Shown one piece after another: positions 1-58,147 of a DNA stretch of 58,147 nt. The translations under genes were made by a program, and so were the position numbers. The stretch is from the NCBI GenBank assembly GCA_902546085.1, contig CACCIO010000006.1, forward strand, positions 1 to 58,147, in the 5' to 3' direction. How positions within the stretch are numbered: the first letter of the stretch is position 1; each line of letters starts with the position of its first letter. Origin of the DNA: an uncultured Pelagibacteraceae bacterium. Its GTDB lineage: Bacteria; Pseudomonadota; Alphaproteobacteria; Pelagibacterales; Pelagibacteraceae. Below the pieces are notes generated by a model. That model had not been told where the DNA came from and made no database searches. It worked only from the letters and a program-made list of their open reading frames with translations.

Positions 1-622
1 TTTCTTGCTCATATTTCAGCTTCCTAGCTGCCTCTCTTAATCTTTGTTCTTCCTCAAGTCTATTTTTCCTTTCAATTTCTTTTAATCTTATTTTTTCTTT
101 TCTTTCTTTTTCTTTTTCATCTCTTCTCTTTTGAGCTTCAATTTCTTTATTTTTTAATTGTTCCTCTTTAATTTTTATATTTTCTTCTCTAATTCTTTGT
201 CTCTCTAACATTTTTAGCCTTAAATCTTCTTCTTTAAGCTTTCTGGCTTCCTCTCTAAGTTTTCTAGATTCTTCGTCTTTAATTTTTTTCTGTTCTATTT
301 TAATTCTTTGAGCTTCTACTTTTTGTCTTTTTTCTTCATTCTTTTTTTTCTGCTTTTCATTTTCAATGATTAATTTTTTTTGAAAAAGAAGTTTCTTTCT
401 TTCTTCTTTAAGTTCGTCTTGTTTAGCTTTTTTCGCTAATTTTTTTTCTATAATTAATGCTCTTTTCCTCTCTTTCTCTAATTGTTTTTGTAATGCTAAA
501 TCTTTTTTAACTTTGTTTTTTTTAAAATCTTCTAAAATTGAGGAAAACTTTTTTTTTGTTTTATCGATTGGATCAAATAAACTTTTTTTAATATTTTTAT
601 TAATGTCTTTTATTGAAACCAT
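1..622 (-). CDS. Highly charged coiled-coil protein (partial, C-terminus outside window)
   Basis: An open frame runs from an ATG at 622 leftward off the window edge, giving about 207 codons without a stop. After a short N-terminal stretch beginning MVSIKDINKNIKK, the protein is almost entirely Lys, Glu, Arg, Gln and Leu in runs such as EERKKLLFQKKL and ERKEKIRLKEIERK, which is typical of one long helix or coiled coil. I see no signal peptide or membrane segment in the visible part, so it is probably cytoplasmic. I do not recognise a family; low-complexity charge makes similarity searches unreliable. The C-terminal part, which could hold a real domain, is missing. That it is a gene is fairly sure; its function is unknown. 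Confidence 0.75.
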   Translation of the reverse strand, partial: MVSIKDINKNIKKSLFDPIDKTKKKFSSILEDFKKNKVKKDLALQKQLEKERKRALIIEKKLAKKAKQDELKEERKKLLFQKKLIIENEKQKKKNEEKRQKVEAQRIKIEQKKIKDEESRKLREEARKLKEEDLRLKMLERQRIREENIKIKEEQLKNKEIEAQKRRDEKEKERKEKIRLKEIERKNRLEEEQRLREAARKLKYEQE

Positions 623-699
623 TTTAAAAAGTATCAATTAGAATTATAACACTAAATATTATGTGTGGCTAAATTGAGTTTTTTTTTCAGATTAAATGC

Positions 700-836
700 A
701 ACTTAAGATTGTCTGATTTTAAGTTAGTTAATAAAAGACATTTTCAACTAATAAGTGTTCTTAGATGTTTAAAGAATCACTTAGTATGAATTCGTGAGGT
801 GATGGAGGGAGACTGAAATCACCTCTTTTTTTTTGC
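700..836 (+). ncRNA. Candidate structured small RNA in the 217-base gap
   Basis: The gap between the divergent coiled-coil gene and the end of the TauE-like gene holds consecutive predicted hairpins on the + strand. A short one pairs TTAGTT (724-729) with AACTAA (746-751). A 10-bp stem with one bulge pairs 753-762 with 772-782 around loop AGATGTTTA. The last stem pairs GAGGTGAT (796-803) with ATCACCTC (818-825) and is followed by nine T. The 14-base loop of the last stem carries GGAGGGAG (804-811). No open frame fits. The 5' end is a guess. I do not match it to a named RNA; SRP RNA, tmRNA and 6S RNA hallmarks are absent. Confidence 0.4.
796..834 (+). terminator. Intrinsic terminator
   Basis: An 8-bp GC-containing stem (796-803 with 818-825) is followed directly by T826-T834. 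The T-run exists only on the + strand, yet the nearest genes on both sides read leftward. It therefore must end a + strand transcript that starts within the gap, which supports a small RNA here. Confidence 0.65.
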
Positions 837-839
837 TTG

Positions 840-1625
840 TTATAATTTTAAGTATTCGTAAAAAAATTTAATCGAAACCGCTAAAAGAAAAATTCCAAAA
901 AACTTACTAATTTTATTCTTATCAATACTGTGTACTGTTTTAGCTCCTATCCGAGCCATGAAAGTTGTAATTGGTATAAATATTAAAAATGCTGGTATAT
1001 TTATAAAACCAATACTTAGTGGAAGACTAGAATTTAAAAAACTTCCTGAAAGAAGAAATCCTATTGCTCCAAATACAGCAATTAAAAAACCTATAGCTGC
1101 TGCGCTCCCTATAGCTTTATTTATTGAATAACCAAAAAACTTAAGGATAGGTACATTCATTACAGCTCCTCCTATACCCATAGGAGCAGATATAAATCCA
1201 ACAAGAAAACCAAGAATTACTTTTAAATGTAATTTCATTTTAACAATTATGTTTTGCTCCTTTTCTTTTATTAAAAGTAAGTAAATTCCTAAAAATAAGA
1301 TCATTATAGAAAAAAATAAAACCAAAGATTTTGTTTTTAGAGAAGATGCAAAAACAGTTCCAATAATCACTCCTAGTACAACAAAAAGACCGTAATTCTT
1401 TACAATATCAAAATCAACTGCTTTAAATTTATGATGTGTTAAAACTGAAACTGTAGAGGTTGGTATTATAATTGCAAAAGAAGTTCCAACAGCAAGATGC
1501 ATTACATATTGAGGATCAATTTCTAAAGAACCAAAAATAAAATATAAAAAAGGAACAGTTATCAACCCTCCACCTATACCAAATAATCCAGCCACAAAAC
1601 CTACTGGAATAGCTGTTAAAGCCAT
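840..1625 (-). CDS. TauE/SafE family permease (sulfite exporter-like)
   Basis: This is a 261-residue polytopic membrane protein of the TauE/SafE (DUF81) family. The family signature appears near the N-terminus as GLFGIGGGLITVPFL and again in the second half as APMGIGGAVMNVPIL, the usual internal duplication. About seven to eight hydrophobic segments are visible. Family members export sulfite, sulfoacetate or other small organic anions. A sulfite-export role would fit the sulfonate genes at 30-47 kb, but those are 30 kb away, so this is only inference. The frame stays open upstream of the ATG at 1625 to a stop at 1680-1682, adding hydrophobic residues (YIYIILL), so a non-ATG start slightly upstream is possible. 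It lies just downstream of dusA on the same strand. Confidence 0.85.
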   Translation of the reverse strand: MALTAIPVGFVAGLFGIGGGLITVPFLYFIFGSLEIDPQYVMHLAVGTSFAIIIPTSTVSVLTHHKFKAVDFDIVKNYGLFVVLGVIIGTVFASSLKTKSLVLFFSIMILFLGIYLLLIKEKEQNIIVKMKLHLKVILGFLVGFISAPMGIGGAVMNVPILKFFGYSINKAIGSAAAIGFLIAVFGAIGFLLSGSFLNSSLPLSIGFINIPAFLIFIPITTFMARIGAKTVHSIDKNKISKFFGIFLLAVSIKFFYEYLKL

Positions 1626-1665
1626 TAATAAAATAATATAAATGTATTCGTTTGTTAGAATTGAA

Positions 1666-2658
1666 TTAAGCAGACTGTCCTACTCTAGTATCTACATTGT
1701 TATATTTAATTTTATCCATGATGTGATCAATTTTTTTCACATCAGCATCTCTCACACACATGTTTTCACTTAAATATCTTTTCCAATAACTTGCACCTGT
1801 TTGACCATGAAATAAACCAAGAGTATGTCTCATAATTTGATTCAATCTTGTTCCTTTTTTTAATTCTTCTTTTACATAAGGAATGAGTTGTTCAATCACA
1901 TCTTGTCTACTTGGCACATCTTCATTATTAAATATTTCTCTTTCAATATCTGCTAACAAATATGGGGTATGATAAGCGGCCCTTCCAATCATTACACCAT
2001 CTGTTTTTTCTAAATGAGGCTTTATTTCATCTACTGAAGTTATTCCTCCATTAATAATGATCTCCTCATTAGGAAAATCTTTTTTTAATTTATAAACATA
2101 TTCGTATTTTAGAGGAGGAATATTTAAATTTTGCTTAGGTGTAAATTTACCTAACATTGCTTTTCTTGCATGAATGATGAAAGTTTTAACTCCAGTTGCT
2201 TTTAAGGTAGAAATAAAACTATGTAAATTTTCATAATCTTCTACATCATCGTAACCAATTCTTGTTTTTATAGTTACTGGTAGTTTTGTAAATGATTGCA
2301 TTTTACTTAAACAATCTGCCACTAAATTTGGCTCTTTCATTAAACAAACACCAAATTTATTTTTTTCAACTTTTTTACTAGGACAACCTAAGTTTAGATT
2401 AATTTCATCATAACCAAAATCTTCGCCTACTTTAGTGGCTTCAGCTAAAAGTTTTGGAGAAGAGCCTCCTAATTGAAGTGCTACAGGTTTTTCATTAATA
2501 TTAAACTCCAATAACTTTTTTTTATCTCCTCTATTTATAGCTTCATCGACTACCATCTCAGTGTAAAGAAGAGTGTTTTTGGATATTAATCTAAGAAAAA
2601 ATCGTTCATGACGATCTGTGCAATCCATCATAGGAGCAACTGATACTTTCCTATTCAT
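1666..2658 (-). CDS. dusA: tRNA-dihydrouridine synthase A
   Basis: A 330-residue FMN enzyme reducing uridines in the tRNA D-loop with NADPH. The start MNRKVSVAPMMDCTDRHERFF is the DusA-type N-terminus (APMMDWTDRH in relatives). LQLGGSSPKLLAEA, INLNLGCPSKKV with the catalytic Cys, and the FMN/phosphate-binding IINGGI and DGVMIGRAAY follow in the expected order. Length is normal for the family. It sits 22 bases downstream of rpoZ and upstream of the TauE-like gene, all leftward, probably one transcript. The subfamily assignment to DusA rather than DusB/C rests on the N-terminal motif and the C-terminal LFHGQTGASYWKRYLSE region. Confidence 0.95.
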   Translation of the reverse strand: MNRKVSVAPMMDCTDRHERFFLRLISKNTLLYTEMVVDEAINRGDKKKLLEFNINEKPVALQLGGSSPKLLAEATKVGEDFGYDEINLNLGCPSKKVEKNKFGVCLMKEPNLVADCLSKMQSFTKLPVTIKTRIGYDDVEDYENLHSFISTLKATGVKTFIIHARKAMLGKFTPKQNLNIPPLKYEYVYKLKKDFPNEEIIINGGITSVDEIKPHLEKTDGVMIGRAAYHTPYLLADIEREIFNNEDVPSRQDVIEQLIPYVKEELKKGTRLNQIMRHTLGLFHGQTGASYWKRYLSENMCVRDADVKKIDHIMDKIKYNNVDTRVGQSA

Positions 2659-2680
2659 GGTATAACTTTATATTATTTTT

Positions 2681-3217
2681 TTATGAGTTTGAAGCTTCAG
2701 TGTCATCTGAAGATACGTCTGCTTCTTGATTTTCTGACTCTGAAACTTCATCTAAAGAAACTTCTCCTTGCTCATTCATCGTTTCTTCTCCTACTGAATT
2801 ATCAACTTCTGCTGTAGCTGTTTCAGATAGCTCAGCCAAATCTTCTTTTGTTACTTGAATTTTTTCTGGAGTTTTTCTTGCTCTTTTAGATGGTAAAATT
2901 GGAGTACCACTTTTTGAAATTTCACCTTTGTAAAGATTTTCAAAATCATCACCTATTTCTTCATCATCCTCAGCAGTATCGTCAACTTGCTCTACATGTT
3001 TTCTAAGTTTGTAAACGGCGCTATCAGTTAAATCTGAAACTTTAATTTTTTCTTCGGCAATTTCTCTTAATGAAATAACTGTATTTTTATCGTTATCTCT
3101 ATCAATTGTTGGTTCTATTCCTGCATTAAGTTGAGTAGCTCTTTCTTTAGCAACAAGTACTAATTCGTAAGGACTCTCTACTTTATCTATACAGTCTTCT
3201 ACAGTAACTCTAGCCAT
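2681..3217 (-). CDS. rpoZ: RNA polymerase omega subunit with long acidic tail
   Basis: The first 70 or so residues are a clear omega subunit: MARVTVEDCIDKVESPYELV, then LVAKERATQLNAG and VISLREIAE. Omega binds the beta-prime subunit and helps assembly of RNA polymerase. Typical omegas are about 70-130 residues; this one is 178. From about residue 75 the extra tail is Glu/Asp/Ser-rich and probably disordered, with a basic patch PSKRARKTPEKIQ near residues 109-121 dividing two acidic stretches. The gene is followed by dusA. Omega is secure; any role for the tail is unknown. Confidence 0.93.
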   Translation of the reverse strand: MARVTVEDCIDKVESPYELVLVAKERATQLNAGIEPTIDRDNDKNTVISLREIAEEKIKVSDLTDSAVYKLRKHVEQVDDTAEDDEEIGDDFENLYKGEISKSGTPILPSKRARKTPEKIQVTKEDLAELSETATAEVDNSVGEETMNEQGEVSLDEVSESENQEADVSSDDTEASNS

Positions 3218-3261
3218 GCGGATTATCTACACAGTGAGTCTTTAAAAATCAAGGTCTATTT

Positions 3262-4467
3262 TTATAAATAATGAGGATTTAACTTATTTTTAACTAAATA
3301 AAGAAGAATAATCGATCCAAAGATATAAGTTCCTGAAACAACAGCTATGTCTTCAATTGAAAAACCAATATCAATCAGAAAGCCAAATAGAGCCGTACCA
3401 AATGCTGTTGAAAACACCATCAATGCAGTTGTTAAGGCTTTTATGGACCCAATATATTTAACACCATAAATCTCAGCCCAAGTTGAGGAACCAAGCACGT
3501 TTGCCAAACCATTGGTTACCCCCACTAAACCAAAAAATACAAAAGAAGACAGCGATGCATCAAAATAGTAGAGAACTATAGTACCAAAAAGAAGCGGGAT
3601 ATTCATATACATTAATAATTTTCTACTTGAAAATTTATCAATTAAAAAACCAGATATAAAAAGAGTGATCACAGATAAAATTGAGTAAGCCATAAATGAT
3701 TGAGCAATCACATAGGGACCCCATTCTTTAGATGAAGATATAAAAGACTGATAAACAAATGATCCAGTTGCAATCCATGGCATAGCAAGCATTGTCATAC
3801 AGATGATATAAAATCTATAATCTTTTAAGACTTCTATTCTTTTCCATTGTTTAATTTCTTTATTGTTCTCTTCAATTTTAGATTCTTCTCTGGTATCAAG
3901 CTTAACGTCTTTAACTAAAATAAATGTTGCAGCAGGTAAAACTAATATAACCAAAATAGAAATTGAGACCCAAATATCTCTCCATTCTATAAAAGTTAAT
4001 AAAAAAACAATTAAAACTGGCATTATAAATTCAGCCAATGACAATCCTAACCAACCTGTACTTAAAGCTCTGCCTCTATTTTTTTCAAAAAAACGAGATA
4101 TGGTTGTTGTTGCTGTATGACTTGATAAACCTTGTCCCGCTAATCGCATTAAAAAAATTCCTACAAATAAAAAAATAACAGATGAAATTTTTGAAAATAT
4201 AAAACAGGAAGCTGACAAAAAAATTATTACATAAGAAGCAAACTTTAATATATTTACATCATCAATTTTTTTTCCAATCCAAACTAAAATAATACTACTT
4301 AGTAAAGTGGCTGATGCATAAATTGAGCCAAATTGTCCATGTGAAATTGATAAGGCGTCTCTAATACTAGAATTAAATAGGCCAAGAAAAAAACTCTGTC
4401 CAAAACTTGAAAAAAATGTAAAAATAAATCCAAATACAATTACTTTTAAACTTAAACTTTTAAACAT
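3262..4467 (-). CDS. Major facilitator superfamily transporter
   Basis: A 401-residue protein with about 12 hydrophobic segments split by a charged cytoplasmic loop near residues 190-215 (VKLDTREESKIEENNKE), the usual 6+6 MFS layout. The N-terminal half carries a motif-A-like WIGKKIDDVN loop after TM2. It resembles the monocarboxylate/oxalate-formate-antiporter-like group of MFS carriers, but substrate cannot be read from the sequence. It is separated by 44 bases from rpoZ and lies divergent from the GarR-like dehydrogenase at 4479, with only 11 bases between the two starts, so they share a compact promoter region and could be functionally linked. Confidence 0.85.
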   Translation of the reverse strand: MFKSLSLKVIVFGFIFTFFSSFGQSFFLGLFNSSIRDALSISHGQFGSIYASATLLSSIILVWIGKKIDDVNILKFASYVIIFLSASCFIFSKISSVIFLFVGIFLMRLAGQGLSSHTATTTISRFFEKNRGRALSTGWLGLSLAEFIMPVLIVFLLTFIEWRDIWVSISILVILVLPAATFILVKDVKLDTREESKIEENNKEIKQWKRIEVLKDYRFYIICMTMLAMPWIATGSFVYQSFISSSKEWGPYVIAQSFMAYSILSVITLFISGFLIDKFSSRKLLMYMNIPLLFGTIVLYYFDASLSSFVFFGLVGVTNGLANVLGSSTWAEIYGVKYIGSIKALTTALMVFSTAFGTALFGFLIDIGFSIEDIAVVSGTYIFGSIILLYLVKNKLNPHYL

Positions 4468-4478
4468 AGAAATAAATT

Positions 4479-5354
4479 ATGACTTGTAATGTTGCTTTCA
4501 TAGGTCTTGGGGTTATGGGCTACCCAATGGCTGGATATATATCAAAAGCCGGACACAATGTAACTGTTTTTAATAGAACTAAATCTAAAGCTGAAAAATG
4601 GATTGGTGAATATAAAGGTAAAATGGCAAATACACCTGCGGAGGCTGCAGATGGTGCTGATTTCATTTTTACATGTGTTGGTAATGATGATGATTTAAGA
4701 GAAGTAGCAACTGGAGAAAATGGATTATTTAACACAGCAAAATCTGGGTCTATTTTTATTGATAACTCAACTGTATCAGCAGAAGTATCAAGAGAATTAA
4801 ATAAAAAAGCTAATGATAAAGGGTTTAGTTTTTTAGATGCCCCTATTTCTGGTGGACAAGCTGGTGCTGAGGGCGGAATATTAACAGTAATGGTTGGTGG
4901 CGATGAAGAAGTGTTTAAAAAGGCCGAGCCTGTAATTGATTGTTATAGCAAAAAAGTAAAATTAATTGGTCCTTGTGGAAGCGGGCAGTTGACAAAAATG
5001 ATGAACCAAATGTGTATTGCTGGAACAGTCCAAGGTTTGTCAGAAGCAATTAATTTTGGAATAAACGCGGGTTTAGATATGGATAAAGTTATGGAAACAA
5101 TATCTAAAGGTGCAGCACAATCTTGGCAAATGGAAAATAGATATCGAACTATGACTGATGATAAATTTGATTATGGTTTTGCTATTGATTGGATGAGAAA
5201 AGATTTAAAAATTGCAATTGAAGAAGCAAAAAAAAATGGTTCACCTGTGCCTATAACAGAAATTATTGATGGCTATTATGCTGAAGTTCAAGAAATGGGT
5301 GGAAATCGTTGGGATAGCTCAGGTTTGATTGCTCGATTAAAAAAGAAAAAATAA
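4479..5354 (+). CDS. Beta-hydroxyacid dehydrogenase (GarR/3-hydroxyisobutyrate dehydrogenase-like)
   Basis: A 291-residue NAD(P)-dependent oxidoreductase. The Rossmann motif VAFIGLGVMGYPMA opens the protein; the substrate-binding signature DAPISGGQAGAEGG is at about 120-133; and the catalytic Lys is K173 in GSGQLTKMMNQM. Family members oxidise 3-hydroxyisobutyrate or reduce tartronate semialdehyde, succinic semialdehyde or glyoxylate. N-terminal FNRT (Arg33) in the cofactor loop favours NADP(H). It is the first gene of a rightward group with the PNPOx-like and small membrane genes and is divergent from an MFS carrier. The exact substrate is open. Confidence 0.9.
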   Translation: MTCNVAFIGLGVMGYPMAGYISKAGHNVTVFNRTKSKAEKWIGEYKGKMANTPAEAADGADFIFTCVGNDDDLREVATGENGLFNTAKSGSIFIDNSTVSAEVSRELNKKANDKGFSFLDAPISGGQAGAEGGILTVMVGGDEEVFKKAEPVIDCYSKKVKLIGPCGSGQLTKMMNQMCIAGTVQGLSEAINFGINAGLDMDKVMETISKGAAQSWQMENRYRTMTDDKFDYGFAIDWMRKDLKIAIEEAKKNGSPVPITEIIDGYYAEVQEMGGNRWDSSGLIARLKKKK

Positions 5355-5359
5355 TATTT

Positions 5360-5965
5360 GTGACGGATACAGTTCCTTATTACGAGGACTTTGCAGAGAT
5401 CAAAAAGAAAATTTGGTCGATGTTAGATAATGCTGTCAAAGATAGAAGTTCACCTTTTAGAATACCTGTATTTATTTGTGGCGATCAATCTGATCTAGAT
5501 GGAAGAATTGTAGTTTTAAGAAAGTCAGACCAGACAAATAATATAGTACAATATCATAGTGACATACGATCAGATAAAATCGAAAAACTAAAAGCAAATA
5601 AAAATGCTGCAATGTTATTTTATGATAAAGATGAAAAGATACAGGTCAGATTAAAAGTAGAATGCATAATTAATCATAATAATGAAGTAACAAAAGAATC
5701 TTGGTCTAAGACCCAGCATATAAGTAGAAAATGTTATTTAGTTGATAATGGACCTGGAACAGAGTCTGATATTCCAACTTCAGGTTTAAAACCAGAATTA
5801 GATAATTTTGATTATACAAAAGAACAAAGTGAAAAGGGTTATAAAAACTTCACTGTTATTCAATGTAAAATCAAATCTATAGAATGGCTTTATTTAGCAG
5901 CTAAAGGCCACCGAAGAGCAAAGTTTAATTTGGAAAACAATAAAGATACCTGGTTAGTTCCATAG
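5360..5965 (+). CDS. Pyridoxamine 5'-phosphate oxidase-like flavin-binding protein
   Basis: A 201-residue split-barrel protein of the PNPOx-like FMN-binding group. Supporting segments are RIVVLRKSD, YHSDIRSDKIEKLKANKNAAMLFYDKDEKIQVRL cut at the usual strand order, and the C-terminal IEWLYLAAKGHRRAKF, which resembles the PNPOx end. Start is GTG at 5360, five bases after the previous stop; no ATG gives a full N-terminus. It may act as an oxidase, a heme-utilisation-type protein or a flavin carrier; true PdxH is not claimed because the PLP-binding motif is not obvious. It is co-directional with and tightly spaced to the dehydrogenase and the small membrane protein. Confidence 0.75.
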   Translation: MTDTVPYYEDFAEIKKKIWSMLDNAVKDRSSPFRIPVFICGDQSDLDGRIVVLRKSDQTNNIVQYHSDIRSDKIEKLKANKNAAMLFYDKDEKIQVRLKVECIINHNNEVTKESWSKTQHISRKCYLVDNGPGTESDIPTSGLKPELDNFDYTKEQSEKGYKNFTVIQCKIKSIEWLYLAAKGHRRAKFNLENNKDTWLVP

Positions 5966-6169
5966 ATGATTACTGGATATATATTCACAGCATTTCTTAT
6001 AATTTTAGGACTGGCTGTGATGAGATTTGGGAGTATTAATTTTAAAAAATTTAAAGAAGGAAAAACAAAAATAAAAGCACAGTTAAGTGGGCAAATTTCT
6101 TTTTTAATTTTATTAATAATAATTATTGGATTAATAGTTTATTCAATTAATGGTTTACTTTTTAGTTAA
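5966..6169 (+). CDS. Small two-helix membrane protein
   Basis: This 67-residue protein begins immediately after the preceding stop codon. It has two hydrophobic helices (about residues 3-20 and 45-64) separated by a basic loop (NFKKFKEGKTKIKAQ), giving a hairpin topology in the inner membrane. No family is recognised. Its 3' end overlaps the stop of the convergent secreted protein gene by four bases. Position directly behind the PNPOx-like gene suggests co-transcription, but nothing further about function can be read. Confidence 0.6.
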   Translation: MITGYIFTAFLIILGLAVMRFGSINFKKFKEGKTKIKAQLSGQISFLILLIIIIGLIVYSINGLLFS

Positions 6170-7362
6170 TTTCCAACATTGTAAGTGCACCAGGTTCTTT
6201 TAGCTTTTATTTTTTGTAGTTTTTTATGTGAATATCTTTTTCTCCAGTCATAATTCTCATTTGGAGCTTTTCCTCGTCCAACTTCAGCTGCCATTGCACA
6301 TTTTAGCTCAACAGGATTAAAAGGATTGTTAGATGTTGGGTCTAGAAAAGCAGAGTCTTTAAAATCTGGACAAGTATCATCACCGTGATCATACAAAACT
6401 CCAAGTCTATACGAATCGTCACCAACTGGTCCTCCAATGACGGTCGAACTTGATGTATGCCCTTTTGAATTACCTTTGGTACAAGGCCATGCAAAACCAT
6501 TTACATGCAATATTTCATGTAATGTCATCATCATTCTTTTATTTGCATTTGTTATATATTTACTTTGTAAAAAAATATATCCATGGTGAACACTTCCTTG
6601 TCCACCATCACTATGTTTAACATCAGCCCAGGCAAAATATAATTTGTTAGGATCGTTAAATCCTTTTTGTGTTAAATAAGCGTCAGGATAATTCATTCCA
6701 TAATTACCTTTATATTGCTTATTAAATCTAACAAATGAAATATCTAATTTTCCATCTTCTCTCATATCATATCTAAATTTTTGTTTACCTTTTGTCATTT
6801 CAAAAACTTTTTCATTTGCAGCTAATAGCTCTTTTTCCATTTTACCATTAATATCCCACTCATTATCCTTACTGTCTTTATTTAATATATAAATAAAATG
6901 AACTTGAGGTTCATCAGTAATATCAGGTTGATCTTTAAAAAATCTTCCAGGTTTTTTATCATTTTCATCAATTTCCAAATTCAACTTTACACTTGCAATA
7001 GGTTCATCAATATTAGTCCAAACAATTTTGTCGTTAATTGCAAACAAAAAACATTCATTTTGAGTATACTTTTTTGCTCTCTTCATACACTGTTTATAGG
7101 CTTTTTCATGTGCTTGATCATTTATATCTTTTACAATTTTAGATCCAGTCGCCCATCCTCCTCCACTTGTAGATCCATAAAAAATTAATTTTTGTTTCTT
7201 TTTTTGAGACTTCTTAAGTTGTTTTTTGTAAAATTTTTCAAAATCATTCCAATAATTAATCCCTCCAGAACCTGGAACTTTAATTTCTGCAAAAATATTA
7301 TTTGTTAAAAATAATGTAGAATAAAAAACTATAGCGGATAAAAATAAAAATATTTTTTTCAT
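6166..7362 (-). CDS. Secreted protein with HExxH zinc-peptidase-like motif
   Basis: A 398-residue exported protein with a signal peptide (MKKIFLFLSAIVFYSTLFLT, probable cleavage after the Ala in NNIFA). Residues 60-115 (SGGGWATGSKIV, then AYKQCMKRAKKY and NECFLFAINDKIVW) resemble small DUF4189-like repeats. A zinc-type motif HEILHVNGFAWPC lies at 282-294, with a possible third ligand His302 in KGHTSSST. Several Cys in the C-terminal half suggest disulfides. It overlaps the upstream gene at 7359 by four bases, so the two secreted proteins are translationally coupled. It may be a periplasmic metalloprotease, but no peptidase family is identified; catalytic activity is inference. Confidence 0.7.
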   Translation of the reverse strand: MKKIFLFLSAIVFYSTLFLTNNIFAEIKVPGSGGINYWNDFEKFYKKQLKKSQKKKQKLIFYGSTSGGGWATGSKIVKDINDQAHEKAYKQCMKRAKKYTQNECFLFAINDKIVWTNIDEPIASVKLNLEIDENDKKPGRFFKDQPDITDEPQVHFIYILNKDSKDNEWDINGKMEKELLAANEKVFEMTKGKQKFRYDMREDGKLDISFVRFNKQYKGNYGMNYPDAYLTQKGFNDPNKLYFAWADVKHSDGGQGSVHHGYIFLQSKYITNANKRMMMTLHEILHVNGFAWPCTKGNSKGHTSSSTVIGGPVGDDSYRLGVLYDHGDDTCPDFKDSAFLDPTSNNPFNPVELKCAMAAEVGRGKAPNENYDWRKRYSHKKLQKIKAKRTWCTYNVGN

Positions 7363-7943
7363 TTTGATATTTTTTTATCTTTAAGTTTTGTCATTGCTTT
7401 ACCAGCAGAAAACGTATAGTCATTATCATCCATTAATTTTCCACCTCCATCATAAAGTTTCCAATTAAATGATACTTTATCTTTTTGTTTTTTTCCAAGT
7501 TTTAAGATAGTCAATTCAATTTTTCTAGTCTTTCCTCCAGAAGATCCATTAAATATTCTTTTTTCTCCTTCTTTCCAAACTCCTAAAGGAAATTTACATC
7601 CATTTACAATTATTCTTCCACCCCTTCTACTATCCCATACTCTTCCAATACATTGTCCATTATTAGTAATAGTAAATAATTGTGTTTTTACCTCACTTTG
7701 GCTTTTCCTTGTTCTTTTATAAACTTTTATTATCTCACCTGTATTTGGATTTTTCCAATCTTCAGGACCTGATATTTTTTTTCTTTTCTTATCACCAAAT
7801 ACAATATTTGCATTTGTAAATTTAATCTCAGTATCTTCACGAATTTCTCCACCAGTAAATAATTCAAGTGGTATAAATCTTTCGTTTGCTTGAGATAATT
7901 GAGAAATTAAAGAAACTATTAAAATTATTAAAAGTTTTTTCAT
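7359..7943 (-). CDS. Secreted protein of unknown function
   Basis: A 194-residue protein with a clear signal peptide (MKKLLIILIVSLISQLSQA, then NERFIP). The mature part is rich in Lys, Gly and Thr and probably beta-stranded, with two Cys (NNGQCIGRVWD and IIVNGCKFPLG) likely forming a disulfide. No known domain is recognised. The gene overlaps both neighbours by four bases: the DUF1330 gene upstream and the HExxH protein downstream. Such coupling between two secreted proteins hints that they act together, for example as an enzyme with a substrate-binding or inhibitory partner. Confidence 0.65.
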   Translation of the reverse strand: MKKLLIILIVSLISQLSQANERFIPLELFTGGEIREDTEIKFTNANIVFGDKKRKKISGPEDWKNPNTGEIIKVYKRTRKSQSEVKTQLFTITNNGQCIGRVWDSRRGGRIIVNGCKFPLGVWKEGEKRIFNGSSGGKTRKIELTILKLGKKQKDKVSFNWKLYDGGGKLMDDNDYTFSAGKAMTKLKDKKISK

Positions 7944-8230
7944 ACACCTTTAACTATAATATTTAGGCCCTTAGAGTTTTGCAAACGTATATCTTTTATA
8001 GGTTTGTAATCTTCTGAATGATACCATTCTAGAGCCTTTTCATAGGATGAAAATTTAATTAATATTATTCTCGGATAATTATCCTCACCTTCAACAACTG
8101 TATATTCCCCACCTCTTGCAAGATACTCTCCACCATATTTTTTAACAATTTCGGGAACTTTTTCGATGTACTCTTTGTAATTTTCAGAATTTGTTACTTT
8201 TAATTGTGCTATCAAATATGCTGCTGACAT
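7940..8230 (-). CDS. DUF1330 family protein
   Basis: A 96-residue protein of the DUF1330 ferredoxin-like fold family (dimeric alpha-beta barrel). MSAAYLIAQLKVTNSENYKEY starts like the family, followed by GGEYLARGGEYTVVEG and YPRIILIKFSSYEKALEWYHSEDYKPI, which are the hallmark segments. Function of the family is not established; members are often small monooxygenase-like proteins. The start is well supported by a strong ribosome-binding site AAAGGAGG a few bases upstream. It heads the overlapping trio with two secreted proteins and follows the carbonic anhydrase gene by 11 bases. Confidence 0.85.
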   Translation of the reverse strand: MSAAYLIAQLKVTNSENYKEYIEKVPEIVKKYGGEYLARGGEYTVVEGEDNYPRIILIKFSSYEKALEWYHSEDYKPIKDIRLQNSKGLNIIVKGV

Positions 8231-8241
8231 TTTTTCCTCCT

Positions 8242-8754
8242 TTAAAAAATTGATTTAGAATATTTTTTCCAATTATCTTGATAGTGTTTTGTATTTTCTA
8301 ACACTGCTTGTTTTTCTTCTTCTGTAACTTCTCTAATAACTTTGCCTGGAGAACCAACAACCAAGGAGTTATCAGGTATAACTTTATTTTCTGTAATTAG
8401 AGCTTTAGCTCCAATTATACAATTTTTGCCAATATTAGCTTTATTTAATATGACAGCTCCAATTCCAATTAAACTATTGTCTCCAATGGTACATCCATGG
8501 AGCATAACTAAATGACCAACGGTAACATTTTTTCCTACTTTTAAAGGACATCCGGGATCTGTGTGCAATACACTTCCATCTTGAACATTAGATCCTTCAC
8601 CAATATGAATATTTTCAATATCTCCTCTAAGCACTGCATTAAACCAAATACTTGTATTTTCTTCTAAAGTAACATCACCAATTACAGTTGCATTAGGAGC
8701 TACCCAATTTTCGCCAGAGTTTTTTGGTTTTTTATCTTTTAAATCATAAAACAT
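8242..8754 (-). CDS. Gamma-carbonic anhydrase family protein
   Basis: A 170-residue left-handed beta-helix protein built from hexapeptide repeats. The three metal-binding histidines of gamma-class carbonic anhydrases are present as His64 (SVLHTDPG), His81 and His86 (GHLVMLHGC), and the Arg-Asp pair appears in VLRGDIE. The family reversibly hydrates CO2 or acts as a scaffold; many YrdA/PaaY-like members have other or no demonstrated activity. It is leftward, divergent from the thioredoxin-like gene at 8774 with 19 bases between them. Family membership is secure, enzyme activity is inferred. Confidence 0.92.
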   Translation of the reverse strand: MFYDLKDKKPKNSGENWVAPNATVIGDVTLEENTSIWFNAVLRGDIENIHIGEGSNVQDGSVLHTDPGCPLKVGKNVTVGHLVMLHGCTIGDNSLIGIGAVILNKANIGKNCIIGAKALITENKVIPDNSLVVGSPGKVIREVTEEEKQAVLENTKHYQDNWKKYSKSIF

Positions 8755-8773
8755 AATCTATATATTTTATATT

Positions 8774-9328
8774 ATGCCCATACAAACTCCAATATGTGAT
8801 TTTGGTCAAAAAGCTGTACCATTTGAATTAAAATCTACTGATAATAAAATTCTTTCCTTAAATGATATCAAAGGTGAAAATGGAACTTTGATAATGTTTA
8901 TCTGTAATCATTGTCCATATGTAAAAGCTATAACAAAAGAATTAGTTGAAGATTGTACTGAATTAAACAAAATTGGTATCAACTCAGTTGCTATATGCTC
9001 AAATGACTTTATTAATTATCCAGATGACTCGTTTGAAAACATGATTAAGTTTTCAAATGAAAATCATTTCAATTTTCCTTACTTACATGATGAAACTCAA
9101 AAAATTGCTAAAGCATATGATGCTGTGTGCACTCCAGATTTTTTTGGTTATAATAAAAATTTAGAACTTCAATACAGAGGACGATTAAGAGAGCTTAAAA
9201 AATTTATTCCAGTTAAAGATGGAGAAAGTGATCTACTAATAGCTATGAGACAAATAGCTGAAACCGGAAAAGGTCCTGAAAATCAAATTCCAAGTGCGGG
9301 CTGTGGTATTAAATGGAAGTATGATTGA
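8774..9328 (+). CDS. Thioredoxin-fold (AhpC/TSA-like) redox protein
   Basis: A 184-residue peroxiredoxin/thioredoxin-like protein without signal peptide. The redox motif CNHCPYV puts a CxxC at Cys44 and Cys47, followed by VAICSNDFINYPDDSFENM and a cis-Pro region CTPDFFGY. This matches the group often annotated as thioredoxin family protein or RedB-like in marine bacteria. It may act as a disulfide reductase or peroxidase in the cytoplasm. Its TGA stop overlaps the ATG of the GT4 gene (TGATG), so the two are translationally coupled although their roles look unrelated. Confidence 0.85.
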   Translation: MPIQTPICDFGQKAVPFELKSTDNKILSLNDIKGENGTLIMFICNHCPYVKAITKELVEDCTELNKIGINSVAICSNDFINYPDDSFENMIKFSNENHFNFPYLHDETQKIAKAYDAVCTPDFFGYNKNLELQYRGRLRELKKFIPVKDGESDLLIAMRQIAETGKGPENQIPSAGCGIKWKYD

Positions 9329-10410
9329 TGTATCTAATTGTAACTAGGTCATTTCCACCAGAGTTGGGTGGAATGCAAAGTCTTATGTGGGGTTTATCAA
9401 GAGAGTTATCAAAAAACTTTATGATCAAAGTTTTTGCAGATTATATTGAGGGCCATAAAGAATTTGACGAACAGTCTTCTTTTTCTATTGAAAGAGTTGG
9501 TGGAATTAAATTGCTTAGAAAATATAGAAAAGCTCAATTAATAAATGAATATATTAAACAAAATAAAATAGATGCTATTATTGCTGATCATTGGAAAAGT
9601 TTAGAGCTCATTAAATCAAATAAGAAAAAATACTGTTTAATTCATAGTAAAGAAATCAACCATCCTAAAGGTTCTAATCAAAATAAGAGGGTGATTAGTG
9701 TTTTAAATAATGTTGAAAAAGTTATAGCAAATTCTAAATTCACAAAAAATCTAGCGATAGAAATTGGAGTTAATGCAAATAAGATAATTGTAATAAATCC
9801 AGGTATTAATCCTGCCGAAGAATTAAACAAAAAAACTTTAGATAAAGTTGAAAGTATACTTAAAATTAAAAATCCAAGATTAATTACAGTTTCAAGATTT
9901 GATAAACGTAAAAATCATGAAAAAATAATAATGGCTTTGAGAAATTTAAAACAAATTTATCCTGATATTGTATATATTTGCGTTGGTTATGGAGAGGAAG
10001 AAGAAAATATCAAAAAACTTGTAAAAGAACTAGATCTTGAAGCTCAGGTTATGTTTTTCAAAGACATAAGTAATGACCTAAAAAATGCTTTAGTTGCAAA
10101 ATCAAATATTTTTGTGATGCCGTCTATAATCCATAAAAAATCTGTTGAGGGGTTTGGTATAGCGTATGTTGAAGCTGCACAGTATGGTGTCCCATCAATT
10201 GGTGGTAAAGATGGTGGGGCTGCAGATGCAATTGAACATGAAAAGACTGGTTTAATATGTGATGGAAATAGTCTAGATGATGTTTATTCCTCAATTAATT
10301 CAATGCTTGAAAATAAAAAATATTTAGAACTTGGAAAAAATTCTAAAGAATTTGTTAATAAATTTCAATGGTCTAAAATTATTCAAGAATACAAGAAGAT
10401 ATTAAATTGA
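9328..10410 (+). CDS. Glycosyltransferase family 4
   Basis: A 360-residue GT-B fold glycosyltransferase. The N-terminus MYLIVTRSFPPELGGMQSL is the usual GT4 acceptor-domain opening; the donor domain has LITVSRFDKRKNHE and the EX7E signature in SVEGFGIAYVEAAQYGVP, followed by GGKDGGAADAIEHEKTGL. It would transfer a sugar from a nucleotide donor to a lipid or surface glycan on the cytoplasmic side. I chose ATG 9328 over the in-frame TTG at 9325 because ATG sits in a TGATG overlap with the upstream stop. It is coupled to the following EamA carrier, whose TTG start overlaps its stop. Confidence 0.92.
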   Translation: MYLIVTRSFPPELGGMQSLMWGLSRELSKNFMIKVFADYIEGHKEFDEQSSFSIERVGGIKLLRKYRKAQLINEYIKQNKIDAIIADHWKSLELIKSNKKKYCLIHSKEINHPKGSNQNKRVISVLNNVEKVIANSKFTKNLAIEIGVNANKIIVINPGINPAEELNKKTLDKVESILKIKNPRLITVSRFDKRKNHEKIIMALRNLKQIYPDIVYICVGYGEEEENIKKLVKELDLEAQVMFFKDISNDLKNALVAKSNIFVMPSIIHKKSVEGFGIAYVEAAQYGVPSIGGKDGGAADAIEHEKTGLICDGNSLDDVYSSINSMLENKKYLELGKNSKEFVNKFQWSKIIQEYKKILN

Positions 10411-11297
10411 TTTCAAATAATAAACTAGCAATTTTTTTAATTGTATCTTCAGTATTATTTGGAACATTGATGCTTACATTTTTAAAATTAGCTCAAGAAG
10501 AAGTTAACGTTTACGTCGCAGGATTTTTTAGATTTTTATTTGGTTTTCTAATTATTTTGCCTTACATATTAAAATCCAAGTTCACAGTATTTAAAACAAT
10601 TCATCATAAGAAACATTTTTTTAGAGCATTTTTAAACTTACCTTCCATGCTTTTATATTTTTCAGCTTTAGTAATGATGCCAATTGAAAAAGCTACAGCA
10701 ATTTCTTTTGTTGTCCCTTTCTTAGTAACAATATTGGCTGTTTTATTTCTTGGAGAAAAAATTTACTTATATAGAAGTTTTGCACTAGTTTTAGGGTTTA
10801 TTGGTATGTTGATAATTTTAAGACCAGGAATAATTGATATTTCTCTTGGAGTTTATATGGCTCTAGCCTCCTCTTTTATGTGGTCTGTTGTGATTATAAT
10901 TACAAAAAGTATAGCAAAAGATGATAGTTCAATAACAATTTTATCTTATGGATACACATACATGACAATTTTTAGTTTCATTATTGCTTTGTTTCATTGG
11001 CAAACACCTGGTTTACAAACTTTAATTTATTTATTTTTTGGAGGTTTATTTGGTACTTTGTTACACCTTTGCATTAATCATGCTTATAAATTAGTTGATG
11101 TTAGTGTCACTCAACCATATTCCTTTTTAAGTCTAGTATTTGCATCTTTGATAGGTTTCTATGTATTTAATGAAACACCTGATCTATTTACATGGATTGG
11201 TGCAAGTGTAATTTTTTTAGGGGTTTTAATTATTTCATATAGAGAAATGAAATTAGAAAAAGAAATAATTAGAAAAAGTATAGATATTAAAAATTAA
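10407..11297 (+). CDS. EamA/DMT family transporter
   Basis: A 296-residue protein with ten hydrophobic helices in two EamA repeats, the drug/metabolite transporter layout. Typical features are ATAISFVVPFLVTILAVLFLGEKI at the end of repeat one, GFIGMLIILRPG, and SVTQPYSFLSLVFASLIGFYVFNE in repeat two, each with the Glu-containing helix end. Start is TTG at 10407, overlapping the GT4 stop; there is no closer ATG that keeps the first helix. Substrate is unknown; relatives export amino acids or metabolites. It converges on tctA with a four-base overlap. Confidence 0.88.
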   Translation: MISNNKLAIFLIVSSVLFGTLMLTFLKLAQEEVNVYVAGFFRFLFGFLIILPYILKSKFTVFKTIHHKKHFFRAFLNLPSMLLYFSALVMMPIEKATAISFVVPFLVTILAVLFLGEKIYLYRSFALVLGFIGMLIILRPGIIDISLGVYMALASSFMWSVVIIITKSIAKDDSSITILSYGYTYMTIFSFIIALFHWQTPGLQTLIYLFFGGLFGTLLHLCINHAYKLVDVSVTQPYSFLSLVFASLIGFYVFNETPDLFTWIGASVIFLGVLIISYREMKLEKEIIRKSIDIKN

Positions 11298-12793
11298 TTT
11301 TTTTTCGTAAAAGTTTTATAAATATGCCAAATTACAATTAATATTGTGGTAGCTAAAATACATGCTGTTAAAGTTCTGTCCCATAAAAATTCCCAAGAAC
11401 CGTTGCTTAATAATAAAGATCTTCTAAGATTTTCTTCCATCAGTCCGCCTAGTACAAAAGCTAATATCAAAGGTGGCATCGGGAAATCATATAATCTTAA
11501 AAAAGTTGCTACTACAGCTATCCCAATCATTAAATAAATATCGAAATTATTAAATGACATTACATAAATCCCAGTAACAGAGAAAAATAGAATTAAAGGA
11601 ATTAAATAATTTTTAGGAATAGCGAGAATTCTAGCTATATAAGGAATGAGTGGTAAATTTAATATAAGAAGAATTACCATTCCAATATACATAGACATAA
11701 TTATTGACCAAAAAATCTCTGGATTAGTCATGTAAAGTCTAGGACCAGGCTGAACACCAAAACCTAAAAGTGCACCTAGCATTACCGCGGTTGTTCCACT
11801 TCCAGGAATTCCCAAAGTAAGCATTGGCACAAAAGAACCTGAACAAGCAGCATTATTTGCTGTTTCTGGTGCAGATAAACCATTTACACTTCCTTTACCA
11901 AATTTTTCTTTTTCTTCATCACTAACTACGTTTCGTTCCATGCCATAAGCTAAAAAAGATGCAATTGTTGCACCAGCACCAGGTAAAACACCAATTAAAA
12001 AACCAATAACTGATGATCTTGGTATTGTTTTGTACATTTTAGTTCGCTCTTCTTTATTTATCTTAATAGAACCTAATTCAGTTAATGAAACTTGTTTAGC
12101 AGCAATAGTTGGATCGTTTCTTTTTAAAATAATTGTTAAAGCTTCACTCATTGCAAAGGTTGCCATGACAACAAGTACGAAGCTAATACCATCAGTTAGG
12201 TTCATATTGTTAAATGTATATCTTGTAATATCAGACAAACTGTCTTGACCAACTGAAGCCAACATCAAACCTAAAACGACCATCATCATTGCTTTTAAAA
12301 ATTGTCCTTTAGATGAAAAAGCAGCAATAGCTGTTAAGCCTAAAATCATCAAAGCAAAATAATCAGGAGATCTAAAAGATAAACTTACTTTAGACAAACT
12401 TGGTGCCATGAATAACAAATAAATTGCGGACAATGTTCCACCTGCAAATGAGCTCCAAGCTGCAATTGCTAAAGCTTTTCCAGCTTTACCTTGCTGTGCC
12501 ATTGGATAACCATCAAATGAAGTTGCAACTGTTCCTGGAACACCGGGGGCATTTAATAATATTGAAGAAGTTGATCCACCAAATACTGCTCCGTAATAAA
12601 CACCAGCCATTAAAATTAATCCTGTTGCAGGTTCAAAACCATATGTAATAGGTATCATTAAAGCAATTGCAGTCATTGGACCAAGACCAGGAAGCATTCC
12701 AATGATTGTTCCAAAAAAACAACCAACCATAACCATTAATATATTTTGGAGTGTAAGTGCTGTTGTTAATCCAATTAGTATTCCTTCAATCAT
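11294..12793 (-). CDS. tctA: Tripartite tricarboxylate transporter large permease TctA
   Basis: A 499-residue, 11-12 helix membrane protein. The TctA signature GTIIGMLPGLGPMTAIALMIP lies at residues 27-47, mirrored in the second half by GFLIGVLPGAGATIASFLAYG and PETANNAACSGSFVPMLTLGIPGSGTTAVML. It forms the secondary-active, ion-driven channel that works with TctB and the periplasmic TctC. Substrates of the family include citrate and other carboxylates. It is the last gene of the leftward tctC-tctB-tctA operon and overlaps tctB by four bases. Confidence 0.95.
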   Translation of the reverse strand: MIEGILIGLTTALTLQNILMVMVGCFFGTIIGMLPGLGPMTAIALMIPITYGFEPATGLILMAGVYYGAVFGGSTSSILLNAPGVPGTVATSFDGYPMAQQGKAGKALAIAAWSSFAGGTLSAIYLLFMAPSLSKVSLSFRSPDYFALMILGLTAIAAFSSKGQFLKAMMMVVLGLMLASVGQDSLSDITRYTFNNMNLTDGISFVLVVMATFAMSEALTIILKRNDPTIAAKQVSLTELGSIKINKEERTKMYKTIPRSSVIGFLIGVLPGAGATIASFLAYGMERNVVSDEEKEKFGKGSVNGLSAPETANNAACSGSFVPMLTLGIPGSGTTAVMLGALLGFGVQPGPRLYMTNPEIFWSIIMSMYIGMVILLILNLPLIPYIARILAIPKNYLIPLILFFSVTGIYVMSFNNFDIYLMIGIAVVATFLRLYDFPMPPLILAFVLGGLMEENLRRSLLLSNGSWEFLWDRTLTACILATTILIVIWHIYKTFTKKN

Positions 12794-13260
12794 CCCATGA
12801 CCCCTATTGATTGCAAGAATGGATCCCTTAAATAAATATCAAGAATACCATGAAGCAAATACATAAAGGCAGCAACAAATGGAAAGGATAATAAAAACAT
12901 CAAAATCCATCTTCGTTCTCCTAAAAAATAATATGAAGCAAATAAAAATAATGAAGTGGTTAAAAAATAACCAACTTTTAAAATTGTAGCTCCATAAATA
13001 ATTGCAATTAATATAAGTATACCAGTTTTTTTATACTCTAAATTTTTATGTTCTACTTTAATTGTATTTGGGTCTGGTAAAATAAGTTTCAATCCAGAAA
13101 AAAATAATCCTGCATAACCTAAATAAATTGGAAACGTTTTAGCGTTAAATGGAGCTTTTTCATCGAATGTGAAAACTTGAATTTGATAAGCTAAATATAA
13201 ATAAAATGCTGAAAAAATAAAAAAGAGCAGTGATATAATTTTTGTAGTATTTATATTCAC
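12790..13260 (-). CDS. tctB: Tripartite tricarboxylate transporter small subunit TctB
   Basis: A 156-residue protein with four hydrophobic helices, matching TctB in size and position. Start is GTG at 13260; no in-frame ATG precedes the first helix (IISLLFFIFSAFYLYLAY), so GTG is the best choice. Unusually, this start codon is buried in the 5' arm of a terminator-like hairpin whose T-run lies inside the first codons (see the terminator entry). Expression is thus likely limited relative to tctC. The C-terminus overlaps tctA by four bases. Confidence 0.88.
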   Translation of the reverse strand: MNINTTKIISLLFFIFSAFYLYLAYQIQVFTFDEKAPFNAKTFPIYLGYAGLFFSGLKLILPDPNTIKVEHKNLEYKKTGILILIAIIYGATILKVGYFLTTSLFLFASYYFLGERRWILMFLLSFPFVAAFMYLLHGILDIYLRDPFLQSIGVMG

Positions 13261-13266
13261 TGCTCT
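13211..13266 (-). terminator. Terminator-like attenuator overlapping the tctB start
   Basis: On the minus strand, the arm at 13251-13266 (containing GAGCAGTGAATATAA, which includes the GTG start) pairs with 13224-13238 (TTATATCACTGCTC). The stem has about 15 bp with one bulge and a 12-base loop, and is followed by TTTTTTATTTTTT (13223 down to 13212). It lies 24-79 bases beyond the tctC stop. Folding would both end transcription and hide the tctB start. Confidence 0.75.
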
Positions 13267-13289
13267 AATTTTTAATTTCTAACCAAAGG

Positions 13290-14270
13290 TTAGATAACTC
13301 CTAGTTTTTTCATAAGAGCTGTCATTTCTTCAGTTTGTTTTTCTAAGAAAGATACAAACTTATCTTCAGGGTTATAAATATTAACCCAAGCATTTCTTGC
13401 TCTTACTGTTTCCCATTCAGGAGTTTTTTGTACATCGCCAAGCATTTTTGCAATTGCTGCTTTATCAGCATTGCTCATACCTGGAGGGCCAAAAAATCCT
13501 CTCCAGTTAACGAATTGTACATCATACCCTTGTTCTTTAAGAGTTGGTGCATCTGGTGCATCAGAAACTCTTGAAGGAGCAGTAATTCCAATAATTGTTA
13601 CTTGGTCTCTTGCGCCCATCAATTCACCTAAACCAGTTGAAATGATTTGAGTTTCTCCAGATAAAAGTCCAGCTAAAGCTTTTCCACCAGCATCATAAGG
13701 AATGTATGCAACAGCATTTGGATCTGCACCAGCAGCTTGGAATGCTAAAGCACCAATTAAATGGTCCATACTTCCTCTTACTGATCCACCAGCCATTTTG
13801 ATTGAGCTTGGATCTTTTTTGTATGCATCAACTACATCTTTAAAGTTTTTGTAAGGTGAGTTTTTTGCAACTGCAATTGCACCATAGTCACCTATTACTC
13901 CAGCAATTGGCACAACATCTTTATAAGATAAAGTTCCGCTACCTTTTACATAACCTTCGTGTCTAGTAATAGATCTTAGTACTAATGGTGTAGATTGAAC
14001 TAACACTGTATTAGCAGGTTTAGTATTAATCATATAAGCAAGTGCTTTACCACCGCCACCACCCGACATATTTTCAAATGATGCACTTTTTAACATACCA
14101 GCTTTTGTTAAAGCTTCTCCAGTACCTCTAGCAGTTCCATCCCAACCACCGCCAGCACCACCACCAATTACAAAGTGCAATTTTTCAATTGCTACTGAAC
14201 TTGTAGTTGTTGCTGAGAATAATAGGATTGCTGAGAATAGTACTGAAAATAATTTTTTAATATTACTCAT
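13290..14270 (-). CDS. tctC: Tripartite tricarboxylate transporter substrate-binding protein TctC
   Basis: A 326-residue periplasmic protein with signal peptide (MSNIKKLFSVLFSAILLFSATTTSSVA, cut here into its first part ending near Ala27). The Bug-fold binding loop HFVIGGGAGGGWDGTARG is at the mature N-terminus, and the second domain has IPYDAGGKALAGLLSGETQ. It captures carboxylates for TctAB. The start is supported by GGGAGG four bases upstream of ATG. It is the first gene of its operon and is followed by a short 6-bp hairpin at the stop (CTAACC/GGTTAG, 13279-13293) and then the stronger attenuator over tctB. Ligand identity is unknown; Bug proteins vary widely. Confidence 0.94.
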   Translation of the reverse strand: MSNIKKLFSVLFSAILLFSATTTSSVAIEKLHFVIGGGAGGGWDGTARGTGEALTKAGMLKSASFENMSGGGGGKALAYMINTKPANTVLVQSTPLVLRSITRHEGYVKGSGTLSYKDVVPIAGVIGDYGAIAVAKNSPYKNFKDVVDAYKKDPSSIKMAGGSVRGSMDHLIGALAFQAAGADPNAVAYIPYDAGGKALAGLLSGETQIISTGLGELMGARDQVTIIGITAPSRVSDAPDAPTLKEQGYDVQFVNWRGFFGPPGMSNADKAAIAKMLGDVQKTPEWETVRARNAWVNIYNPEDKFVSFLEKQTEEMTALMKKLGVI

Positions 14271-14344
14271 AATACCTCCCTTATTGTTTATTATTTTATT
14301 TATATTAAATAGTTAATATAAACTAGAGTCAATCAGATAGATAA

Positions 14345-15424
14345 ATGAAAATGAATTTATTAATCAAAAATTTTAAAGAAAATTTATCCCAGATATTAAC
14401 AATTAAATTTATTTCTGTTTTAATCATTTCTTTTCCTAGTGCAATTGTTGCTGACTATTTAAGTATTCCTCTAGCTTGGTTTTTAGGACCGATGATTGTC
14501 ACATCAATTGCTGCTTTATCAGGTCTAAAAATCATTATGCCTAAAATTATATTAAGTTTTATATTGATAATTTTAGGTTTGCATATTGGAAATTACATAG
14601 ATCAAAATTTATTTAATCAAATGCTTGATTGGATTTGGACTTCATTAATTATGTTAATCTACATAATAATTTGTATTTTAGTTGTCGCTAAATACCTTCA
14701 AAAATTTGCAAGTTATAGTGAAAAAGCTTCAATATTTTCAGCAGCTCCTGGCGCATTGGGTCCTTTAATGATTTTAGCTGAAAATGAAAAAACAGATTTA
14801 TCTCAAGTAGCAACCTCTCATTTAATCAGATTAATAATCATAATAACTATCATCCCATTTATTATAGTTAACAATACTGATAATAATGTTTTGTTAAATG
14901 ATGACTTAAATTATTTAGCTCAAAATCATTTAAATTTAATTTTACTTATTATTACATCTTTGTTTTTTATTTTTGTTTTTGATAAAATTAGAATTCCTGC
15001 TGCTTTACTATCTGGAACATTATTTGCGAGTGGTTTGTTACAAATTACTGATATAGCCTCATATAAATTACCAAATGAAACAGTAAATTTTTGTCTATTA
15101 ATACTTGGCTCTTCAGTTGGTTGTAGGTTTGCTGAAAAAACTGTTAAAGAGATAGCTAATAATTCTCTTCATAGTATTGTAGCTACAACTATTTTGGTAG
15201 TATTAGGTTTGGTTGCAGCCTATGTTGCAACATTCTTTGTTGAGACAAACATTTTAACTTTAATATTATCTTTTAGCCCTGGTGGAATTTATGAGGTAGC
15301 AGTTATAGCAATTGCTTTTGATTTAGACCCAGACTTTGTTGCTTTTCACCATATAATAAGATTACTTTTCATACTTTTCACAGTTCCTGTATTTTTAAGA
15401 ATAATTGAAAAAATTAAGAAATAA
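14345..15424 (+). CDS. AbrB-family membrane protein (transporter or regulator)
   Basis: A 359-residue polytopic membrane protein of the COG3180/AbrB group, sometimes misnamed ammonia monooxygenase. Two repeats are visible: IPLAWFLGPMIVTSIAALSGL then SAAPGALGPLMILAE in the first half, and RIPAALLSGTLFASGLLQI then SFSPGGIYEVAVIAIAFDLDPDFVAFHHIIRLLFI in the second. Function is not established. It is divergent from tctC across 74 bases, and AbrB-like genes are often found beside tct or other carboxylate transport genes, so shared regulation with tctCBA is plausible. Confidence 0.85.
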   Translation: MKMNLLIKNFKENLSQILTIKFISVLIISFPSAIVADYLSIPLAWFLGPMIVTSIAALSGLKIIMPKIILSFILIILGLHIGNYIDQNLFNQMLDWIWTSLIMLIYIIICILVVAKYLQKFASYSEKASIFSAAPGALGPLMILAENEKTDLSQVATSHLIRLIIIITIIPFIIVNNTDNNVLLNDDLNYLAQNHLNLILLIITSLFFIFVFDKIRIPAALLSGTLFASGLLQITDIASYKLPNETVNFCLLILGSSVGCRFAEKTVKEIANNSLHSIVATTILVVLGLVAAYVATFFVETNILTLILSFSPGGIYEVAVIAIAFDLDPDFVAFHHIIRLLFILFTVPVFLRIIEKIKK

Positions 15425-16355
15425 TTTCAGAAAGTCTTTTAAAAACTTTTTCTGCTGACAGTTTTGATAATTCAGGAGCTTGTATTGCTTTAAAATTTTC
15501 TCTTTCAATACTTACTTTAAAAGGAGTTGTATGAGATCCAAATAAAGCGATTCCTTTTGAGCCTAAGTGTGCCGTCATATGTGCAGGTCCTGTATCATTT
15601 GCAACAACAAATGAACTATCTTCAATTAATGCTGCTAACTGAGAAATATCTAAAGCTTTTCCATTATCTAAAATACAGAGTGCATTTATATTTGATGCTT
15701 CTTTAATTTCATTTGGTCCAGGAGCTACAACAACTTTAAATTTATTGTCTGACTTTTCGTTAATCATAGAAATTAATTCATTATAATAAGGCCATTTTTT
15801 TGATGTTAAATGTGGTGAGCAGAAAGGAAAAAGAAGAATATATTTATCCAATTGATAGTAACTTTTTATTTGGGATATGTCTGAAGAGCTCCAAGAAAAA
15901 TCAGGGTGCAATGTATGATTTGTATTTATACCTGAACTTTTTAATTGGTAATCAAATCTAGATAAAACAGAATCTTTATCAAAATCTTCTTTTCTAGTTC
16001 CTTCTGGTAAAGAAGTTTCTGTAGATGACCAAATATCTTTTGAGGCTTTTGGAAATAAGATTTTTTTATAAAAAGCTGATCTACTTGAATTCTGAAGATC
16101 ATAAACTTTTGAAAAATTATATTTTTTTATACTTTTCATTAGTAAGTATAAATAAATCAGGTTGAGTCTTGATAATCGCTTATCTAAAATAACATTAGAA
16201 ATATGTGGATTTTTTTTAAATAAATCAAAGTATGGTTTAGTTGTAAGCAAATGAATTTCATCTTCTTTATGATTCTCAGAAATATCTTGAATTGCCCCAC
16301 ATGCTTGAGCTATATCACCCAAAGATCCATGTTTGATAATTAAAATATTAGACAT
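15414..16355 (-). CDS. Glycosyltransferase family 9 (ADP-heptose:LPS heptosyltransferase-like)
   Basis: A 313-residue GT-B protein. It starts MSNILIIKHGSLGDIAQACG, the GT9 nucleotide-sugar fold opening (IxxxxLGDxxxA), and has LLFPFCSPHLTSKKWPYYNEL and FVVANDTGPAHMTAHLGSKGIALFG, which match the heptosyltransferase C-terminal motifs. It probably adds heptose or a related sugar to the lipopolysaccharide core. Its 3' end overlaps the AbrB-like gene by 11 bases and its start is 32 bases from the divergent DUF6165 gene, a family often seen with surface glycan genes. Confidence 0.88.
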   Translation of the reverse strand: MSNILIIKHGSLGDIAQACGAIQDISENHKEDEIHLLTTKPYFDLFKKNPHISNVILDKRLSRLNLIYLYLLMKSIKKYNFSKVYDLQNSSRSAFYKKILFPKASKDIWSSTETSLPEGTRKEDFDKDSVLSRFDYQLKSSGINTNHTLHPDFSWSSSDISQIKSYYQLDKYILLFPFCSPHLTSKKWPYYNELISMINEKSDNKFKVVVAPGPNEIKEASNINALCILDNGKALDISQLAALIEDSSFVVANDTGPAHMTAHLGSKGIALFGSHTTPFKVSIERENFKAIQAPELSKLSAEKVFKRLSEIIS

Positions 16356-16387
16356 ATTTTTAACAATTTAACATAGTATAAAATTTA

Positions 16388-16777
16388 ATGAATAAAATTA
16401 TAGTAGAAGTTTCAGTAGGTGAACTTTTAGACAAAATCTCAATCTTAGAAATTAAGAAGGAAAAAATTAAAGATCCTGAAAAACTAAAATTTATATCAAA
16501 TGAACATTCGATTCTAAAAGATCAGCTAGAAAAGAATGTTAAGTCTGATGAAAAACTAAATAAACTATTCCAAGATTTAAAAGAAATTAATGCCAAGTTA
16601 TGGATTATAGAAGATCAAAAAAGAGATTGTGAAAAAAACAAAGACTTTGGAGAAAAATTTATTAAATTGTCTAGAGATGTTCATTTTTTTAATGATGATA
16701 GAGCAAAAATCAAACTAGAAATGAATAATCACACCGGATCAAGTATTAAAGAAATTAAAGAGTATACTAGTTACTAA
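16388..16777 (+). CDS. DUF6165 family protein
   Basis: A 129-residue, charged, mostly helical soluble protein. Its opening IIVEVSVGELLDKISILEIKK and the later LWIIEDQKRDCEKNKDFGEKFI are characteristic of DUF6165, a small family of unknown function frequently adjacent to glycosyltransferases in marine bacteria. No signal peptide, membrane segment or catalytic motif is visible. It is divergent from the GT9 gene and converges on the PhyH-type dioxygenase with an 11-base overlap. Family recognition is fairly firm; function is unknown. Confidence 0.7.
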   Translation: MNKIIVEVSVGELLDKISILEIKKEKIKDPEKLKFISNEHSILKDQLEKNVKSDEKLNKLFQDLKEINAKLWIIEDQKRDCEKNKDFGEKFIKLSRDVHFFNDDRAKIKLEMNNHTGSSIKEIKEYTSY

Positions 16778-17555
16778 AAACTTTAGGAAACCAATCATCT
16801 CTCATCAAATCTCCAGTTTTTAAATTAATTCCATCAAATGGAGGTGAGGTTGGCCCTCCTCTGTCAATATATTTTACATCGTCTCCTATAAATCGCATCG
16901 AAAATGCCCTTCTTGATTTAGAAGAATTGTTTCCTGTTGAACCATGTACAGTTTTAAAATTAAATAAAACAGCATCACCCAAACTTAATTTTGGAATTAA
17001 AATATTTTTTTCAAATTCTTTTGATGGTGGTAAATCCATAAAAGAACTATCATCTTCATACCAAGATTGGTTATTTGACCATTTTGTGGGTCTAATTAAC
17101 TTTGACCATTTATGAGAACCTAAAATTAATTTAATATTATTTTTATGATCAACTTCATCTAATGGTATCCAAAAACTTCCAGTATCATTCCCATCAACAC
17201 AATAATACGGCATATCTTGATGCCAAGGTGTTTCTTTATTAGTATCTGGATCTTTAATAAAAATATGTTCGTGAAAAATTTGAGTAGATTTAGAATTAGT
17301 TGCTTCTGCAAATATTTGTGCTCCATGTGAATTAAATAAACAATCCTTAAATTCCTCTATCCTTTCCCAATTGCAATAATCTTCAAAAAATCTTCCCTTA
17401 TCAGCAATTATATTCTCTCTTCCATGTTTGCTTGGATTATCTAAAACTTTTTGAAATCCTTTTCTAAGTGGCTCAATCCAGTCTTTAAATATATCCTTAA
17501 TTATTATTACTCCATTATTTTGATACTCTTTAATTTGTTGTTGAGATAAATGCAT
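16767..17555 (-). CDS. Phytanoyl-CoA dioxygenase (PhyH) family protein
   Basis: A 262-residue Fe(II)/2-oxoglutarate dioxygenase. The metal triad is His112 and Asp114 in PWHQDMPYY and His204 in FKTVHGSTGNNSS, with Arg215/Arg216 positioned for 2-oxoglutarate. Marine PhyH enzymes hydroxylate diverse small molecules, including ectoine, phosphonates and methylated amines, so the substrate is open. It lies eight bases downstream of the amino-acid ABC permease gene on the same strand and may be co-transcribed with that importer, suggesting it acts on an imported amine or amino acid. Confidence 0.9.
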   Translation of the reverse strand: MHLSQQQIKEYQNNGVIIIKDIFKDWIEPLRKGFQKVLDNPSKHGRENIIADKGRFFEDYCNWERIEEFKDCLFNSHGAQIFAEATNSKSTQIFHEHIFIKDPDTNKETPWHQDMPYYCVDGNDTGSFWIPLDEVDHKNNIKLILGSHKWSKLIRPTKWSNNQSWYEDDSSFMDLPPSKEFEKNILIPKLSLGDAVLFNFKTVHGSTGNNSSKSRRAFSMRFIGDDVKYIDRGGPTSPPFDGINLKTGDLMRDDWFPKVFSN

Positions 17556-17563
17556 TTTACTTA

Positions 17564-18238
17564 TTACTGAAAACTGTACTTTTTTTCTAAAAATTTAATA
17601 AGATTATGAATGATAAAAGTCATGAATAAATAAATTCCACCCGTAACAATAAAAACTTCAATTGGTTTAAAAGTTGTTGAAATTATATACTTAGCAACAC
17701 CAGTTAAATCCATTAGAGTTACAGTGCTTGCTAAAGAAGTTCCTTTCATCATCAATATAATTTCATTTCCATATGCAGGTAATGATTGTCTAATAGCTAT
17801 TGGAATTTGAATTTTATAAAAGATTATTTTATTTGATATACCTAAACTTTTTCCAGCTTCAATAATTCCTGGTTTAATTGTTTGAAATGCTGATCTTAAA
17901 ATTTCAGAGGTATATGCACCAGTATTTAAAGTAAAAGCTATAATCGCACACCAATAAGGTTCTTTTAAAATTACCCATAGAAATGTTGTTCTTAAATATT
18001 CAATTTGGCCCAATCCAAAATAAATTATGAAAATCTGAACCAATAAAGGTGTTCCTCTAAATATATATGAATAGCCATAAGCAAATTTATTAATAAATAT
18101 ATTTTTGTTTAATCTTAAAATTGCAAAGAAAAGACCTAGGAATAATCCAAAAAATAATGATGCAGATAGTAATTTTAATGTAACTACTGATGCTTCTAAA
18201 AGTTTGGGGAAACTTGTGATCATTAAATCAAAATCCAT
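17564..18238 (-). CDS. Polar amino-acid ABC transporter permease (HisM-like)
   Basis: A 224-residue inner-membrane permease of the His/Lys/Arg/octopine family. It has about five helices, the family opening LLSASLFFGLFLGLFFAILRL, YIFRGTPLLVQIFIIYFGLG, and the EAA loop EAGKSLGISNKIIFYKIQIPIAIRQSLPAYGNE. It pairs with the HisQ-like subunit encoded immediately upstream (shared base at 18238) to form the membrane channel. No ATPase gene is in this operon; the HisP-like subunit must come from elsewhere or be shared. Downstream is the PhyH gene. Confidence 0.92.
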   Translation of the reverse strand: MDFDLMITSFPKLLEASVVTLKLLSASLFFGLFLGLFFAILRLNKNIFINKFAYGYSYIFRGTPLLVQIFIIYFGLGQIEYLRTTFLWVILKEPYWCAIIAFTLNTGAYTSEILRSAFQTIKPGIIEAGKSLGISNKIIFYKIQIPIAIRQSLPAYGNEIILMMKGTSLASTVTLMDLTGVAKYIISTTFKPIEVFIVTGGIYLFMTFIIHNLIKFLEKKYSFQ

Positions 18239-18930
18239 TAATACCCCCTGCTATATCTTACTTCTAGCTTATTAATTAACTTCATGCTTATATATGTAAG
18301 CAACAAATACAAAACCGCTGCGAAAGAATAAAAGAAAAGTGGATCTCTAGTAGATCCAGCTGCAACATAAGATTGTCTCATTATTTCAACTAAACCAGTC
18401 ACTGAAATTAGAGAAGTATCTTTCAGAGTTATTTGCCAAACATTACTTAGATTTGGAATTGCCAACCTCAACATTTGAGGTAATATTATTTTATAAAATT
18501 GTACAAACTTATTAATCCCAAGGACTTTTGCAGCTTCAAATTGTCCTTTATCAATAGATTGTATAGCCCCCCTAAATACCTCTGTTGAATAAGCTCCAGA
18601 AATAATTCCAATTGCTAATGAGCCAGTAATAAAAGCATTTATTTCTATGTATTCATAATAACCAAAAATTGAGGCAACATACATAATTGCTCCACTACCT
18701 CCAAAAAAGAATAGATAAATTACCAATAGTTCGGGTACTCCTCGAATTATAGTTGTGTAAAAATTACCTAACAGATTTAAACTTTTGTATTTTGAAAGTT
18801 TTAAAGGAGTGAAAATTAGAGCGAAGATGAAACCAACTAGCATTGATGTAATTGATACAGCAATTGTCATTAAGGTTGCATAAAACAACTCATCTCCCCA
18901 ACCTGTTTTACCAAATGCTAGAAGTTCCAT
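18238..18930 (-). CDS. Polar amino-acid ABC transporter permease (HisQ-like)
   Basis: A 230-residue permease with the family segments YTTIIRGVPELLVIYLFFFGG and the EAA loop EAAKVLGINKFVQFYKIILPQMLRLAIPNLSN, followed by LISVTGLVEIMRQSYVAAGSTR, typical of HisQ/OccQ. It would form a heterodimer with the HisM-like protein. The coding region begins just three bases past a large hairpin (18933-18966) that separates it from the binding-protein gene, so its translation may depend on opening or processing of that structure. Confidence 0.92.
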   Translation of the reverse strand: MELLAFGKTGWGDELFYATLMTIAVSITSMLVGFIFALIFTPLKLSKYKSLNLLGNFYTTIIRGVPELLVIYLFFFGGSGAIMYVASIFGYYEYIEINAFITGSLAIGIISGAYSTEVFRGAIQSIDKGQFEAAKVLGINKFVQFYKIILPQMLRLAIPNLSNVWQITLKDTSLISVTGLVEIMRQSYVAAGSTRDPLFFYSFAAVLYLLLTYISMKLINKLEVRYSRGY

Positions 18931-18932
18931 AT

Positions 18933-18966
18933 AGATTGGCGACTATATATTATAGTCGCCAAATCT
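18933..18966 (-). promoter_or_regulatory. Hairpin between binding-protein and permease genes
   Basis: GGCGACTATA (18938-18947) pairs perfectly with TATAGTCGCC (18951-18960) across a 3-base loop; a further five pairs (933-937 with 961-966) extend it with one bulged base, about 15 bp in all. It starts eight bases past the binding-protein stop and ends at the permease ATG. No T-run follows on the minus strand, so it is more likely an mRNA stabiliser, processing site or translational block than a terminator. Confidence 0.7.
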
Positions 18967-18974
18967 GAAATGAA

Positions 18975-19826
18975 TTACATAGAAGCGTCGAAACCAAAGT
19001 GCTTAATAGCAAGTTTACTAATAATTCCTTGTTTTCTAGCTTTATTAATTGCTTTGTTGAAGTCTTTTAAGATTTTGGCATCTCTTTTTCCAATCGCACT
19101 ATCGCTAGATTGTCTAATACCAACACCTACGCCATTACCAAATGCACCACCTGAAAAAGTTGGTCCAACTAATACAACTGGTTTACCTGATTTTTCTGCA
19201 TAATCTGTAAATGCTACTGCTGCAGCTAAAGCAACATCACATCTTCCAGAAGTTAGATCAAGGTTAACTTCATCTTGGGTTTTATAAGTTCTGACATTTA
19301 CACTTCCTACATCACCTGATTCTAAAAAGTTTTGGTGAATTGTTCCTGTTTGAGTACAAACAGTTTTACCAGCAAGTGCACTTGTTAAAGTTTTAAGAGC
19401 TTTCTTAACATCAGATCCGCCTAATGATAAATTAATGCCTTCTGGTGTGTCCATGCCCTCTAAGCTTGAGCCTTTCATTACTGCAAGAGAAGCTACTTCA
19501 TCAGCATAACCTTGTGAAAAAGTAATTGTTTTTTGTCTTTCAGCAGTTATAGACATCCCAGCCATAATCGCATCAAATTTTCTCATAACTAAAGCAGGAA
19601 TCATTCCATCCCAATCTTGTTCAACAATCGTACACTCATATTTCATGATCGCACATAGTTCTTGAGCAAGCTCGACCTCAAAACCGATAAGATTACCTGA
19701 TGCATCTTTTGAATTCCATGGAGGGTAAGCGCCTTCAGTCCCAATTTTTATTTTTTCAGCAGAAACATTTCCGATGATAAATAAAGAAGTAAGAACTGTT
19801 AAAATAGTTTTTTTGAATATATTCAT
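18975..19826 (-). CDS. Periplasmic amino-acid-binding protein (HisJ/ArgT-like)
   Basis: A 283-residue exported protein with signal peptide (MNIFKKTILTVLTSLFIIGNVSA). The SBP_bac_3 fold is clear: IKIGTEGAYPPWNSKDASGNLIG split by the usual GFEVELAQELCAIM, and DGMIPALVMRKFDAIMAGMSITAERQ, followed by YADEVASL. These match lysine/arginine/ornithine/octopine-type receptors. A basic-amino-acid ligand would suit the polyamine genes upstream, but this is inference. Start is supported by AAGGAGAAAATA before ATG. It is first in its importer operon, 59 bases downstream of speDE. Confidence 0.92.
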   Translation of the reverse strand: MNIFKKTILTVLTSLFIIGNVSAEKIKIGTEGAYPPWNSKDASGNLIGFEVELAQELCAIMKYECTIVEQDWDGMIPALVMRKFDAIMAGMSITAERQKTITFSQGYADEVASLAVMKGSSLEGMDTPEGINLSLGGSDVKKALKTLTSALAGKTVCTQTGTIHQNFLESGDVGSVNVRTYKTQDEVNLDLTSGRCDVALAAAVAFTDYAEKSGKPVVLVGPTFSGGAFGNGVGVGIRQSSDSAIGKRDAKILKDFNKAINKARKQGIISKLAIKHFGFDASM

Positions 19827-19885
19827 TATTTTCTCCTTTAATTAATAAGAATTATTTCACAGTTTTAAAAAAGAAAAAAGAAAAA

Positions 19886-20926
19886 TTAATGATTTATTGA
19901 AGAAGAAAAATTCCAAGAACAATCAAAACTAGGTATATAAACTCTTGACAATTTTGCATTTCCAAAGTTTTGATTAAAAACATTTAACCAGTTTTCAACC
20001 TGCTGTGGTTTTTTATCCTGACTTCCTACTTGAGCAGTAATAACTCCTTTTGGCTTTAAAATTCTCACTAATGAGTCCATATTTTTAGCAGCTAAATCTA
20101 TGCAAAATTGATCATCATTAAGATCAACAAAAATATGATCATAAGTATCATCACTTACTGATTTAATACTTTCAAATGCGTCGCCCCATACACATTTGAC
20201 AGAATTTTTTTCTGTTGATTTCCCACCAATTTCTCCAAGGTGTTTATTGCAAACATCAACTACTTCGGGATCTAGTTCATACCAATCTATAAAGTTAAAA
20301 TTTTTGGAAATGCATTCTCTTGCAACTCCACCATCTCCACCGCCAATAATTGCCGCTCTTTCATTATCTTTGTTTAAATTTAAACCAGACCCTACAAAGG
20401 TTGAGCTATATAAATGCTCATCAGTTGATGCAACTTGTATTTCGCCATCTATAAATAAAGATTTTCCAAACTGTTCTAAGTCTAAAATTTCAATGTGTTG
20501 ACCAACTTTAGATTTAAAATCTTCCAAAACATCATTAACAACATATGATTTTTGTAAACCTGGTGAGCTATAAATATCATGATAAAGAGATTTTGTGTCT
20601 CTATTAAATTCTTTTTTAACTATTCTTTTATGTTCAAATTCTTTTTTTATAATATCTATCGCTACTGATGGGTTTACTTTACCACATGTAAAGAAATCGA
20701 AACTTATAATTCCTTTTTCAGGGAATGTGTGAAAACTAATGTGACTTTCAGCTAATAAAGCAAGAATTGTAAAACCCTGAGGTTCAAATTTATATTTCGA
20801 TATATTTAAAATTGTTACTTTTGCAGCTTTTGCAATATCATGGATTACTTTTTCAAATACAGAAGGATCGTATTCTTTTGTTGTACCAATAATGTCTAGA
20901 GTTATGTGTTCTCCAACTTTAGTCAT
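19886..20926 (-). CDS. speDE: Fused S-adenosylmethionine decarboxylase-spermidine synthase
   Basis: A 346-residue two-domain protein. Residues 1 to about 115 are a class 1b AdoMet decarboxylase: the self-cleavage site is Glu60-Ser61 in LLAESHISFHTFPE (Ser61 becomes the pyruvoyl group), with catalytic His66 and Cys81, the same spacing as Ser63/His68/Cys83 of the Thermotoga enzyme. Residues from about 117 are an aminopropyltransferase with the AdoMet-binding IIGGGDGGVARE (193-204), acidic Glu217 and a VDLNDD segment with Asp268. It would turn AdoMet and a diamine into spermidine and methylthioadenosine in one polypeptide. SpeD-SpeE fusions are known from several phyla including Pelagibacter. 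It follows the aldolase gene by three bases. Confidence 0.95.
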   Translation of the reverse strand: MTKVGEHITLDIIGTTKEYDPSVFEKVIHDIAKAAKVTILNISKYKFEPQGFTILALLAESHISFHTFPEKGIISFDFFTCGKVNPSVAIDIIKKEFEHKRIVKKEFNRDTKSLYHDIYSSPGLQKSYVVNDVLEDFKSKVGQHIEILDLEQFGKSLFIDGEIQVASTDEHLYSSTFVGSGLNLNKDNERAAIIGGGDGGVARECISKNFNFIDWYELDPEVVDVCNKHLGEIGGKSTEKNSVKCVWGDAFESIKSVSDDTYDHIFVDLNDDQFCIDLAAKNMDSLVRILKPKGVITAQVGSQDKKPQQVENWLNVFNQNFGNAKLSRVYIPSFDCSWNFSSSINH

Positions 20927-20929
20927 TAA

Positions 20930-21562
20930 CTATCCTCTTTTATAATTTTTTGCTTTGGATAAAACTTTTTTCATTTCATTAATTGAAAGAATTTTAGGCC
21001 TACCCAGTTTAAGGCTCGTTATATACTGAAGTGATATATTTTCAACCTCTTCAGCAAGTTCAAATGCTTTTGATAAACTTTCTTCAAATGCAATCTGTCC
21101 GTGATTTGAAATTAAACAAGCTTTTCGACCCTTTAAAGCTTTCAAAATATTTTTTGACAATTCTCTTGTTCCAAATGTTGCGTATTTTGCACATTTGATA
21201 TTATGACCTCCAGCCATTGCTACCATATAATGAAAAGAAGGTATTCCTCTCTTGTGAGTAGAAACTGCCGTAGCACATGTTGAGTGTGCATGAACAATTG
21301 CTTTTGCTTCTTTTTTATTTCTGTAGATATCTTGATGAAACTTCCACTCAGATGAAGGAATTCCTTTTTTTTTATCAAAGTATCCATCTAGGGAAACAAA
21401 AACTATATCATTGTTCTTTAATGATGAGTATTTTTTTCCTGAAGGAGTAATTAAAAAACCATCTTTGTACCTTGATGAAATATTGCCAGATCTTAATGCT
21501 GATAAATTTTTTGAATTCAGCATTTTTGAATATTTTATTATTTCAGATCTTAAATTTTTCAT
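20930..21562 (-). CDS. Class II aldolase, FucA-type (likely methylthioribulose-1-phosphate aldolase)
   Basis: A 210-residue zinc aldolase close to L-fuculose-1-phosphate aldolase. Glu72 (SSEWKFH), His91 and His93 (IVHAHST) and His154 (SNHGQIA) align, one residue offset, with Glu73, His92, His94 and His155 of E. coli FucA; the FucA segment YATFGTRELS is intact. MtnB dehydratases carry a different CTPLF-type sequence at the first site, so aldolase chemistry is favoured. Coupled to mtnA by a four-base overlap, it probably splits 5-methylthioribulose-1-phosphate into dihydroxyacetone phosphate and 2-methylthioacetaldehyde (the DHAP shunt). Substrate is inferred from context; true FucA or MtnB roles are alternatives. 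Confidence 0.85.
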   Translation of the reverse strand: MKNLRSEIIKYSKMLNSKNLSALRSGNISSRYKDGFLITPSGKKYSSLKNNDIVFVSLDGYFDKKKGIPSSEWKFHQDIYRNKKEAKAIVHAHSTCATAVSTHKRGIPSFHYMVAMAGGHNIKCAKYATFGTRELSKNILKALKGRKACLISNHGQIAFEESLSKAFELAEEVENISLQYITSLKLGRPKILSINEMKKVLSKAKNYKRG

Positions 21563-22629
21563 TTAAATAATTTTTTTAAACCATCAAAAGAAGCTTCGGC
21601 AATACCTCTTTCAGTAATTAATCCTGTCACATATTTTGCAGGCGTAACATCAAAAGCTAAGTTCATTGCTTTACTTTTATTTGGGTATATCAAAATTTTC
21701 TTAATTTTATTGTTCTCATCTATACCTTCAATATGAGATAATTCTTCTGAATTTCTTTCTTCAATGGGAATATCTTTTGCATATTTAGTATCCCAATCAA
21801 TTGTTGAGCTTGGAAGGGCCACATAAAAAGGAACGTTATTATCATGAGCGGCTAATGCTTTAAGATAAGTTCCAATTTTATTACAAACATCTCCATTAGA
21901 TAAAGTTCTATCAGTACCTACAATACACATATCAACTTCACCTCTCTGCATTAAAATACCACCAGTATTATCAGCGATAATAGTATTGGGAATTTCCTCT
22001 TCGTTTAATTCGTATGAAGTTAAGTTTGCACCTTGGTTTCTTGGTCTTGTTTCGTCTACCCATACATGCACTGGTATACCTTTTTTATGAGCATGGTAAA
22101 TTGGTGATGTGGCTGTACCCCAATTAATTGTTGCTAACCAACCTGCGTTACAATGTGTTAAAATGTTTACTGTGTCTTTCTTTTTATTATAAATTTCTTC
22201 AATTATTTTTAATCCATTAATACCAATATTTTCACAAAACTTTTCATCCTCATCACATATTTCTTTTGCTTCATTTAAAGCTATATCTAAAATTTGATCA
22301 CTATTTATACCAGATAATTTTTTCATCATACGATCTACAGCCCAATTTAAATTAATAGCAGTAGGTCTTGATTGAATTAGATCTTTTGCACTTTTTTCAA
22401 TAAATTCTGAATCATTATTTTCTTGAACTGCCAAAGCTAGACCATAAGCAGCTGTTCCACCGATTAGAGGTGCACCCCTTACTTCCATTACTTTAATTGC
22501 ATTAATTGCGTCTTTTATAGTTTTGAGTTCTTTAATTATAAATTGGTGAGGAAGTTTTGTTTGATCAATAATCTTAATAACATTATTTTCAAACCAAATA
22601 GTTCGATACTCTCTTCCCTCTATTTTCAT
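21559..22629 (-). CDS. mtnA: S-methyl-5-thioribose-1-phosphate isomerase
   Basis: A 356-residue eIF2B-like isomerase converting methylthioribose-1-phosphate to methylthioribulose-1-phosphate. Key segments are VMEVRGAPLIGGTAAYG, the catalytic Cys160 in ILTHCNAGWLAT, RPRNQGANLTSYEL, and Asp240 in VDMCIVGTDR; both catalytic residue numbers coincide with those of the Bacillus enzyme. Length is normal. It overlaps mtnP upstream and the FucA-type aldolase downstream by four bases each, placing all three in one translational unit that handles the by-product of spermidine synthesis. Confidence 0.95.
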   Translation of the reverse strand: MKIEGREYRTIWFENNVIKIIDQTKLPHQFIIKELKTIKDAINAIKVMEVRGAPLIGGTAAYGLALAVQENNDSEFIEKSAKDLIQSRPTAINLNWAVDRMMKKLSGINSDQILDIALNEAKEICDEDEKFCENIGINGLKIIEEIYNKKKDTVNILTHCNAGWLATINWGTATSPIYHAHKKGIPVHVWVDETRPRNQGANLTSYELNEEEIPNTIIADNTGGILMQRGEVDMCIVGTDRTLSNGDVCNKIGTYLKALAAHDNNVPFYVALPSSTIDWDTKYAKDIPIEERNSEELSHIEGIDENNKIKKILIYPNKSKAMNLAFDVTPAKYVTGLITERGIAEASFDGLKKLFK

Positions 22630-23498
22630 CTATTTAAAACTCTACCTGCTACAGTTTTTAATTTATATATGGTCTTTTTTGTTCTTTTTTCTGGAGCAGT
22701 AATAATTGCTACATCTAAACAATTGTTTGTTGGGTCATTTGGGTCAATATGATCTTCAAAATTATCAATTAAATTTTTAATCATAATTTTTGCTTTTTCA
22801 GCGTTTCCTAATAAAACTTTGATCACTTGTTGAACATCAACATTTTCATGATCTGGATGCCAACAATCAAAATCCGTTACCATAGAAACTGATGCATATC
22901 TAATTTCAGCTTCTCTTGCTAATTTTGCCTCTGGCATATTAGTCATTCCAATTACATCTGCTTTCCAAGATCTATATAAATTAGATTCAGCTAATGTAGA
23001 GAATTGTGGTCCCTCCATAACAACATAGGTTCCATTTCTTTGGTAATCTATATTGGATTTTTTAATTGCCTCTTCGCATGCATTCATTAAACCATTGGAG
23101 GTTGGGTGGGCCATTGATACATGGGCAACAATCTCATCATCAAAGAAAGTTTTATTTCTTGCAAAAGTCCTATCAATAAATTGATCAATGATAACAAATT
23201 TTCCAGGAGGTAAATTTTCTTTAAGAGAACCAACAGCTGATACAGAAACAATATCTGTTACACCTAATTGCTTAAGTGCATCTATATTTGCTCTAAAATT
23301 TATATTTGAAGGAGAAACATAATGTCCTCTTCCATGTCTTGGTAAAAAGTAAACTTCCTTAGTATTATATTTAGTTTTTAAAATCTGATCCGAAGGTTTG
23401 CCCCATGGAGTTTGTATATCCAGTAATTCTCTATCTATGAATTCTTCGACGTCATAAAGACCACTACCACCGATTATTGCTAATTTACCTATTGTCAT
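22626..23498 (-). CDS. mtnP: S-methyl-5'-thioadenosine phosphorylase
   Basis: A 290-residue purine-nucleoside phosphorylase of the MTAP type. It has LAIIGGSGLYDVEEF at the N-terminus, the phosphate-binding LPRHGRGHYVSPSNI, and GMTNMPEAKLAREAEI followed by MVTDFDCWHPDHENV, the MTAP rather than general PNP version. It splits methylthioadenosine with phosphate to adenine and methylthioribose-1-phosphate. It is the first gene of the leftward mtnP-mtnA-aldolase-speDE operon and is divergent from apt across 41 AT-rich bases, which would rescue the released adenine. Confidence 0.95.
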   Translation of the reverse strand: MTIGKLAIIGGSGLYDVEEFIDRELLDIQTPWGKPSDQILKTKYNTKEVYFLPRHGRGHYVSPSNINFRANIDALKQLGVTDIVSVSAVGSLKENLPPGKFVIIDQFIDRTFARNKTFFDDEIVAHVSMAHPTSNGLMNACEEAIKKSNIDYQRNGTYVVMEGPQFSTLAESNLYRSWKADVIGMTNMPEAKLAREAEIRYASVSMVTDFDCWHPDHENVDVQQVIKVLLGNAEKAKIMIKNLIDNFEDHIDPNDPTNNCLDVAIITAPEKRTKKTIYKLKTVAGRVLNR

Positions 23499-23539
23499 AA
23501 TTAAAAATTTATTTATTTATACTTTTATATTTAACTATT

Positions 23540-24067
23540 ATGAATTTAAAAGATTATATTAGATCTATTACTGATTATCCAAAAAAAGGGATTTTGTTTA
23601 GAGATATTACAACTTTAATTAAAGATGAGAACGCTTTTTCTGAAACAATCAACCAAATTGTAGAAAGATCAAAAAAATTTAATTTTACAAAAATTGCTGC
23701 AATTGAGTCTAGAGGTTTTGTATTTGCTTCTGCAGTTTCTTATATTTTAAAAAAACCATTTATTATGCTGAGAAAAAAAAATAAATTACCTGCAGAGGTT
23801 CATTCCATAGATTTTGAGTTAGAATACGGAACAGCAACAATAGAGGTGCACAAAGATTCTATAAACGAGAAAGATACTGTTTTAATTATTGATGATTTAA
23901 TTGCAACAGGTGGGACTGCAGAAGCTGCTGCAAAACTTGTTGAAATTTCAAAAGGAAAAGTTGCTGCTTTTATATTTGTTATTAATCTATTTGATTTAGG
24001 TGGCTCAGATAATTTAATGAAAAAAAAATATAATGTTGAAAATTTAATGGAATTTCCAGGACATTAA
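23540..24067 (+). CDS. apt: Adenine phosphoribosyltransferase
   Basis: A 175-residue type I phosphoribosyltransferase making AMP from adenine and PRPP. MNLKDYIRSITDYPKKGILF with FRDIT, IAAIESRGFVFASAV, MLRKKNKLPAEV and the PRPP loop VLIIDDLIATGGTAEAA are all diagnostic for Apt. Normal length. Divergent from mtnP, it completes recovery of the adenine freed from methylthioadenosine. Its end overlaps the convergent GT2 gene by four bases. Confidence 0.96.
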   Translation: MNLKDYIRSITDYPKKGILFRDITTLIKDENAFSETINQIVERSKKFNFTKIAAIESRGFVFASAVSYILKKPFIMLRKKNKLPAEVHSIDFELEYGTATIEVHKDSINEKDTVLIIDDLIATGGTAEAAAKLVEISKGKVAAFIFVINLFDLGGSDNLMKKKYNVENLMEFPGH

Positions 24068-24957
24068 ATTTTTATATTTGGTCTAAAAAAAGATTTTCTG
24101 CCTATTACTGCATTCAAATAACCCATTGCTCTGTGTAAATATATTTTGCTTTTTTTGGGATTAAATATTGCAAGATATAATACATACTTTAACACTGCTG
24201 AGATAAAAGTTGGCAAACCATTAATTAATGCAAAAAAATAACCTTTGTGTTTTCTGTTAAAATAAAATTTTGACCATATCCAATGCCAGTTTCTAGACAG
24301 TTCTACTTCCTCTGAAAACTTTTGACTAACAGCTTTCCCACCTAAATGATTTATTTTAGATTTAGGAACAACATAAATTTCCTCATTATGGTCAATTAAT
24401 CTTTTGCAAAAATCATCATTTTCTAAATATAAAAAAATATTTTCATCAAAAAATTTAAAATTTTCAAAATTTTTAATCTGATTTATTTTTTTCACATTTA
24501 AAAGCATTGCAAATCCATCAACACTTTTAACCATGAAAGGATTAATAGAATTTTCATTTTTTTTATTTTCGTCGAATAATTTGTAATTAATGTTAATACC
24601 TGATTTTATGATAGGAGCAATTACAGCAAATGATTCAATTTCTTTTGAAGCGATAATCAATTCGTCGATTGTGTTATTTTCTAAAACAACATCAGGGTTT
24701 AAAATTAATGCAAAATCAGTAGTAGAATGTTTTAAGCCTAAATTATTACCAGCTCCCATGCCTAAATTTTTGAGAGACATAATACATTTTGCATTACTAT
24801 ATTTTTCTTCTATGCTTAACTTAAATTCTTTGTTTCCAGAATTATCGACAATTAAAATATTAATATCTTTTGGTATAGACTCTATACAATTATATATCAC
24901 CTCCTCACTAATATAACTCACTATAACTACAGATAAATTTTGCCTAGATATTGACAT
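24064..24957 (-). CDS. Glycosyltransferase family 2 (rhamnosyltransferase-like)
   Basis: A 297-residue GT-A glycosyltransferase. It has SVVIVSYISEEVIYNCIESI, NILIVDNSGNKE, NLGMGAGNNLGLKH and the DXD-like LILNPDVVLENN. The C-terminal quarter carries a short hydrophobic stretch (LKYVLYLAIF) suggesting membrane association. It is clearly paralogous to the GT2 at 39015, sharing LSRNWHWIWSKFYFNRKH versus LSRCWHYNWSKFYYFKKH and FDEN.F.YxE. It lies divergent from rmlB, and a rhamnosyl or other deoxyhexosyl transfer to a surface glycan would fit, though the donor is inferred. Confidence 0.9.
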   Translation of the reverse strand: MSISRQNLSVVIVSYISEEVIYNCIESIPKDINILIVDNSGNKEFKLSIEEKYSNAKCIMSLKNLGMGAGNNLGLKHSTTDFALILNPDVVLENNTIDELIIASKEIESFAVIAPIIKSGININYKLFDENKKNENSINPFMVKSVDGFAMLLNVKKINQIKNFENFKFFDENIFLYLENDDFCKRLIDHNEEIYVVPKSKINHLGGKAVSQKFSEEVELSRNWHWIWSKFYFNRKHKGYFFALINGLPTFISAVLKYVLYLAIFNPKKSKIYLHRAMGYLNAVIGRKSFFRPNIKI

Positions 24958-25016
24958 AAGTGTTAGCTAAATCAACTATACTAATACTTTTTACTAATGT
25001 AAAAATAATTTAATCA

Positions 25017-26030
25017 ATGAAAAAAATAATTGTAACCGGTGGGCTTGGATTTATTGGAAGTAATTTAATTGATTTATTAATTAAAAAAAATTTTTCAGTA
25101 ATTAATATTGATAAAATTTCATATTCTTCAAATTTTTATAATTTAAAAGAATATAATAATTCAAATAAATACAAATTTATAAGATGTAACATTGGTGAAA
25201 GGAAATTTAAAAAAGTACTTTTTAAATATAAGCCGATATGTATTTTTAATTTAGCTGCAGAAACTCACGTGGATAGATCTATAGATAATCCAGAACATTT
25301 CGTTCAAAGTAATATAGTAGGTGTTTATAAGTTATTGGAATACTTTAAAGAGTATTCACAAAAATTTAGTTCAAAATTAATTCATATTTCTACAGATGAA
25401 GTTTATGGAGATATTTTAAAAGGAAGAACTTCAGAGAAATATCCCTATAACCCAAGCTCACCATATGCAGCAAGTAAAGCTGCCTCAGATCATTTAGTTC
25501 AATCCTATGTTAGAACTTATAAAATTCCAGCAATAATTACCAATTGCTCAAATAATTATGGACCAAAACAACACCCTGAAAAATTAATTCCTAAGTTAAT
25601 TTATAATATTTTAAACAATAAACCTTTGCCAATATATGGAAAAGGCATGAATTCAAGAGAATGGATTTTTGTAAAAGATCATTGTGAAGCTTTAATTAAA
25701 ATATTTAAAAAAGGTAAGATTGGTAATTTTTACAATATTGGTTCAAATATGAATTTAACAAATCTTAAAGTGTGTGAGCATTTAATAAGTGTTGTAAAAA
25801 AAAATTCAACTATAGGAACTAAAGTTAAAATAAATTTTATTAAAGATAGACCTGGGCATGATATTAGATACGCTTTAAATAGTAATAAAATTAAAAGAGA
25901 ATTAAATTGGAAGCCAAGAATTAATTTTAAAGAAGGAATTAAATTAACTTTTGATTGGTATAATAAAAACAGAAAATACTATAAATCAATTTCAAAAAAA
26001 GATATTTTAAAAAGATTGGGTAATAAATGA
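25017..26030 (+). CDS. rmlB: dTDP-glucose 4,6-dehydratase
   Basis: A 337-residue extended short-chain dehydrogenase. It opens with IIVTGGLGFIGSNLIDLL, then NLAAETHVDRSIDNPEHF, HISTDEVYGDI and the catalytic YAASKAASDHLV (YxxxK), with the RmlB-specific TNCSNNYGPKQHPEKLIP. It converts dTDP-glucose to dTDP-4-keto-6-deoxyglucose. First gene of the overlapping rightward rmlB-A-C-D-like operon. Lys/Asn/Ile content is even higher than in the housekeeping genes, a common trait of surface-polysaccharide genes in this kind of genome. Confidence 0.94.
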   Translation: MKKIIVTGGLGFIGSNLIDLLIKKNFSVINIDKISYSSNFYNLKEYNNSNKYKFIRCNIGERKFKKVLFKYKPICIFNLAAETHVDRSIDNPEHFVQSNIVGVYKLLEYFKEYSQKFSSKLIHISTDEVYGDILKGRTSEKYPYNPSSPYAASKAASDHLVQSYVRTYKIPAIITNCSNNYGPKQHPEKLIPKLIYNILNNKPLPIYGKGMNSREWIFVKDHCEALIKIFKKGKIGNFYNIGSNMNLTNLKVCEHLISVVKKNSTIGTKVKINFIKDRPGHDIRYALNSNKIKRELNWKPRINFKEGIKLTFDWYNKNRKYYKSISKKDILKRLGNK

Positions 26031-26893
26031 TTAAAAAAGGAATAATATTAGCGGGAGGAATGGGAACTAGAATGAGTCCTTTAACCAAAGCTGTAAATAA
26101 GCAATTGTTACCAATTTATGATAAACCTTTAATATTTTATCCATTATCTATTTTGATGTTAGCAAAAATTAGAGATGTACTAATTATAGTCAATAAAGGT
26201 CAAATGGATCAATATAGAAAATTAATTCCAGATGGAAAAAAACTTGGGATGAAGATTGAGTATATCGAACAAGATAAACCTCGTGGGTTACCAGATGCTT
26301 TCATCTTAGGGGAAAAATTTATTAAAAAAGATAATGTCGCTATGATTTTGGGTGATAATTTTTTTTACGGCCAGTCATTGAGTAAAATGCTTTTTGATTG
26401 TGTAAAAATAAAAAAAGGTGCAAAAGTTGTACTTCACAAAGTTTCTAATCCTGAAAAATTTGGAGTAGCAACTGTTAAAGGAAAGAAAATTTTATCTATA
26501 AAAGAAAAACCAAAAAATTCAAAATCTGATTTGGCAGTAACAGGATTGTATTTTTTTGACAATAAAGTTGTAAAATTAGCAAATAAACTTAAGCCCTCTA
26601 AAAGAAATGAGCTTGAAATAGTAGATTTATTAAATAGTTACAGAAAAATTAACCAGCTATCTTCTGAATTTTTAGGAAGAGGTGGGGCGTGGTTGGATAC
26701 TGGTTCAATAGAAGATTTTTATAAAACAAGCAATTTTGTTTCAGCTATTGAGAATTTACAAGGTTTTAAAATAGCATGTTTAGAGGAAATATCTTTAAAT
26801 AATAATTGGATAAATAAAAATAAAGTTTATGAAGCTATAAAATTTTATGGAAATTGCGACTATTCTAAATATCTAAAAAAAATCATATCTTAA
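26027..26893 (+). CDS. rmlA: Glucose-1-phosphate thymidylyltransferase
   Basis: A 288-residue nucleotidyltransferase. It starts GIILAGGMGTRMSPLTKAVN with the RmlA continuation QLLPIYDKPLIFYPLSILM; IEQDKPRGLPDAFILGE, MILGDNFFYGQ and GRGGAWLDTGSIEDFYK complete the family pattern. It makes dTDP-glucose from dTTP and glucose-1-phosphate, the first step toward dTDP-rhamnose. It overlaps rmlB by four bases and shares one base with rmlC. Confidence 0.95.
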   Translation: MIKKGIILAGGMGTRMSPLTKAVNKQLLPIYDKPLIFYPLSILMLAKIRDVLIIVNKGQMDQYRKLIPDGKKLGMKIEYIEQDKPRGLPDAFILGEKFIKKDNVAMILGDNFFYGQSLSKMLFDCVKIKKGAKVVLHKVSNPEKFGVATVKGKKILSIKEKPKNSKSDLAVTGLYFFDNKVVKLANKLKPSKRNELEIVDLLNSYRKINQLSSEFLGRGGAWLDTGSIEDFYKTSNFVSAIENLQGFKIACLEEISLNNNWINKNKVYEAIKFYGNCDYSKYLKKIIS

Positions 26894-27420
26894 TGATTCA
26901 AAAAACAAAATTTAAAGATCTTTTTTTAATAAAAAATACTGCCCATAAAGATCAAAGAGGATATTTTAAAGAGTTAATTAGAGAAAATAAACTTAAAAAA
27001 AAATTTCTATTTTTAGTTATGTCTTGTTCAAAAAAAAATGTTGTAAGAGGTCTTCATATTCAGACAAAAAAACCTCAAGGTAAATTCGTAACTGTAATGA
27101 AAGGAAAAATTTTTGATGTTGCCCTAGATTTGAGAAAGAAATCTAAAACTTTTGGAAAAATTTATAGTTGTGTGTTAAGTGAAAAAAATTCAAACTCAAT
27201 ATTTATCCCACCAGGGTTTGCTCACGGTTTTCAATCCTTAGACAAAGAAACTTATGTTATCTACAGCTGCACTAAATACAGAGACAAAAAAAGTGAAATA
27301 ACAATAGATTTAAATGATAAAAATTTAAAAATTAAATGGCCATCTAAAATTAAAATTCTCTCAAACAAAGATAAAAAAGGAATTTCTTTTATAAATTATA
27401 AAAAAAATTATATTAAATGA
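26893..27420 (+). CDS. rmlC: dTDP-4-dehydrorhamnose 3,5-epimerase
   Basis: A 175-residue cupin-fold epimerase. Motifs are DQRGYFKELIRE, VVRGLHIQTKKPQGKFVTV with the catalytic His, IFDVALDLRKKSKTFGKI and FIPPGFAHGFQSL. It epimerises the 4-keto-6-deoxyglucose intermediate at C3 and C5. It sits between rmlA and the rmlD-like reductase with overlapping ends. Length is slightly under the usual 180-185. Confidence 0.92.
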   Translation: MIQKTKFKDLFLIKNTAHKDQRGYFKELIRENKLKKKFLFLVMSCSKKNVVRGLHIQTKKPQGKFVTVMKGKIFDVALDLRKKSKTFGKIYSCVLSEKNSNSIFIPPGFAHGFQSLDKETYVIYSCTKYRDKKSEITIDLNDKNLKIKWPSKIKILSNKDKKGISFINYKKNYIK

Positions 27421-28121
27421 AAAATCTTATTTTAGTTACTGGAGGTCAAGGTAGATTTGCAAAGGTTTTGAAAAAAAATAATAAATTTCTAAATCTTTAT
27501 TTTGCGTCAAAAAAAGAGTGTAATATTTTAAATATTAAGTCTCTTGAAAAAATAATAAAAAAATTAAAGCCAAAAATAATTTTACATTGTGCGGGTTTGT
27601 CAAGACCAATGGAAATTCATCAAAAAAATATTGAAAAAAGTATTGATTTAAATATTGTTGGAACTGCAAATGTAGTCAAAGTTTGTAAAAAAAATAATAT
27701 TAAAATAATTTATTTTTCAACAGGATATGTTTATGAGGGCAAAAAAGGAAATTATTCAGAAAAAGACCCTGTGAAACCATTTAATAATTACGGCTTGTCA
27801 AAACTAGGGGGTGAGTGTGCTGTGATGATGTATAAAAATTCTCTAATTTTAAGAATTACAATGACTGAAAGTCCATTTATGCATAAAAAAGCATACACTA
27901 ATCTAAAATCTAATTTTATGTTTCATGAAGACCTAGTAAAAATTTTACCAAAAATTATAAATTATAAAGGCATTTTAAATGTAGGAGGGAAAACTCAGTC
28001 AGTTTTTTCTTTTGCTAAATTACATAATAAAAAAGTAAAAAAAATTAAATTAAATATTAAAGATAAACTACCATTTAATCAAACCATGAACACTTCTGTG
28101 TTAAAAAGATTAATTAAATAG
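27417..28121 (+). CDS. NAD(P)-dependent sugar-nucleotide reductase, short RmlD-like
   Basis: A 234-residue short-chain dehydrogenase in the position of rmlD. It has ILVTGGQGRFAKVLKK, LHCAGLSRPMEIHQKN, IYFSTGYVYEGKKGNYSE and a catalytic YGLSKLGGE (YxxxK). RmlD proteins are usually near 290 residues; this one lacks about 50 residues, mainly in the substrate domain. It may still reduce dTDP-4-keto-rhamnose to dTDP-rhamnose, or produce another deoxy sugar. Reduction of a 4-keto sugar is inferred from the operon. Confidence 0.8.
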   Translation: MKNLILVTGGQGRFAKVLKKNNKFLNLYFASKKECNILNIKSLEKIIKKLKPKIILHCAGLSRPMEIHQKNIEKSIDLNIVGTANVVKVCKKNNIKIIYFSTGYVYEGKKGNYSEKDPVKPFNNYGLSKLGGECAVMMYKNSLILRITMTESPFMHKKAYTNLKSNFMFHEDLVKILPKIINYKGILNVGGKTQSVFSFAKLHNKKVKKIKLNIKDKLPFNQTMNTSVLKRLIK

Positions 28122-28194
28122 TACTTTTGTAAGACTTATCCACAGCCTATTTATTGGTTTGAAATTACTTTATTAAATAATAACTTAACGGTCG

Positions 28195-29229
28195 ATGAGA
28201 ATTGAAGAAGAGTTAAAATTAGATTATTCAGACGTTTTATTTAGACCTAAGAGAAGTACTCTAAAAAGCCGAAAAGATGTTAATCTTTTAAGGACTTATA
28301 GATTCAAGTACAGTAAAAATGAATGGTCGGGTATTCCTATCATGGCAGCAAATATGGATGGAGTTGGAGAATTAAGTGTTGCTGAAAAATTAAATGAATA
28401 TGGAATGATAACATCTTTAACAAAACAACATGATGTTAAAAAAATTAAACAAAATAAAAATATTAAAAAAATATTTTCTAATATCGCACTTAGTGTCGGT
28501 ATAAAGAAAGAAGATTTTCAAAATTTAGATAAGGTATTAAAAGAATTTAGTTTTTTTAAATTTATTTGTATTGATGTTGCTAATGGATACACAGAACATT
28601 TCACTAATTTCATTAAATCAGTAAGAGATAAATATCCTACTAAAACAATCATTGCTGGTAACGTAGTAACAGCAGATATGACTCAAGAATTAGTTTTAAG
28701 CGGTGCAGATATTGTTAAAGTTGGAATTGGACCTGGAAGTGTTTGTACAACAAGAATTCAAACCGGTGTTGGTTATCCTCAACTAAGTGCGGTAATAGAA
28801 TGTGCTGATGCTGCACATGGGCTTGGTGCACATGTAATAGCAGATGGTGGTTGTACATGTCCAGGAGATGTAGCCAAAGGTTTTGGAGGTGGCGCAGATT
28901 TCGTAATGCTTGGAGGTATGCTTGCTGGACATGATGAAGGAAATGGTAAAATTGTTAAAGTTAATGGAGAAAAATACATAGAATTCTATGGATCTAGTTC
29001 TGAGGTTGCTAATAAAAAACACTATGGTGGACTGTCAGATTATAGAAGTAGTGAAGGAAGGAAAGTTAGGGTAAAATACAGAGGTAAAATAAACGACACG
29101 ATCTTAAATATTCTTGGTGGTGTAAGAAGCAGCTGTACTTATGTTGGTGCTCCTTCGCTCAAACAATTAAGTAAATGCACTACATTTGTAAGAGTATCAA
29201 ATCAGTTTAATGATAGTTTAATTAAGTAA
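28195..29229 (+). CDS. guaC: GMP reductase
   Basis: A 344-residue IMPDH/GMPR-family barrel enzyme that reduces GMP to IMP with NADPH. DYSDVLFRPKRSTLKSR and GIPIMAANMDGVG are GuaC rather than GuaB versions; no CBS domains are present. The catalytic Cys184 is in GIGPGSVCTTRIQTGVGYPQ, equivalent to Cys186 of the E. coli enzyme, and VIADGGCTCPGDVAKGFGGG follows. It lies downstream of the sugar operon after 73 bases and converges with a purine phosphoribosyltransferase gene one base away, a purine-salvage pair. Confidence 0.93.
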   Translation: MRIEEELKLDYSDVLFRPKRSTLKSRKDVNLLRTYRFKYSKNEWSGIPIMAANMDGVGELSVAEKLNEYGMITSLTKQHDVKKIKQNKNIKKIFSNIALSVGIKKEDFQNLDKVLKEFSFFKFICIDVANGYTEHFTNFIKSVRDKYPTKTIIAGNVVTADMTQELVLSGADIVKVGIGPGSVCTTRIQTGVGYPQLSAVIECADAAHGLGAHVIADGGCTCPGDVAKGFGGGADFVMLGGMLAGHDEGNGKIVKVNGEKYIEFYGSSSEVANKKHYGGLSDYRSSEGRKVRVKYRGKINDTILNILGGVRSSCTYVGAPSLKQLSKCTTFVRVSNQFNDSLIK

Positions 29230-29230
29230 T

Positions 29231-29749
29231 TTATTTTTCAAACTTAAAATCTTTAATATTTGTAGTTTCATATTTTTCAAAAGGCATATGTATCCATGGA
29301 GAATCTTTTAAATAATCTACAGAATAATCAGGTTTAAATTTTGAAGTTGATTTATGCCATATAACTGCAGTTTTAATTTTTTCTTCTAAATAAAATCCAT
29401 AAAAATGCTCCAACCATTTAATGCTTTTTATTAAAGTTTTTCCAGAGTCTGCTAAATCATCAACTAATAAAACATGTGAACCTAAATTTGGAGTAGTTTT
29501 TGCTAAATCTCTTGAAAAAGTAAATTGACCTTGTTGGTTTTTAATATCATCGCTATCACCATGGTAGGATTCAACCGATAAGATTGCTAAAGGTACATTA
29601 AAAAGTCTGCAAAAGACATCTCCTACTCTCAATCCACCTTTTGCAATACAAATAATTTGATTAAATTTTAAATTATCTTTATGAATTTTTTTAGCTAATT
29701 GCTCTATCTTTTTGTGATAATCTTCCCAACTTATATAAATATCTTTCAT
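29231..29749 (-). CDS. Purine (xanthine/guanine-type) phosphoribosyltransferase
   Basis: A 172-residue type I phosphoribosyltransferase. The PRPP-binding motif is VLLVDDLADSGKTL and an IICIAKGGLRVGDVF segment precedes it, as in Gpt/XprT-like enzymes; the end TAVIWHKSTSKFKPDY followed by DSPWIHMPFE resembles the xanthine-guanine branch. It would salvage xanthine, guanine or hypoxanthine. Its ATG is only six bases downstream of the CCA end of the tRNA on the same strand, so its mRNA would be nearly leaderless after tRNA processing. Confidence 0.88.
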   Translation of the reverse strand: MKDIYISWEDYHKKIEQLAKKIHKDNLKFNQIICIAKGGLRVGDVFCRLFNVPLAILSVESYHGDSDDIKNQQGQFTFSRDLAKTTPNLGSHVLLVDDLADSGKTLIKSIKWLEHFYGFYLEEKIKTAVIWHKSTSKFKPDYSVDYLKDSPWIHMPFEKYETTNIKDFKFEK

Positions 29750-29755
29750 AATTTA

Positions 29756-29832
29756 TGGTAGCGGGAAGTGGGATCGAACCACTGACCTCGGGCTTATGAG
29801 TCCCGCGCTCTAACCAACTGAGCTACCCCGCC
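29756..29832 (-). tRNA. tRNA with CAU anticodon (probably elongator tRNA-Met)
   Basis: The 77-base minus-strand sequence begins GGCGGGGUAGCUCAGUUGG and ends CCCGCUACCA with encoded CCA. The acceptor stem GGCGGGG pairs UCCCGCU (terminal G-U pairs), the D-arm has AGCUCAGUUGGUUAGAGC, the anticodon loop is CUCAUAA (CAU), and the T-arm is AGUGG-UUCGAUC-CCACU. It is not initiator tRNA: the 1:72 position is G-U and the anticodon stem lacks the three G-C pairs ending it (A31 faces G39). A lysidine-modified tRNA-Ile2 is the alternative. Confidence 0.95.
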
Positions 29833-29847
29833 TTAATTGATTAATGT

Positions 29848-29875
29848 CTTATAATATAAATCTTTATTGTTTCAA
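29848..29875 (-). promoter_or_regulatory. Promoter of the tRNA
   Basis: Reading leftward, TTGAAA (29875-29870) and TATAAG (29853-29848) are separated by 16 bases and lie 15 bases before the tRNA 5' end. It would also drive the phosphoribosyltransferase gene behind the tRNA. Confidence 0.6.
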
Positions 29876-29900
29876 TAAACTTTTTAAATCAAATTCTAAA

Positions 29901-30110
29901 CTAAATAATAAAATAAACAGCTAACAAACTTACTAGACCAGCTAAAATAATTGAAAAAACAATTCTTTTTTTTAGTGTTCTTTTTTGATCTAACCTAACT
30001 CTATTTAGCAATACATTTACGTTAGTTGTTTTAATTTTATTTATTTCCAAATCTTTATTTGAAGAAATATCAGGATTAAATAATGTATTGTCTAAATCGT
30101 TTTTTTTCAC
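29901..30110 (-). CDS. Small tail-anchored membrane protein
   Basis: A 69-residue protein with a polar N-terminus and one C-terminal hydrophobic helix (IVFSIILAGLVSLLAVYFII). The stretch NVNVLLNRVRLDQKRTLKKR resembles NVDVLKQRLLEERKKEKVKR in the small protein at 43006-43203, so these are paralogues. No family name is known to me. It lies between the tRNA promoter and the flavoprotein gene at 30160, all leftward. Conservation of two copies argues it is a real gene. Confidence 0.65.
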   Translation of the reverse strand: MKKNDLDNTLFNPDISSNKDLEINKIKTTNVNVLLNRVRLDQKRTLKKRIVFSIILAGLVSLLAVYFII

Positions 30111-30159
30111 ACTTAATTTAATCAGCTAATCATGTTAAATACAATAAAATTTAGAGATA

Positions 30160-32604
30160 TTAAGTTCTTCTAAAATCTTTAGTATTTAGTGGTTTTGAAA
30201 TAATTTCGACCGGATATTTGATCTTTTCAATTTCTATAAACAAATTTTTATTTCTAAGTGTTTCTATTGTGTTTCCTGAATTGACATAACCATAAGATAG
30301 ATTTTTATCAAAACAGAATGAGTAATTTCCTGAAGTTGTTTTTCCAATAATTTTATTTTCTAAATAAATAGGTTCTTCATGTAGCAACAATGGTTCACCA
30401 GGTTTACTATCTTTTAAAGTAAACATCATCATCGTTTTATCTAACGGTTTATCTTTAATCTTTAATAAAGCGTCTTTACCTATAAAATTAACATTTTTTT
30501 TATAGCTAATTGTAAACTTTAAACCTGCTTGGTACTGATTTTCTTCTGGAGATATATCATGGCCCCAATGTACAAAACCACTTTCCATTCGCATTATGTC
30601 CATCGCATGCATTCCACAATGAGATAAATCAAAATTTTTACCTTCTTCAATTAAATTTTGATATAATTTTAAAGCGTTTTCTTTACCAACGTATAATTCA
30701 AATCCAAGTTCACCAACATAAGATATTCTTTGCGCCCAAACTTTAATATTATTTATCTTAACATTTTTACCTGTACCAAATTTAAAATTTTCAGAACTAA
30801 AATCATCACTACTTATTTTTTGAATCATATTTCTACTTTTAGGACCAAACAAACCAAGACAACAAATACTTTCCGTAACATCTAAAAATTCAACTTCTTT
30901 AGACAAGTATTTGAGGATATGATATTTATCTCTTTCTCTTGTTGACGCTGAACTAACTATTCTAAAATAGTTTTTATCAAGACAAACAACTGTTAAATCT
31001 GTTTCGATACCACCATCCTCATTTAGCATATGAGTATAAGTAGTTTTTCCAATTTCATTTTTAATATTAGCTGTACAAATTTTTTGTAAATCACTATGAA
31101 TTTTTTCACCTTTCAAATCGAATTTTGAAAAAGTTGAAAAATCAAAAAGTCCAACATTTTCTCTAGCATTTGTGGTTTCATATTTTGCTGATGGATACCA
31201 ATTTTGGTAATTAAAACTATATTCATATTCTGGTTTTTCTCCATTTAAGGAATACCACATAGGTCGTTCAAAACCTCCTGCCACACCAAAACAAGCTCCA
31301 GCTTTTTTTAATTCATCATGATAAGGTAATAATTTTTCATTTCTTGATGTTGAATGTTGTTTAAAAGGCCAATGCATCCCATAAAGATCACCTAAACTTT
31401 CAGTAACTCTATCCATAATAAATTTTTTAGATGAGTGAAACTTTTGGAATCTTTTTATATCTAGGGAAAATAAGTCTTCATTTATATGTCCATTAATTAT
31501 CCATTCTGCAGTTACTCTTCCTGCTCCCCCAGAACTTGCGATACCAATGCTATTAAAGCCACAACACGTGTAAAGATTTTTTACTTCTGGTGTTTCCCCA
31601 AGTAAATACTGAGTATCGGGTGTAAAGGACTCAGGTCCTGAAAAAAATTTTCTAATACCTGCATTTTCTAACATCGGTAGCCTATGAAAAGATTTTTCAA
31701 GGTAAGGTTCAAAGTGGTCAAAATCATCCGGAAACTCTCCAAATGAAAAATGATCAGGAACTATTCCACTATCTTTAAAGGCAGGTTTTGCATTAGGTTC
31801 AAAAATTCCAATTAACATTTTTCCAGCATCTTCCTTTAAATAAAGACAAGCATTGTAATCTCTCAAAACAGGTAAATCTTTAGGAAGATCTTTCATTGGT
31901 TCTGTAATCACATAGAAGTGTTCATTAGGATATAGCGGAACACTAACACCAATATCTTCTCCAATTTGTCTAGACCACATTCCTGTAGCTAAAACTACAT
32001 ATTCACAATCAATTTTCCCTTGAATAGTTTCAACACCACATATTCTTTTATCTTTAACTAAAATTTTTTTCACTGGTGACTTCTCAAATATTCGAACACC
32101 CAACATTTTAGCTGCTTTAGCTAATACATTGGTTACTCCAACTGGATCTGCCTGACCATCTTTAGGCATATAAACACCACCAACAAGATCCTCGTTTTTT
32201 AAAACAGGGTATAATTCTTTTATTCTATCTTTATTTAATACCTCTACTTCAACATTAGATAATTGTGCTGTTGTAGCCTGTCTTAACAACTCCTGCATCC
32301 TCTCCATAGATGACGCAACTGTTATTGCTCCATTTTGTTTAAGACCAGTAGATAATCCTGTAGTTTTTTCTAATTCTTTATAAAGATCTAAGGAATACTT
32401 TCTTAATTTGGTGATTGTAGAAGTTGCCCCTAATTGCCCTATTAATCCTGCAGCATGCCAAGTTGTACCAGATGTTAATTGATCTCTTTCTAATAAAACC
32501 ACATTTTTCCAACCATACTTTGCTAAATGATAAGCACAAGAAGTACCTGCAACTCCACCTCCAATTACAACTACCTTTGCGCTTGAAGGATGGTTTTTTT
32601 CCAT
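30160..32604 (-). CDS. FAD-dependent dimethylglycine/sarcosine dehydrogenase-like protein (DAO + GcvT)
   Basis: An 814-residue, two-part enzyme. Residues 1 to about 400 are a DAO-type flavoprotein with VVVIGGGVAGTSCAYHLAKYG and SGTTWHAAGLIG; His50 sits where dimethylglycine dehydrogenase carries covalent FAD. Residues from about 420 are a GcvT-like folate domain with SYVGELGFELYV, DIMRMESGF and ENQYQAGLKFTI. Such enzymes oxidatively N-demethylate amines and pass the one-carbon unit to tetrahydrofolate. It follows ald by two bases in the leftward group ending the taurine region, so a methylated amine or N-methyltaurine-like substrate is an attractive inference; dimethylglycine or sarcosine are the default. 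Confidence 0.88.
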   Translation of the reverse strand: MEKNHPSSAKVVVIGGGVAGTSCAYHLAKYGWKNVVLLERDQLTSGTTWHAAGLIGQLGATSTITKLRKYSLDLYKELEKTTGLSTGLKQNGAITVASSMERMQELLRQATTAQLSNVEVEVLNKDRIKELYPVLKNEDLVGGVYMPKDGQADPVGVTNVLAKAAKMLGVRIFEKSPVKKILVKDKRICGVETIQGKIDCEYVVLATGMWSRQIGEDIGVSVPLYPNEHFYVITEPMKDLPKDLPVLRDYNACLYLKEDAGKMLIGIFEPNAKPAFKDSGIVPDHFSFGEFPDDFDHFEPYLEKSFHRLPMLENAGIRKFFSGPESFTPDTQYLLGETPEVKNLYTCCGFNSIGIASSGGAGRVTAEWIINGHINEDLFSLDIKRFQKFHSSKKFIMDRVTESLGDLYGMHWPFKQHSTSRNEKLLPYHDELKKAGACFGVAGGFERPMWYSLNGEKPEYEYSFNYQNWYPSAKYETTNARENVGLFDFSTFSKFDLKGEKIHSDLQKICTANIKNEIGKTTYTHMLNEDGGIETDLTVVCLDKNYFRIVSSASTRERDKYHILKYLSKEVEFLDVTESICCLGLFGPKSRNMIQKISSDDFSSENFKFGTGKNVKINNIKVWAQRISYVGELGFELYVGKENALKLYQNLIEEGKNFDLSHCGMHAMDIMRMESGFVHWGHDISPEENQYQAGLKFTISYKKNVNFIGKDALLKIKDKPLDKTMMMFTLKDSKPGEPLLLHEEPIYLENKIIGKTTSGNYSFCFDKNLSYGYVNSGNTIETLRNKNLFIEIEKIKYPVEIISKPLNTKDFRRT

Positions 32605-32606
32605 TT

Positions 32607-33725
32607 CTAGTGTTTGATGGCTTCTCCAGGCTCTACAAACTTATGTCCAAAGACATCAGCAACTGCTTTATAAGTTACTTGACCTTTGTGAACATTTAAC
32701 CCTGCCAAAAAGTTTTTATCTTCGCTTAATGCTTTTTGATAACCTTTGTTAGCAAGTTTAACTAAGAAAGGTAAAGTTGCATTATTTAATGCCAATGTTG
32801 AAGTTCTAGGAACACCTCCTGGCATATTTGCTACACAATAATGAACTACATCATCGACTATATAAGTTGGGTCACCGTGTGTTGTAGGTTTGCTAGTTTC
32901 TACACAACCTCCTTGATCTATGGCAACATCAACAATTACAGAACCTCTTTTCATTGTTTTAATCATTTGTTTAGTAATTAATTTTGGTGCTTCTGCTCCT
33001 GGAATTAATACACCGCCAACCAATAAATCTGCCTCAGCAACTAATTTATCTAAATCTGTTTTATCACTTTGTTCTGGAATAATTTTATCTCCAAACATTT
33101 CGACAAGTTGTTTTAATCTAGCCTCAGATTTATCAACAATGTGAACTTTTGCTTGCATACCTGTTGCAATCACTGCAGCATTTTCTCCAACTACGCCCCC
33201 ACCCAAGATAACAACTGTTCCACCTGATACACCTGGTGCTCCTCCCAAAAGCAATCCTCTACCATTTTGATTTTTTTCTAAGCAGTGAGCTCCTGCTTGT
33301 ACAGACATTCTGCCTGCAACAGCACTCATTGGAGCAAGTAAAGGTAATCTTCCATTATCATCCGTTACTGTTTCATATGCAATATTAATACTTTTAGATT
33401 TTATTAATCCGTTAGTTAGTTCTTTCGCAGCCGCTAGATGAAGATAAGTATATACGATTTGATTTTCTCTAATCATATCAACTTCTACTTTTTGAGGTTC
33501 TTTTACTTTAACAATTATTTCAGAATCATTAAAAATGTCTGCTGCACTATCAGCAATTTTAGCTCCAGCTTTTAAATATTGATCATTTTCAAAACCAGCT
33601 TCAAATCCACCATTGTTTTCTACTAAAACCTCATGGCCCTCTGAAACTAAAGTTTTAACGCTATCTGGTGTTAAACCAATTCTATTTTCTTGAGGTTTTA
33701 TTTCTTTAGGAACTCCAATTTTCAT
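32607..33725 (-). CDS. ald: Alanine dehydrogenase
   Basis: A 372-residue NAD-dependent alanine dehydrogenase. MKIGVPKEIKPQENRIGLTP, YTYLHLAAAKELTNGLI (active-site His), LLAPMSAVAGRMSVQAGAH, the Rossmann motif VVILGGGVVGENAAVIATGM and MPGGVPRTSTLALNNATLPF are all standard. It regenerates pyruvate and releases ammonia from the alanine formed by the adjacent aminotransferase, as in classical taurine catabolism. Nine bases separate it from that gene upstream. Confidence 0.96.
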   Translation of the reverse strand: MKIGVPKEIKPQENRIGLTPDSVKTLVSEGHEVLVENNGGFEAGFENDQYLKAGAKIADSAADIFNDSEIIVKVKEPQKVEVDMIRENQIVYTYLHLAAAKELTNGLIKSKSINIAYETVTDDNGRLPLLAPMSAVAGRMSVQAGAHCLEKNQNGRGLLLGGAPGVSGGTVVILGGGVVGENAAVIATGMQAKVHIVDKSEARLKQLVEMFGDKIIPEQSDKTDLDKLVAEADLLVGGVLIPGAEAPKLITKQMIKTMKRGSVIVDVAIDQGGCVETSKPTTHGDPTYIVDDVVHYCVANMPGGVPRTSTLALNNATLPFLVKLANKGYQKALSEDKNFLAGLNVHKGQVTYKAVADVFGHKFVEPGEAIKH

Positions 33726-33734
33726 AAATGAAAA

Positions 33735-35081
33735 TTAATTCTTTTTACTTTTTGCGTAATTTGTTATTCCTTTTCGAAGTTTTTCAATTATCTCATCTAT
33801 ATGTTTTTTTTCACAAATAAACATTGGAGCAATAATTAAACAATCACCAGTAGCTTTGAAATTTACTCCTGCTTCATAACAATGTTTGAAACAGGTTAAA
33901 CCTGCAGCGCCTGGTTTTTTATCCATAACAATATCAATACCACCCATCATTCCATATCCCCTAATATTATCAACTACATCGATATCTTTTAATGACATCA
34001 AGCCTTCTTGGAAATAAGGTGATAAATTTTTAGCTCTGTTAAAGATATCATCCTTTTCAATGATATCTTGCACTGCCAATCCAGCGGCAACTGAAATTGG
34101 GATTCCTGAATAAGTATATCCATGAAATAATTCAATTGTTCCTTTAGGAGCATTTTCTGAAATTGCATCATAAATATCCTCTTTACATGCAACAACTCCC
34201 ATCGGGCTAATTCCATTAGTTGTAGCTTTTGCCATTGTCATCATGTCTGGAGTTACTCCGTACTCCTGTGAGGCAAATGGGGAACCAGTTCTTCCCCAGC
34301 CTGTAATTACTTCATCAAAAATTAAAAGTATTCCGTGTTTATCACAAATCTCTCTTAATCTTTGTAAGTATCCTTTTGGTGGAACTAATGTACCTGTTGA
34401 TCCCGCAATAGGTTCAACAATACAAGCAGCAATATTTTCCGCTCCAAAGTTCATACAAATTCTTTCTAAGTCTTCTGCTAACTCAACACCAGTATCTGGT
34501 TGACCACTTACGAACTTATGTTCAGGTAAATGTGTATGTCTCATATGAACAACACCTGGCATTAATACACTTGCAAAAGTTTTTACGTTATTTACCATAC
34601 CTCCAACAGAGGTCGCACCAATATTCATTCCATGGTAACCTCTTTCTCTACCGACAAATCTAAATCTTTGACTATCTCCTCTTGCTCTATGATAAGCGAT
34701 TGCAATTTTAATTGCTGTTTCAACAGCTGTTGAACCACAAATAGTATAAAACATTCTATTTAAGTTTCCTGGAGTATGTTTTGAAATTCTAGTCGCTAAC
34801 TCGAATGATCCACCAAAACCTTGTTGGAAAGGTTGACAATAATCTAAAGTTTTTAATTGATTTGTTATTGCTTCAATAATTTCTTCCCTACCATGCCCCA
34901 AAGGATTACAAAACAATCCTGAACTTGCATCAATTTGAGTTTGTCCTTGATGGTTTTTTAAATACACACCCTTGGCTTCAACAATCAATCTTGGGTTTTC
35001 TTTGAAATCTTTGTTAGATGTAAATGGCATCCAATGCTCATTTAAAGAATTTGGAATTGCTGTTTTATTTTGTGTGCTCAT
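33735..35081 (-). CDS. Omega-amino acid:pyruvate aminotransferase (taurine or beta-alanine)
   Basis: A 448-residue class III PLP aminotransferase. EHWMPFTSNKDFKENPRLI and LDYCQPFQQGFGGSFELATR are typical of omega-amino acid:pyruvate aminotransferases. The cofactor Asp256 is in LLIFDEVITGWGRTG and the PLP Lys285 in MTMAKATTNGISPMG. It would transfer the amine of taurine (Tpa role, giving sulfoacetaldehyde) or of beta-alanine to pyruvate. Context of tauABC divergent and ald downstream favours taurine. Sequence alone does not separate Tpa from beta-alanine enzymes. Confidence 0.88.
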   Translation of the reverse strand: MSTQNKTAIPNSLNEHWMPFTSNKDFKENPRLIVEAKGVYLKNHQGQTQIDASSGLFCNPLGHGREEIIEAITNQLKTLDYCQPFQQGFGGSFELATRISKHTPGNLNRMFYTICGSTAVETAIKIAIAYHRARGDSQRFRFVGRERGYHGMNIGATSVGGMVNNVKTFASVLMPGVVHMRHTHLPEHKFVSGQPDTGVELAEDLERICMNFGAENIAACIVEPIAGSTGTLVPPKGYLQRLREICDKHGILLIFDEVITGWGRTGSPFASQEYGVTPDMMTMAKATTNGISPMGVVACKEDIYDAISENAPKGTIELFHGYTYSGIPISVAAGLAVQDIIEKDDIFNRAKNLSPYFQEGLMSLKDIDVVDNIRGYGMMGGIDIVMDKKPGAAGLTCFKHCYEAGVNFKATGDCLIIAPMFICEKKHIDEIIEKLRKGITNYAKSKKN

Positions 35082-35262
35082 AAAAATTTCTTTTTAAAAA
35101 TATTTTAATTTAATCTTAAGGCCTCTTTAGACTAAAATAAATGGATTAACTACCACATTATTGACACAACTGGGGATTGTATAAGTTTCTTTTTTTGTTT
35201 TACTTCGGAGACAATTTGAATTTAAATATCCGGAATTTAATTAATTAAACATAGGGGAATAA

Positions 35263-36204
35263 ATGAAAAAAATACTAAGTTTTATTCTAGGATCTATTTT
35301 TGCACTTAACCTATCAATTTCAGTTGCTAATTCAGCTGCAAATGAAGTTAGAGTTGCATACTTTCTAGAATGGCCAAGTCCAAACCTAGAGGATATGATG
35401 AAGAAAAATTACTCAAAAGCTTTAGGAGTTCCAGTTAAGTGGACAAGCTTCAATACTGGTGTGGAAATGACAGAAGCCATGCTAGCAGGAGATATTGATA
35501 TTTCTTACTCACAAGGTTTAGTGCCTTTTATTAATGCTGTAAAATCTAATGCACCTATCAAACTGATTGATATTGCGATGGAATACGGAATGGGTGGAAC
35601 TACATGTGTTACATCAAATGCTTCTGGAATTACAAAAGCAAACGCTAGCGAATTAGAGGGTAAAAAAGTTGCAGTGCCTTTAGGTACTATGGCTGATTAT
35701 GTTTTTACTGCAAGTATGGAAATTGTTGGTGCCGATCCAAGCAAAATGACTGTTATTGATATGGTTCCAGAAGATGGAGCTGCAGCTTTAGTAAGTGGTG
35801 ATGTTGCAATGGCATGTTTATTTGGTGGTAATTCAATTGCAGCAGCTACAGAAGTTGGTTCTAGATTAATTTCAGTTGAAGAAGCTAGAGCTGGAGGTAT
35901 TCTAGGTATAGATATTACTTCTGTAACTAATAAGTTTATGAATGAAAATCCAGGTATGGTAAGGACTTTTGTTGAAGTTACTCATGAAGCCAATGCAAGA
36001 TATAATTCAGGTAAAAGCGATATGAATTCTATGTCTAAAGCATCTGCGATGGAAGTATCAAAAATGAAAGGTACTTTAGATGGATTTAAATTCTTAACTC
36101 CTGAAGAAACTAAAAAATCTATGGAGAGTGGTAATCTAGCTGGTTTCTTGGATGGAATGGGAACACCAAAAGGAAACGTAGATACAAGTTTCTTACCTTT
36201 ATAA
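35263..36204 (+). CDS. tauA: Taurine-type ABC transporter substrate-binding protein
   Basis: A 313-residue periplasmic receptor with signal peptide (MKKILSFILGSIFALNLSIS, cleavage near SVANSA). The NMT1/TauA fold is seen in EVRVAYFLEWPSPNLEDMM, the loop FNTGVEMTEAMLAGDIDISY and VAVPLGTMADYVFTASM. It binds taurine or a related sulfonate/amine for TauBC. Start is supported by AGGGGA before AATAAATG. A strong intrinsic terminator follows its stop, so tauBC would be read at a lower level. It is divergent from the aminotransferase across 181 bases, a likely shared control region in which I see no convincing operator. Confidence 0.9.
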   Translation: MKKILSFILGSIFALNLSISVANSAANEVRVAYFLEWPSPNLEDMMKKNYSKALGVPVKWTSFNTGVEMTEAMLAGDIDISYSQGLVPFINAVKSNAPIKLIDIAMEYGMGGTTCVTSNASGITKANASELEGKKVAVPLGTMADYVFTASMEIVGADPSKMTVIDMVPEDGAAALVSGDVAMACLFGGNSIAAATEVGSRLISVEEARAGGILGIDITSVTNKFMNENPGMVRTFVEVTHEANARYNSGKSDMNSMSKASAMEVSKMKGTLDGFKFLTPEETKKSMESGNLAGFLDGMGTPKGNVDTSFLPL

Positions 36205-36226
36205 ATTTAAAGGTTTAAAACTTTTT

Positions 36227-36265
36227 AAATAGGCACTAATTTAATAATTAGTGCCTATTTTTTTT
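36227..36265 (+). terminator. Intrinsic terminator/attenuator between tauA and tauB
   Basis: A perfect 15-bp inverted repeat (36227-36241 with 36246-36260, core TAGGCACTAATT/AATTAGTGCCTA) closes on a TAAT tetraloop and runs into T58-T65. It lies 23 bases past the tauA stop and 26 bases before tauB, so partial read-through would set the receptor-to-channel ratio. Confidence 0.85.
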
Positions 36266-36290
36266 AAAAAATTTCAAATATAAGGGCACT

Positions 36291-37088
36291 ATGAGTGATC
36301 TTGTTTCTCAAAATCTAAATATGATTTTTAAAACTCCAAAAGGAGAAACAGTTCATGCGCTTAAGGATGTAAGTTTTACTTTAAAAAAAGGGGAGTTGCT
36401 TACAGTTCTTGGTCCTTCTGGTTGTGGAAAAACAACTTTACTAAACATTACTGCCGGATTTTTAAGACCTACTTCAGGAAAAATTACATTAAACAATAAT
36501 GAAATTGATGGGCCTGGTGTTGAAAGAGGAATGGTATTTCAACAAGGTGCTTTGTTTGAATGGTTAACAGTAGCTGAGAATGTAAATTTCGGACTTAGGA
36601 TGAAAAAAGAAGATCCTGAAGTTACAGCTAATAAAGTTGAGGAATGGTTAGATATAGTTGGTTTGAAAGGATTTGGCAACACTCCTACTTATCAATTGTC
36701 AGGTGGTATGCAGCAAAGAGTTGCTCTTGCAAGATGTTTAATAAATAATCCTGATTTAATTTTAATGGACGAACCATTAGGGGCTTTAGATGCATTAACA
36801 AGAGAAAAAATGCAGTCATTAGTTTTAAAAATTTGGAAAGAAACGGGAAAAACTATTATTTTAATTACTCACTCCGTGGAGGAAGCTCTCTTACTTGGTG
36901 AAAGATTATATGTTATGGCACCAAGACCAGGAAGAATACATAAAGAATACAATCTTCCATTTGCAGAAATGGGTCTTACCCAAGATTTAAGAGAAATTAA
37001 AAGAAATAAAGAATTTTCATCTACTAGAGAAGAAATTTTATCCATGATCTGGAATATGGAAGAAGAAATAATGGGAAAAGATAATTAA
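36291..37088 (+). CDS. tauB: Taurine-type ABC transporter ATP-binding protein
   Basis: A 265-residue ABC ATPase. Walker A is GPSGCGKTT near residues 42-50, the signature is QLSGGMQQRVALARC, Walker B is LILMDEPLGALD, and the switch His is in ILITHSVEEALLLGERL. The nitrate/sulfonate/taurine subfamily is indicated by MVFQQGALFEWLTVAENV and REKMQSLVLKIWKETGK. It powers the TauAC importer. It abuts tauC, with A of its stop shared with the tauC start. Confidence 0.94.
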   Translation: MSDLVSQNLNMIFKTPKGETVHALKDVSFTLKKGELLTVLGPSGCGKTTLLNITAGFLRPTSGKITLNNNEIDGPGVERGMVFQQGALFEWLTVAENVNFGLRMKKEDPEVTANKVEEWLDIVGLKGFGNTPTYQLSGGMQQRVALARCLINNPDLILMDEPLGALDALTREKMQSLVLKIWKETGKTIILITHSVEEALLLGERLYVMAPRPGRIHKEYNLPFAEMGLTQDLREIKRNKEFSSTREEILSMIWNMEEEIMGKDN

Positions 37089-39013
37089 TGCTAACCCAAA
37101 TTGTAACAATACTAATTTTAGTATCTATTATTGGATGCATTCTTTATGGAAGAAGATTAATTAAAACTGAAAAAGTTGATGCTGTATTTGGTAATCCAGA
37201 AAGATCTAAAGGTGGAACGCACTGGGTAATTGTTGGTAGTAGTGCAATATTAATGCTGTGGCTTTATTATTCATGGGATATAGCAAGAGGTTTTTATCCA
37301 AAATCTGCAAACGAATTGTGTCAAGTTGCTAAAATAAACGAATCATTATTAGGTTTAAAATATCAATTTCCTATTGAAGAGAGAGAGTTCAAAAGTACAT
37401 CAATTATAAAAATTGAAAATAAAAATCTTATAAAGATTGCAAATGAAATAAAGGGATCTATGGATCTAAACGATCAACAAAAAACAATCCTTGTAAGCTA
37501 CATTGATAGAGCCTCTAAATTAATTCCATTGTTAACAAGTGAAGAATTAATAGAAATAGATACCAAAATAAAAATTCAAGAAATGACTGAGCAAATAAAG
37601 CAACTCAGTATTGATTTTCAAAAGAAAGATTATCCTTTTGAGACAGGTGCTCAAAAAATTGAAAGACAAAAACTTATTGATGAACAGGGTGGTTGGGGAA
37701 TTGTCACAATAGATTCTGGTAGTGGGTCAATAGAAAATACTATCGAGATACCAACTGCTCCTCAGACTAAAAAGGGGTTAAAATTTCATGCAGCGGCAAA
37801 AGAACTTAGTTTAATAAATGACAAGTTTTTTAAATTAAGAAATCACAATCCATTATTCAAAAGCGCAATAAAACAATTAAAGGATGATATTAAAGCTTAT
37901 AGAAAAAGTTTAGATGATAGTGGTGAGATAGCATCTGACTATGCAAAAAATATCGTTAAAATTGCAAGAAGAATAGAATTTGCAAGCATTTATCCTCCTA
38001 ATGCTTTAAATGAAATGCAAGAAGCCATCTTAGAATTTGATGAATTGCAAAACAAAGAACAGGGTGGATTAAGATTAATTGATATCCTTTTGTTTCCTTC
38101 AGGAACAATTGTAGCAAGTGGAGCAACTTGTTCTGAACAAGGTTCAGGTAGATGGCTACCTAAACCATCTGATACATTTAATAAATTTGTTGAACTATCA
38201 AAACCAAGTGTTGGATACAAAAATGTTCCTCTTTTATGGATTGAAATGGTTGATGTCAGTAAAATGATAGGATTCATTTTACCAGATTGGATAGCAGATA
38301 TATTACCTGGCGAATATCCAGTTCATACAAAAGATGGAATTGTAAAAGAAAACTTTAAAAGTAATGTTTTAAAATTTGCAACAGGTGACTTTAAATTACT
38401 GAAAGTTCCCGTTCCATACGGACATATCTGGGACTCTTTTATGAGGGTGTTTTTAGGATTAGTGTTTGGAATTATTATTGGTGTTCCATTGGGGTTATTT
38501 ATGGGTCTAAATAGATTTGCCAAAGGTTTTTTTGATCCACTGATTGAACTTTACAGACCAGTTCCTCCCCTTGCATGGGCACCTTTAATTATTTCTGTAC
38601 TTGGAATTGATAACTCTGGAAAAGTGTTTTTATTATTTATGGTCTCGTTATCTATTATGATTATTTCTGCCAGAGCTGGTGCATCAGGAACTCAACTCTC
38701 AAAAATACATGCAGCTCACTCTTTAGGGGCTACTAAAAAACAAATTTTAAGACATGTAATTTTCCCGAATTCACTTCCTGAAATTCTTACAGGAATTAGA
38801 GTTGCGGTTGGTATGTGTTGGGGAACGCTTGTTGCTGCAGAGTTTTTAGCAGGTACAACAGGTATTGGTTTTGTTGAAAACGTTGCTAAAAAGTACTTCC
38901 AGTGGGAAGTTATTTGGATAACGATAATTATTATGGGTTTACTGGGTCTTTTGTTTGATATTACTTTAAGAAAAATAATAGACAAAACTATACCTTGGCG
39001 TGGGAAAGGTTAA
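37088..39013 (+). CDS. tauC: Taurine-type ABC permease with large N-terminal extension
   Basis: A 641-residue permease, more than twice the usual 250-280. The last 200 residues are a normal TauC/SsuC domain with VFLGLVFGIIIGVPLGLFMG, LYRPVPPLAWAPLIIS and the EAA-type loop HAAHSLGATKKQILRHVIFP. The N-terminus has two membrane helices (about 3-22 and 47-64) followed by roughly 370 residues that are mostly soluble, Lys/Glu-rich and helical (for example IDTKIKIQEMTEQIKQLSID), ending in a Gly-rich FPSGTIVASGATCSEQGSG part. This extra domain probably lies in the periplasm and could contact TauA. No frameshift is seen, so it is one intact fusion. Confidence 0.9.
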   Translation: MLTQIVTILILVSIIGCILYGRRLIKTEKVDAVFGNPERSKGGTHWVIVGSSAILMLWLYYSWDIARGFYPKSANELCQVAKINESLLGLKYQFPIEEREFKSTSIIKIENKNLIKIANEIKGSMDLNDQQKTILVSYIDRASKLIPLLTSEELIEIDTKIKIQEMTEQIKQLSIDFQKKDYPFETGAQKIERQKLIDEQGGWGIVTIDSGSGSIENTIEIPTAPQTKKGLKFHAAAKELSLINDKFFKLRNHNPLFKSAIKQLKDDIKAYRKSLDDSGEIASDYAKNIVKIARRIEFASIYPPNALNEMQEAILEFDELQNKEQGGLRLIDILLFPSGTIVASGATCSEQGSGRWLPKPSDTFNKFVELSKPSVGYKNVPLLWIEMVDVSKMIGFILPDWIADILPGEYPVHTKDGIVKENFKSNVLKFATGDFKLLKVPVPYGHIWDSFMRVFLGLVFGIIIGVPLGLFMGLNRFAKGFFDPLIELYRPVPPLAWAPLIISVLGIDNSGKVFLLFMVSLSIMIISARAGASGTQLSKIHAAHSLGATKKQILRHVIFPNSLPEILTGIRVAVGMCWGTLVAAEFLAGTTGIGFVENVAKKYFQWEVIWITIIIMGLLGLLFDITLRKIIDKTIPWRGKG

Positions 39014-39014
39014 G

Positions 39015-39899
39015 TTAGGTATCGTATCTTACTCTATAACTAGATTTTCTTAAAGTTGCTGATGCAATAATTCCTTTTAATTCATTTAAAGCTAATAAAC
39101 GTTTTTGGTAACTATTTTTTTTTGTAAATATAATTAAATTCAAAAAATAACAAATCAAAGCTCTTCTTAAGTTTGGAAAAGTTTTTTTTAAAGCATAGAA
39201 ATAATTATAATGTTTTTTAAAATAATAAAATTTTGACCAATTATAATGCCAACATCTTGATAATTGTGCTTCAAAATCAAATTTTTTTTCATGAGATTGT
39301 CCTCCATAATGCTCAAAAGTTAGCTCTTCACAAACAAACAATTTAATATTTTTATCAATCAATCTTTTTGATAAATCCATAGTCTCAAAATAAATAAAAA
39401 AATTTTCATCAAAATTTTCATTTTTAATTTTATGCTTATTAATTAAAATAGTCCCATCAATAAAATCAACTTCTTTTAAAACATAATTTTTTCTTTGAGT
39501 ATTAATTATTTGTTTAGGTCCTTTATCTTTCCATATATAAAAATTTGAATGTATAGATCTGTCTTTATAAGCAGGAGTTAACATCCCAAAATCTTTAAAA
39601 TTTAGAGTTATCTCTTCCAGTGAATGAAGTAGTTCATTTGATATATCTATATCTGCAGGATTAAGAAATACAAAAGGTGTATCTGCAAGTTTTATTCCAA
39701 GGTTCATACCTTTTGAAAATCCTAAATTTTCTTTACATATTTCAACATGAACATTTTCATATTTGCTCTCGATTTCAAATTTTAGATCTTCATCAGATGA
39801 ATTTTCTATCACGATAATTTTATATTTTTTATCAACAGTTTTTAAAATCCGTCTTATATGGTGTGCACTATGAAAAGATAAAAATACTAAAGTAATCAT
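39015..39899 (-). CDS. Glycosyltransferase family 2
   Basis: A 294-residue GT-A enzyme with TLVFLSFHSAHHIRRIL, KIIVIENSSDEDL, NLGFSKGMNLGIKL and VFLNPADIDISNEL as the donor-site acidic motif. It is a paralogue of the GT2 at 24064 through the shared C-terminal LSR.WH..WSKFY block. It starts 52 bases from the divergent epimerase gene at 39952, mirroring the other paralogue next to rmlB. It converges with tauC one base from its stop. The sugar donor is unknown; a deoxy sugar made by the neighbouring enzymes is a fair guess. Confidence 0.88.
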   Translation of the reverse strand: MITLVFLSFHSAHHIRRILKTVDKKYKIIVIENSSDEDLKFEIESKYENVHVEICKENLGFSKGMNLGIKLADTPFVFLNPADIDISNELLHSLEEITLNFKDFGMLTPAYKDRSIHSNFYIWKDKGPKQIINTQRKNYVLKEVDFIDGTILINKHKIKNENFDENFFIYFETMDLSKRLIDKNIKLFVCEELTFEHYGGQSHEKKFDFEAQLSRCWHYNWSKFYYFKKHYNYFYALKKTFPNLRRALICYFLNLIIFTKKNSYQKRLLALNELKGIIASATLRKSSYRVRYDT

Positions 39900-39951
39900 T
39901 TAAATTCTTTGTAAAATAATTCTATTTAAAATATATAATCAGAAAAAGATA

Positions 39952-40974
39952 ATGAAAATTTTAATTACAGGTGGGTGTGGTTTTGTAGGCAGTAATTTGG
40001 CTTTATTCCTAAAAAAAAAAGGATTTACAGTACACACGCTTGATAACCTGACAAGAAAAGGTTCAAAGTACAATTCTAATCTTTTAAAAAAACAAAAAAT
40101 CAAAAATTATAAAATTAATATTTCAAATATTAAAAAAATTAAAAGTTTGCCAAAATATGATTTAATTTTAGATTGTTGTGCAGAGGCAGCTGTTGAAATT
40201 TCTAAGAACGATTTTGATAAAGTAATTAATACAAATTTGATCGGAACAATTAATATCTTAAAAAAAAGCAAAAATGATAAATCAAAAATAATCTTTATTT
40301 CAAGTAGTAGAATTTATCCATTAGAGGAAATGAACAAAATTATAAAGAATAAAAATCTTAAATCTAAAATTAAGATTAGTAAAATGTTCAGTGAAAAAGA
40401 CAAAATCATTGGACCAAAAACAATTTACGGTCTAACAAAGCTGTGTTCTGAAATGCTAATTGAAGAATTCTCTTATGCATATCAATTAAAATATTTGATA
40501 AATCGTTGTGGCGTAATATCTGGACCTCTTCAATTTGGTAAACAAGATCAAGGTTTTGTAAGTTTATGGATTTGGAGACATCTTAATAAAAAAAAACTAA
40601 GTTATATTGGTTATGGTGGATATGGAAATCAGATAAGAGATGTTTTGCATATAGATGATTTGAGTGAGTTAATTTTACTACAAATAAAAAATATAAACAA
40701 AATAAATAATAAACTATTTACTGTTGGTGGTTCTAAAACTAGTTACACCTCTTTAAGTCAGCTTACAAAATTATGTCAAAAAATAACTGGTAATAAAATT
40801 AAAATGGGAAAAGTTAGCAAAACATCGTCATATGATATCCCTTATTATTTAAGTGACAATACACACGTTTCTAATACATATAGATGGAAACCCAAAAGAA
40901 ATATAAATCAAGTTGTTATGGATACTTTTTTGTGGTTAAAAAAAAATAAACCAATAATTAAAAAATATTTCTAA
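39952..40974 (+). CDS. NAD-dependent epimerase/dehydratase (CDP-tyvelose 2-epimerase-like)
   Basis: A 340-residue extended short-chain dehydrogenase. The opening ILITGGCGFVGSNLALFLKK then LDNLTRKGSKYN is that of the CDP-paratose/tyvelose 2-epimerase (RfbE/Tyv) group, and the catalytic YGLTKLCSEML (YxxxK) is intact. Later DQGFVSLWIWRHL, GYGNQIRDVLHIDDL and FTVGGSKTSYTSL fit the same group. It likely changes the stereochemistry of a nucleotide-linked deoxy sugar for a surface glycan. One base is shared with the following epimerase. Confidence 0.85.
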   Translation: MKILITGGCGFVGSNLALFLKKKGFTVHTLDNLTRKGSKYNSNLLKKQKIKNYKINISNIKKIKSLPKYDLILDCCAEAAVEISKNDFDKVINTNLIGTINILKKSKNDKSKIIFISSSRIYPLEEMNKIIKNKNLKSKIKISKMFSEKDKIIGPKTIYGLTKLCSEMLIEEFSYAYQLKYLINRCGVISGPLQFGKQDQGFVSLWIWRHLNKKKLSYIGYGGYGNQIRDVLHIDDLSELILLQIKNINKINNKLFTVGGSKTSYTSLSQLTKLCQKITGNKIKMGKVSKTSSYDIPYYLSDNTHVSNTYRWKPKRNINQVVMDTFLWLKKNKPIIKKYF

Positions 40975-42023
40975 TGTCTTTAGCAATAATTACAGGCTCA
41001 ACTGGACTAGTAGGTTCAGAGTCTGTAAATTTTTTTCATGATAAAGGTTTTGATGTAATAGGCATAGACAACAATTTAAGAAAGTTTTTCTTTGGTGATT
41101 CAGGATCTACTAATTGGATTAAATCTAAACTTTTAAAGAGAAACAAAAGATTTAAAAATTATAGTATTGATATAAGAAACCACAACGCCTTAGATAAAAT
41201 TTTTAAAAAATATTCAAAAAGTATATCAATTATAATTCATTGTGCAGCCCAACCCTCTCATGACTATGGTAAAAATTTTCCATTTTTAGATTTTAATATA
41301 AACGCTACTGGAACTCTTAATTTACTTGAGCTCACTAAAAAATATTGTTCTAATTCTCCATTTATTTTCATGTCGACAAATAAGGTATATGGGGATAACC
41401 CTAATAAACTTAAACTATTTGAAAAAAAAACTAGATGGGAGTTAAAAAAGAATGACAAAAATTTTAGAGGTATTAAAGAAAATTTTCCTATAGATAATGC
41501 AATTCATAGTTTTTTTGGTGTCTCAAAAACTTATGCTGATCTTATTGTGCAAGAATATGGTAAGAATGTTGGTTTAAAAACTGTTTGTTTTCGAGGTGGC
41601 TGTATAACTGGTCCAAATCATAGTGGGGCTAGTTTACATGGTTTTTTGTCCTTTTTAGTAAGATCCAGTCTAGAAAAAAAACAATATAACTTAATTGGTT
41701 ACAAAGGAAAACAAGTAAGAGACAATTTACATAGCAATGATTTAGTAAATTGTTTCTGGCAATTTTATAAAAAACCCACCTATGGTGAAATTTATAATAT
41801 TGGTGGAGGAAGATTTTCTAATTGTTCTATCATAGAAGCACTAAATTATGTTGAAGATTTTACAAAAATAAAAATAAAAAGAAAAATTTTTAAAAATTCG
41901 AGAGTAGGAGATCATATATGGTATATTTCTGATATCTCAAAATTTAAAAAACATTATCCAAAATGGAAACAAAAATATAATACGAAGAAAATAATAGAGG
42001 AATTAATTGAATATCAAAAATAA
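40974..42023 (+). CDS. NAD-dependent epimerase (CDP-tyvelose epimerase-like, Tyr-to-Phe active site)
   Basis: A 349-residue relative of the preceding enzyme: IITGSTGLVGSESVNFFHDKG, FIFMSTNKVYGDN, and TVCFRGGCITGPNHSGASLHG with GYKGKQVRDNLHSNDL. At the usual YxxxK the sequence is SFFGVSKTYADLI, so the catalytic Tyr is replaced by Phe. I recall this FGVSK form from a subgroup of tyvelose-epimerase-like proteins, so it may be a family trait rather than decay, but classical SDR acid-base chemistry would need another residue. It is linked to both neighbours by overlapping ends. Confidence 0.8.
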   Translation: MSLAIITGSTGLVGSESVNFFHDKGFDVIGIDNNLRKFFFGDSGSTNWIKSKLLKRNKRFKNYSIDIRNHNALDKIFKKYSKSISIIIHCAAQPSHDYGKNFPFLDFNINATGTLNLLELTKKYCSNSPFIFMSTNKVYGDNPNKLKLFEKKTRWELKKNDKNFRGIKENFPIDNAIHSFFGVSKTYADLIVQEYGKNVGLKTVCFRGGCITGPNHSGASLHGFLSFLVRSSLEKKQYNLIGYKGKQVRDNLHSNDLVNCFWQFYKKPTYGEIYNIGGGRFSNCSIIEALNYVEDFTKIKIKRKIFKNSRVGDHIWYISDISKFKKHYPKWKQKYNTKKIIEELIEYQK

Positions 42024-43017
42024 AATATTGTATCAAAAAGTTTTTAAGATTTTTAAAAAATACAAGCTAAGCTCAAAACATGCAATAATATCTACGGATG
42101 CGTTAATTAATGCAGAATTAGTTGGGGCTTATGGTCATGGTTTATCAAGACTAAAAATGTATTGTGATCGAATTTCTAAAAAAGTAATTAATCCAAACCC
42201 AAAAATAAAAATTAAAAAAATTTCTCCTTCAATTTCTCATATTGATGCAAATAATAGTATTGGATTCGTTGCAGCTGATCTAGGAATTAAAACTGTAATT
42301 AAGCATGCACAAAAAACTGGAATTGGAATGGTAGCGGTGAAAAACAGTGGTCACTATGGATTATCTGGTTATTATGCTGAACAAGCAGTAAAGAAAAATT
42401 TAATAACGATGATCTTTACAAATGCTCCACCTGCTGTGGCTCCGCATGGTGCATTAAAATCTTTATTTGGAACAAACCCAATTTGTTTTGGTTCCCCTAC
42501 CGGTTCCAAAATTCCATTTATTTTAGATACATCAATCTCGGTAATTAATAGAGGAAAGATTAGAGTTGCAGCAAGAAAAAACCAATCAATTCCTACGGGA
42601 GTTGCATTAGATAAATTTGGTAAACCAACTACAGATGCAAAAAAAGCTTTAGCTGGTGTACAATTACCAATTGCAGGTTTTAGAGGTTCAGGACTTGCTT
42701 GGATGGTAGATATATTAAGTGGAGTTTTGACTGGAGGAAATCATGCAGGAAAAGTAAAAGATCCATTTGATGATTTTTCTGGTCCACAAAATATTGGACA
42801 TTTATTTATTGCTTTTAAAGCAAATTTATTTCAAAAAAATTACAACCAAAGAATTAAAAATAATATTAATATAATAAAAAAACTTCCAAAGATTAAAGGA
42901 TTTAAAGAAATAATGTATCCAGGCCAAAATAAATTTAACCGTTATAAAAATAACTCAAAAAAAGAAATTTCTATACCGGATATAATAAAGAAAGATTTAG
43001 AAACTTTAATAAGTTAG
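42007..43017 (+). CDS. Malate/L-lactate/sulfolactate dehydrogenase family (Ldh_2) oxidoreductase
   Basis: A 336-residue protein of the Ldh_2 (YlbC/AllD/ComC) family. Indicators are SRLKMYCDRISKKVINPN, the catalytic region VAVKNSGHYGLSGYYAEQA, NAPPAVAPHGALKSLFGTNP and TGVALDKFGKPTTDAKKAL. Start is TTG 42007, inside the upstream gene, since no ATG precedes the family N-terminus. Family members oxidise malate, lactate, ureidoglycolate or (R)-sulfolactate. Operon position with two sugar epimerases suggests a sugar-acid substrate, while the nearby taurine and HpsN-like genes make sulfolactate a second option. In the C-terminal signature, FRGSGLAWMVDIL has Arg in place of the usual Lys. Confidence 0.85.
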   Translation: MNIKNKILYQKVFKIFKKYKLSSKHAIISTDALINAELVGAYGHGLSRLKMYCDRISKKVINPNPKIKIKKISPSISHIDANNSIGFVAADLGIKTVIKHAQKTGIGMVAVKNSGHYGLSGYYAEQAVKKNLITMIFTNAPPAVAPHGALKSLFGTNPICFGSPTGSKIPFILDTSISVINRGKIRVAARKNQSIPTGVALDKFGKPTTDAKKALAGVQLPIAGFRGSGLAWMVDILSGVLTGGNHAGKVKDPFDDFSGPQNIGHLFIAFKANLFQKNYNQRIKNNINIIKKLPKIKGFKEIMYPGQNKFNRYKNNSKKEISIPDIIKKDLETLIS

Positions 43018-43203
43018 CATCGTTAGAGCACCTAAAGAAACGATAATAGATGATAAAATTATTGTTCGTTTAACTTTTTCCTTCTTCCTTTCTTCAAGAA
43101 GTCTTTGCTTTAGAACATCCACGTTTACTCTTTTTGGAGTTTCAACGTGTTGAGAAGGGGTCTCTATAACTACGGATGTTCTATTTAAGCTTTCTGTACT
43201 CAT
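43006..43203 (-). CDS. Small tail-anchored membrane protein (paralogue of the 29901 gene)
   Basis: A 65-residue protein from ATG 43203 (MSTESLNRTSVV); a further in-frame ATG at 43233 would add ten AT-rich, less convincing residues. It has a C-terminal hydrophobic helix (TIILSSIIVSLGALTMLTY) after a basic amphipathic segment NVDVLKQRLLEERKKEKVKR that matches the small protein at 29901. Function is unknown. Its end overlaps the Ldh_2 gene by 12 bases, and it is divergent from the double winged-helix regulator. Confidence 0.65.
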   Translation of the reverse strand: MSTESLNRTSVVIETPSQHVETPKRVNVDVLKQRLLEERKKEKVKRTIILSSIIVSLGALTMLTY

Positions 43204-43274
43204 GTTTTGTTTATAAATTTTAATTTTAATCATTATTAGTTGAATTTTTACATACTAGGGTTGTCCAAAATGGG

Positions 43275-43303
43275 TTGACTCTAATATTGCTTTTGTTCAT
43301 ATT
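43275..43303 (+). promoter_or_regulatory. Promoter of the winged-helix regulator
   Basis: TTGACT (43275-43280) and CATATT (43298-43303) are 17 bases apart and 16 bases before ATG 43320. The direct repeat GGGTTG at 43259-43264 and 43273-43278 overlaps the -35 box and could be an autoregulatory site. Confidence 0.5.
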
Positions 43304-43319
43304 GGGTTTTTTTTTAAAT

Positions 43320-44279
43320 ATGAATACTATACCAAGTATTTCTGATCATATTGATGAGAAGGTAATCAATAAAGTAATTCAGGATAATTTTGCCGCACTG
43401 GCACCCAGTTATTTTACTTTAACTAGTAACTGGTTTGTAAGAGCCTATGATCATTATAAAGACATAGATAAGTTTGTCCTCATTATATATTTGATACATC
43501 AAGACCTTATATATTTCAGACAAAATGGAGTAAAAATTAACTACGATACATTTTATAAAGATAAACCAATCGAAATTAATAAAATTAATATTTCAGACAT
43601 CTCAAAAGATCTAGGAATTCCGAAAGAAAGTATCAGAAGAAAAGTTTTAGAATTAGAAAAATTAAAAGTAATTAAAAGAACTGGTAAGAAAATATTTGTT
43701 GTTCGAGATACGCTTTACTCAGCTAAAGCGGTAGACACTCTTACAGAGGTTGCAAATATCTTGTATGAATTTAATAAAATTTTAAAAAAGGAAAAATTAG
43801 TAACCGAAGTTTACTCTGTTAAAGAAATAATATTAGCAATAAAAGAAAATTTTTCTTACTGCTTGTATCAGTTTAATAAATTTTGGTTTATTTATATAAG
43901 TAGATGGAGAAATGAGCTTAAAGATTTAGAAACTTTAGGTATTGGTATGGTTGTAGTAATTAACGCAGTTAAAAATAAAGATTTTACTCCAAAAAAAAAT
44001 ATACGTTCATTCCATAAAGAAGTTATGGGATCTGATAGTAGAGGTGTAAATGCTATGTCAATTTCTGAGATAACTGGTATTCCAAGGCCTACAGTTGTTA
44101 GAAAACTAAAATATTTAATTGATAAAAAATATCTTCATATAAATGAAAAAAAACTAATTTCATTTAATGCTAAAGATAGTGCTTTTATAACAACTAAGGG
44201 AATGGTGAATAAAAATATGGTTAGCTTAAGTCATTTTATTTATAAAGTTTTTAATCAGATAAGAATAATAAATTCTTAA
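43320..44279 (+). CDS. Transcriptional regulator with two winged-helix HTH domains
   Basis: A 319-residue protein from ATG 43320; an in-frame TTG at 43275 would add a hydrophobic tail that is really promoter sequence. Two similar HTH units are visible: INISDISKDLGIPKESIRRK around residues 90-110 and MSISEITGIPRPTVVRKLKY around 246-265, each followed by a wing-like Lys-rich segment. The region between them is helical and rich in aromatic residues (YCLYQFNKFWFIYISRW). No ligand domain of a known family is recognised. It is divergent from the small membrane gene and converges on the BASS carrier, either of which it may control. Confidence 0.72.
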   Translation: MNTIPSISDHIDEKVINKVIQDNFAALAPSYFTLTSNWFVRAYDHYKDIDKFVLIIYLIHQDLIYFRQNGVKINYDTFYKDKPIEINKINISDISKDLGIPKESIRRKVLELEKLKVIKRTGKKIFVVRDTLYSAKAVDTLTEVANILYEFNKILKKEKLVTEVYSVKEIILAIKENFSYCLYQFNKFWFIYISRWRNELKDLETLGIGMVVVINAVKNKDFTPKKNIRSFHKEVMGSDSRGVNAMSISEITGIPRPTVVRKLKYLIDKKYLHINEKKLISFNAKDSAFITTKGMVNKNMVSLSHFIYKVFNQIRIINS

Positions 44280-45127
44280 TTAGACTTTCTTAGAATATAA
44301 ATAAAAATAAAACCTGTTATATACATAATTAATGCATAAGCAGCTGTTGGTATTGCGTATAATATATCAGTGCCGAAAATTTGTGTAGAAACAAATATAG
44401 CTAAGGTACCATTTTGTAATCCACATTCTAAGGCAATACACCTCATTTGCTTAACTCCTGAAGTAAAAACTTTCGCGATATAGTACGCAATAACCATCAT
44501 CGTTACATTTAATATTAAAGTAATTAAACCAGCTTGCATTATAAAGCTAACTAAATTGTCTTTTTCTTCGTAAAAAGCTGCAAAGAAGAAAATTACAAAT
44601 AATCCAATGTTAAGTTTATTAAATATTCCAACTTTAGAAGCTATAAAATTTTCAGCAAATTTTCTAATGATCATTCCTAAAATTACAGGTACCGTTACGA
44701 CTAAAAACATTTTTAGTGCTATTCCTGTCATTGAAATATTTTGTGACATTTCTGTTATTCCTAGGAAATCTGCAGATGTAAAAATTATCAACGGAACTGT
44801 AATTATGCTTAATAAACTAATCACAGCTGTTAAAGATATTGATAGTGCAACATCTCCGTCAGCAAATTTTGTCATAATATTAGATGTAACTCCACCTGGA
44901 GCTGCAGCTATGATCATAACTCCTATTGCTATTTCTGGTGGTGCTCTAAAAATTAAAATTAATATGTATGCTACAATAGGAAGAATTATTAATTGAGAAA
45001 CAAAACCGACTATAAAATCTTTTGGTGTTTTTAATACTCTGCCGAAATCTTCTAGTTTTAATCCTAGGCCTAAGCCTAACATTATCAATGCCAAAATAAT
45101 TGGCGCAATTTTAGTTACAACCTCCAA
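44276..45127 (-). CDS. Bile acid:sodium symporter (BASS) family transporter
   Basis: A 283-residue, nine to ten helix carrier. The family signatures are IAAAPGGVTSNIMTKFADGD (sodium site) and ECGLQNGTLAIFV in the second half. Bacterial BASS proteins carry pantoate, keto acids, glycolate and other organic anions with sodium. Start is TTG 45127, supported by GGGGGAG just upstream; an ATG at residue 17 would cut the first helix. It is divergent from the Pta-like gene over 99 bases, so a carboxylate feeding acetyl-phosphate or sulfonate metabolism is possible. Confidence 0.9.
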   Translation of the reverse strand: MEVVTKIAPIILALIMLGLGLGLKLEDFGRVLKTPKDFIVGFVSQLIILPIVAYILILIFRAPPEIAIGVMIIAAAPGGVTSNIMTKFADGDVALSISLTAVISLLSIITVPLIIFTSADFLGITEMSQNISMTGIALKMFLVVTVPVILGMIIRKFAENFIASKVGIFNKLNIGLFVIFFFAAFYEEKDNLVSFIMQAGLITLILNVTMMVIAYYIAKVFTSGVKQMRCIALECGLQNGTLAIFVSTQIFGTDILYAIPTAAYALIMYITGFIFIYILRKSN

Positions 45128-45226
45128 AGTCTCCCCCGCTTAATACTAATTATATAAAGTTGTTAAATTTATATAAAGAATTTTTTTTTATATACATGTT
45201 CAGTTTTTTCACTTATTTGTAGAAAA

Positions 45227-46138
45227 ATGCTTTCAAACAAAGAAATCGTGTGTCCAAACAACTTATTAGATTTAGCTCATAAAAAAAAAGGAGTTAAAGC
45301 TGCAGTTGTAAATGCTGGTAAACCACTGCCCATGTTGTCAGTTCAAGATGCAGTTAACGAAAATTTAATTGAGCCAATTTTCATAGGTCATGAAGTAGAA
45401 ATTCAAAAATGCGCTGAAGATATTAAATGGGATATTTCAAAATACGAGCTTATTCATGAGCCTGTGGAAAATGATACTGCTAAAATTGCTGCTAAATTAG
45501 CAAGTGAAGGCAAGGTGCGAATAATAGTGAAAGGCCATATTCATACAGATGTCCTTATGAAAGAAGTGCTTAAACGTGAATATAATTTATTGGGAAAAAC
45601 AAGATTAAGTCATATTTGGCATATGACTATCGGTAAAGATGATAAACCATTAATAATTACCGATGGAGCATTAAATGTTTTACCAAATGTTAAAACAAAA
45701 ATGCATATTCTTAAGAATGTAGTAAGTTTTTCAAATAGAATAGGAATAGAAAGACCAAAAGTATCCGTATTATCTGCAACAGAGGAAGTTTTAGAAAGTG
45801 TGCCAAGTTCTATTGAGGCTGCAGAAATTACTAAATCAGCGAAAGAAGAAAATTTAAATGCTGATGTTTTCGGTCCATTAGCATTTGACAATAGTATTTC
45901 AAAAAAGTCAGCAGCAATAAAGGGTATTAAAAACTTAGTTGCTGGAGAAGCAGATGTATTATTAGTTCCCAATGTAGAAGCTGGAAATGCTTTAGTAAAA
46001 ATGCTTATATATTTTAGTGGTGCATGTGCCGCAGGAGTTGTTGTAGGTGGAAAAGTACCTGTGGTAATTACTAGTAGATCTGACGAGGCTCAGGCACGAT
46101 TGGCTTCTATTGCTGCAGCAGTAGTCGCTTTGGACTAA
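45227..46138 (+). CDS. Phosphate acetyl/butyryltransferase (Pta/Ptb family)
   Basis: A 303-residue acyl-phosphate transferase of the PTA_PTB family without the long N-terminal domain of E. coli Pta. RIIVKGHIHTDVLMKEVL, LIITDGALNVLPN, DVFGPLAFDNSIS and ADVLLVPNVEAGNALVKML with AAGVVVGGKVPVVITSRSDEA match the family. It exchanges acetyl- or butyryl-phosphate with CoA. In sulfonate degradation a Pta normally follows sulfoacetaldehyde acetyltransferase (Xsc); no xsc is in this window. It is followed after 60 bases by the HpsN-like gene on the same strand. Confidence 0.87.
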   Translation: MLSNKEIVCPNNLLDLAHKKKGVKAAVVNAGKPLPMLSVQDAVNENLIEPIFIGHEVEIQKCAEDIKWDISKYELIHEPVENDTAKIAAKLASEGKVRIIVKGHIHTDVLMKEVLKREYNLLGKTRLSHIWHMTIGKDDKPLIITDGALNVLPNVKTKMHILKNVVSFSNRIGIERPKVSVLSATEEVLESVPSSIEAAEITKSAKEENLNADVFGPLAFDNSISKKSAAIKGIKNLVAGEADVLLVPNVEAGNALVKMLIYFSGACAAGVVVGGKVPVVITSRSDEAQARLASIAAAVVALD

Positions 46139-46198
46139 ATGATTCATTGAATTTCAAAAAAAATTCATTTAAATAAACTGAAATTTTAAAGGAGAGAA

Positions 46199-47485
46199 AT
46201 GGCAATAACATATCTTAAAAGATCACCTAAAACCTCATCTACAGATGATACTAAAACAAGAGAAATAGTTGAAAATATTTTAAAAGATATTGAGAAAACT
46301 AAAGAAGAAGGATGTAAAGAGCTTTCTAAAAAATTTGATAAATATGAAGGTGATGTAATTGTTTCAAAAGAAAAAATTGAAGAAATTAAAAAAAATTTAG
46401 ATCAAAAAACTAAAGATGATATTCAATTTTCTCATGAAAGAGTTAGAAAATTTGCTGAAGCGCAATTAAAAAATTATGGTCAAGATTTTGAGGTTGAGTT
46501 ATCTGATGGTCTATTTGCAGGTCAAAAACTAATCCCAGTAAATACCGCTGGTTGTTATGTTCCAGCTGGTAGATACGCTCATATAGCATCTGCTGTAATG
46601 AGTGTGACAACAGCAAAAGTAGCAGGAGTTAAAAATATAATAGTGTGCAGCTCTCCCAAACCTGGTGTTGGTGTACATCCATCAATTGTTTATACAGCAG
46701 ATTTATGTGGTGCAGATGTAATTATGAATTTAGGTGGTGTTCAAGCTATTGCAGCAATGACTAACGGATTATTTGGAAATGCACCAGCTGATATTTTAGT
46801 TGGACCAGGAAATCAATTTGTTGCTGAAGCAAAAAGACTTTTATTTGGCAAGGTTGGTATTGATTTATTTGCTGGGCCTACAGAAATTGCAGTGATTGCA
46901 GATGAAACAGCTGATCCTGAAATGGTTGCCTATGATTTGGTTGGACAAGCTGAGCATGGTTATAATTCTCCAGCATGGTTATTTACAAAAAGTAAAAAAA
47001 TTGCTGATTATGTATTGCAAAGAGTTCCAGAATTAATTGAAGATTTACCAGATTTACCTAGAGAAAATTCTGGTGCAGCATGGAGAGATTATGGTGAAGT
47101 AATATTATGCGATACTGACGAAGAAATCGCGAAAGTAAGTGATGATTATGCGCCAGAGCATTTAGAAGTCCAAACTAAAAATTTGCAATGGTATCATGAT
47201 AGACTTAAAAATTATGGCTCTTTATTTATAGGAGAAGAAACAACAGTGGCTTATGGTGATAAATGTTCAGGTACAAATCATATTTTACCAACAAAAGGTG
47301 CTGGAAAATATACAGGTGGTTTGTTTGTAGGAAAATTTATCAAAACACTAAGCTTCCAAAGAATGAGTAAAGAAGCAACGAAAGAAGTGGGAGCAGCTTG
47401 TGCTAGAATTTCTAGATACGAAGGCATGGAAGCACATGCTCGAACAGGTGATGTTAGATTAAGAAAATATGGCTTTTCAAACTAA
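46199..47485 (+). CDS. Histidinol dehydrogenase-family protein, probable sulfopropanediol 3-dehydrogenase (HpsN-like)
   Basis: A 428-residue HisD-fold zinc dehydrogenase. Metal and catalytic residues are present: Gln250 and His253 (VGQAEHG), Glu320-His321 (APEHLE), Asp354 (AYGDKCSGTNHILPT) and His413 (GMEAHARTGDVRLRKY). The MAITYLKRS start, GGVQAIAAMTNGLFGN, VAEAKRLLFGKVGIDLFAGP and the HARTGDVRLRKY end are features I associate with HpsN rather than biosynthetic HisD, which has GGAQAIAALAYGT. HpsN oxidises 2,3-dihydroxypropane-1-sulfonate to sulfolactate. A strong AAAGGAGAGAA site fixes the start, and no other his genes are nearby. Substrate remains an inference. Confidence 0.7.
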   Translation: MAITYLKRSPKTSSTDDTKTREIVENILKDIEKTKEEGCKELSKKFDKYEGDVIVSKEKIEEIKKNLDQKTKDDIQFSHERVRKFAEAQLKNYGQDFEVELSDGLFAGQKLIPVNTAGCYVPAGRYAHIASAVMSVTTAKVAGVKNIIVCSSPKPGVGVHPSIVYTADLCGADVIMNLGGVQAIAAMTNGLFGNAPADILVGPGNQFVAEAKRLLFGKVGIDLFAGPTEIAVIADETADPEMVAYDLVGQAEHGYNSPAWLFTKSKKIADYVLQRVPELIEDLPDLPRENSGAAWRDYGEVILCDTDEEIAKVSDDYAPEHLEVQTKNLQWYHDRLKNYGSLFIGEETTVAYGDKCSGTNHILPTKGAGKYTGGLFVGKFIKTLSFQRMSKEATKEVGAACARISRYEGMEAHARTGDVRLRKYGFSN

Positions 47486-48744
47486 TTTTTATTAAGTTTT
47501 AAATCTAAGTAAAGAGCTGCTGACCAAGAAAAGTTTTTTGCACCCATTGGTTGACCGTTCTTACAGCTAAAATATTCAAAAAAACCTTTTTTTTCTAATA
47601 TTTGGATAGTTTTGTTTTTTATTTTATCTGAAAATAACTTATCTTTATTTTTTAGTCCTTTATAAATAAACCAATTACAATTAATCCAAACAGGTCCACG
47701 CCAGTATCTTTTCTCTTCAAAACTTTTATGATTTGATTTAATTGATGAAAAAAAATATTTCTCTTTTAAGCTATGTTTTTTAAGGTTTTGGATGAGTCTT
47801 TTATTAATTTTATCATTATTGAAATCAGCAAATAATAAGAAATAATTTGTTATTGATGGAACAAAGATCTTTTTATTATTTTTTATATCTTTTGAAAAAA
47901 AAGTTTTTCTTTTTTTATCATACAATTTAAGGAAATTTTTTTCTGTAACTTTAATATAATTATCTATTTTAGTTTTGTTAAATCCAAAAGTATCTAATAA
48001 CGTAACGAGATCTTTGTTTGCTTTTAAAAATATTGAATTAAAACCTACATCTACAACATTAAAAAATGAAGATTTATAAACCTTTTTTGGATTGTATTTC
48101 AATTTTCTTAAATTGTTTTTAATTGTTACATACCTATCATAATCAATATCTAGTGGTCTAAAATCTGGATTTACAACTTTATTATCAGCTCTCTTATATT
48201 TAATATTTTTCTCAATTTTTACTTTATTCATAGGATCATCCCATAAAGGGGAATTATCGTATCCACTTTCCCAAGGATGTAAAATCGATACCAAACCAGT
48301 CTTTTTCGGATCTCTAAATTGAATAAACCATTCATGAAATTTATTTATTTTTTTAATTAATTTTTTTATATTTAAAAGTTGAGTTTTATTAATTTTATTT
48401 TTAATTAAAATTTCCTTTAAGATTGTTGCTAATATTGGTGGTTGAGTTATTCCAGATGAATGAATTTTATTACCACAATTCCAGGCAGTGTAATTTGGAT
48501 AATAATTTGTTTTTGTGTTATGAAATAAAATATGTGGAACCATTCCATCCTTCCATTGTCCATCTAACAATGTGTTAATTTCTTTTAATGCAAAGTTTAA
48601 ATTAAAGTAAGAATATCCTAATGCTATAAATCCAGAGTCCCAATTCCACTGAGCTGGATAAAGTTTGTTATTAGTTGGCAAAGTATAACCTCTCCTTCTA
48701 TTGCCAAGTAAAGTTTTTTTTGCTTTATTAATTGAAATTTTCAT
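47482..48744 (-). CDS. GH63/trehalase-like glycoside hydrolase (glucosyl- or mannosylglycerate hydrolase-type)
   Basis: A 420-residue (alpha/alpha)6-barrel type hydrolase without signal peptide. LYPAQWNWDSGFIALGY, HPWESGYDNSPLWDD (around 156-170, candidate acid), EKRYWRGPVWINCNW and the end GQPMGAKNFSWSAALYLDL are characteristic of bacterial GH63 proteins, several of which cleave glucosylglycerate or mannosylglycerate. It is the last gene of the sugar ABC operon, overlapping the permease gene by one base, so it most likely hydrolyses the imported glycoside in the cytoplasm. The exact glycoside is not determined. Confidence 0.8.
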   Translation of the reverse strand: MKISINKAKKTLLGNRRRGYTLPTNNKLYPAQWNWDSGFIALGYSYFNLNFALKEINTLLDGQWKDGMVPHILFHNTKTNYYPNYTAWNCGNKIHSSGITQPPILATILKEILIKNKINKTQLLNIKKLIKKINKFHEWFIQFRDPKKTGLVSILHPWESGYDNSPLWDDPMNKVKIEKNIKYKRADNKVVNPDFRPLDIDYDRYVTIKNNLRKLKYNPKKVYKSSFFNVVDVGFNSIFLKANKDLVTLLDTFGFNKTKIDNYIKVTEKNFLKLYDKKRKTFFSKDIKNNKKIFVPSITNYFLLFADFNNDKINKRLIQNLKKHSLKEKYFFSSIKSNHKSFEEKRYWRGPVWINCNWFIYKGLKNKDKLFSDKIKNKTIQILEKKGFFEYFSCKNGQPMGAKNFSWSAALYLDLKLNKN

Positions 48745-49937
48745 TAACCCTTCACACTTCCGGCAGTTAGACCACTTACTAGATATTTTTCAAAATAAAC
48801 AAATATAAACAATACGGGCAATGTAACAACAACTGATCCTGCCATTAGATATTGTCTTGGGGTTTCAGCATCACCACTTAAATATTGAATTGCCCTAGAT
48901 AGTGTAAATGAATTAGGATTATCCAAGAACATTAAAGAAAATAAAAACTCATTCCATGCAATCATAAATACATATAGTGCAACAGAAGAAATAGCAGGGA
49001 TACTTAGAGGAATTATAATTTTTGTTATAATTCCGAACCAGCTTAATTTGTCCAATATTGCTGCTTCCTCTAATTCTTTAGGTATGCTTTTAAAATAACC
49101 TTGCAGCATATAAATTGCTACTGGGAGTGTCGTTGCTGTGTAAACTATCAATAAACCCTCTATTGAATTTCGTAATCCTAATTGACTAAAAATTGTGTAA
49201 AGTGGAATTACAAGCACAATTGCTGGAAACATATATATTATAAGTATGGATGTAGACAAAAATGTTTTTCCAAAAAAATTCAATCTTGCAACTGCGTAAG
49301 CTGCAGGAATTGCAAAAAGAAGGGTTATAATAACTGTGCCCACAGAAACAATTGTACTAGTCAAAATATACTTTCCAAATTTATAGGATTTAAAAATAAC
49401 AAAGTAAGATTTAAATAAATCTTTAATATCTTGCCCAAAGTTAATACTGAAATCTAAAGGATTTACCAACAATGCAATCTGTGTCTTAAAACTCGTGACC
49501 AACATCATATAAAATGGAAATAATATTACGAATGAAAAAAATAAAATTCCAAATAAAGTTAAAAAATCAAATAAAATTACTTGAGTTGAGTGCTCCTCTT
49601 TTAAACCTATAAAACTATATTTGCCAATTTTATAACTAAAGAAATATAATATTAAAAATACTCCCACATTATACCAAATAGGTAATTTTTGAATTAAATA
49701 ACCATCACAAAAAACAAATACTGATGAAAAAATTATTGATTTATATATTGATTTAATTCTATTAGCTATTCCAAGGTGAGCTAATGATATTAAAAATCCT
49801 AAAATGAAAAGTACTTCTATGTTAAAACTATTGATGTTTAAACCCTGTAACGTAGCTAATATTTTCCAGATCGAAATTAAAAAAATTAAGAAAAAACTAG
49901 AAATTAATGAAAATATAATTGTGTTCTTAATTCTCAT
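48744..49937 (-). CDS. Carbohydrate ABC permease (MalG/UgpE-like) with extra N-terminal helices
   Basis: A 397-residue permease; typical MalG-like subunits have about 270-300. The C-terminal 280 residues are standard, with FPFYMMLVTSFKTQ, YAVARLNFFGK, the EAA loop ELEEAAILDKLSWFGIITKIIIPL cut at its core and MIAWNEFLFSLMFLDN. The first 115 residues contain about four additional hydrophobic helices with no recognised family. It partners with the MalF-like subunit, whose gene overlaps it by 11 bases. Confidence 0.9.
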   Translation of the reverse strand: MRIKNTIIFSLISSFFLIFLISIWKILATLQGLNINSFNIEVLFILGFLISLAHLGIANRIKSIYKSIIFSSVFVFCDGYLIQKLPIWYNVGVFLILYFFSYKIGKYSFIGLKEEHSTQVILFDFLTLFGILFFSFVILFPFYMMLVTSFKTQIALLVNPLDFSINFGQDIKDLFKSYFVIFKSYKFGKYILTSTIVSVGTVIITLLFAIPAAYAVARLNFFGKTFLSTSILIIYMFPAIVLVIPLYTIFSQLGLRNSIEGLLIVYTATTLPVAIYMLQGYFKSIPKELEEAAILDKLSWFGIITKIIIPLSIPAISSVALYVFMIAWNEFLFSLMFLDNPNSFTLSRAIQYLSGDAETPRQYLMAGSVVVTLPVLFIFVYFEKYLVSGLTAGSVKG

Positions 49938-51186
49938 CTACCCTCTTTCCTAAAAGTCTGAAATAAAAAAACATAAACATTAAAAGCAATACAACAATTA
50001 CTATTGAAACAGCCGAGCCCATTCCAATATCTGATATTGCAAAACCTTGCTGATAAACATTTATTGGCAAAGTTCTAGTTCCAGATGCCCCTCCGGTTAA
50101 TAAAAAAACATCCTCAAATTTATTAAAATTCCATATAAATCTAATCATAAAAAGAATTGAAATTACTGCAGTAATTTGAGGAAGTGTAATTTTAAAAAAC
50201 TTTTGAAAAGGACTAGCACCATCAACATCAGCAGCTTCATATAATTCTTTTGGTATGGCTTGGAGTCTTGCAAGAATAAATAAAAAGGCTAAAGGGAAAT
50301 ACCTCCAAATTTCAAACATTATAACTGTTGTAAGTGCTAATCTTAATTTAAAATCAAAACCAAAAATACCAATTTCAATATATTTTTGTCCAAGTAAATT
50401 TATTGGAGTTTCAATAATTTGATAATTCAATAACAAACTATTAAGTGTCCCACTGTTTGGGTCCAATAGTAGTTCCCAAGTGTAAGCTAAAGCGACAACT
50501 GGAGCAACATAAGGGAAAAGTAAAACACTTCTCATAAAGGTTCTTCCAAAAAATTTTTGGTTAACCATTTGAGCAGTTAAAATACCAAATACAATAGACC
50601 CAACCGTTCCAAAAAATGTGTAATAAAAAGTTGTAAGAAGTAAATCTAGAAATTCATTCTCAAATAAAACTTTTTTAAAATTTTTAAGAGTAAAGTTGGT
50701 ATTAAGTAATATATTATCCGATTTCCCATCTAGTTTTGGTTTAATAGATTTTAGGGTTTTTTTGTCAATTTCTGATCCATCATTTATTGAAAAAATTACT
50801 TGAAAATTTTCCTTATATTTAGCTGGCCAATTGCCAAATTCACATTTTAATGAGGACTTTGTATATTCACATCTTGAGTCTAAATTTTCAATTTGAAAAT
50901 TTTTTGGAAAATTATCTTTAAATGAGACATCTCTGATTTCTTGTAGTAATGAGCTATTTCTTAATTTATATAATATTTTTATTTTAGAAGGCTCATCAGG
51001 GATAGATTTTACAATTTTTTTGGCTCTTGGTTCAGGAATTCTTATATCTTTTAACTCAACTTCTTTAAAACTGATCCAAACATTTGCAAAAATTGGAAAA
51101 AGAATTATTGCAAAAACTAAAAGGACTGCAGGTAATGTTAATATGTATGCAGTTTTTTTTTCTGTATTTGCTAAAGTGTCATTCAT
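49927..51186 (-). CDS. Carbohydrate ABC permease (MalF/UgpA-like) with periplasmic insert
   Basis: A 419-residue permease. After the first helix (LTLPAVLLVFAIILFPIFANVW) comes an insert of about 120 residues before the usual NFTLKNFKKVLFENEF; the rest is standard, including the EAA loop KELYEAADVDGASPFQKFFK. The insert, with RDVSFKDNFPKNFQIEN, CEYTKSSLKCEFGNWP and FQVIFSIND, looks like a DUF11-type beta-sandwich and would sit in the periplasm, comparable in place to the extra loop of MalF. A strong terminator-like hairpin lies just upstream of its start. Confidence 0.9.
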   Translation of the reverse strand: MNDTLANTEKKTAYILTLPAVLLVFAIILFPIFANVWISFKEVELKDIRIPEPRAKKIVKSIPDEPSKIKILYKLRNSSLLQEIRDVSFKDNFPKNFQIENLDSRCEYTKSSLKCEFGNWPAKYKENFQVIFSINDGSEIDKKTLKSIKPKLDGKSDNILLNTNFTLKNFKKVLFENEFLDLLLTTFYYTFFGTVGSIVFGILTAQMVNQKFFGRTFMRSVLLFPYVAPVVALAYTWELLLDPNSGTLNSLLLNYQIIETPINLLGQKYIEIGIFGFDFKLRLALTTVIMFEIWRYFPLAFLFILARLQAIPKELYEAADVDGASPFQKFFKITLPQITAVISILFMIRFIWNFNKFEDVFLLTGGASGTRTLPINVYQQGFAISDIGMGSAVSIVIVVLLLMFMFFYFRLLGKRVDEN

Positions 51187-51221
51187 AAAAAAAGCGGATA
51201 ATTAATATTATCCGCTTTTTT
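51187..51221 (-). terminator. Intrinsic terminator/attenuator between binding-protein and permease genes
   Basis: A perfect 15-bp inverted repeat (51188-51202 with 51207-51221, core GCGGATAAT/ATTATCCGC) closes on a TAAT tetraloop, the same loop as in the tauA terminator. On the minus strand it ends in a run of T and directly precedes the permease ATG. It starts 13 bases after the binding-protein stop. Confidence 0.85.
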
Positions 51222-51233
51222 ATTATAATTAAA

Positions 51234-52565
51234 TTATTTGAATTTAGCTAATGAGTCGTTAATCATTTTAACAGCCTCATCAACATCTATTTGATCATCA
51301 ATATAAAGTCTAGTGATTCTGTTTATAAACTGAGAATTTATGACTTTTGATGCTCTTGATAGTTCACCCTCTTTAACACCCCATCTATTTGCAGTATCTA
51401 AACCAGCTACTATATTGTTTATAACATCTGGGTCATAAAGATCTGACAAAGGAGCTTTTCTATCAACTCCTACAGGTAGTTTACTCCATGCTTTTGTGAA
51501 AGCCTCAGGGTCACTAGAATTTCCTCTTCTTACAGGAAATTTACCTTCTGGAGCAATAGATAGTGTGCTTGCGTAACCTTCATCCATAGAGTACATGACA
51601 AATTGTTTAGCTTCATCAGTATCAGCATCAGCCGTTATACCAAAATATCTAATATCTGCCCATGCAGCACCTTTTTTATTGCTAGGCCCACTAAAATTAG
51701 TAATGAAACCAGTTTTAGATGCTAGTTCAGGTGATGTTGGATCACTATTAATTGTTGGTGGAGCTGAGTCTCTTAAACCAGCAAGTTCATCCATAATGAA
51801 TGGAGACCAAATAATCATAGGAGTTTTACCTGCAAAGTAAAGTGCTCTAGATTGTTTCCAGTATAATTCTCCTGGAGGACTTGCTTTAGCAATTACTTTA
51901 TAAAACTCTAATGCTTCTTTTAGTTTTTTACCTTGTTTCTTGATACCACCTTTTTTTACAATATTAACACCGTTTGCTAAAAGAACATGCTCCAAAACCT
52001 GACTCATGAAATTTTCATCAGTTTTTGTTGCAGCAACAAAACCAAACATACCATTTATTTTTGATAATTTTTCAACTGCAGCAACAATGTTTGCATAACT
52101 TGTTGGTGGTGCTAAATCCGCATTTTCAAAAAGGTCTTTTCTATAAACAACCATTTGTGTCCATCCATCGACCGGAACAGCTGCAATCTTTGAACCCTTT
52201 TTAGCCATGTTAAGTGCACCTGGTGCAAATGTATCTTTACCCAGGTCTTTAACAACAGCATTGTTAGCATCTACATCTAAAATTCCTGCTTCAGCCCATG
52301 GTAATACATATTGTAGAGTATGATAGATCACATCTGGTAAATCACCTGCTGCAGCAGCTGCTGTAGCTCTAGTTCCCAAATCTTTTTCTTCTACCGGGAT
52401 CACCTCTACTTTAATTCCTGTTTTAGCTTCAAAAGCTTTTGCCATTTCCTCTTGCTTAGCCATTCGGGCAGGCTGAACTTCTGTAGTCCAAAACTTTATG
52501 TCTGCGTAAACAATACTTGAAATAAAAAAAGATATTACGCAAAACAGTTTTATTATATTTTTCAT
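51234..52565 (-). CDS. Carbohydrate ABC transporter substrate-binding protein
   Basis: A 443-residue periplasmic receptor of the SBP_bac_1 (MalE/UgpB) family with signal peptide (MKNIIKLFCVISFFISSIVYA). Indicators are FWTTEVQPARMAKQEEMAKA, FEAKTGIKVEVIPVEE, AAAAGDLPDVIYHTL and YFAGKTPMIIWSPFIMDEL. A sugar or glycoside ligand is likely; osmolyte glycosides fit the GH63 gene. The start has one of the best ribosome-binding sites of the window, AGGAGGGG four bases from ATG. It is first in the operon with malF-like, malG-like and the hydrolase. Confidence 0.92.
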   Translation of the reverse strand: MKNIIKLFCVISFFISSIVYADIKFWTTEVQPARMAKQEEMAKAFEAKTGIKVEVIPVEEKDLGTRATAAAAAGDLPDVIYHTLQYVLPWAEAGILDVDANNAVVKDLGKDTFAPGALNMAKKGSKIAAVPVDGWTQMVVYRKDLFENADLAPPTSYANIVAAVEKLSKINGMFGFVAATKTDENFMSQVLEHVLLANGVNIVKKGGIKKQGKKLKEALEFYKVIAKASPPGELYWKQSRALYFAGKTPMIIWSPFIMDELAGLRDSAPPTINSDPTSPELASKTGFITNFSGPSNKKGAAWADIRYFGITADADTDEAKQFVMYSMDEGYASTLSIAPEGKFPVRRGNSSDPEAFTKAWSKLPVGVDRKAPLSDLYDPDVINNIVAGLDTANRWGVKEGELSRASKVINSQFINRITRLYIDDQIDVDEAVKMINDSLAKFK

Positions 52566-52578
52566 TTCCCCTCCTATA

Positions 52579-52645
52579 TATAGTTAAAACTATATTAATT
52601 TGAGAATGTTTCGCAAACTACTCACTGTCACATATCAGGTATGTG
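52579..52645 (-). promoter_or_regulatory. Promoter/operator region of the sugar-binding-protein gene
   Basis: The 142-base gap upstream of the binding-protein gene has a 17-base inverted repeat CACATA-N5-TATGTG (52629-52645) and a second palindrome TATAGTT-AA-AACTATA (52579-52594). On the minus strand a TTGCGA / TATAGT pair 16 bases apart lies between, so the first repeat would sit upstream of the promoter and the second at or after its -10. These look like regulator sites; no regulator gene is adjacent. Confidence 0.45.
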
Positions 52646-52707
52646 TTAGTCTCATAGCAAATACAAAAAATTGGGGTAAAATTGAAATTTATCAATTGTA
52701 AGTTGTG

Positions 52708-53763
52708 CTAAGATTTTAATCTTTTTCCATTTTCATCAAAAATAAAAATGTCATTTAGATCAAATCCAATTTTATTTCCGATTTCTATGTTGCTTGGGAT
52801 TTTGGCACTTAATTGATGTTCCTCTTTTTTCATATAAGCAATTTTTTCATTACCTAAGTTTTCGATTAATTCAATTTCAGGATTAAAACTAAATTGATTT
52901 TCTTGATTTGCTTTTAAGTGTTCAGGTCTAATACCCACAAAGTGTTTTGATTTATTGAGTTTTAAATTATCAAACACAATATCATTACCTAATAATTTAA
53001 TTTTATTATCAGAAATTACGTTTTTTTCATCGATTTCTAGAATATTCATTTTGGGTGTACCAATAAATTGAGCTACAAAAATATTTGCAGGATCATTATA
53101 AATTTCTTCAGGAGTCCCGACCTGTTCAATGTTACCTTGATTTAAAATAACTATTCTGTCAGCTAAAGTCATAGCTTCAACCTGATCATGAGTAACATAT
53201 ATCATATTAGTTTTTATCTGATTGTGTAATTTTGATATTTCCACTCTCATTTCAGCCCTTAAAGCAGCATCCAAATTTGATAATGGTTCATCGAATAAGA
53301 ATATTTTTGGATTTCTTGTGATAGCTCTTCCTATTGCAACCCTTTGTCTTTGACCTCCAGACAGTTGTTTTGGTTTCCTCTCAAGAAGTTCTTCAATTTT
53401 TAGAATTTTTGCAGCTTGCATCACTTTTGTGTTGATTTCCTCCTTTGGTCTTTTTTCAATTTTTAAACCGAAAGACATGTTTTCATAAACATTCATGTGA
53501 GGATAAAGAGCGTAAGATTGAAAAACCATTGCAGTTTGACGCTTTGAAGGATGAAGTTCATTAATTTTTTGTTCGTTAATAAAAATTTCACCTTCATCAA
53601 TTTTTTCTAGTCCAGCAATCATTCTTAATAATGTTGATTTTCCACATCCAGATGGTCCAACAAGAACAAGAAATTCATCCTCTTTTCCTAAAAGATTAAA
53701 ATCAGTAATAATTTTGTTTGATCCAAATGATTTATGTACACCAGTAAATTTTATATTTGCCAT
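52708..53763 (-). CDS. Carbohydrate ABC transporter ATP-binding protein (UgpC/MsmK-like)
   Basis: A 351-residue ATPase. Walker A is GPSGCGKST, the signature QLSGGQRQRVAIGRA, Walker B IFLFDEPLSNLD and the switch His in MIYVTHDQVEAMTLADRI. After residue 235 a TOBE domain typical of sugar importers follows (IGTPKMNILEI, VGIRPEHLK). It energises the permeases encoded downstream, although it is separated from the binding-protein gene by 142 bases containing a new promoter. It lies one base after the tandem SnoaL gene and may be co-transcribed with it. Confidence 0.94.
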   Translation of the reverse strand: MANIKFTGVHKSFGSNKIITDFNLLGKEDEFLVLVGPSGCGKSTLLRMIAGLEKIDEGEIFINEQKINELHPSKRQTAMVFQSYALYPHMNVYENMSFGLKIEKRPKEEINTKVMQAAKILKIEELLERKPKQLSGGQRQRVAIGRAITRNPKIFLFDEPLSNLDAALRAEMRVEISKLHNQIKTNMIYVTHDQVEAMTLADRIVILNQGNIEQVGTPEEIYNDPANIFVAQFIGTPKMNILEIDEKNVISDNKIKLLGNDIVFDNLKLNKSKHFVGIRPEHLKANQENQFSFNPEIELIENLGNEKIAYMKKEEHQLSAKIPSNIEIGNKIGFDLNDIFIFDENGKRLKS

Positions 53764-53764
53764 T

Positions 53765-54850
53765 TTATTTTTTTATATTTTCTAAAATATCTAGTCCAAT
53801 TTGTTTTAATATGTGAACTATATCAATTGGAACCCAATTTTCACGAATTTTTCCTTCATCATGATGGTAAAAATCCATAACCCTCATAGTTACTTTTTGA
53901 TTTTCAGCTTTATATCCTAGCCAATCTTCAGTTCCATAAGTAGCATGAATACTATTCCAGCCAGCTGTTAAGGAAAATTTTCCATCTCCTAATTCACAAT
54001 AGTGACCAAGTTTCCAATAATTTCTTTCTTTAAATGTTTTTCTAAAAGGTAATTGATGATCATCAACAAACCCTTCTAAAGTTCTCGCTGTACCAATTCC
54101 ACTTGGTCCATACCATACCATTTTATCATGCCAATAATCATTTTGAGGGTGATTGATTAATCTTTCCTTAAGATCTTTATCAGAAGAAACTTCCAATTCA
54201 GGTTTTATATTTAAACTTCTCTGCATAATAAGTGATTGTTCTAAACTAGCTTTAGAAACTTGCATATCTTTTTCAAAAAAATTTACACCATCTGTATTAA
54301 TTGGGCTCAACCAACTACCTTCCGAGCCTCTCGAGGTCTTTAATGGATTTAATCCAATTTGAATTAGGAGATCTATTAAATCAATTAAAATATAGCTCTC
54401 AATAATTTTATTATTTTTAAGTTCATGAATTTCACAACATTTTAGATTTACCATTTTCATATTTGGTTTGATGCCTAACCAAGTTTTTTTGAAAACACCT
54501 GATAAAGTTGAGATTGTTCCAACTTGAATTTTGTCCCTAAAAGCTCCACTTATTACTAGCTGTTCTCTTCTTTCAATGTCAGGAAATGAATTAAATAAAG
54601 GCTTCCAGAACCTTTCCTTAAATTCATCTATTCCAATAAATTCATTTAATGGATAAAAACAATTAATATTAACATTGTTAGAAAACGCATTTTGAAGATT
54701 TTGATCAAGATTAGAAATACCTTCTTTTACTATCGTACCTAAATATTTTCTAACAACCTGTTTATAATTATAATTTTCCTCAGGAGTTATAACTATTTTT
54801 TCAACGTTCCCTTGACCCTTAAGACCTGTATCAAATTGTTCTATTTGCAT
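53765..54850 (-). CDS. Tandem SnoaL/NTF2-like protein
   Basis: About 361 residues from ATG 54850 (MQIEQFDTGLKGQG); an in-frame GTG at 54880 adds ten AT-rich residues and crowds the divergent gene, so ATG is preferred. Two SnoaL-like (ester-cyclase type) repeats are visible, ending in similar segments: NKIIESYILIDLIDLLIQIGLNP and GKIRENWVPIDIVHILKQIGLD. Each repeat has the aromatic-lined cone pattern of the NTF2 fold. SnoaL proteins isomerise, cyclise or bind small molecules; this substrate is unknown. It is divergent from the cupin gene (50 bases) and upstream of the sugar ABC ATPase gene. Confidence 0.75.
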   Translation of the reverse strand: MQIEQFDTGLKGQGNVEKIVITPEENYNYKQVVRKYLGTIVKEGISNLDQNLQNAFSNNVNINCFYPLNEFIGIDEFKERFWKPLFNSFPDIERREQLVISGAFRDKIQVGTISTLSGVFKKTWLGIKPNMKMVNLKCCEIHELKNNKIIESYILIDLIDLLIQIGLNPLKTSRGSEGSWLSPINTDGVNFFEKDMQVSKASLEQSLIMQRSLNIKPELEVSSDKDLKERLINHPQNDYWHDKMVWYGPSGIGTARTLEGFVDDHQLPFRKTFKERNYWKLGHYCELGDGKFSLTAGWNSIHATYGTEDWLGYKAENQKVTMRVMDFYHHDEGKIRENWVPIDIVHILKQIGLDILENIKK

Positions 54851-54900
54851 AAATTTTTTGTTATATAAATTTAGTATCACAAAATATAGTTTAAAAAAAT

Positions 54901-55845
54901 ATGAATAATCGATTAGCTAAATTTGAGGACCTTGTTCCAAGTACTTTACCATTTGTTGAAGGAAAGCTTGAAGGACATAAAGAAAGAAAAAATTATTCTA
55001 TTGTAGGTCCTGGGGTTGCCGAAGACAGTAAACAATTTGTTAAAATAGCTATGCCTCATAGCTTTAATCTAGGTGCCGTATCAGCATTGCCAAAAAATGG
55101 TTCGGGCCTGCACAGTCATACTACTGCTGAAGTTTTTATTATCTATTCTGGTAAGTGGAGGTTCTATTGGGGCGCTGAAGGTAAAGATGAAACAATTCTA
55201 AGTGCAGGAGATATAATTTCTATGCCAACAAACATGTTTAGAGGATTTGAGAATGCAGGGAATAAAGAAGGATTAATTTTTGTTGTATTAGGTGGAGATG
55301 ATCCTGGAATAATAACTTGGGTTCCAAGTGTCTTAGAAAAAGCTAAACAGACAGGAATGGCTCTTTTAAATGATAATTCTCTAATTGATTTATCTATAAA
55401 TGATATTCCTAAAAACAAATCTCTCCTAGAACCAATTTCTTCTGAAGAAATTAAAAAATTTGATAATTATAAATTAAATGAACTTGAAAAATATATTTGT
55501 AAATTTTCTGACAGAATTAATTTTGAAAATAAAATAAATGAAAATTTTAATTTAATTCAAGTATTAGGTGATACTTTTCAAGATAAAAAGTTTAATTCTG
55601 TTATAAATCATAATACAGGTTTTAACTTATCAATTTTAAAAGCAAAAAAAGGTAAATTAGAAAATTTGAAATTTTCAAAGCCCGCAATAATGTTCTCACA
55701 GAAAGGAAGTTGGCAAATAAAAATTGATGATTTTTTAATGAAACTCAATCCTAGAGATACCATTTCTATTCCAATTAATTCAAAAATAAATATTGAAATT
55801 AATAGTGATGAAGAAAATTTATTAAACTGTGTAACTCAAATCTAA
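54901..55845 (+). CDS. Bicupin protein
   Basis: A 314-residue protein with two cupin-like halves. The first half (about 50-135) has metal ligands His71, His73 and Glu77 in GLHSHTTAEVFIIYSGKW; the second motif PTNMFRGFENAG has Arg where the usual third His would be. The second half (about 220-312) keeps the beta-strand pattern (IMFSQKGSWQIKID, LNPRDTISIP) but has lost metal ligands. It may be a dioxygenase, isomerase or binding protein. It shares one base with the following SnoaL gene and is divergent from the other SnoaL gene, so the three belong together. Confidence 0.78.
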   Translation: MNNRLAKFEDLVPSTLPFVEGKLEGHKERKNYSIVGPGVAEDSKQFVKIAMPHSFNLGAVSALPKNGSGLHSHTTAEVFIIYSGKWRFYWGAEGKDETILSAGDIISMPTNMFRGFENAGNKEGLIFVVLGGDDPGIITWVPSVLEKAKQTGMALLNDNSLIDLSINDIPKNKSLLEPISSEEIKKFDNYKLNELEKYICKFSDRINFENKINENFNLIQVLGDTFQDKKFNSVINHNTGFNLSILKAKKGKLENLKFSKPAIMFSQKGSWQIKIDDFLMKLNPRDTISIPINSKINIEINSDEENLLNCVTQI

Positions 55846-56807
55846 TGAAAGGATTTGATAATAAATATAAAAGTTTTCCCGATTTTATACTGAAGATCAC
55901 AAAACAAATTTGGGAAGGTAAAGACGTTAACTCTATAGCAAATTTTTATACCAATGATATTCCTGTAAGATCTCCTTTTGGTGTTACTTATGGAAATAAA
56001 CCAGTTATTGATGCAACGTTTAAAACATTAAAAGAATTCCCGAACAGACAATTATTGGGAGAAGATGTTATTTGGAATGGAAAAGATGATGAGAGCTATC
56101 ATTCCTCTCACAGAATTTTAAGTAAAGGCACTCATCTTGGAGAAGGTTATTACGGTAAACCAACAGGAAAAAATATTTATTATAGAGTTATTGCAGATTG
56201 TGCATGTAAAGATAATCAGGTTTACGATGAGTGGATTGTAAGAGATCAAGGTGCTATGGTTAGACAGATAGGTTTTACTCCTAAAGAATTTGCTCAAAAA
56301 ATTATTGAAAATGAAGGTGGATTAGAAAAAGCACAAAAATTATTTAATTCTAAATCTGATATGAAGTCAGAGTATAAACCAACTCCTGCCCCAAAAAACT
56401 CTGTTGGTATAAAATATTCAAATATACTAAATAAAATTTTCAACAATGATTATGATTTTTCTGACTATGCCAGAGCAGCGAGTATTTATTGGCCAGGTAA
56501 TAGAATTGGACATGGTAGAGAAGATATTGTGAAATTTTGGAAATTAATAAAGGATGCTTTAGGTAATATTAAATTTTCTGTTGAACATATTGGGTATTTA
56601 GAGGAACCAAATAAGAATCATAAAGCATCAATTAGATGGTTTTTAGAAGCTGATCATTTAAATGATACTTCTGAGTTTGGTGAAGCAACAAATAAAAATA
56701 TTTTTATAATGGGTATTAATCATGCGGAAATAAGTGATGGAAATGTTATAAGGGAGTGGGTTCTATTTGATGAAGTTGCGATCTGGAAACAAATTTTAAT
56801 GAAATAA
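55845..56807 (+). CDS. Second tandem SnoaL/NTF2-like protein
   Basis: A 320-residue protein with two NTF2-fold repeats: residues about 8-150 (ILKITKQIWEGKDVNSIANF, DEWIVRDQGAMVRQIGF) and about 185-320 (KIFNNDYDFSDYARAASIYW, IREWVLFDEVAIWKQIL). Both repeats show the SnoaL N-terminal helix, a central strand with conserved His/Asp/Trp residues and a C-terminal EW-type strand. Overall similarity to the tandem SnoaL protein at 53765 is low apart from architecture. Coupled to the cupin gene by one base and three bases from the MetE-like gene. Function unknown. Confidence 0.75.
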   Translation: MKGFDNKYKSFPDFILKITKQIWEGKDVNSIANFYTNDIPVRSPFGVTYGNKPVIDATFKTLKEFPNRQLLGEDVIWNGKDDESYHSSHRILSKGTHLGEGYYGKPTGKNIYYRVIADCACKDNQVYDEWIVRDQGAMVRQIGFTPKEFAQKIIENEGGLEKAQKLFNSKSDMKSEYKPTPAPKNSVGIKYSNILNKIFNNDYDFSDYARAASIYWPGNRIGHGREDIVKFWKLIKDALGNIKFSVEHIGYLEEPNKNHKASIRWFLEADHLNDTSEFGEATNKNIFIMGINHAEISDGNVIREWVLFDEVAIWKQILMK

Positions 56808-56810
56808 TTT

Positions 56811-57938
56811 ATGGTCAAAATTAAAACAACACATGTTGGGAGTCTACCAAGATCAAATGAATTATCAGATCTTTTATTTAAGAAAGATCAAAAGCAAAAA
56901 ATAAATTTAGATGTATTTGATCAAATAGTTAACAGAGACGTGAATGAGGTTGTTAAAAAACAAATCGATGTAGGAATAGATTTTATCAGCGATGGTGAAA
57001 TGTCTAAAATAAGTTATGCTACTTATGTTAAGGATAGAATTGATGGTTTTTCTGGTGAAAGTGAAAGAAAAGCACCAAAAGATTTGGATGATTTTCCATC
57101 TTTTAAAGAGAGAATAGCAAGAACAGGTGGAACACCTACTTATACAAGACCTTGTTGTACAAATGAATTAAAAGTAAAAGACAAGTCTTCTCTAACAAAA
57201 GATATTAATAATTTTAAAAAAGCTTTAAATAAAAATAATCACAAGAATGGATTCATGAATGCAGCATCACCAGGTGTCATATCAGCTTTCTTACCTAATA
57301 AATTTTATAAAAATGATGATGAGTATTTAGAAAACTTGGCAAATATAATGAAAGAAGAATATGAAGAAATTACATCGAGTGGAATAAAACTACAGTTGGA
57401 TTGTCCTGATTTAGCATTAGCTAGACACATGACATTTAAAGATTTTTCAGAAGATGAATTTTTATTAAGAGCTGAAAAACAAATTGAATGTCTGAACAGT
57501 GCGATTAGTAATATAGATAGCTCAAATATTAGACTTCATATTTGTTGGGGAAATTACGAAGGTCCACATTTACATGATATTGCACTAGAAAAAATAATGC
57601 CAATAGCATTAAAGGCAAATGTACAAACCTATCTAATCGAGTCATCTAATCCAAGACACTCTCATGAATGGCAAATTTTTGAAAATTTAAAAATCCCAAA
57701 AGATAAAATTATTGCACCAGGAGTAATAGACTCTACAACTAATTTTGTTGAGCATCCAGAAGTTGTGAAACATAGAATTTTAACATATTCAAAAGTGATT
57801 GATATAGAACAACTATTAGCTGGAACTGATTGTGGATTTAGTACATTTGCTGGTTTTGGAAATGTAGACGAAAATATAGTTTATAAAAAACTCGAAGTGC
57901 TTGTAAGGGGCTCAGAGCTTGCGTCAAAAGTGATTTAA
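56811..57938 (+). CDS. MetE-like zinc methyltransferase (cobalamin-independent methionine synthase II family)
   Basis: A 375-residue single-barrel relative of the catalytic half of MetE, lacking the MetE N-terminal domain. It opens KIKTTHVGSLPRSNELSD and has ISDGEMSKISYATYV. Zinc ligands are complete: His243 and Cys245 (RLHICWGNYEGPH), Glu277 (LIESSNPRH) and Cys341 (AGTDCGFSTFAGFG). Related proteins transfer methyl or alkyl groups to thiols (core MetE, coenzyme M alkyltransferases). No MesX-like partner is seen. The surrounding SnoaL and cupin genes suggest a role other than methionine synthesis. It is the last intact gene of the rightward set. Confidence 0.85.
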   Translation: MVKIKTTHVGSLPRSNELSDLLFKKDQKQKINLDVFDQIVNRDVNEVVKKQIDVGIDFISDGEMSKISYATYVKDRIDGFSGESERKAPKDLDDFPSFKERIARTGGTPTYTRPCCTNELKVKDKSSLTKDINNFKKALNKNNHKNGFMNAASPGVISAFLPNKFYKNDDEYLENLANIMKEEYEEITSSGIKLQLDCPDLALARHMTFKDFSEDEFLLRAEKQIECLNSAISNIDSSNIRLHICWGNYEGPHLHDIALEKIMPIALKANVQTYLIESSNPRHSHEWQIFENLKIPKDKIIAPGVIDSTTNFVEHPEVVKHRILTYSKVIDIEQLLAGTDCGFSTFAGFGNVDENIVYKKLEVLVRGSELASKVI

Positions 57939-58022
57939 TTATCTCTTTTATTCTTTTTGAGGAATAGATATAGTTTTTGTACTTAAATTATAATTTAAAT
58001 AACAAACATAGAGAGAAAAAAT

Positions 58023-58147
58023 ATGAGAAAAATACTAGTTACTTTATTGTTTCTACTATTTGGAACTTCTGCTTTTGCAGATTGTAACATTAAAAGTGGT
58101 TCAATAAATATTTTGGCTAATGATTTTCCTGCATTAAGAACTTTCGT
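58023..58147 (+). CDS. Exported protein, start only (possibly a binding protein)
   Basis: The frame begins at ATG 58023 and runs off the window. It encodes a signal peptide MRKILVTLLFLLFGTSAFA with an A-F-A cleavage site, then DCNIKSGSINILANDFPALR, which resembles the mature start of a periplasmic solute-binding protein. AGAGAGAAAAAAT precedes the ATG as a ribosome-binding site. It lies 84 bases after the MetE-like gene and could be the receptor of another importer belonging to that set. Confidence 0.7.
   Translation, partial: MRKILVTLLFLLFGTSAFADCNIKSGSINILANDFPALRTF

What the first reader, a model, noticed from the sequence alone, without database searches (positions are those of the whole stretch)
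700..836. Candidate small RNA with a purine-rich GGAGGGAG loop
The 217-base gap is long for this window, has no ORF, and contains consecutive stems ending in a terminator on a strand where no gene could use it. The final loop exposes GGAGGGAG, able to pair with pyrimidine-rich sites and resembling a ribosome-binding site. A regulator or protein-sequestering RNA is possible.
Basis: partly seen in the sequence, partly recalled or inferred. Interest (0 to 1): 0.52.

Follow-up and report, generated by a model that had tools for sequence, protein, structure and literature searches.

The report
Ocean bacterial RNA sharing phage hairpin
A roughly 92-letter non-coding RNA gene, kept by many SAR11 ocean bacteria, ends in an unusual hairpin that viruses of the same bacteria also carry next to their own genes, which points to a shared but still unidentified RNA-handling factor.

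Summary
The 217-base gap lies in a SAR11 (Pelagibacteraceae) genome. Its right half (about 743-834, + strand) is a conserved RNA gene: 20 of 61 genomes by DNA search, own included, 219 of 399 genus genomes by a strict hairpin pattern, 185 of 297 order genomes by covariance model. Only the final hairpin (796-825) has covariation support. Its cap NNAGGGAGACURA fits a GAGA tetraloop on a G-C/G.U helix. The first stem (700-725) is outside the conserved part; the middle stem has no covariation support. The purine loop is probably a structural cap, not an exposed seed: its complement gave only 2 stray sites in 13 genomes, and CsrA, Hfq and ProQ models matched none of nine SAR11 genomes. The same hairpin sits in at least 120 viral contigs, mostly just after a stop codon and without a U run, and in cultured pelagiphages. 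Best reading: an independent sRNA whose 3' hairpin is a loop-specific end/stability handle that phages share. No expression data were available; factor and targets are unknown.

The parts
623..839 (.). intergenic gap holding the RNA gene
730..735 (+). AATAAA, weakly conserved -10-like box 8-13 bases ahead of TTCAAC; supposed start signal of the RNA
   Evidence: 125 distinct host sequences; A .74, T .64, A .74, A .81 at -43 to -40 relative to GAATC; that it is a promoter is inference
743..834 (+). conserved small RNA gene, about 92 nt
743..759 (+). conserved 5' block, consensus TTCAAYTAWTAASGTGTT-like
773..783 (+). conserved block AGAATCANNTA; GAATC at frequency 1.00 in the 129 rows (in one search, 1 of 138 loci was set aside because the fetched stretch begins after this block)
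796..825 (+). 3' hairpin, stem GAGGUGAU/AUCACCUC with covarying pairs
804..817 (+). near-invariant cap GGAGGGAGACUGAA; GAGA tetraloop at 809-812 on pairs 808-813 and 807-814
   Evidence: compensatory swap in phage relatives
826..834 (+). U run; with the hairpin an intrinsic-terminator-like end, missing in about a third of relatives
700..725 (+).
840..1625 (-). TauE-like permease gene, convergent neighbour (name is my reading)
2..622 (-). K/E-rich coiled-coil-like gene, divergent neighbour, runs off the window

Best explanation
Window 743-834 (+) encodes a free-standing small non-coding RNA of Pelagibacteraceae. Its 3' hairpin sets and protects the RNA's 3' end: by intrinsic termination where a U run follows, and otherwise by factor-dependent ending or trimming back to the hairpin. 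The invariant GAGA-tetraloop cap is the recognition part, a loop-specific 3' handle bound by a host factor not yet named. The 5' blocks (UUCAAYUA..GUGUU and AGAAUCA) are the effector part, most likely pairing with targets or binding a second partner. Pelagiphages use the same handle, usually as an intergenic hairpin right after a stop codon (capsid gene, phrog_2402 gene before primase, Hsp20, amidase), where it would fix and stabilise the 3' end of the upstream message. Shown: conservation, covariation, loop constancy, sharing with phages. Inferred: transcription, 3'-end role, host factor, pairing by the 5' part. That it is a real RNA gene I hold at about 0.9; the confidence below is for the whole mechanism.
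For: Conservation: 20 of 61 genomes including the own one, 219 of 399, 185 of 297. Covariation: cells changed on both sides 43 against 13.5 in shuffles (0 of 500 reach it) and 57 against 21.4 (0 of 500); on the 20 loci found by DNA similarity, 16 against 9.1 (2 of 500). Inner pair: HTVC168P GG-GAGA-CU against its close relative Eistla GC-GAGA-GU. Not a cis leader: of 187 host loci (not deduplicated) the downstream gene is TauE-like (-) in 86, a MADKK.. gene (+) in 48, HIT-like (-) in 22, others in the rest. The cap AGGGAGACU is in 20 of 20 loci found by model while a U run of 5 or more is present in 115 of 172 distinct host loci. Model R2 hits HTVC031P, HTVC142P, HTVC109P, HTVC309P, Bylgja and HTVC027P at E 1.1e-4 or better. 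No Hfq, ProQ or CsrA match in 9 of 9 genomes, so a usual sRNA chaperone is unlikely to be the partner.
Against: No transcript data. Good genomes of the genus lack the RNA: no R1 match, and in seven of them no trace within 1.5 kb of TauE, so it is dispensable. At the same post-capsid site other pelagiphages carry unrelated loops, so this loop is not needed there. HTVC010P has none; HTVC023P (50 of 60.9 kb seen) and HTVC008M (50 of 147 kb seen) gave only weak hits with other loops (E 0.0068 to 0.8). The 5' blocks show no conserved structure and no recurrent complementary site. Two covariation measures do not discriminate: number of pairs with double changes (297, 301 and 278 of 500 shuffles reach it) and, in A3 and A1, further pair types (500 and 498 of 500). 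A3 and A4 rows were found with a pattern that fixes the cap and three G-C pairs and the purine/pyrimidine class of others. The CsrA and ProQ controls include no alphaproteobacterium that rings; the own genome is 80% complete.
Confidence: 0.5

Rival explanations
1. Plain intrinsic terminator or bidirectional terminator of the convergent genes; the loop is conserved only because it is very stable.
For: U run in 115 of 172 distinct host loci; GNRA-capped GC stem is stable; minus-strand fold of the gap also has z -2.57; other loops serve at the same phage site.
Against: 5' blocks TTCAA..GTGTT and GAATC are conserved with nearly fixed spacing, which a terminator does not need; the cap is kept in 20 of 20 loci found by DNA similarity and 20 of 20 found by model while the U run is lost in about a third; 112 of 120 viral copies lack a U run.
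Confidence: 0.2
2. Host decoy: the RNA copies a phage hairpin and soaks up a phage RNA-binding protein, as a defence.
For: Same cap in host RNA and pelagiphages; presence is patchy in the genus.
Against: The hairpin occurs in T7-like and HTVC023P-type phages with few genes in common (my reading), so a shared phage protein is less likely; the host RNA has its own conserved 5' part that phage copies lack: in the four best-scoring of 25 viral representatives the alignment shows no TTCAA..GTGTT and no GAATC, although 16 of the 27 model hits are reported full length, with 29-53 bits against 96 for the window. Defence genes were not searched for.
Confidence: 0.12
3. RNA processing site (for example for RNase III or an RNase E/J type enzyme) that separates upstream and downstream messages in phages and matures the host RNA.
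For: Intergenic, sense, between two sense genes in 99 of 120 viral contigs.
Against: Such sites are not known to need a 9-10-base constant cap (recalled); in most of 187 host loci the next gene is on the other strand, with 48 exceptions.
Confidence: 0.15
4. CsrB-like or anti-Shine-Dalgarno sponge using GGAGGGAG.
For: Sequence resemblance only.
Against: No CsrA match in 9 of 9 genomes; the GGA steps lie in a predicted tetraloop/internal loop; complement at 2 stray sites only.
Confidence: 0.03

Closest known systems
Hfq- or ProQ-bound trans-acting sRNAs with an intrinsic terminator hairpin (for example the RyhB type; recalled)
   Same: Short intergenic RNA gene, conserved 5' part, 3' GC hairpin with U run in most members
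   Different: No Hfq or ProQ match in the nine genomes tested; the cap is sequence-specific; the U run is often lost; the cap is shared with phages
Candidate RNAs of Ca. Pelagibacter ubique, Meyer et al. 2009 (PMC2704228; outline, passages, sections 5 part 1, 10 and 18 read; supplements not)
   Same: Same organism group; their rhtB element is also a hairpin with conserved loop, followed by a poly-U track in about half of examples
   Different: None of their named elements is listed beside a TauE or HIT gene. Whether the rhtB element has the same cap I could not test (alignment is in a supplement); their unannotated gap SAR11_1190/1191 (HIT, 29 BLAST hits) might hold this RNA, also untested
T7-like post-capsid terminator (T-phi) (recalled)
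   Same: Position between capsid and tail tubular A genes in HTVC031P and HTVC142P
   Different: No U run there; the same hairpin also sits before primase, after Hsp20 and after amidase genes in other phages
CsrB/RsmZ sponge RNAs
   Same: GGA-containing loop
   Different: One copy of the motif, constant neighbours, no CsrA match
AniS (Rfam RF02274)
   Same: Best Rfam match over 743-833
   Different: 18.7 bits against a cut-off of 50, E 0.65

Membership tests
independent small RNA gene | conserved beyond neighbours, not a leader of one gene | tested here: met
   187 loci, several different downstream genes on either strand
independent small RNA gene | own transcript | not testable with these tools
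   no expression data held; only a weak -10-like box
independent small RNA gene | base-pair covariation | tested here: met
   hairpin only, on three of five measures (four of five); 5' stem not
intrinsic terminator | GC hairpin followed by U run | tested here: inconclusive
   met in the window and 115 of 172 distinct host loci, not in 57 nor in 112 of 120 viral copies
Hfq-dependent sRNA | Hfq encoded by the genome | tested here: not met
   0 of 9 genomes; model rings in Caulobacter and 4 other controls of 14
ProQ-dependent sRNA | ProQ/FinO domain encoded by the genome | tested here: not met
   0 of 9 genomes; rings in 1 of 14 controls, E. coli
CsrB/RsmZ | CsrA encoded; several GGA hairpins | tested here: not met
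   0 of 9 genomes for CsrA, rings in 3 of 14 controls; a single motif
known Rfam family | match at the gathering score | tested here: not met
   window: only a tRNA elsewhere; 10 phage loci, 0 matches

The most novel reading that the evidence does not exclude
In SAR11, where no Hfq, ProQ or CsrA was found, this hairpin cap is the recognition handle of an undescribed RNA-binding factor that stabilises 3' ends. Pelagiphages of several groups have taken up the same handle for their own messages, and one HTVC023P-type group (L194 cluster) may end a phage-made small RNA with it, so that phage and host RNAs share or compete for one factor.
Probability: 0.3. Interest if true: 0.82.

Novelty: new variant of a known kind. 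Interest (0 to 1): 0.62.

Why it matters
[quoted passage not shown] A conserved RNA with a phage-shared 3' handle gives a concrete bait for finding how such cells manage small RNAs, and for how phages use the same machinery. It also gives a loop-defined test on existing infection RNA-seq of HTCC1062 (PMC12753301, passages seen, studied HTVC027P, which carries the hairpin).

Tried and rejected
Loop as antisense seed: CAGTCTCCCT at the RNA's own locus in 12 of 13 genomes and at 2 stray sites; G556 had none. 5' block complement AACACTTAATAGTTGAA with 2 mismatches in 8 genomes: own locus in 6, 12 other sites, against 21 sites for the reversed control. Phage seed complement GATGATAACAAGAAA: one-mismatch sites in 19 of 37 genomes; I did not check their flanking genes for a recurrent target. 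Class 2 loop in hosts: 1 of 61 genomes with up to 1 mismatch, next to a capsid-like end, so probably phage DNA. Hairpin-only model in 14 genomes of family f2: 0; in 10 genus genomes without the RNA: 2 weak hits that read as ordinary terminators. Middle stem: no covariation. One search aligned minus-strand loci in the wrong orientation; redone. In one search the stem finder failed (stem length 0) on some rows, so their tails start inside the stem and base-composition figures there are rough; one search gives an independent count, 88 of 136 with a T run of 5 or more (one of the 136 is the cyanobacterial chance hit). Rows dropped: L114 (cyanobacterium) before A3, the models; 3 loci whose fetched stretch is too short; 1 without GAATC for the same reason; exact duplicates. 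The pattern scans fix the cap by definition, so loop constancy is argued from loci found by DNA similarity, by model and from orthologous post-capsid sites. R2 was built partly from the HTVC031P-like cluster (L146), so its hit in HTVC031P is no independent test.

Full report
What was checked. The gap 623-839 holds no ORF of 30 aa or more that starts in it on the + strand. The neighbours are a K/E-rich gene (-) and a TauE-like gene (-) followed by a Dus-like gene (-) (names are my reading). Rfam gives only one tRNA in the window and nothing near its cut-off in the gap; the best match is AniS at 18.7 bits against 50. The last hairpin is better than shuffles, the whole gap is not.

Conservation. 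DNA 640-839 matches 20 of 61 genomes, all among the 37 of the own genus (own genome included) and none of the 24 of another family. Beyond the closest relative (94% over all 200 bases) the matches start at window 721-743 or later and end by 834. A strict hairpin pattern matches 219 of 399 genus genomes, 38 of 57 good ones, once each except one genome with two; I saw no hit of the reversed control in the rows. In GTDB contigs the scan stopped at 119 stretches; their titles are 118 Pelagibacterales/Pelagibacteraceae and one cyanobacterium. I estimate about 3 chance hits for that pattern in 257 billion bases (own calculation, uniform bases). A covariance model of 60 host sequences matches 185 of 297 genomes of the order (85% complete or more, plus the own genome) at E 0.1, 95 of 152 good ones. 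Strong matches are in the own genus and in a second genus (g12, 35 genomes in the list); g9 to g11 have one weak match each (E 1.9e-5 to 0.05), and two own-genus matches are weak (0.03, 0.07).

Anatomy. In 125 distinct host sequences (effective number 56) two blocks precede the hairpin: ATTCAAYTAWTAASGTGTT and AGAATCANNTA, with nearly constant spacing. A weak AATAAA box lies at -44 to -39, so the start is probably near TTCAAC (inference). GAATC to stem is 22-25 bases. The top mutual-information pairs include stem pairs 64-81, 59-86, 62-83 and 58-87 of the alignment. In A4 (28 host and viral hairpins) 96.8% of cells pair and 43 cells change on both sides, against 13.5 in shuffles; sliding the partner drops pairing to 29-53%. 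A3 (60 host rows) gives 57 against 21.4. These rows were found with a pattern that fixes three G-C pairs; the 20 loci found by DNA similarity give 95.0% paired, 16 double changes against 9.1 (2 of 500 shuffles) and score 0.243 against 0.185 (1 of 500). The number of pairs with double changes does not beat the shuffles in any of the three, and further pair types only in A4. Shuffles ignore relatedness, so these are not probabilities. The g12 stems differ again (GGGCAGU/GCUGCCY) under the same cap. AGGGAGACU is present in 20 of 20 loci and 20 of 20, the latter chosen by model. The consensus fold gives a GAGA tetraloop on G-C and G.U. The related phages HTVC168P and Eistla differ by G-C to C-G at that closing pair, a natural compensatory change. 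The middle stem of the window (743-790) has no such support, and 700-725 is outside the conserved part.

Ending. A T run of 5 or more follows in 88 of 136 loci and in 115 of 172 distinct loci of the later set. So intrinsic termination is common but not universal, while the cap stays.

Context. In 187 host loci the downstream neighbour is TauE-like (-) in 86, a short MADKK.. gene (+) in 48, a HIT-like gene (-) in 22 and others in the rest; upstream is mostly a ManB-like or a K-rich gene (names are my reading of the sequences). So it is not the leader of one gene. In seven good genomes of the genus without a model hit, no trace was found within 1.5 kb of TauE.

Phages. In 103 the hairpin follows a sense stop codon by 9-50 bases (median 23), in 99 it lies between two sense ORFs, and 112 lack a U run (mechanical ORFs). 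Named isolates: HTVC031P and HTVC142P between capsid and tail tubular A genes. Model R2 also hits HTVC109P, HTVC309P, Bylgja and HTVC027P (before primase) at E 1.1e-4 or better; HTVC010P none; HTVC023P (50 of 60.9 kb) and HTVC008M (50 of 147 kb) only weak hits with other loops. Of nine proteins scanned with PHROGs, upstream genes are phrog_2402 (unknown, three), Hsp20 and amidase, and two proteins match nothing. I read by eye the post-capsid gap of 20 pelagiphages, chosen from the list (33 Pelagibacter records): 8 have this cap or a near variant (031P, 142P, 168P, Eistla, 109P, 309P, Bylgja, 011P), 9 a second loop (A/U)AACAC(A/U)GACAA (131P, 200P, 119P, 019P, 201P, 304P, Gjalp, 041P, 011P) and 4 other loops (022P, 021P, 121P, 025P); 011P has two hairpins and counts twice. 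Roseobacter phage CRP-804 and cyanophage P-SCSP2 have an ordinary hairpin plus U run there. One cluster of 7 contigs (L194), whose terminase (from L244) is nearest HTVC023P (71%), has the hairpin with a U run and conserved TTTTCTTGTTATCATC ahead of it; in the representative L194 the nearest ORFs of 50 aa or more are 397 and 175 bases away and on the other strand. A promoter-like site precedes it in L194 (9 of 12) but not above the scan's threshold in L210, so a phage small RNA is only a possibility. The host model R1 gives 27 hits in 25 viral representatives and three phages at 28-53 bits (window 96); in the four best alignments shown the 5' blocks are missing.

Mechanism. Hfq, CsrA and ProQ models match 0 of 9 SAR11 genomes while controls ring. 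The loop complement is found at the RNA itself and at 2 stray sites. I therefore take the cap as a structural recognition handle at RNA 3' ends, with the 5' blocks as effector; steps shown and inferred are separated in Best explanation.

Literature. Searches. Read: PMC2704228 (outline, passages, sections 5 part 1, 10, 18), PMC2864571 (passages), PMC5069720 (passages, section 9), PMC12753301 (passages), PMC3840354 (passages). Nothing that I read describes this RNA or the shared hairpin. Supplements could not be opened, the rhtB element of PMC2704228 could not be compared base by base, and the marine small-RNA survey of Shi et al. 2009 (known to me from memory and from a citation in PMC3840354) was not seen, so earlier detection is possible.

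Noticed in passing
   Followed up: partly
nine SAR11 genomes: No match to the Pfam models of Hfq, CsrA or ProQ, although the Hfq model rings in Caulobacter.
   Followed up: partly
L194 cluster (L194, L199, L201, L207, L210, L233, L244): Possible phage-encoded small RNA ending in the same hairpin with a U run; conserved TTTTCTTGTTATCATC ahead of the stem.
   Followed up: partly
L026, L033, L044, L047 and others: In many hosts the U run of the hairpin runs directly into the ATG of a co-directional short gene (MADKK..), which leaves almost no room for a ribosome-binding site.
   Followed up: no
L397 (G001 C2 near 17776): Capsid-like phage sequence with the class 2 hairpin inside a SAR11 assembly: prophage, co-sorted or co-binned phage.
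   Followed up: no
G546, G550, G466, G532, G549 loci: A subclade has replaced the TTCAA block by TTTTGATTC..GAATCRAA, a stem around the otherwise invariant GAATC.
   Followed up: no
HTVC025P, HTVC121P post-capsid gaps: A third small loop type (GGCGGU.GAAAUAU..CGCC) at the same place.
   Followed up: no
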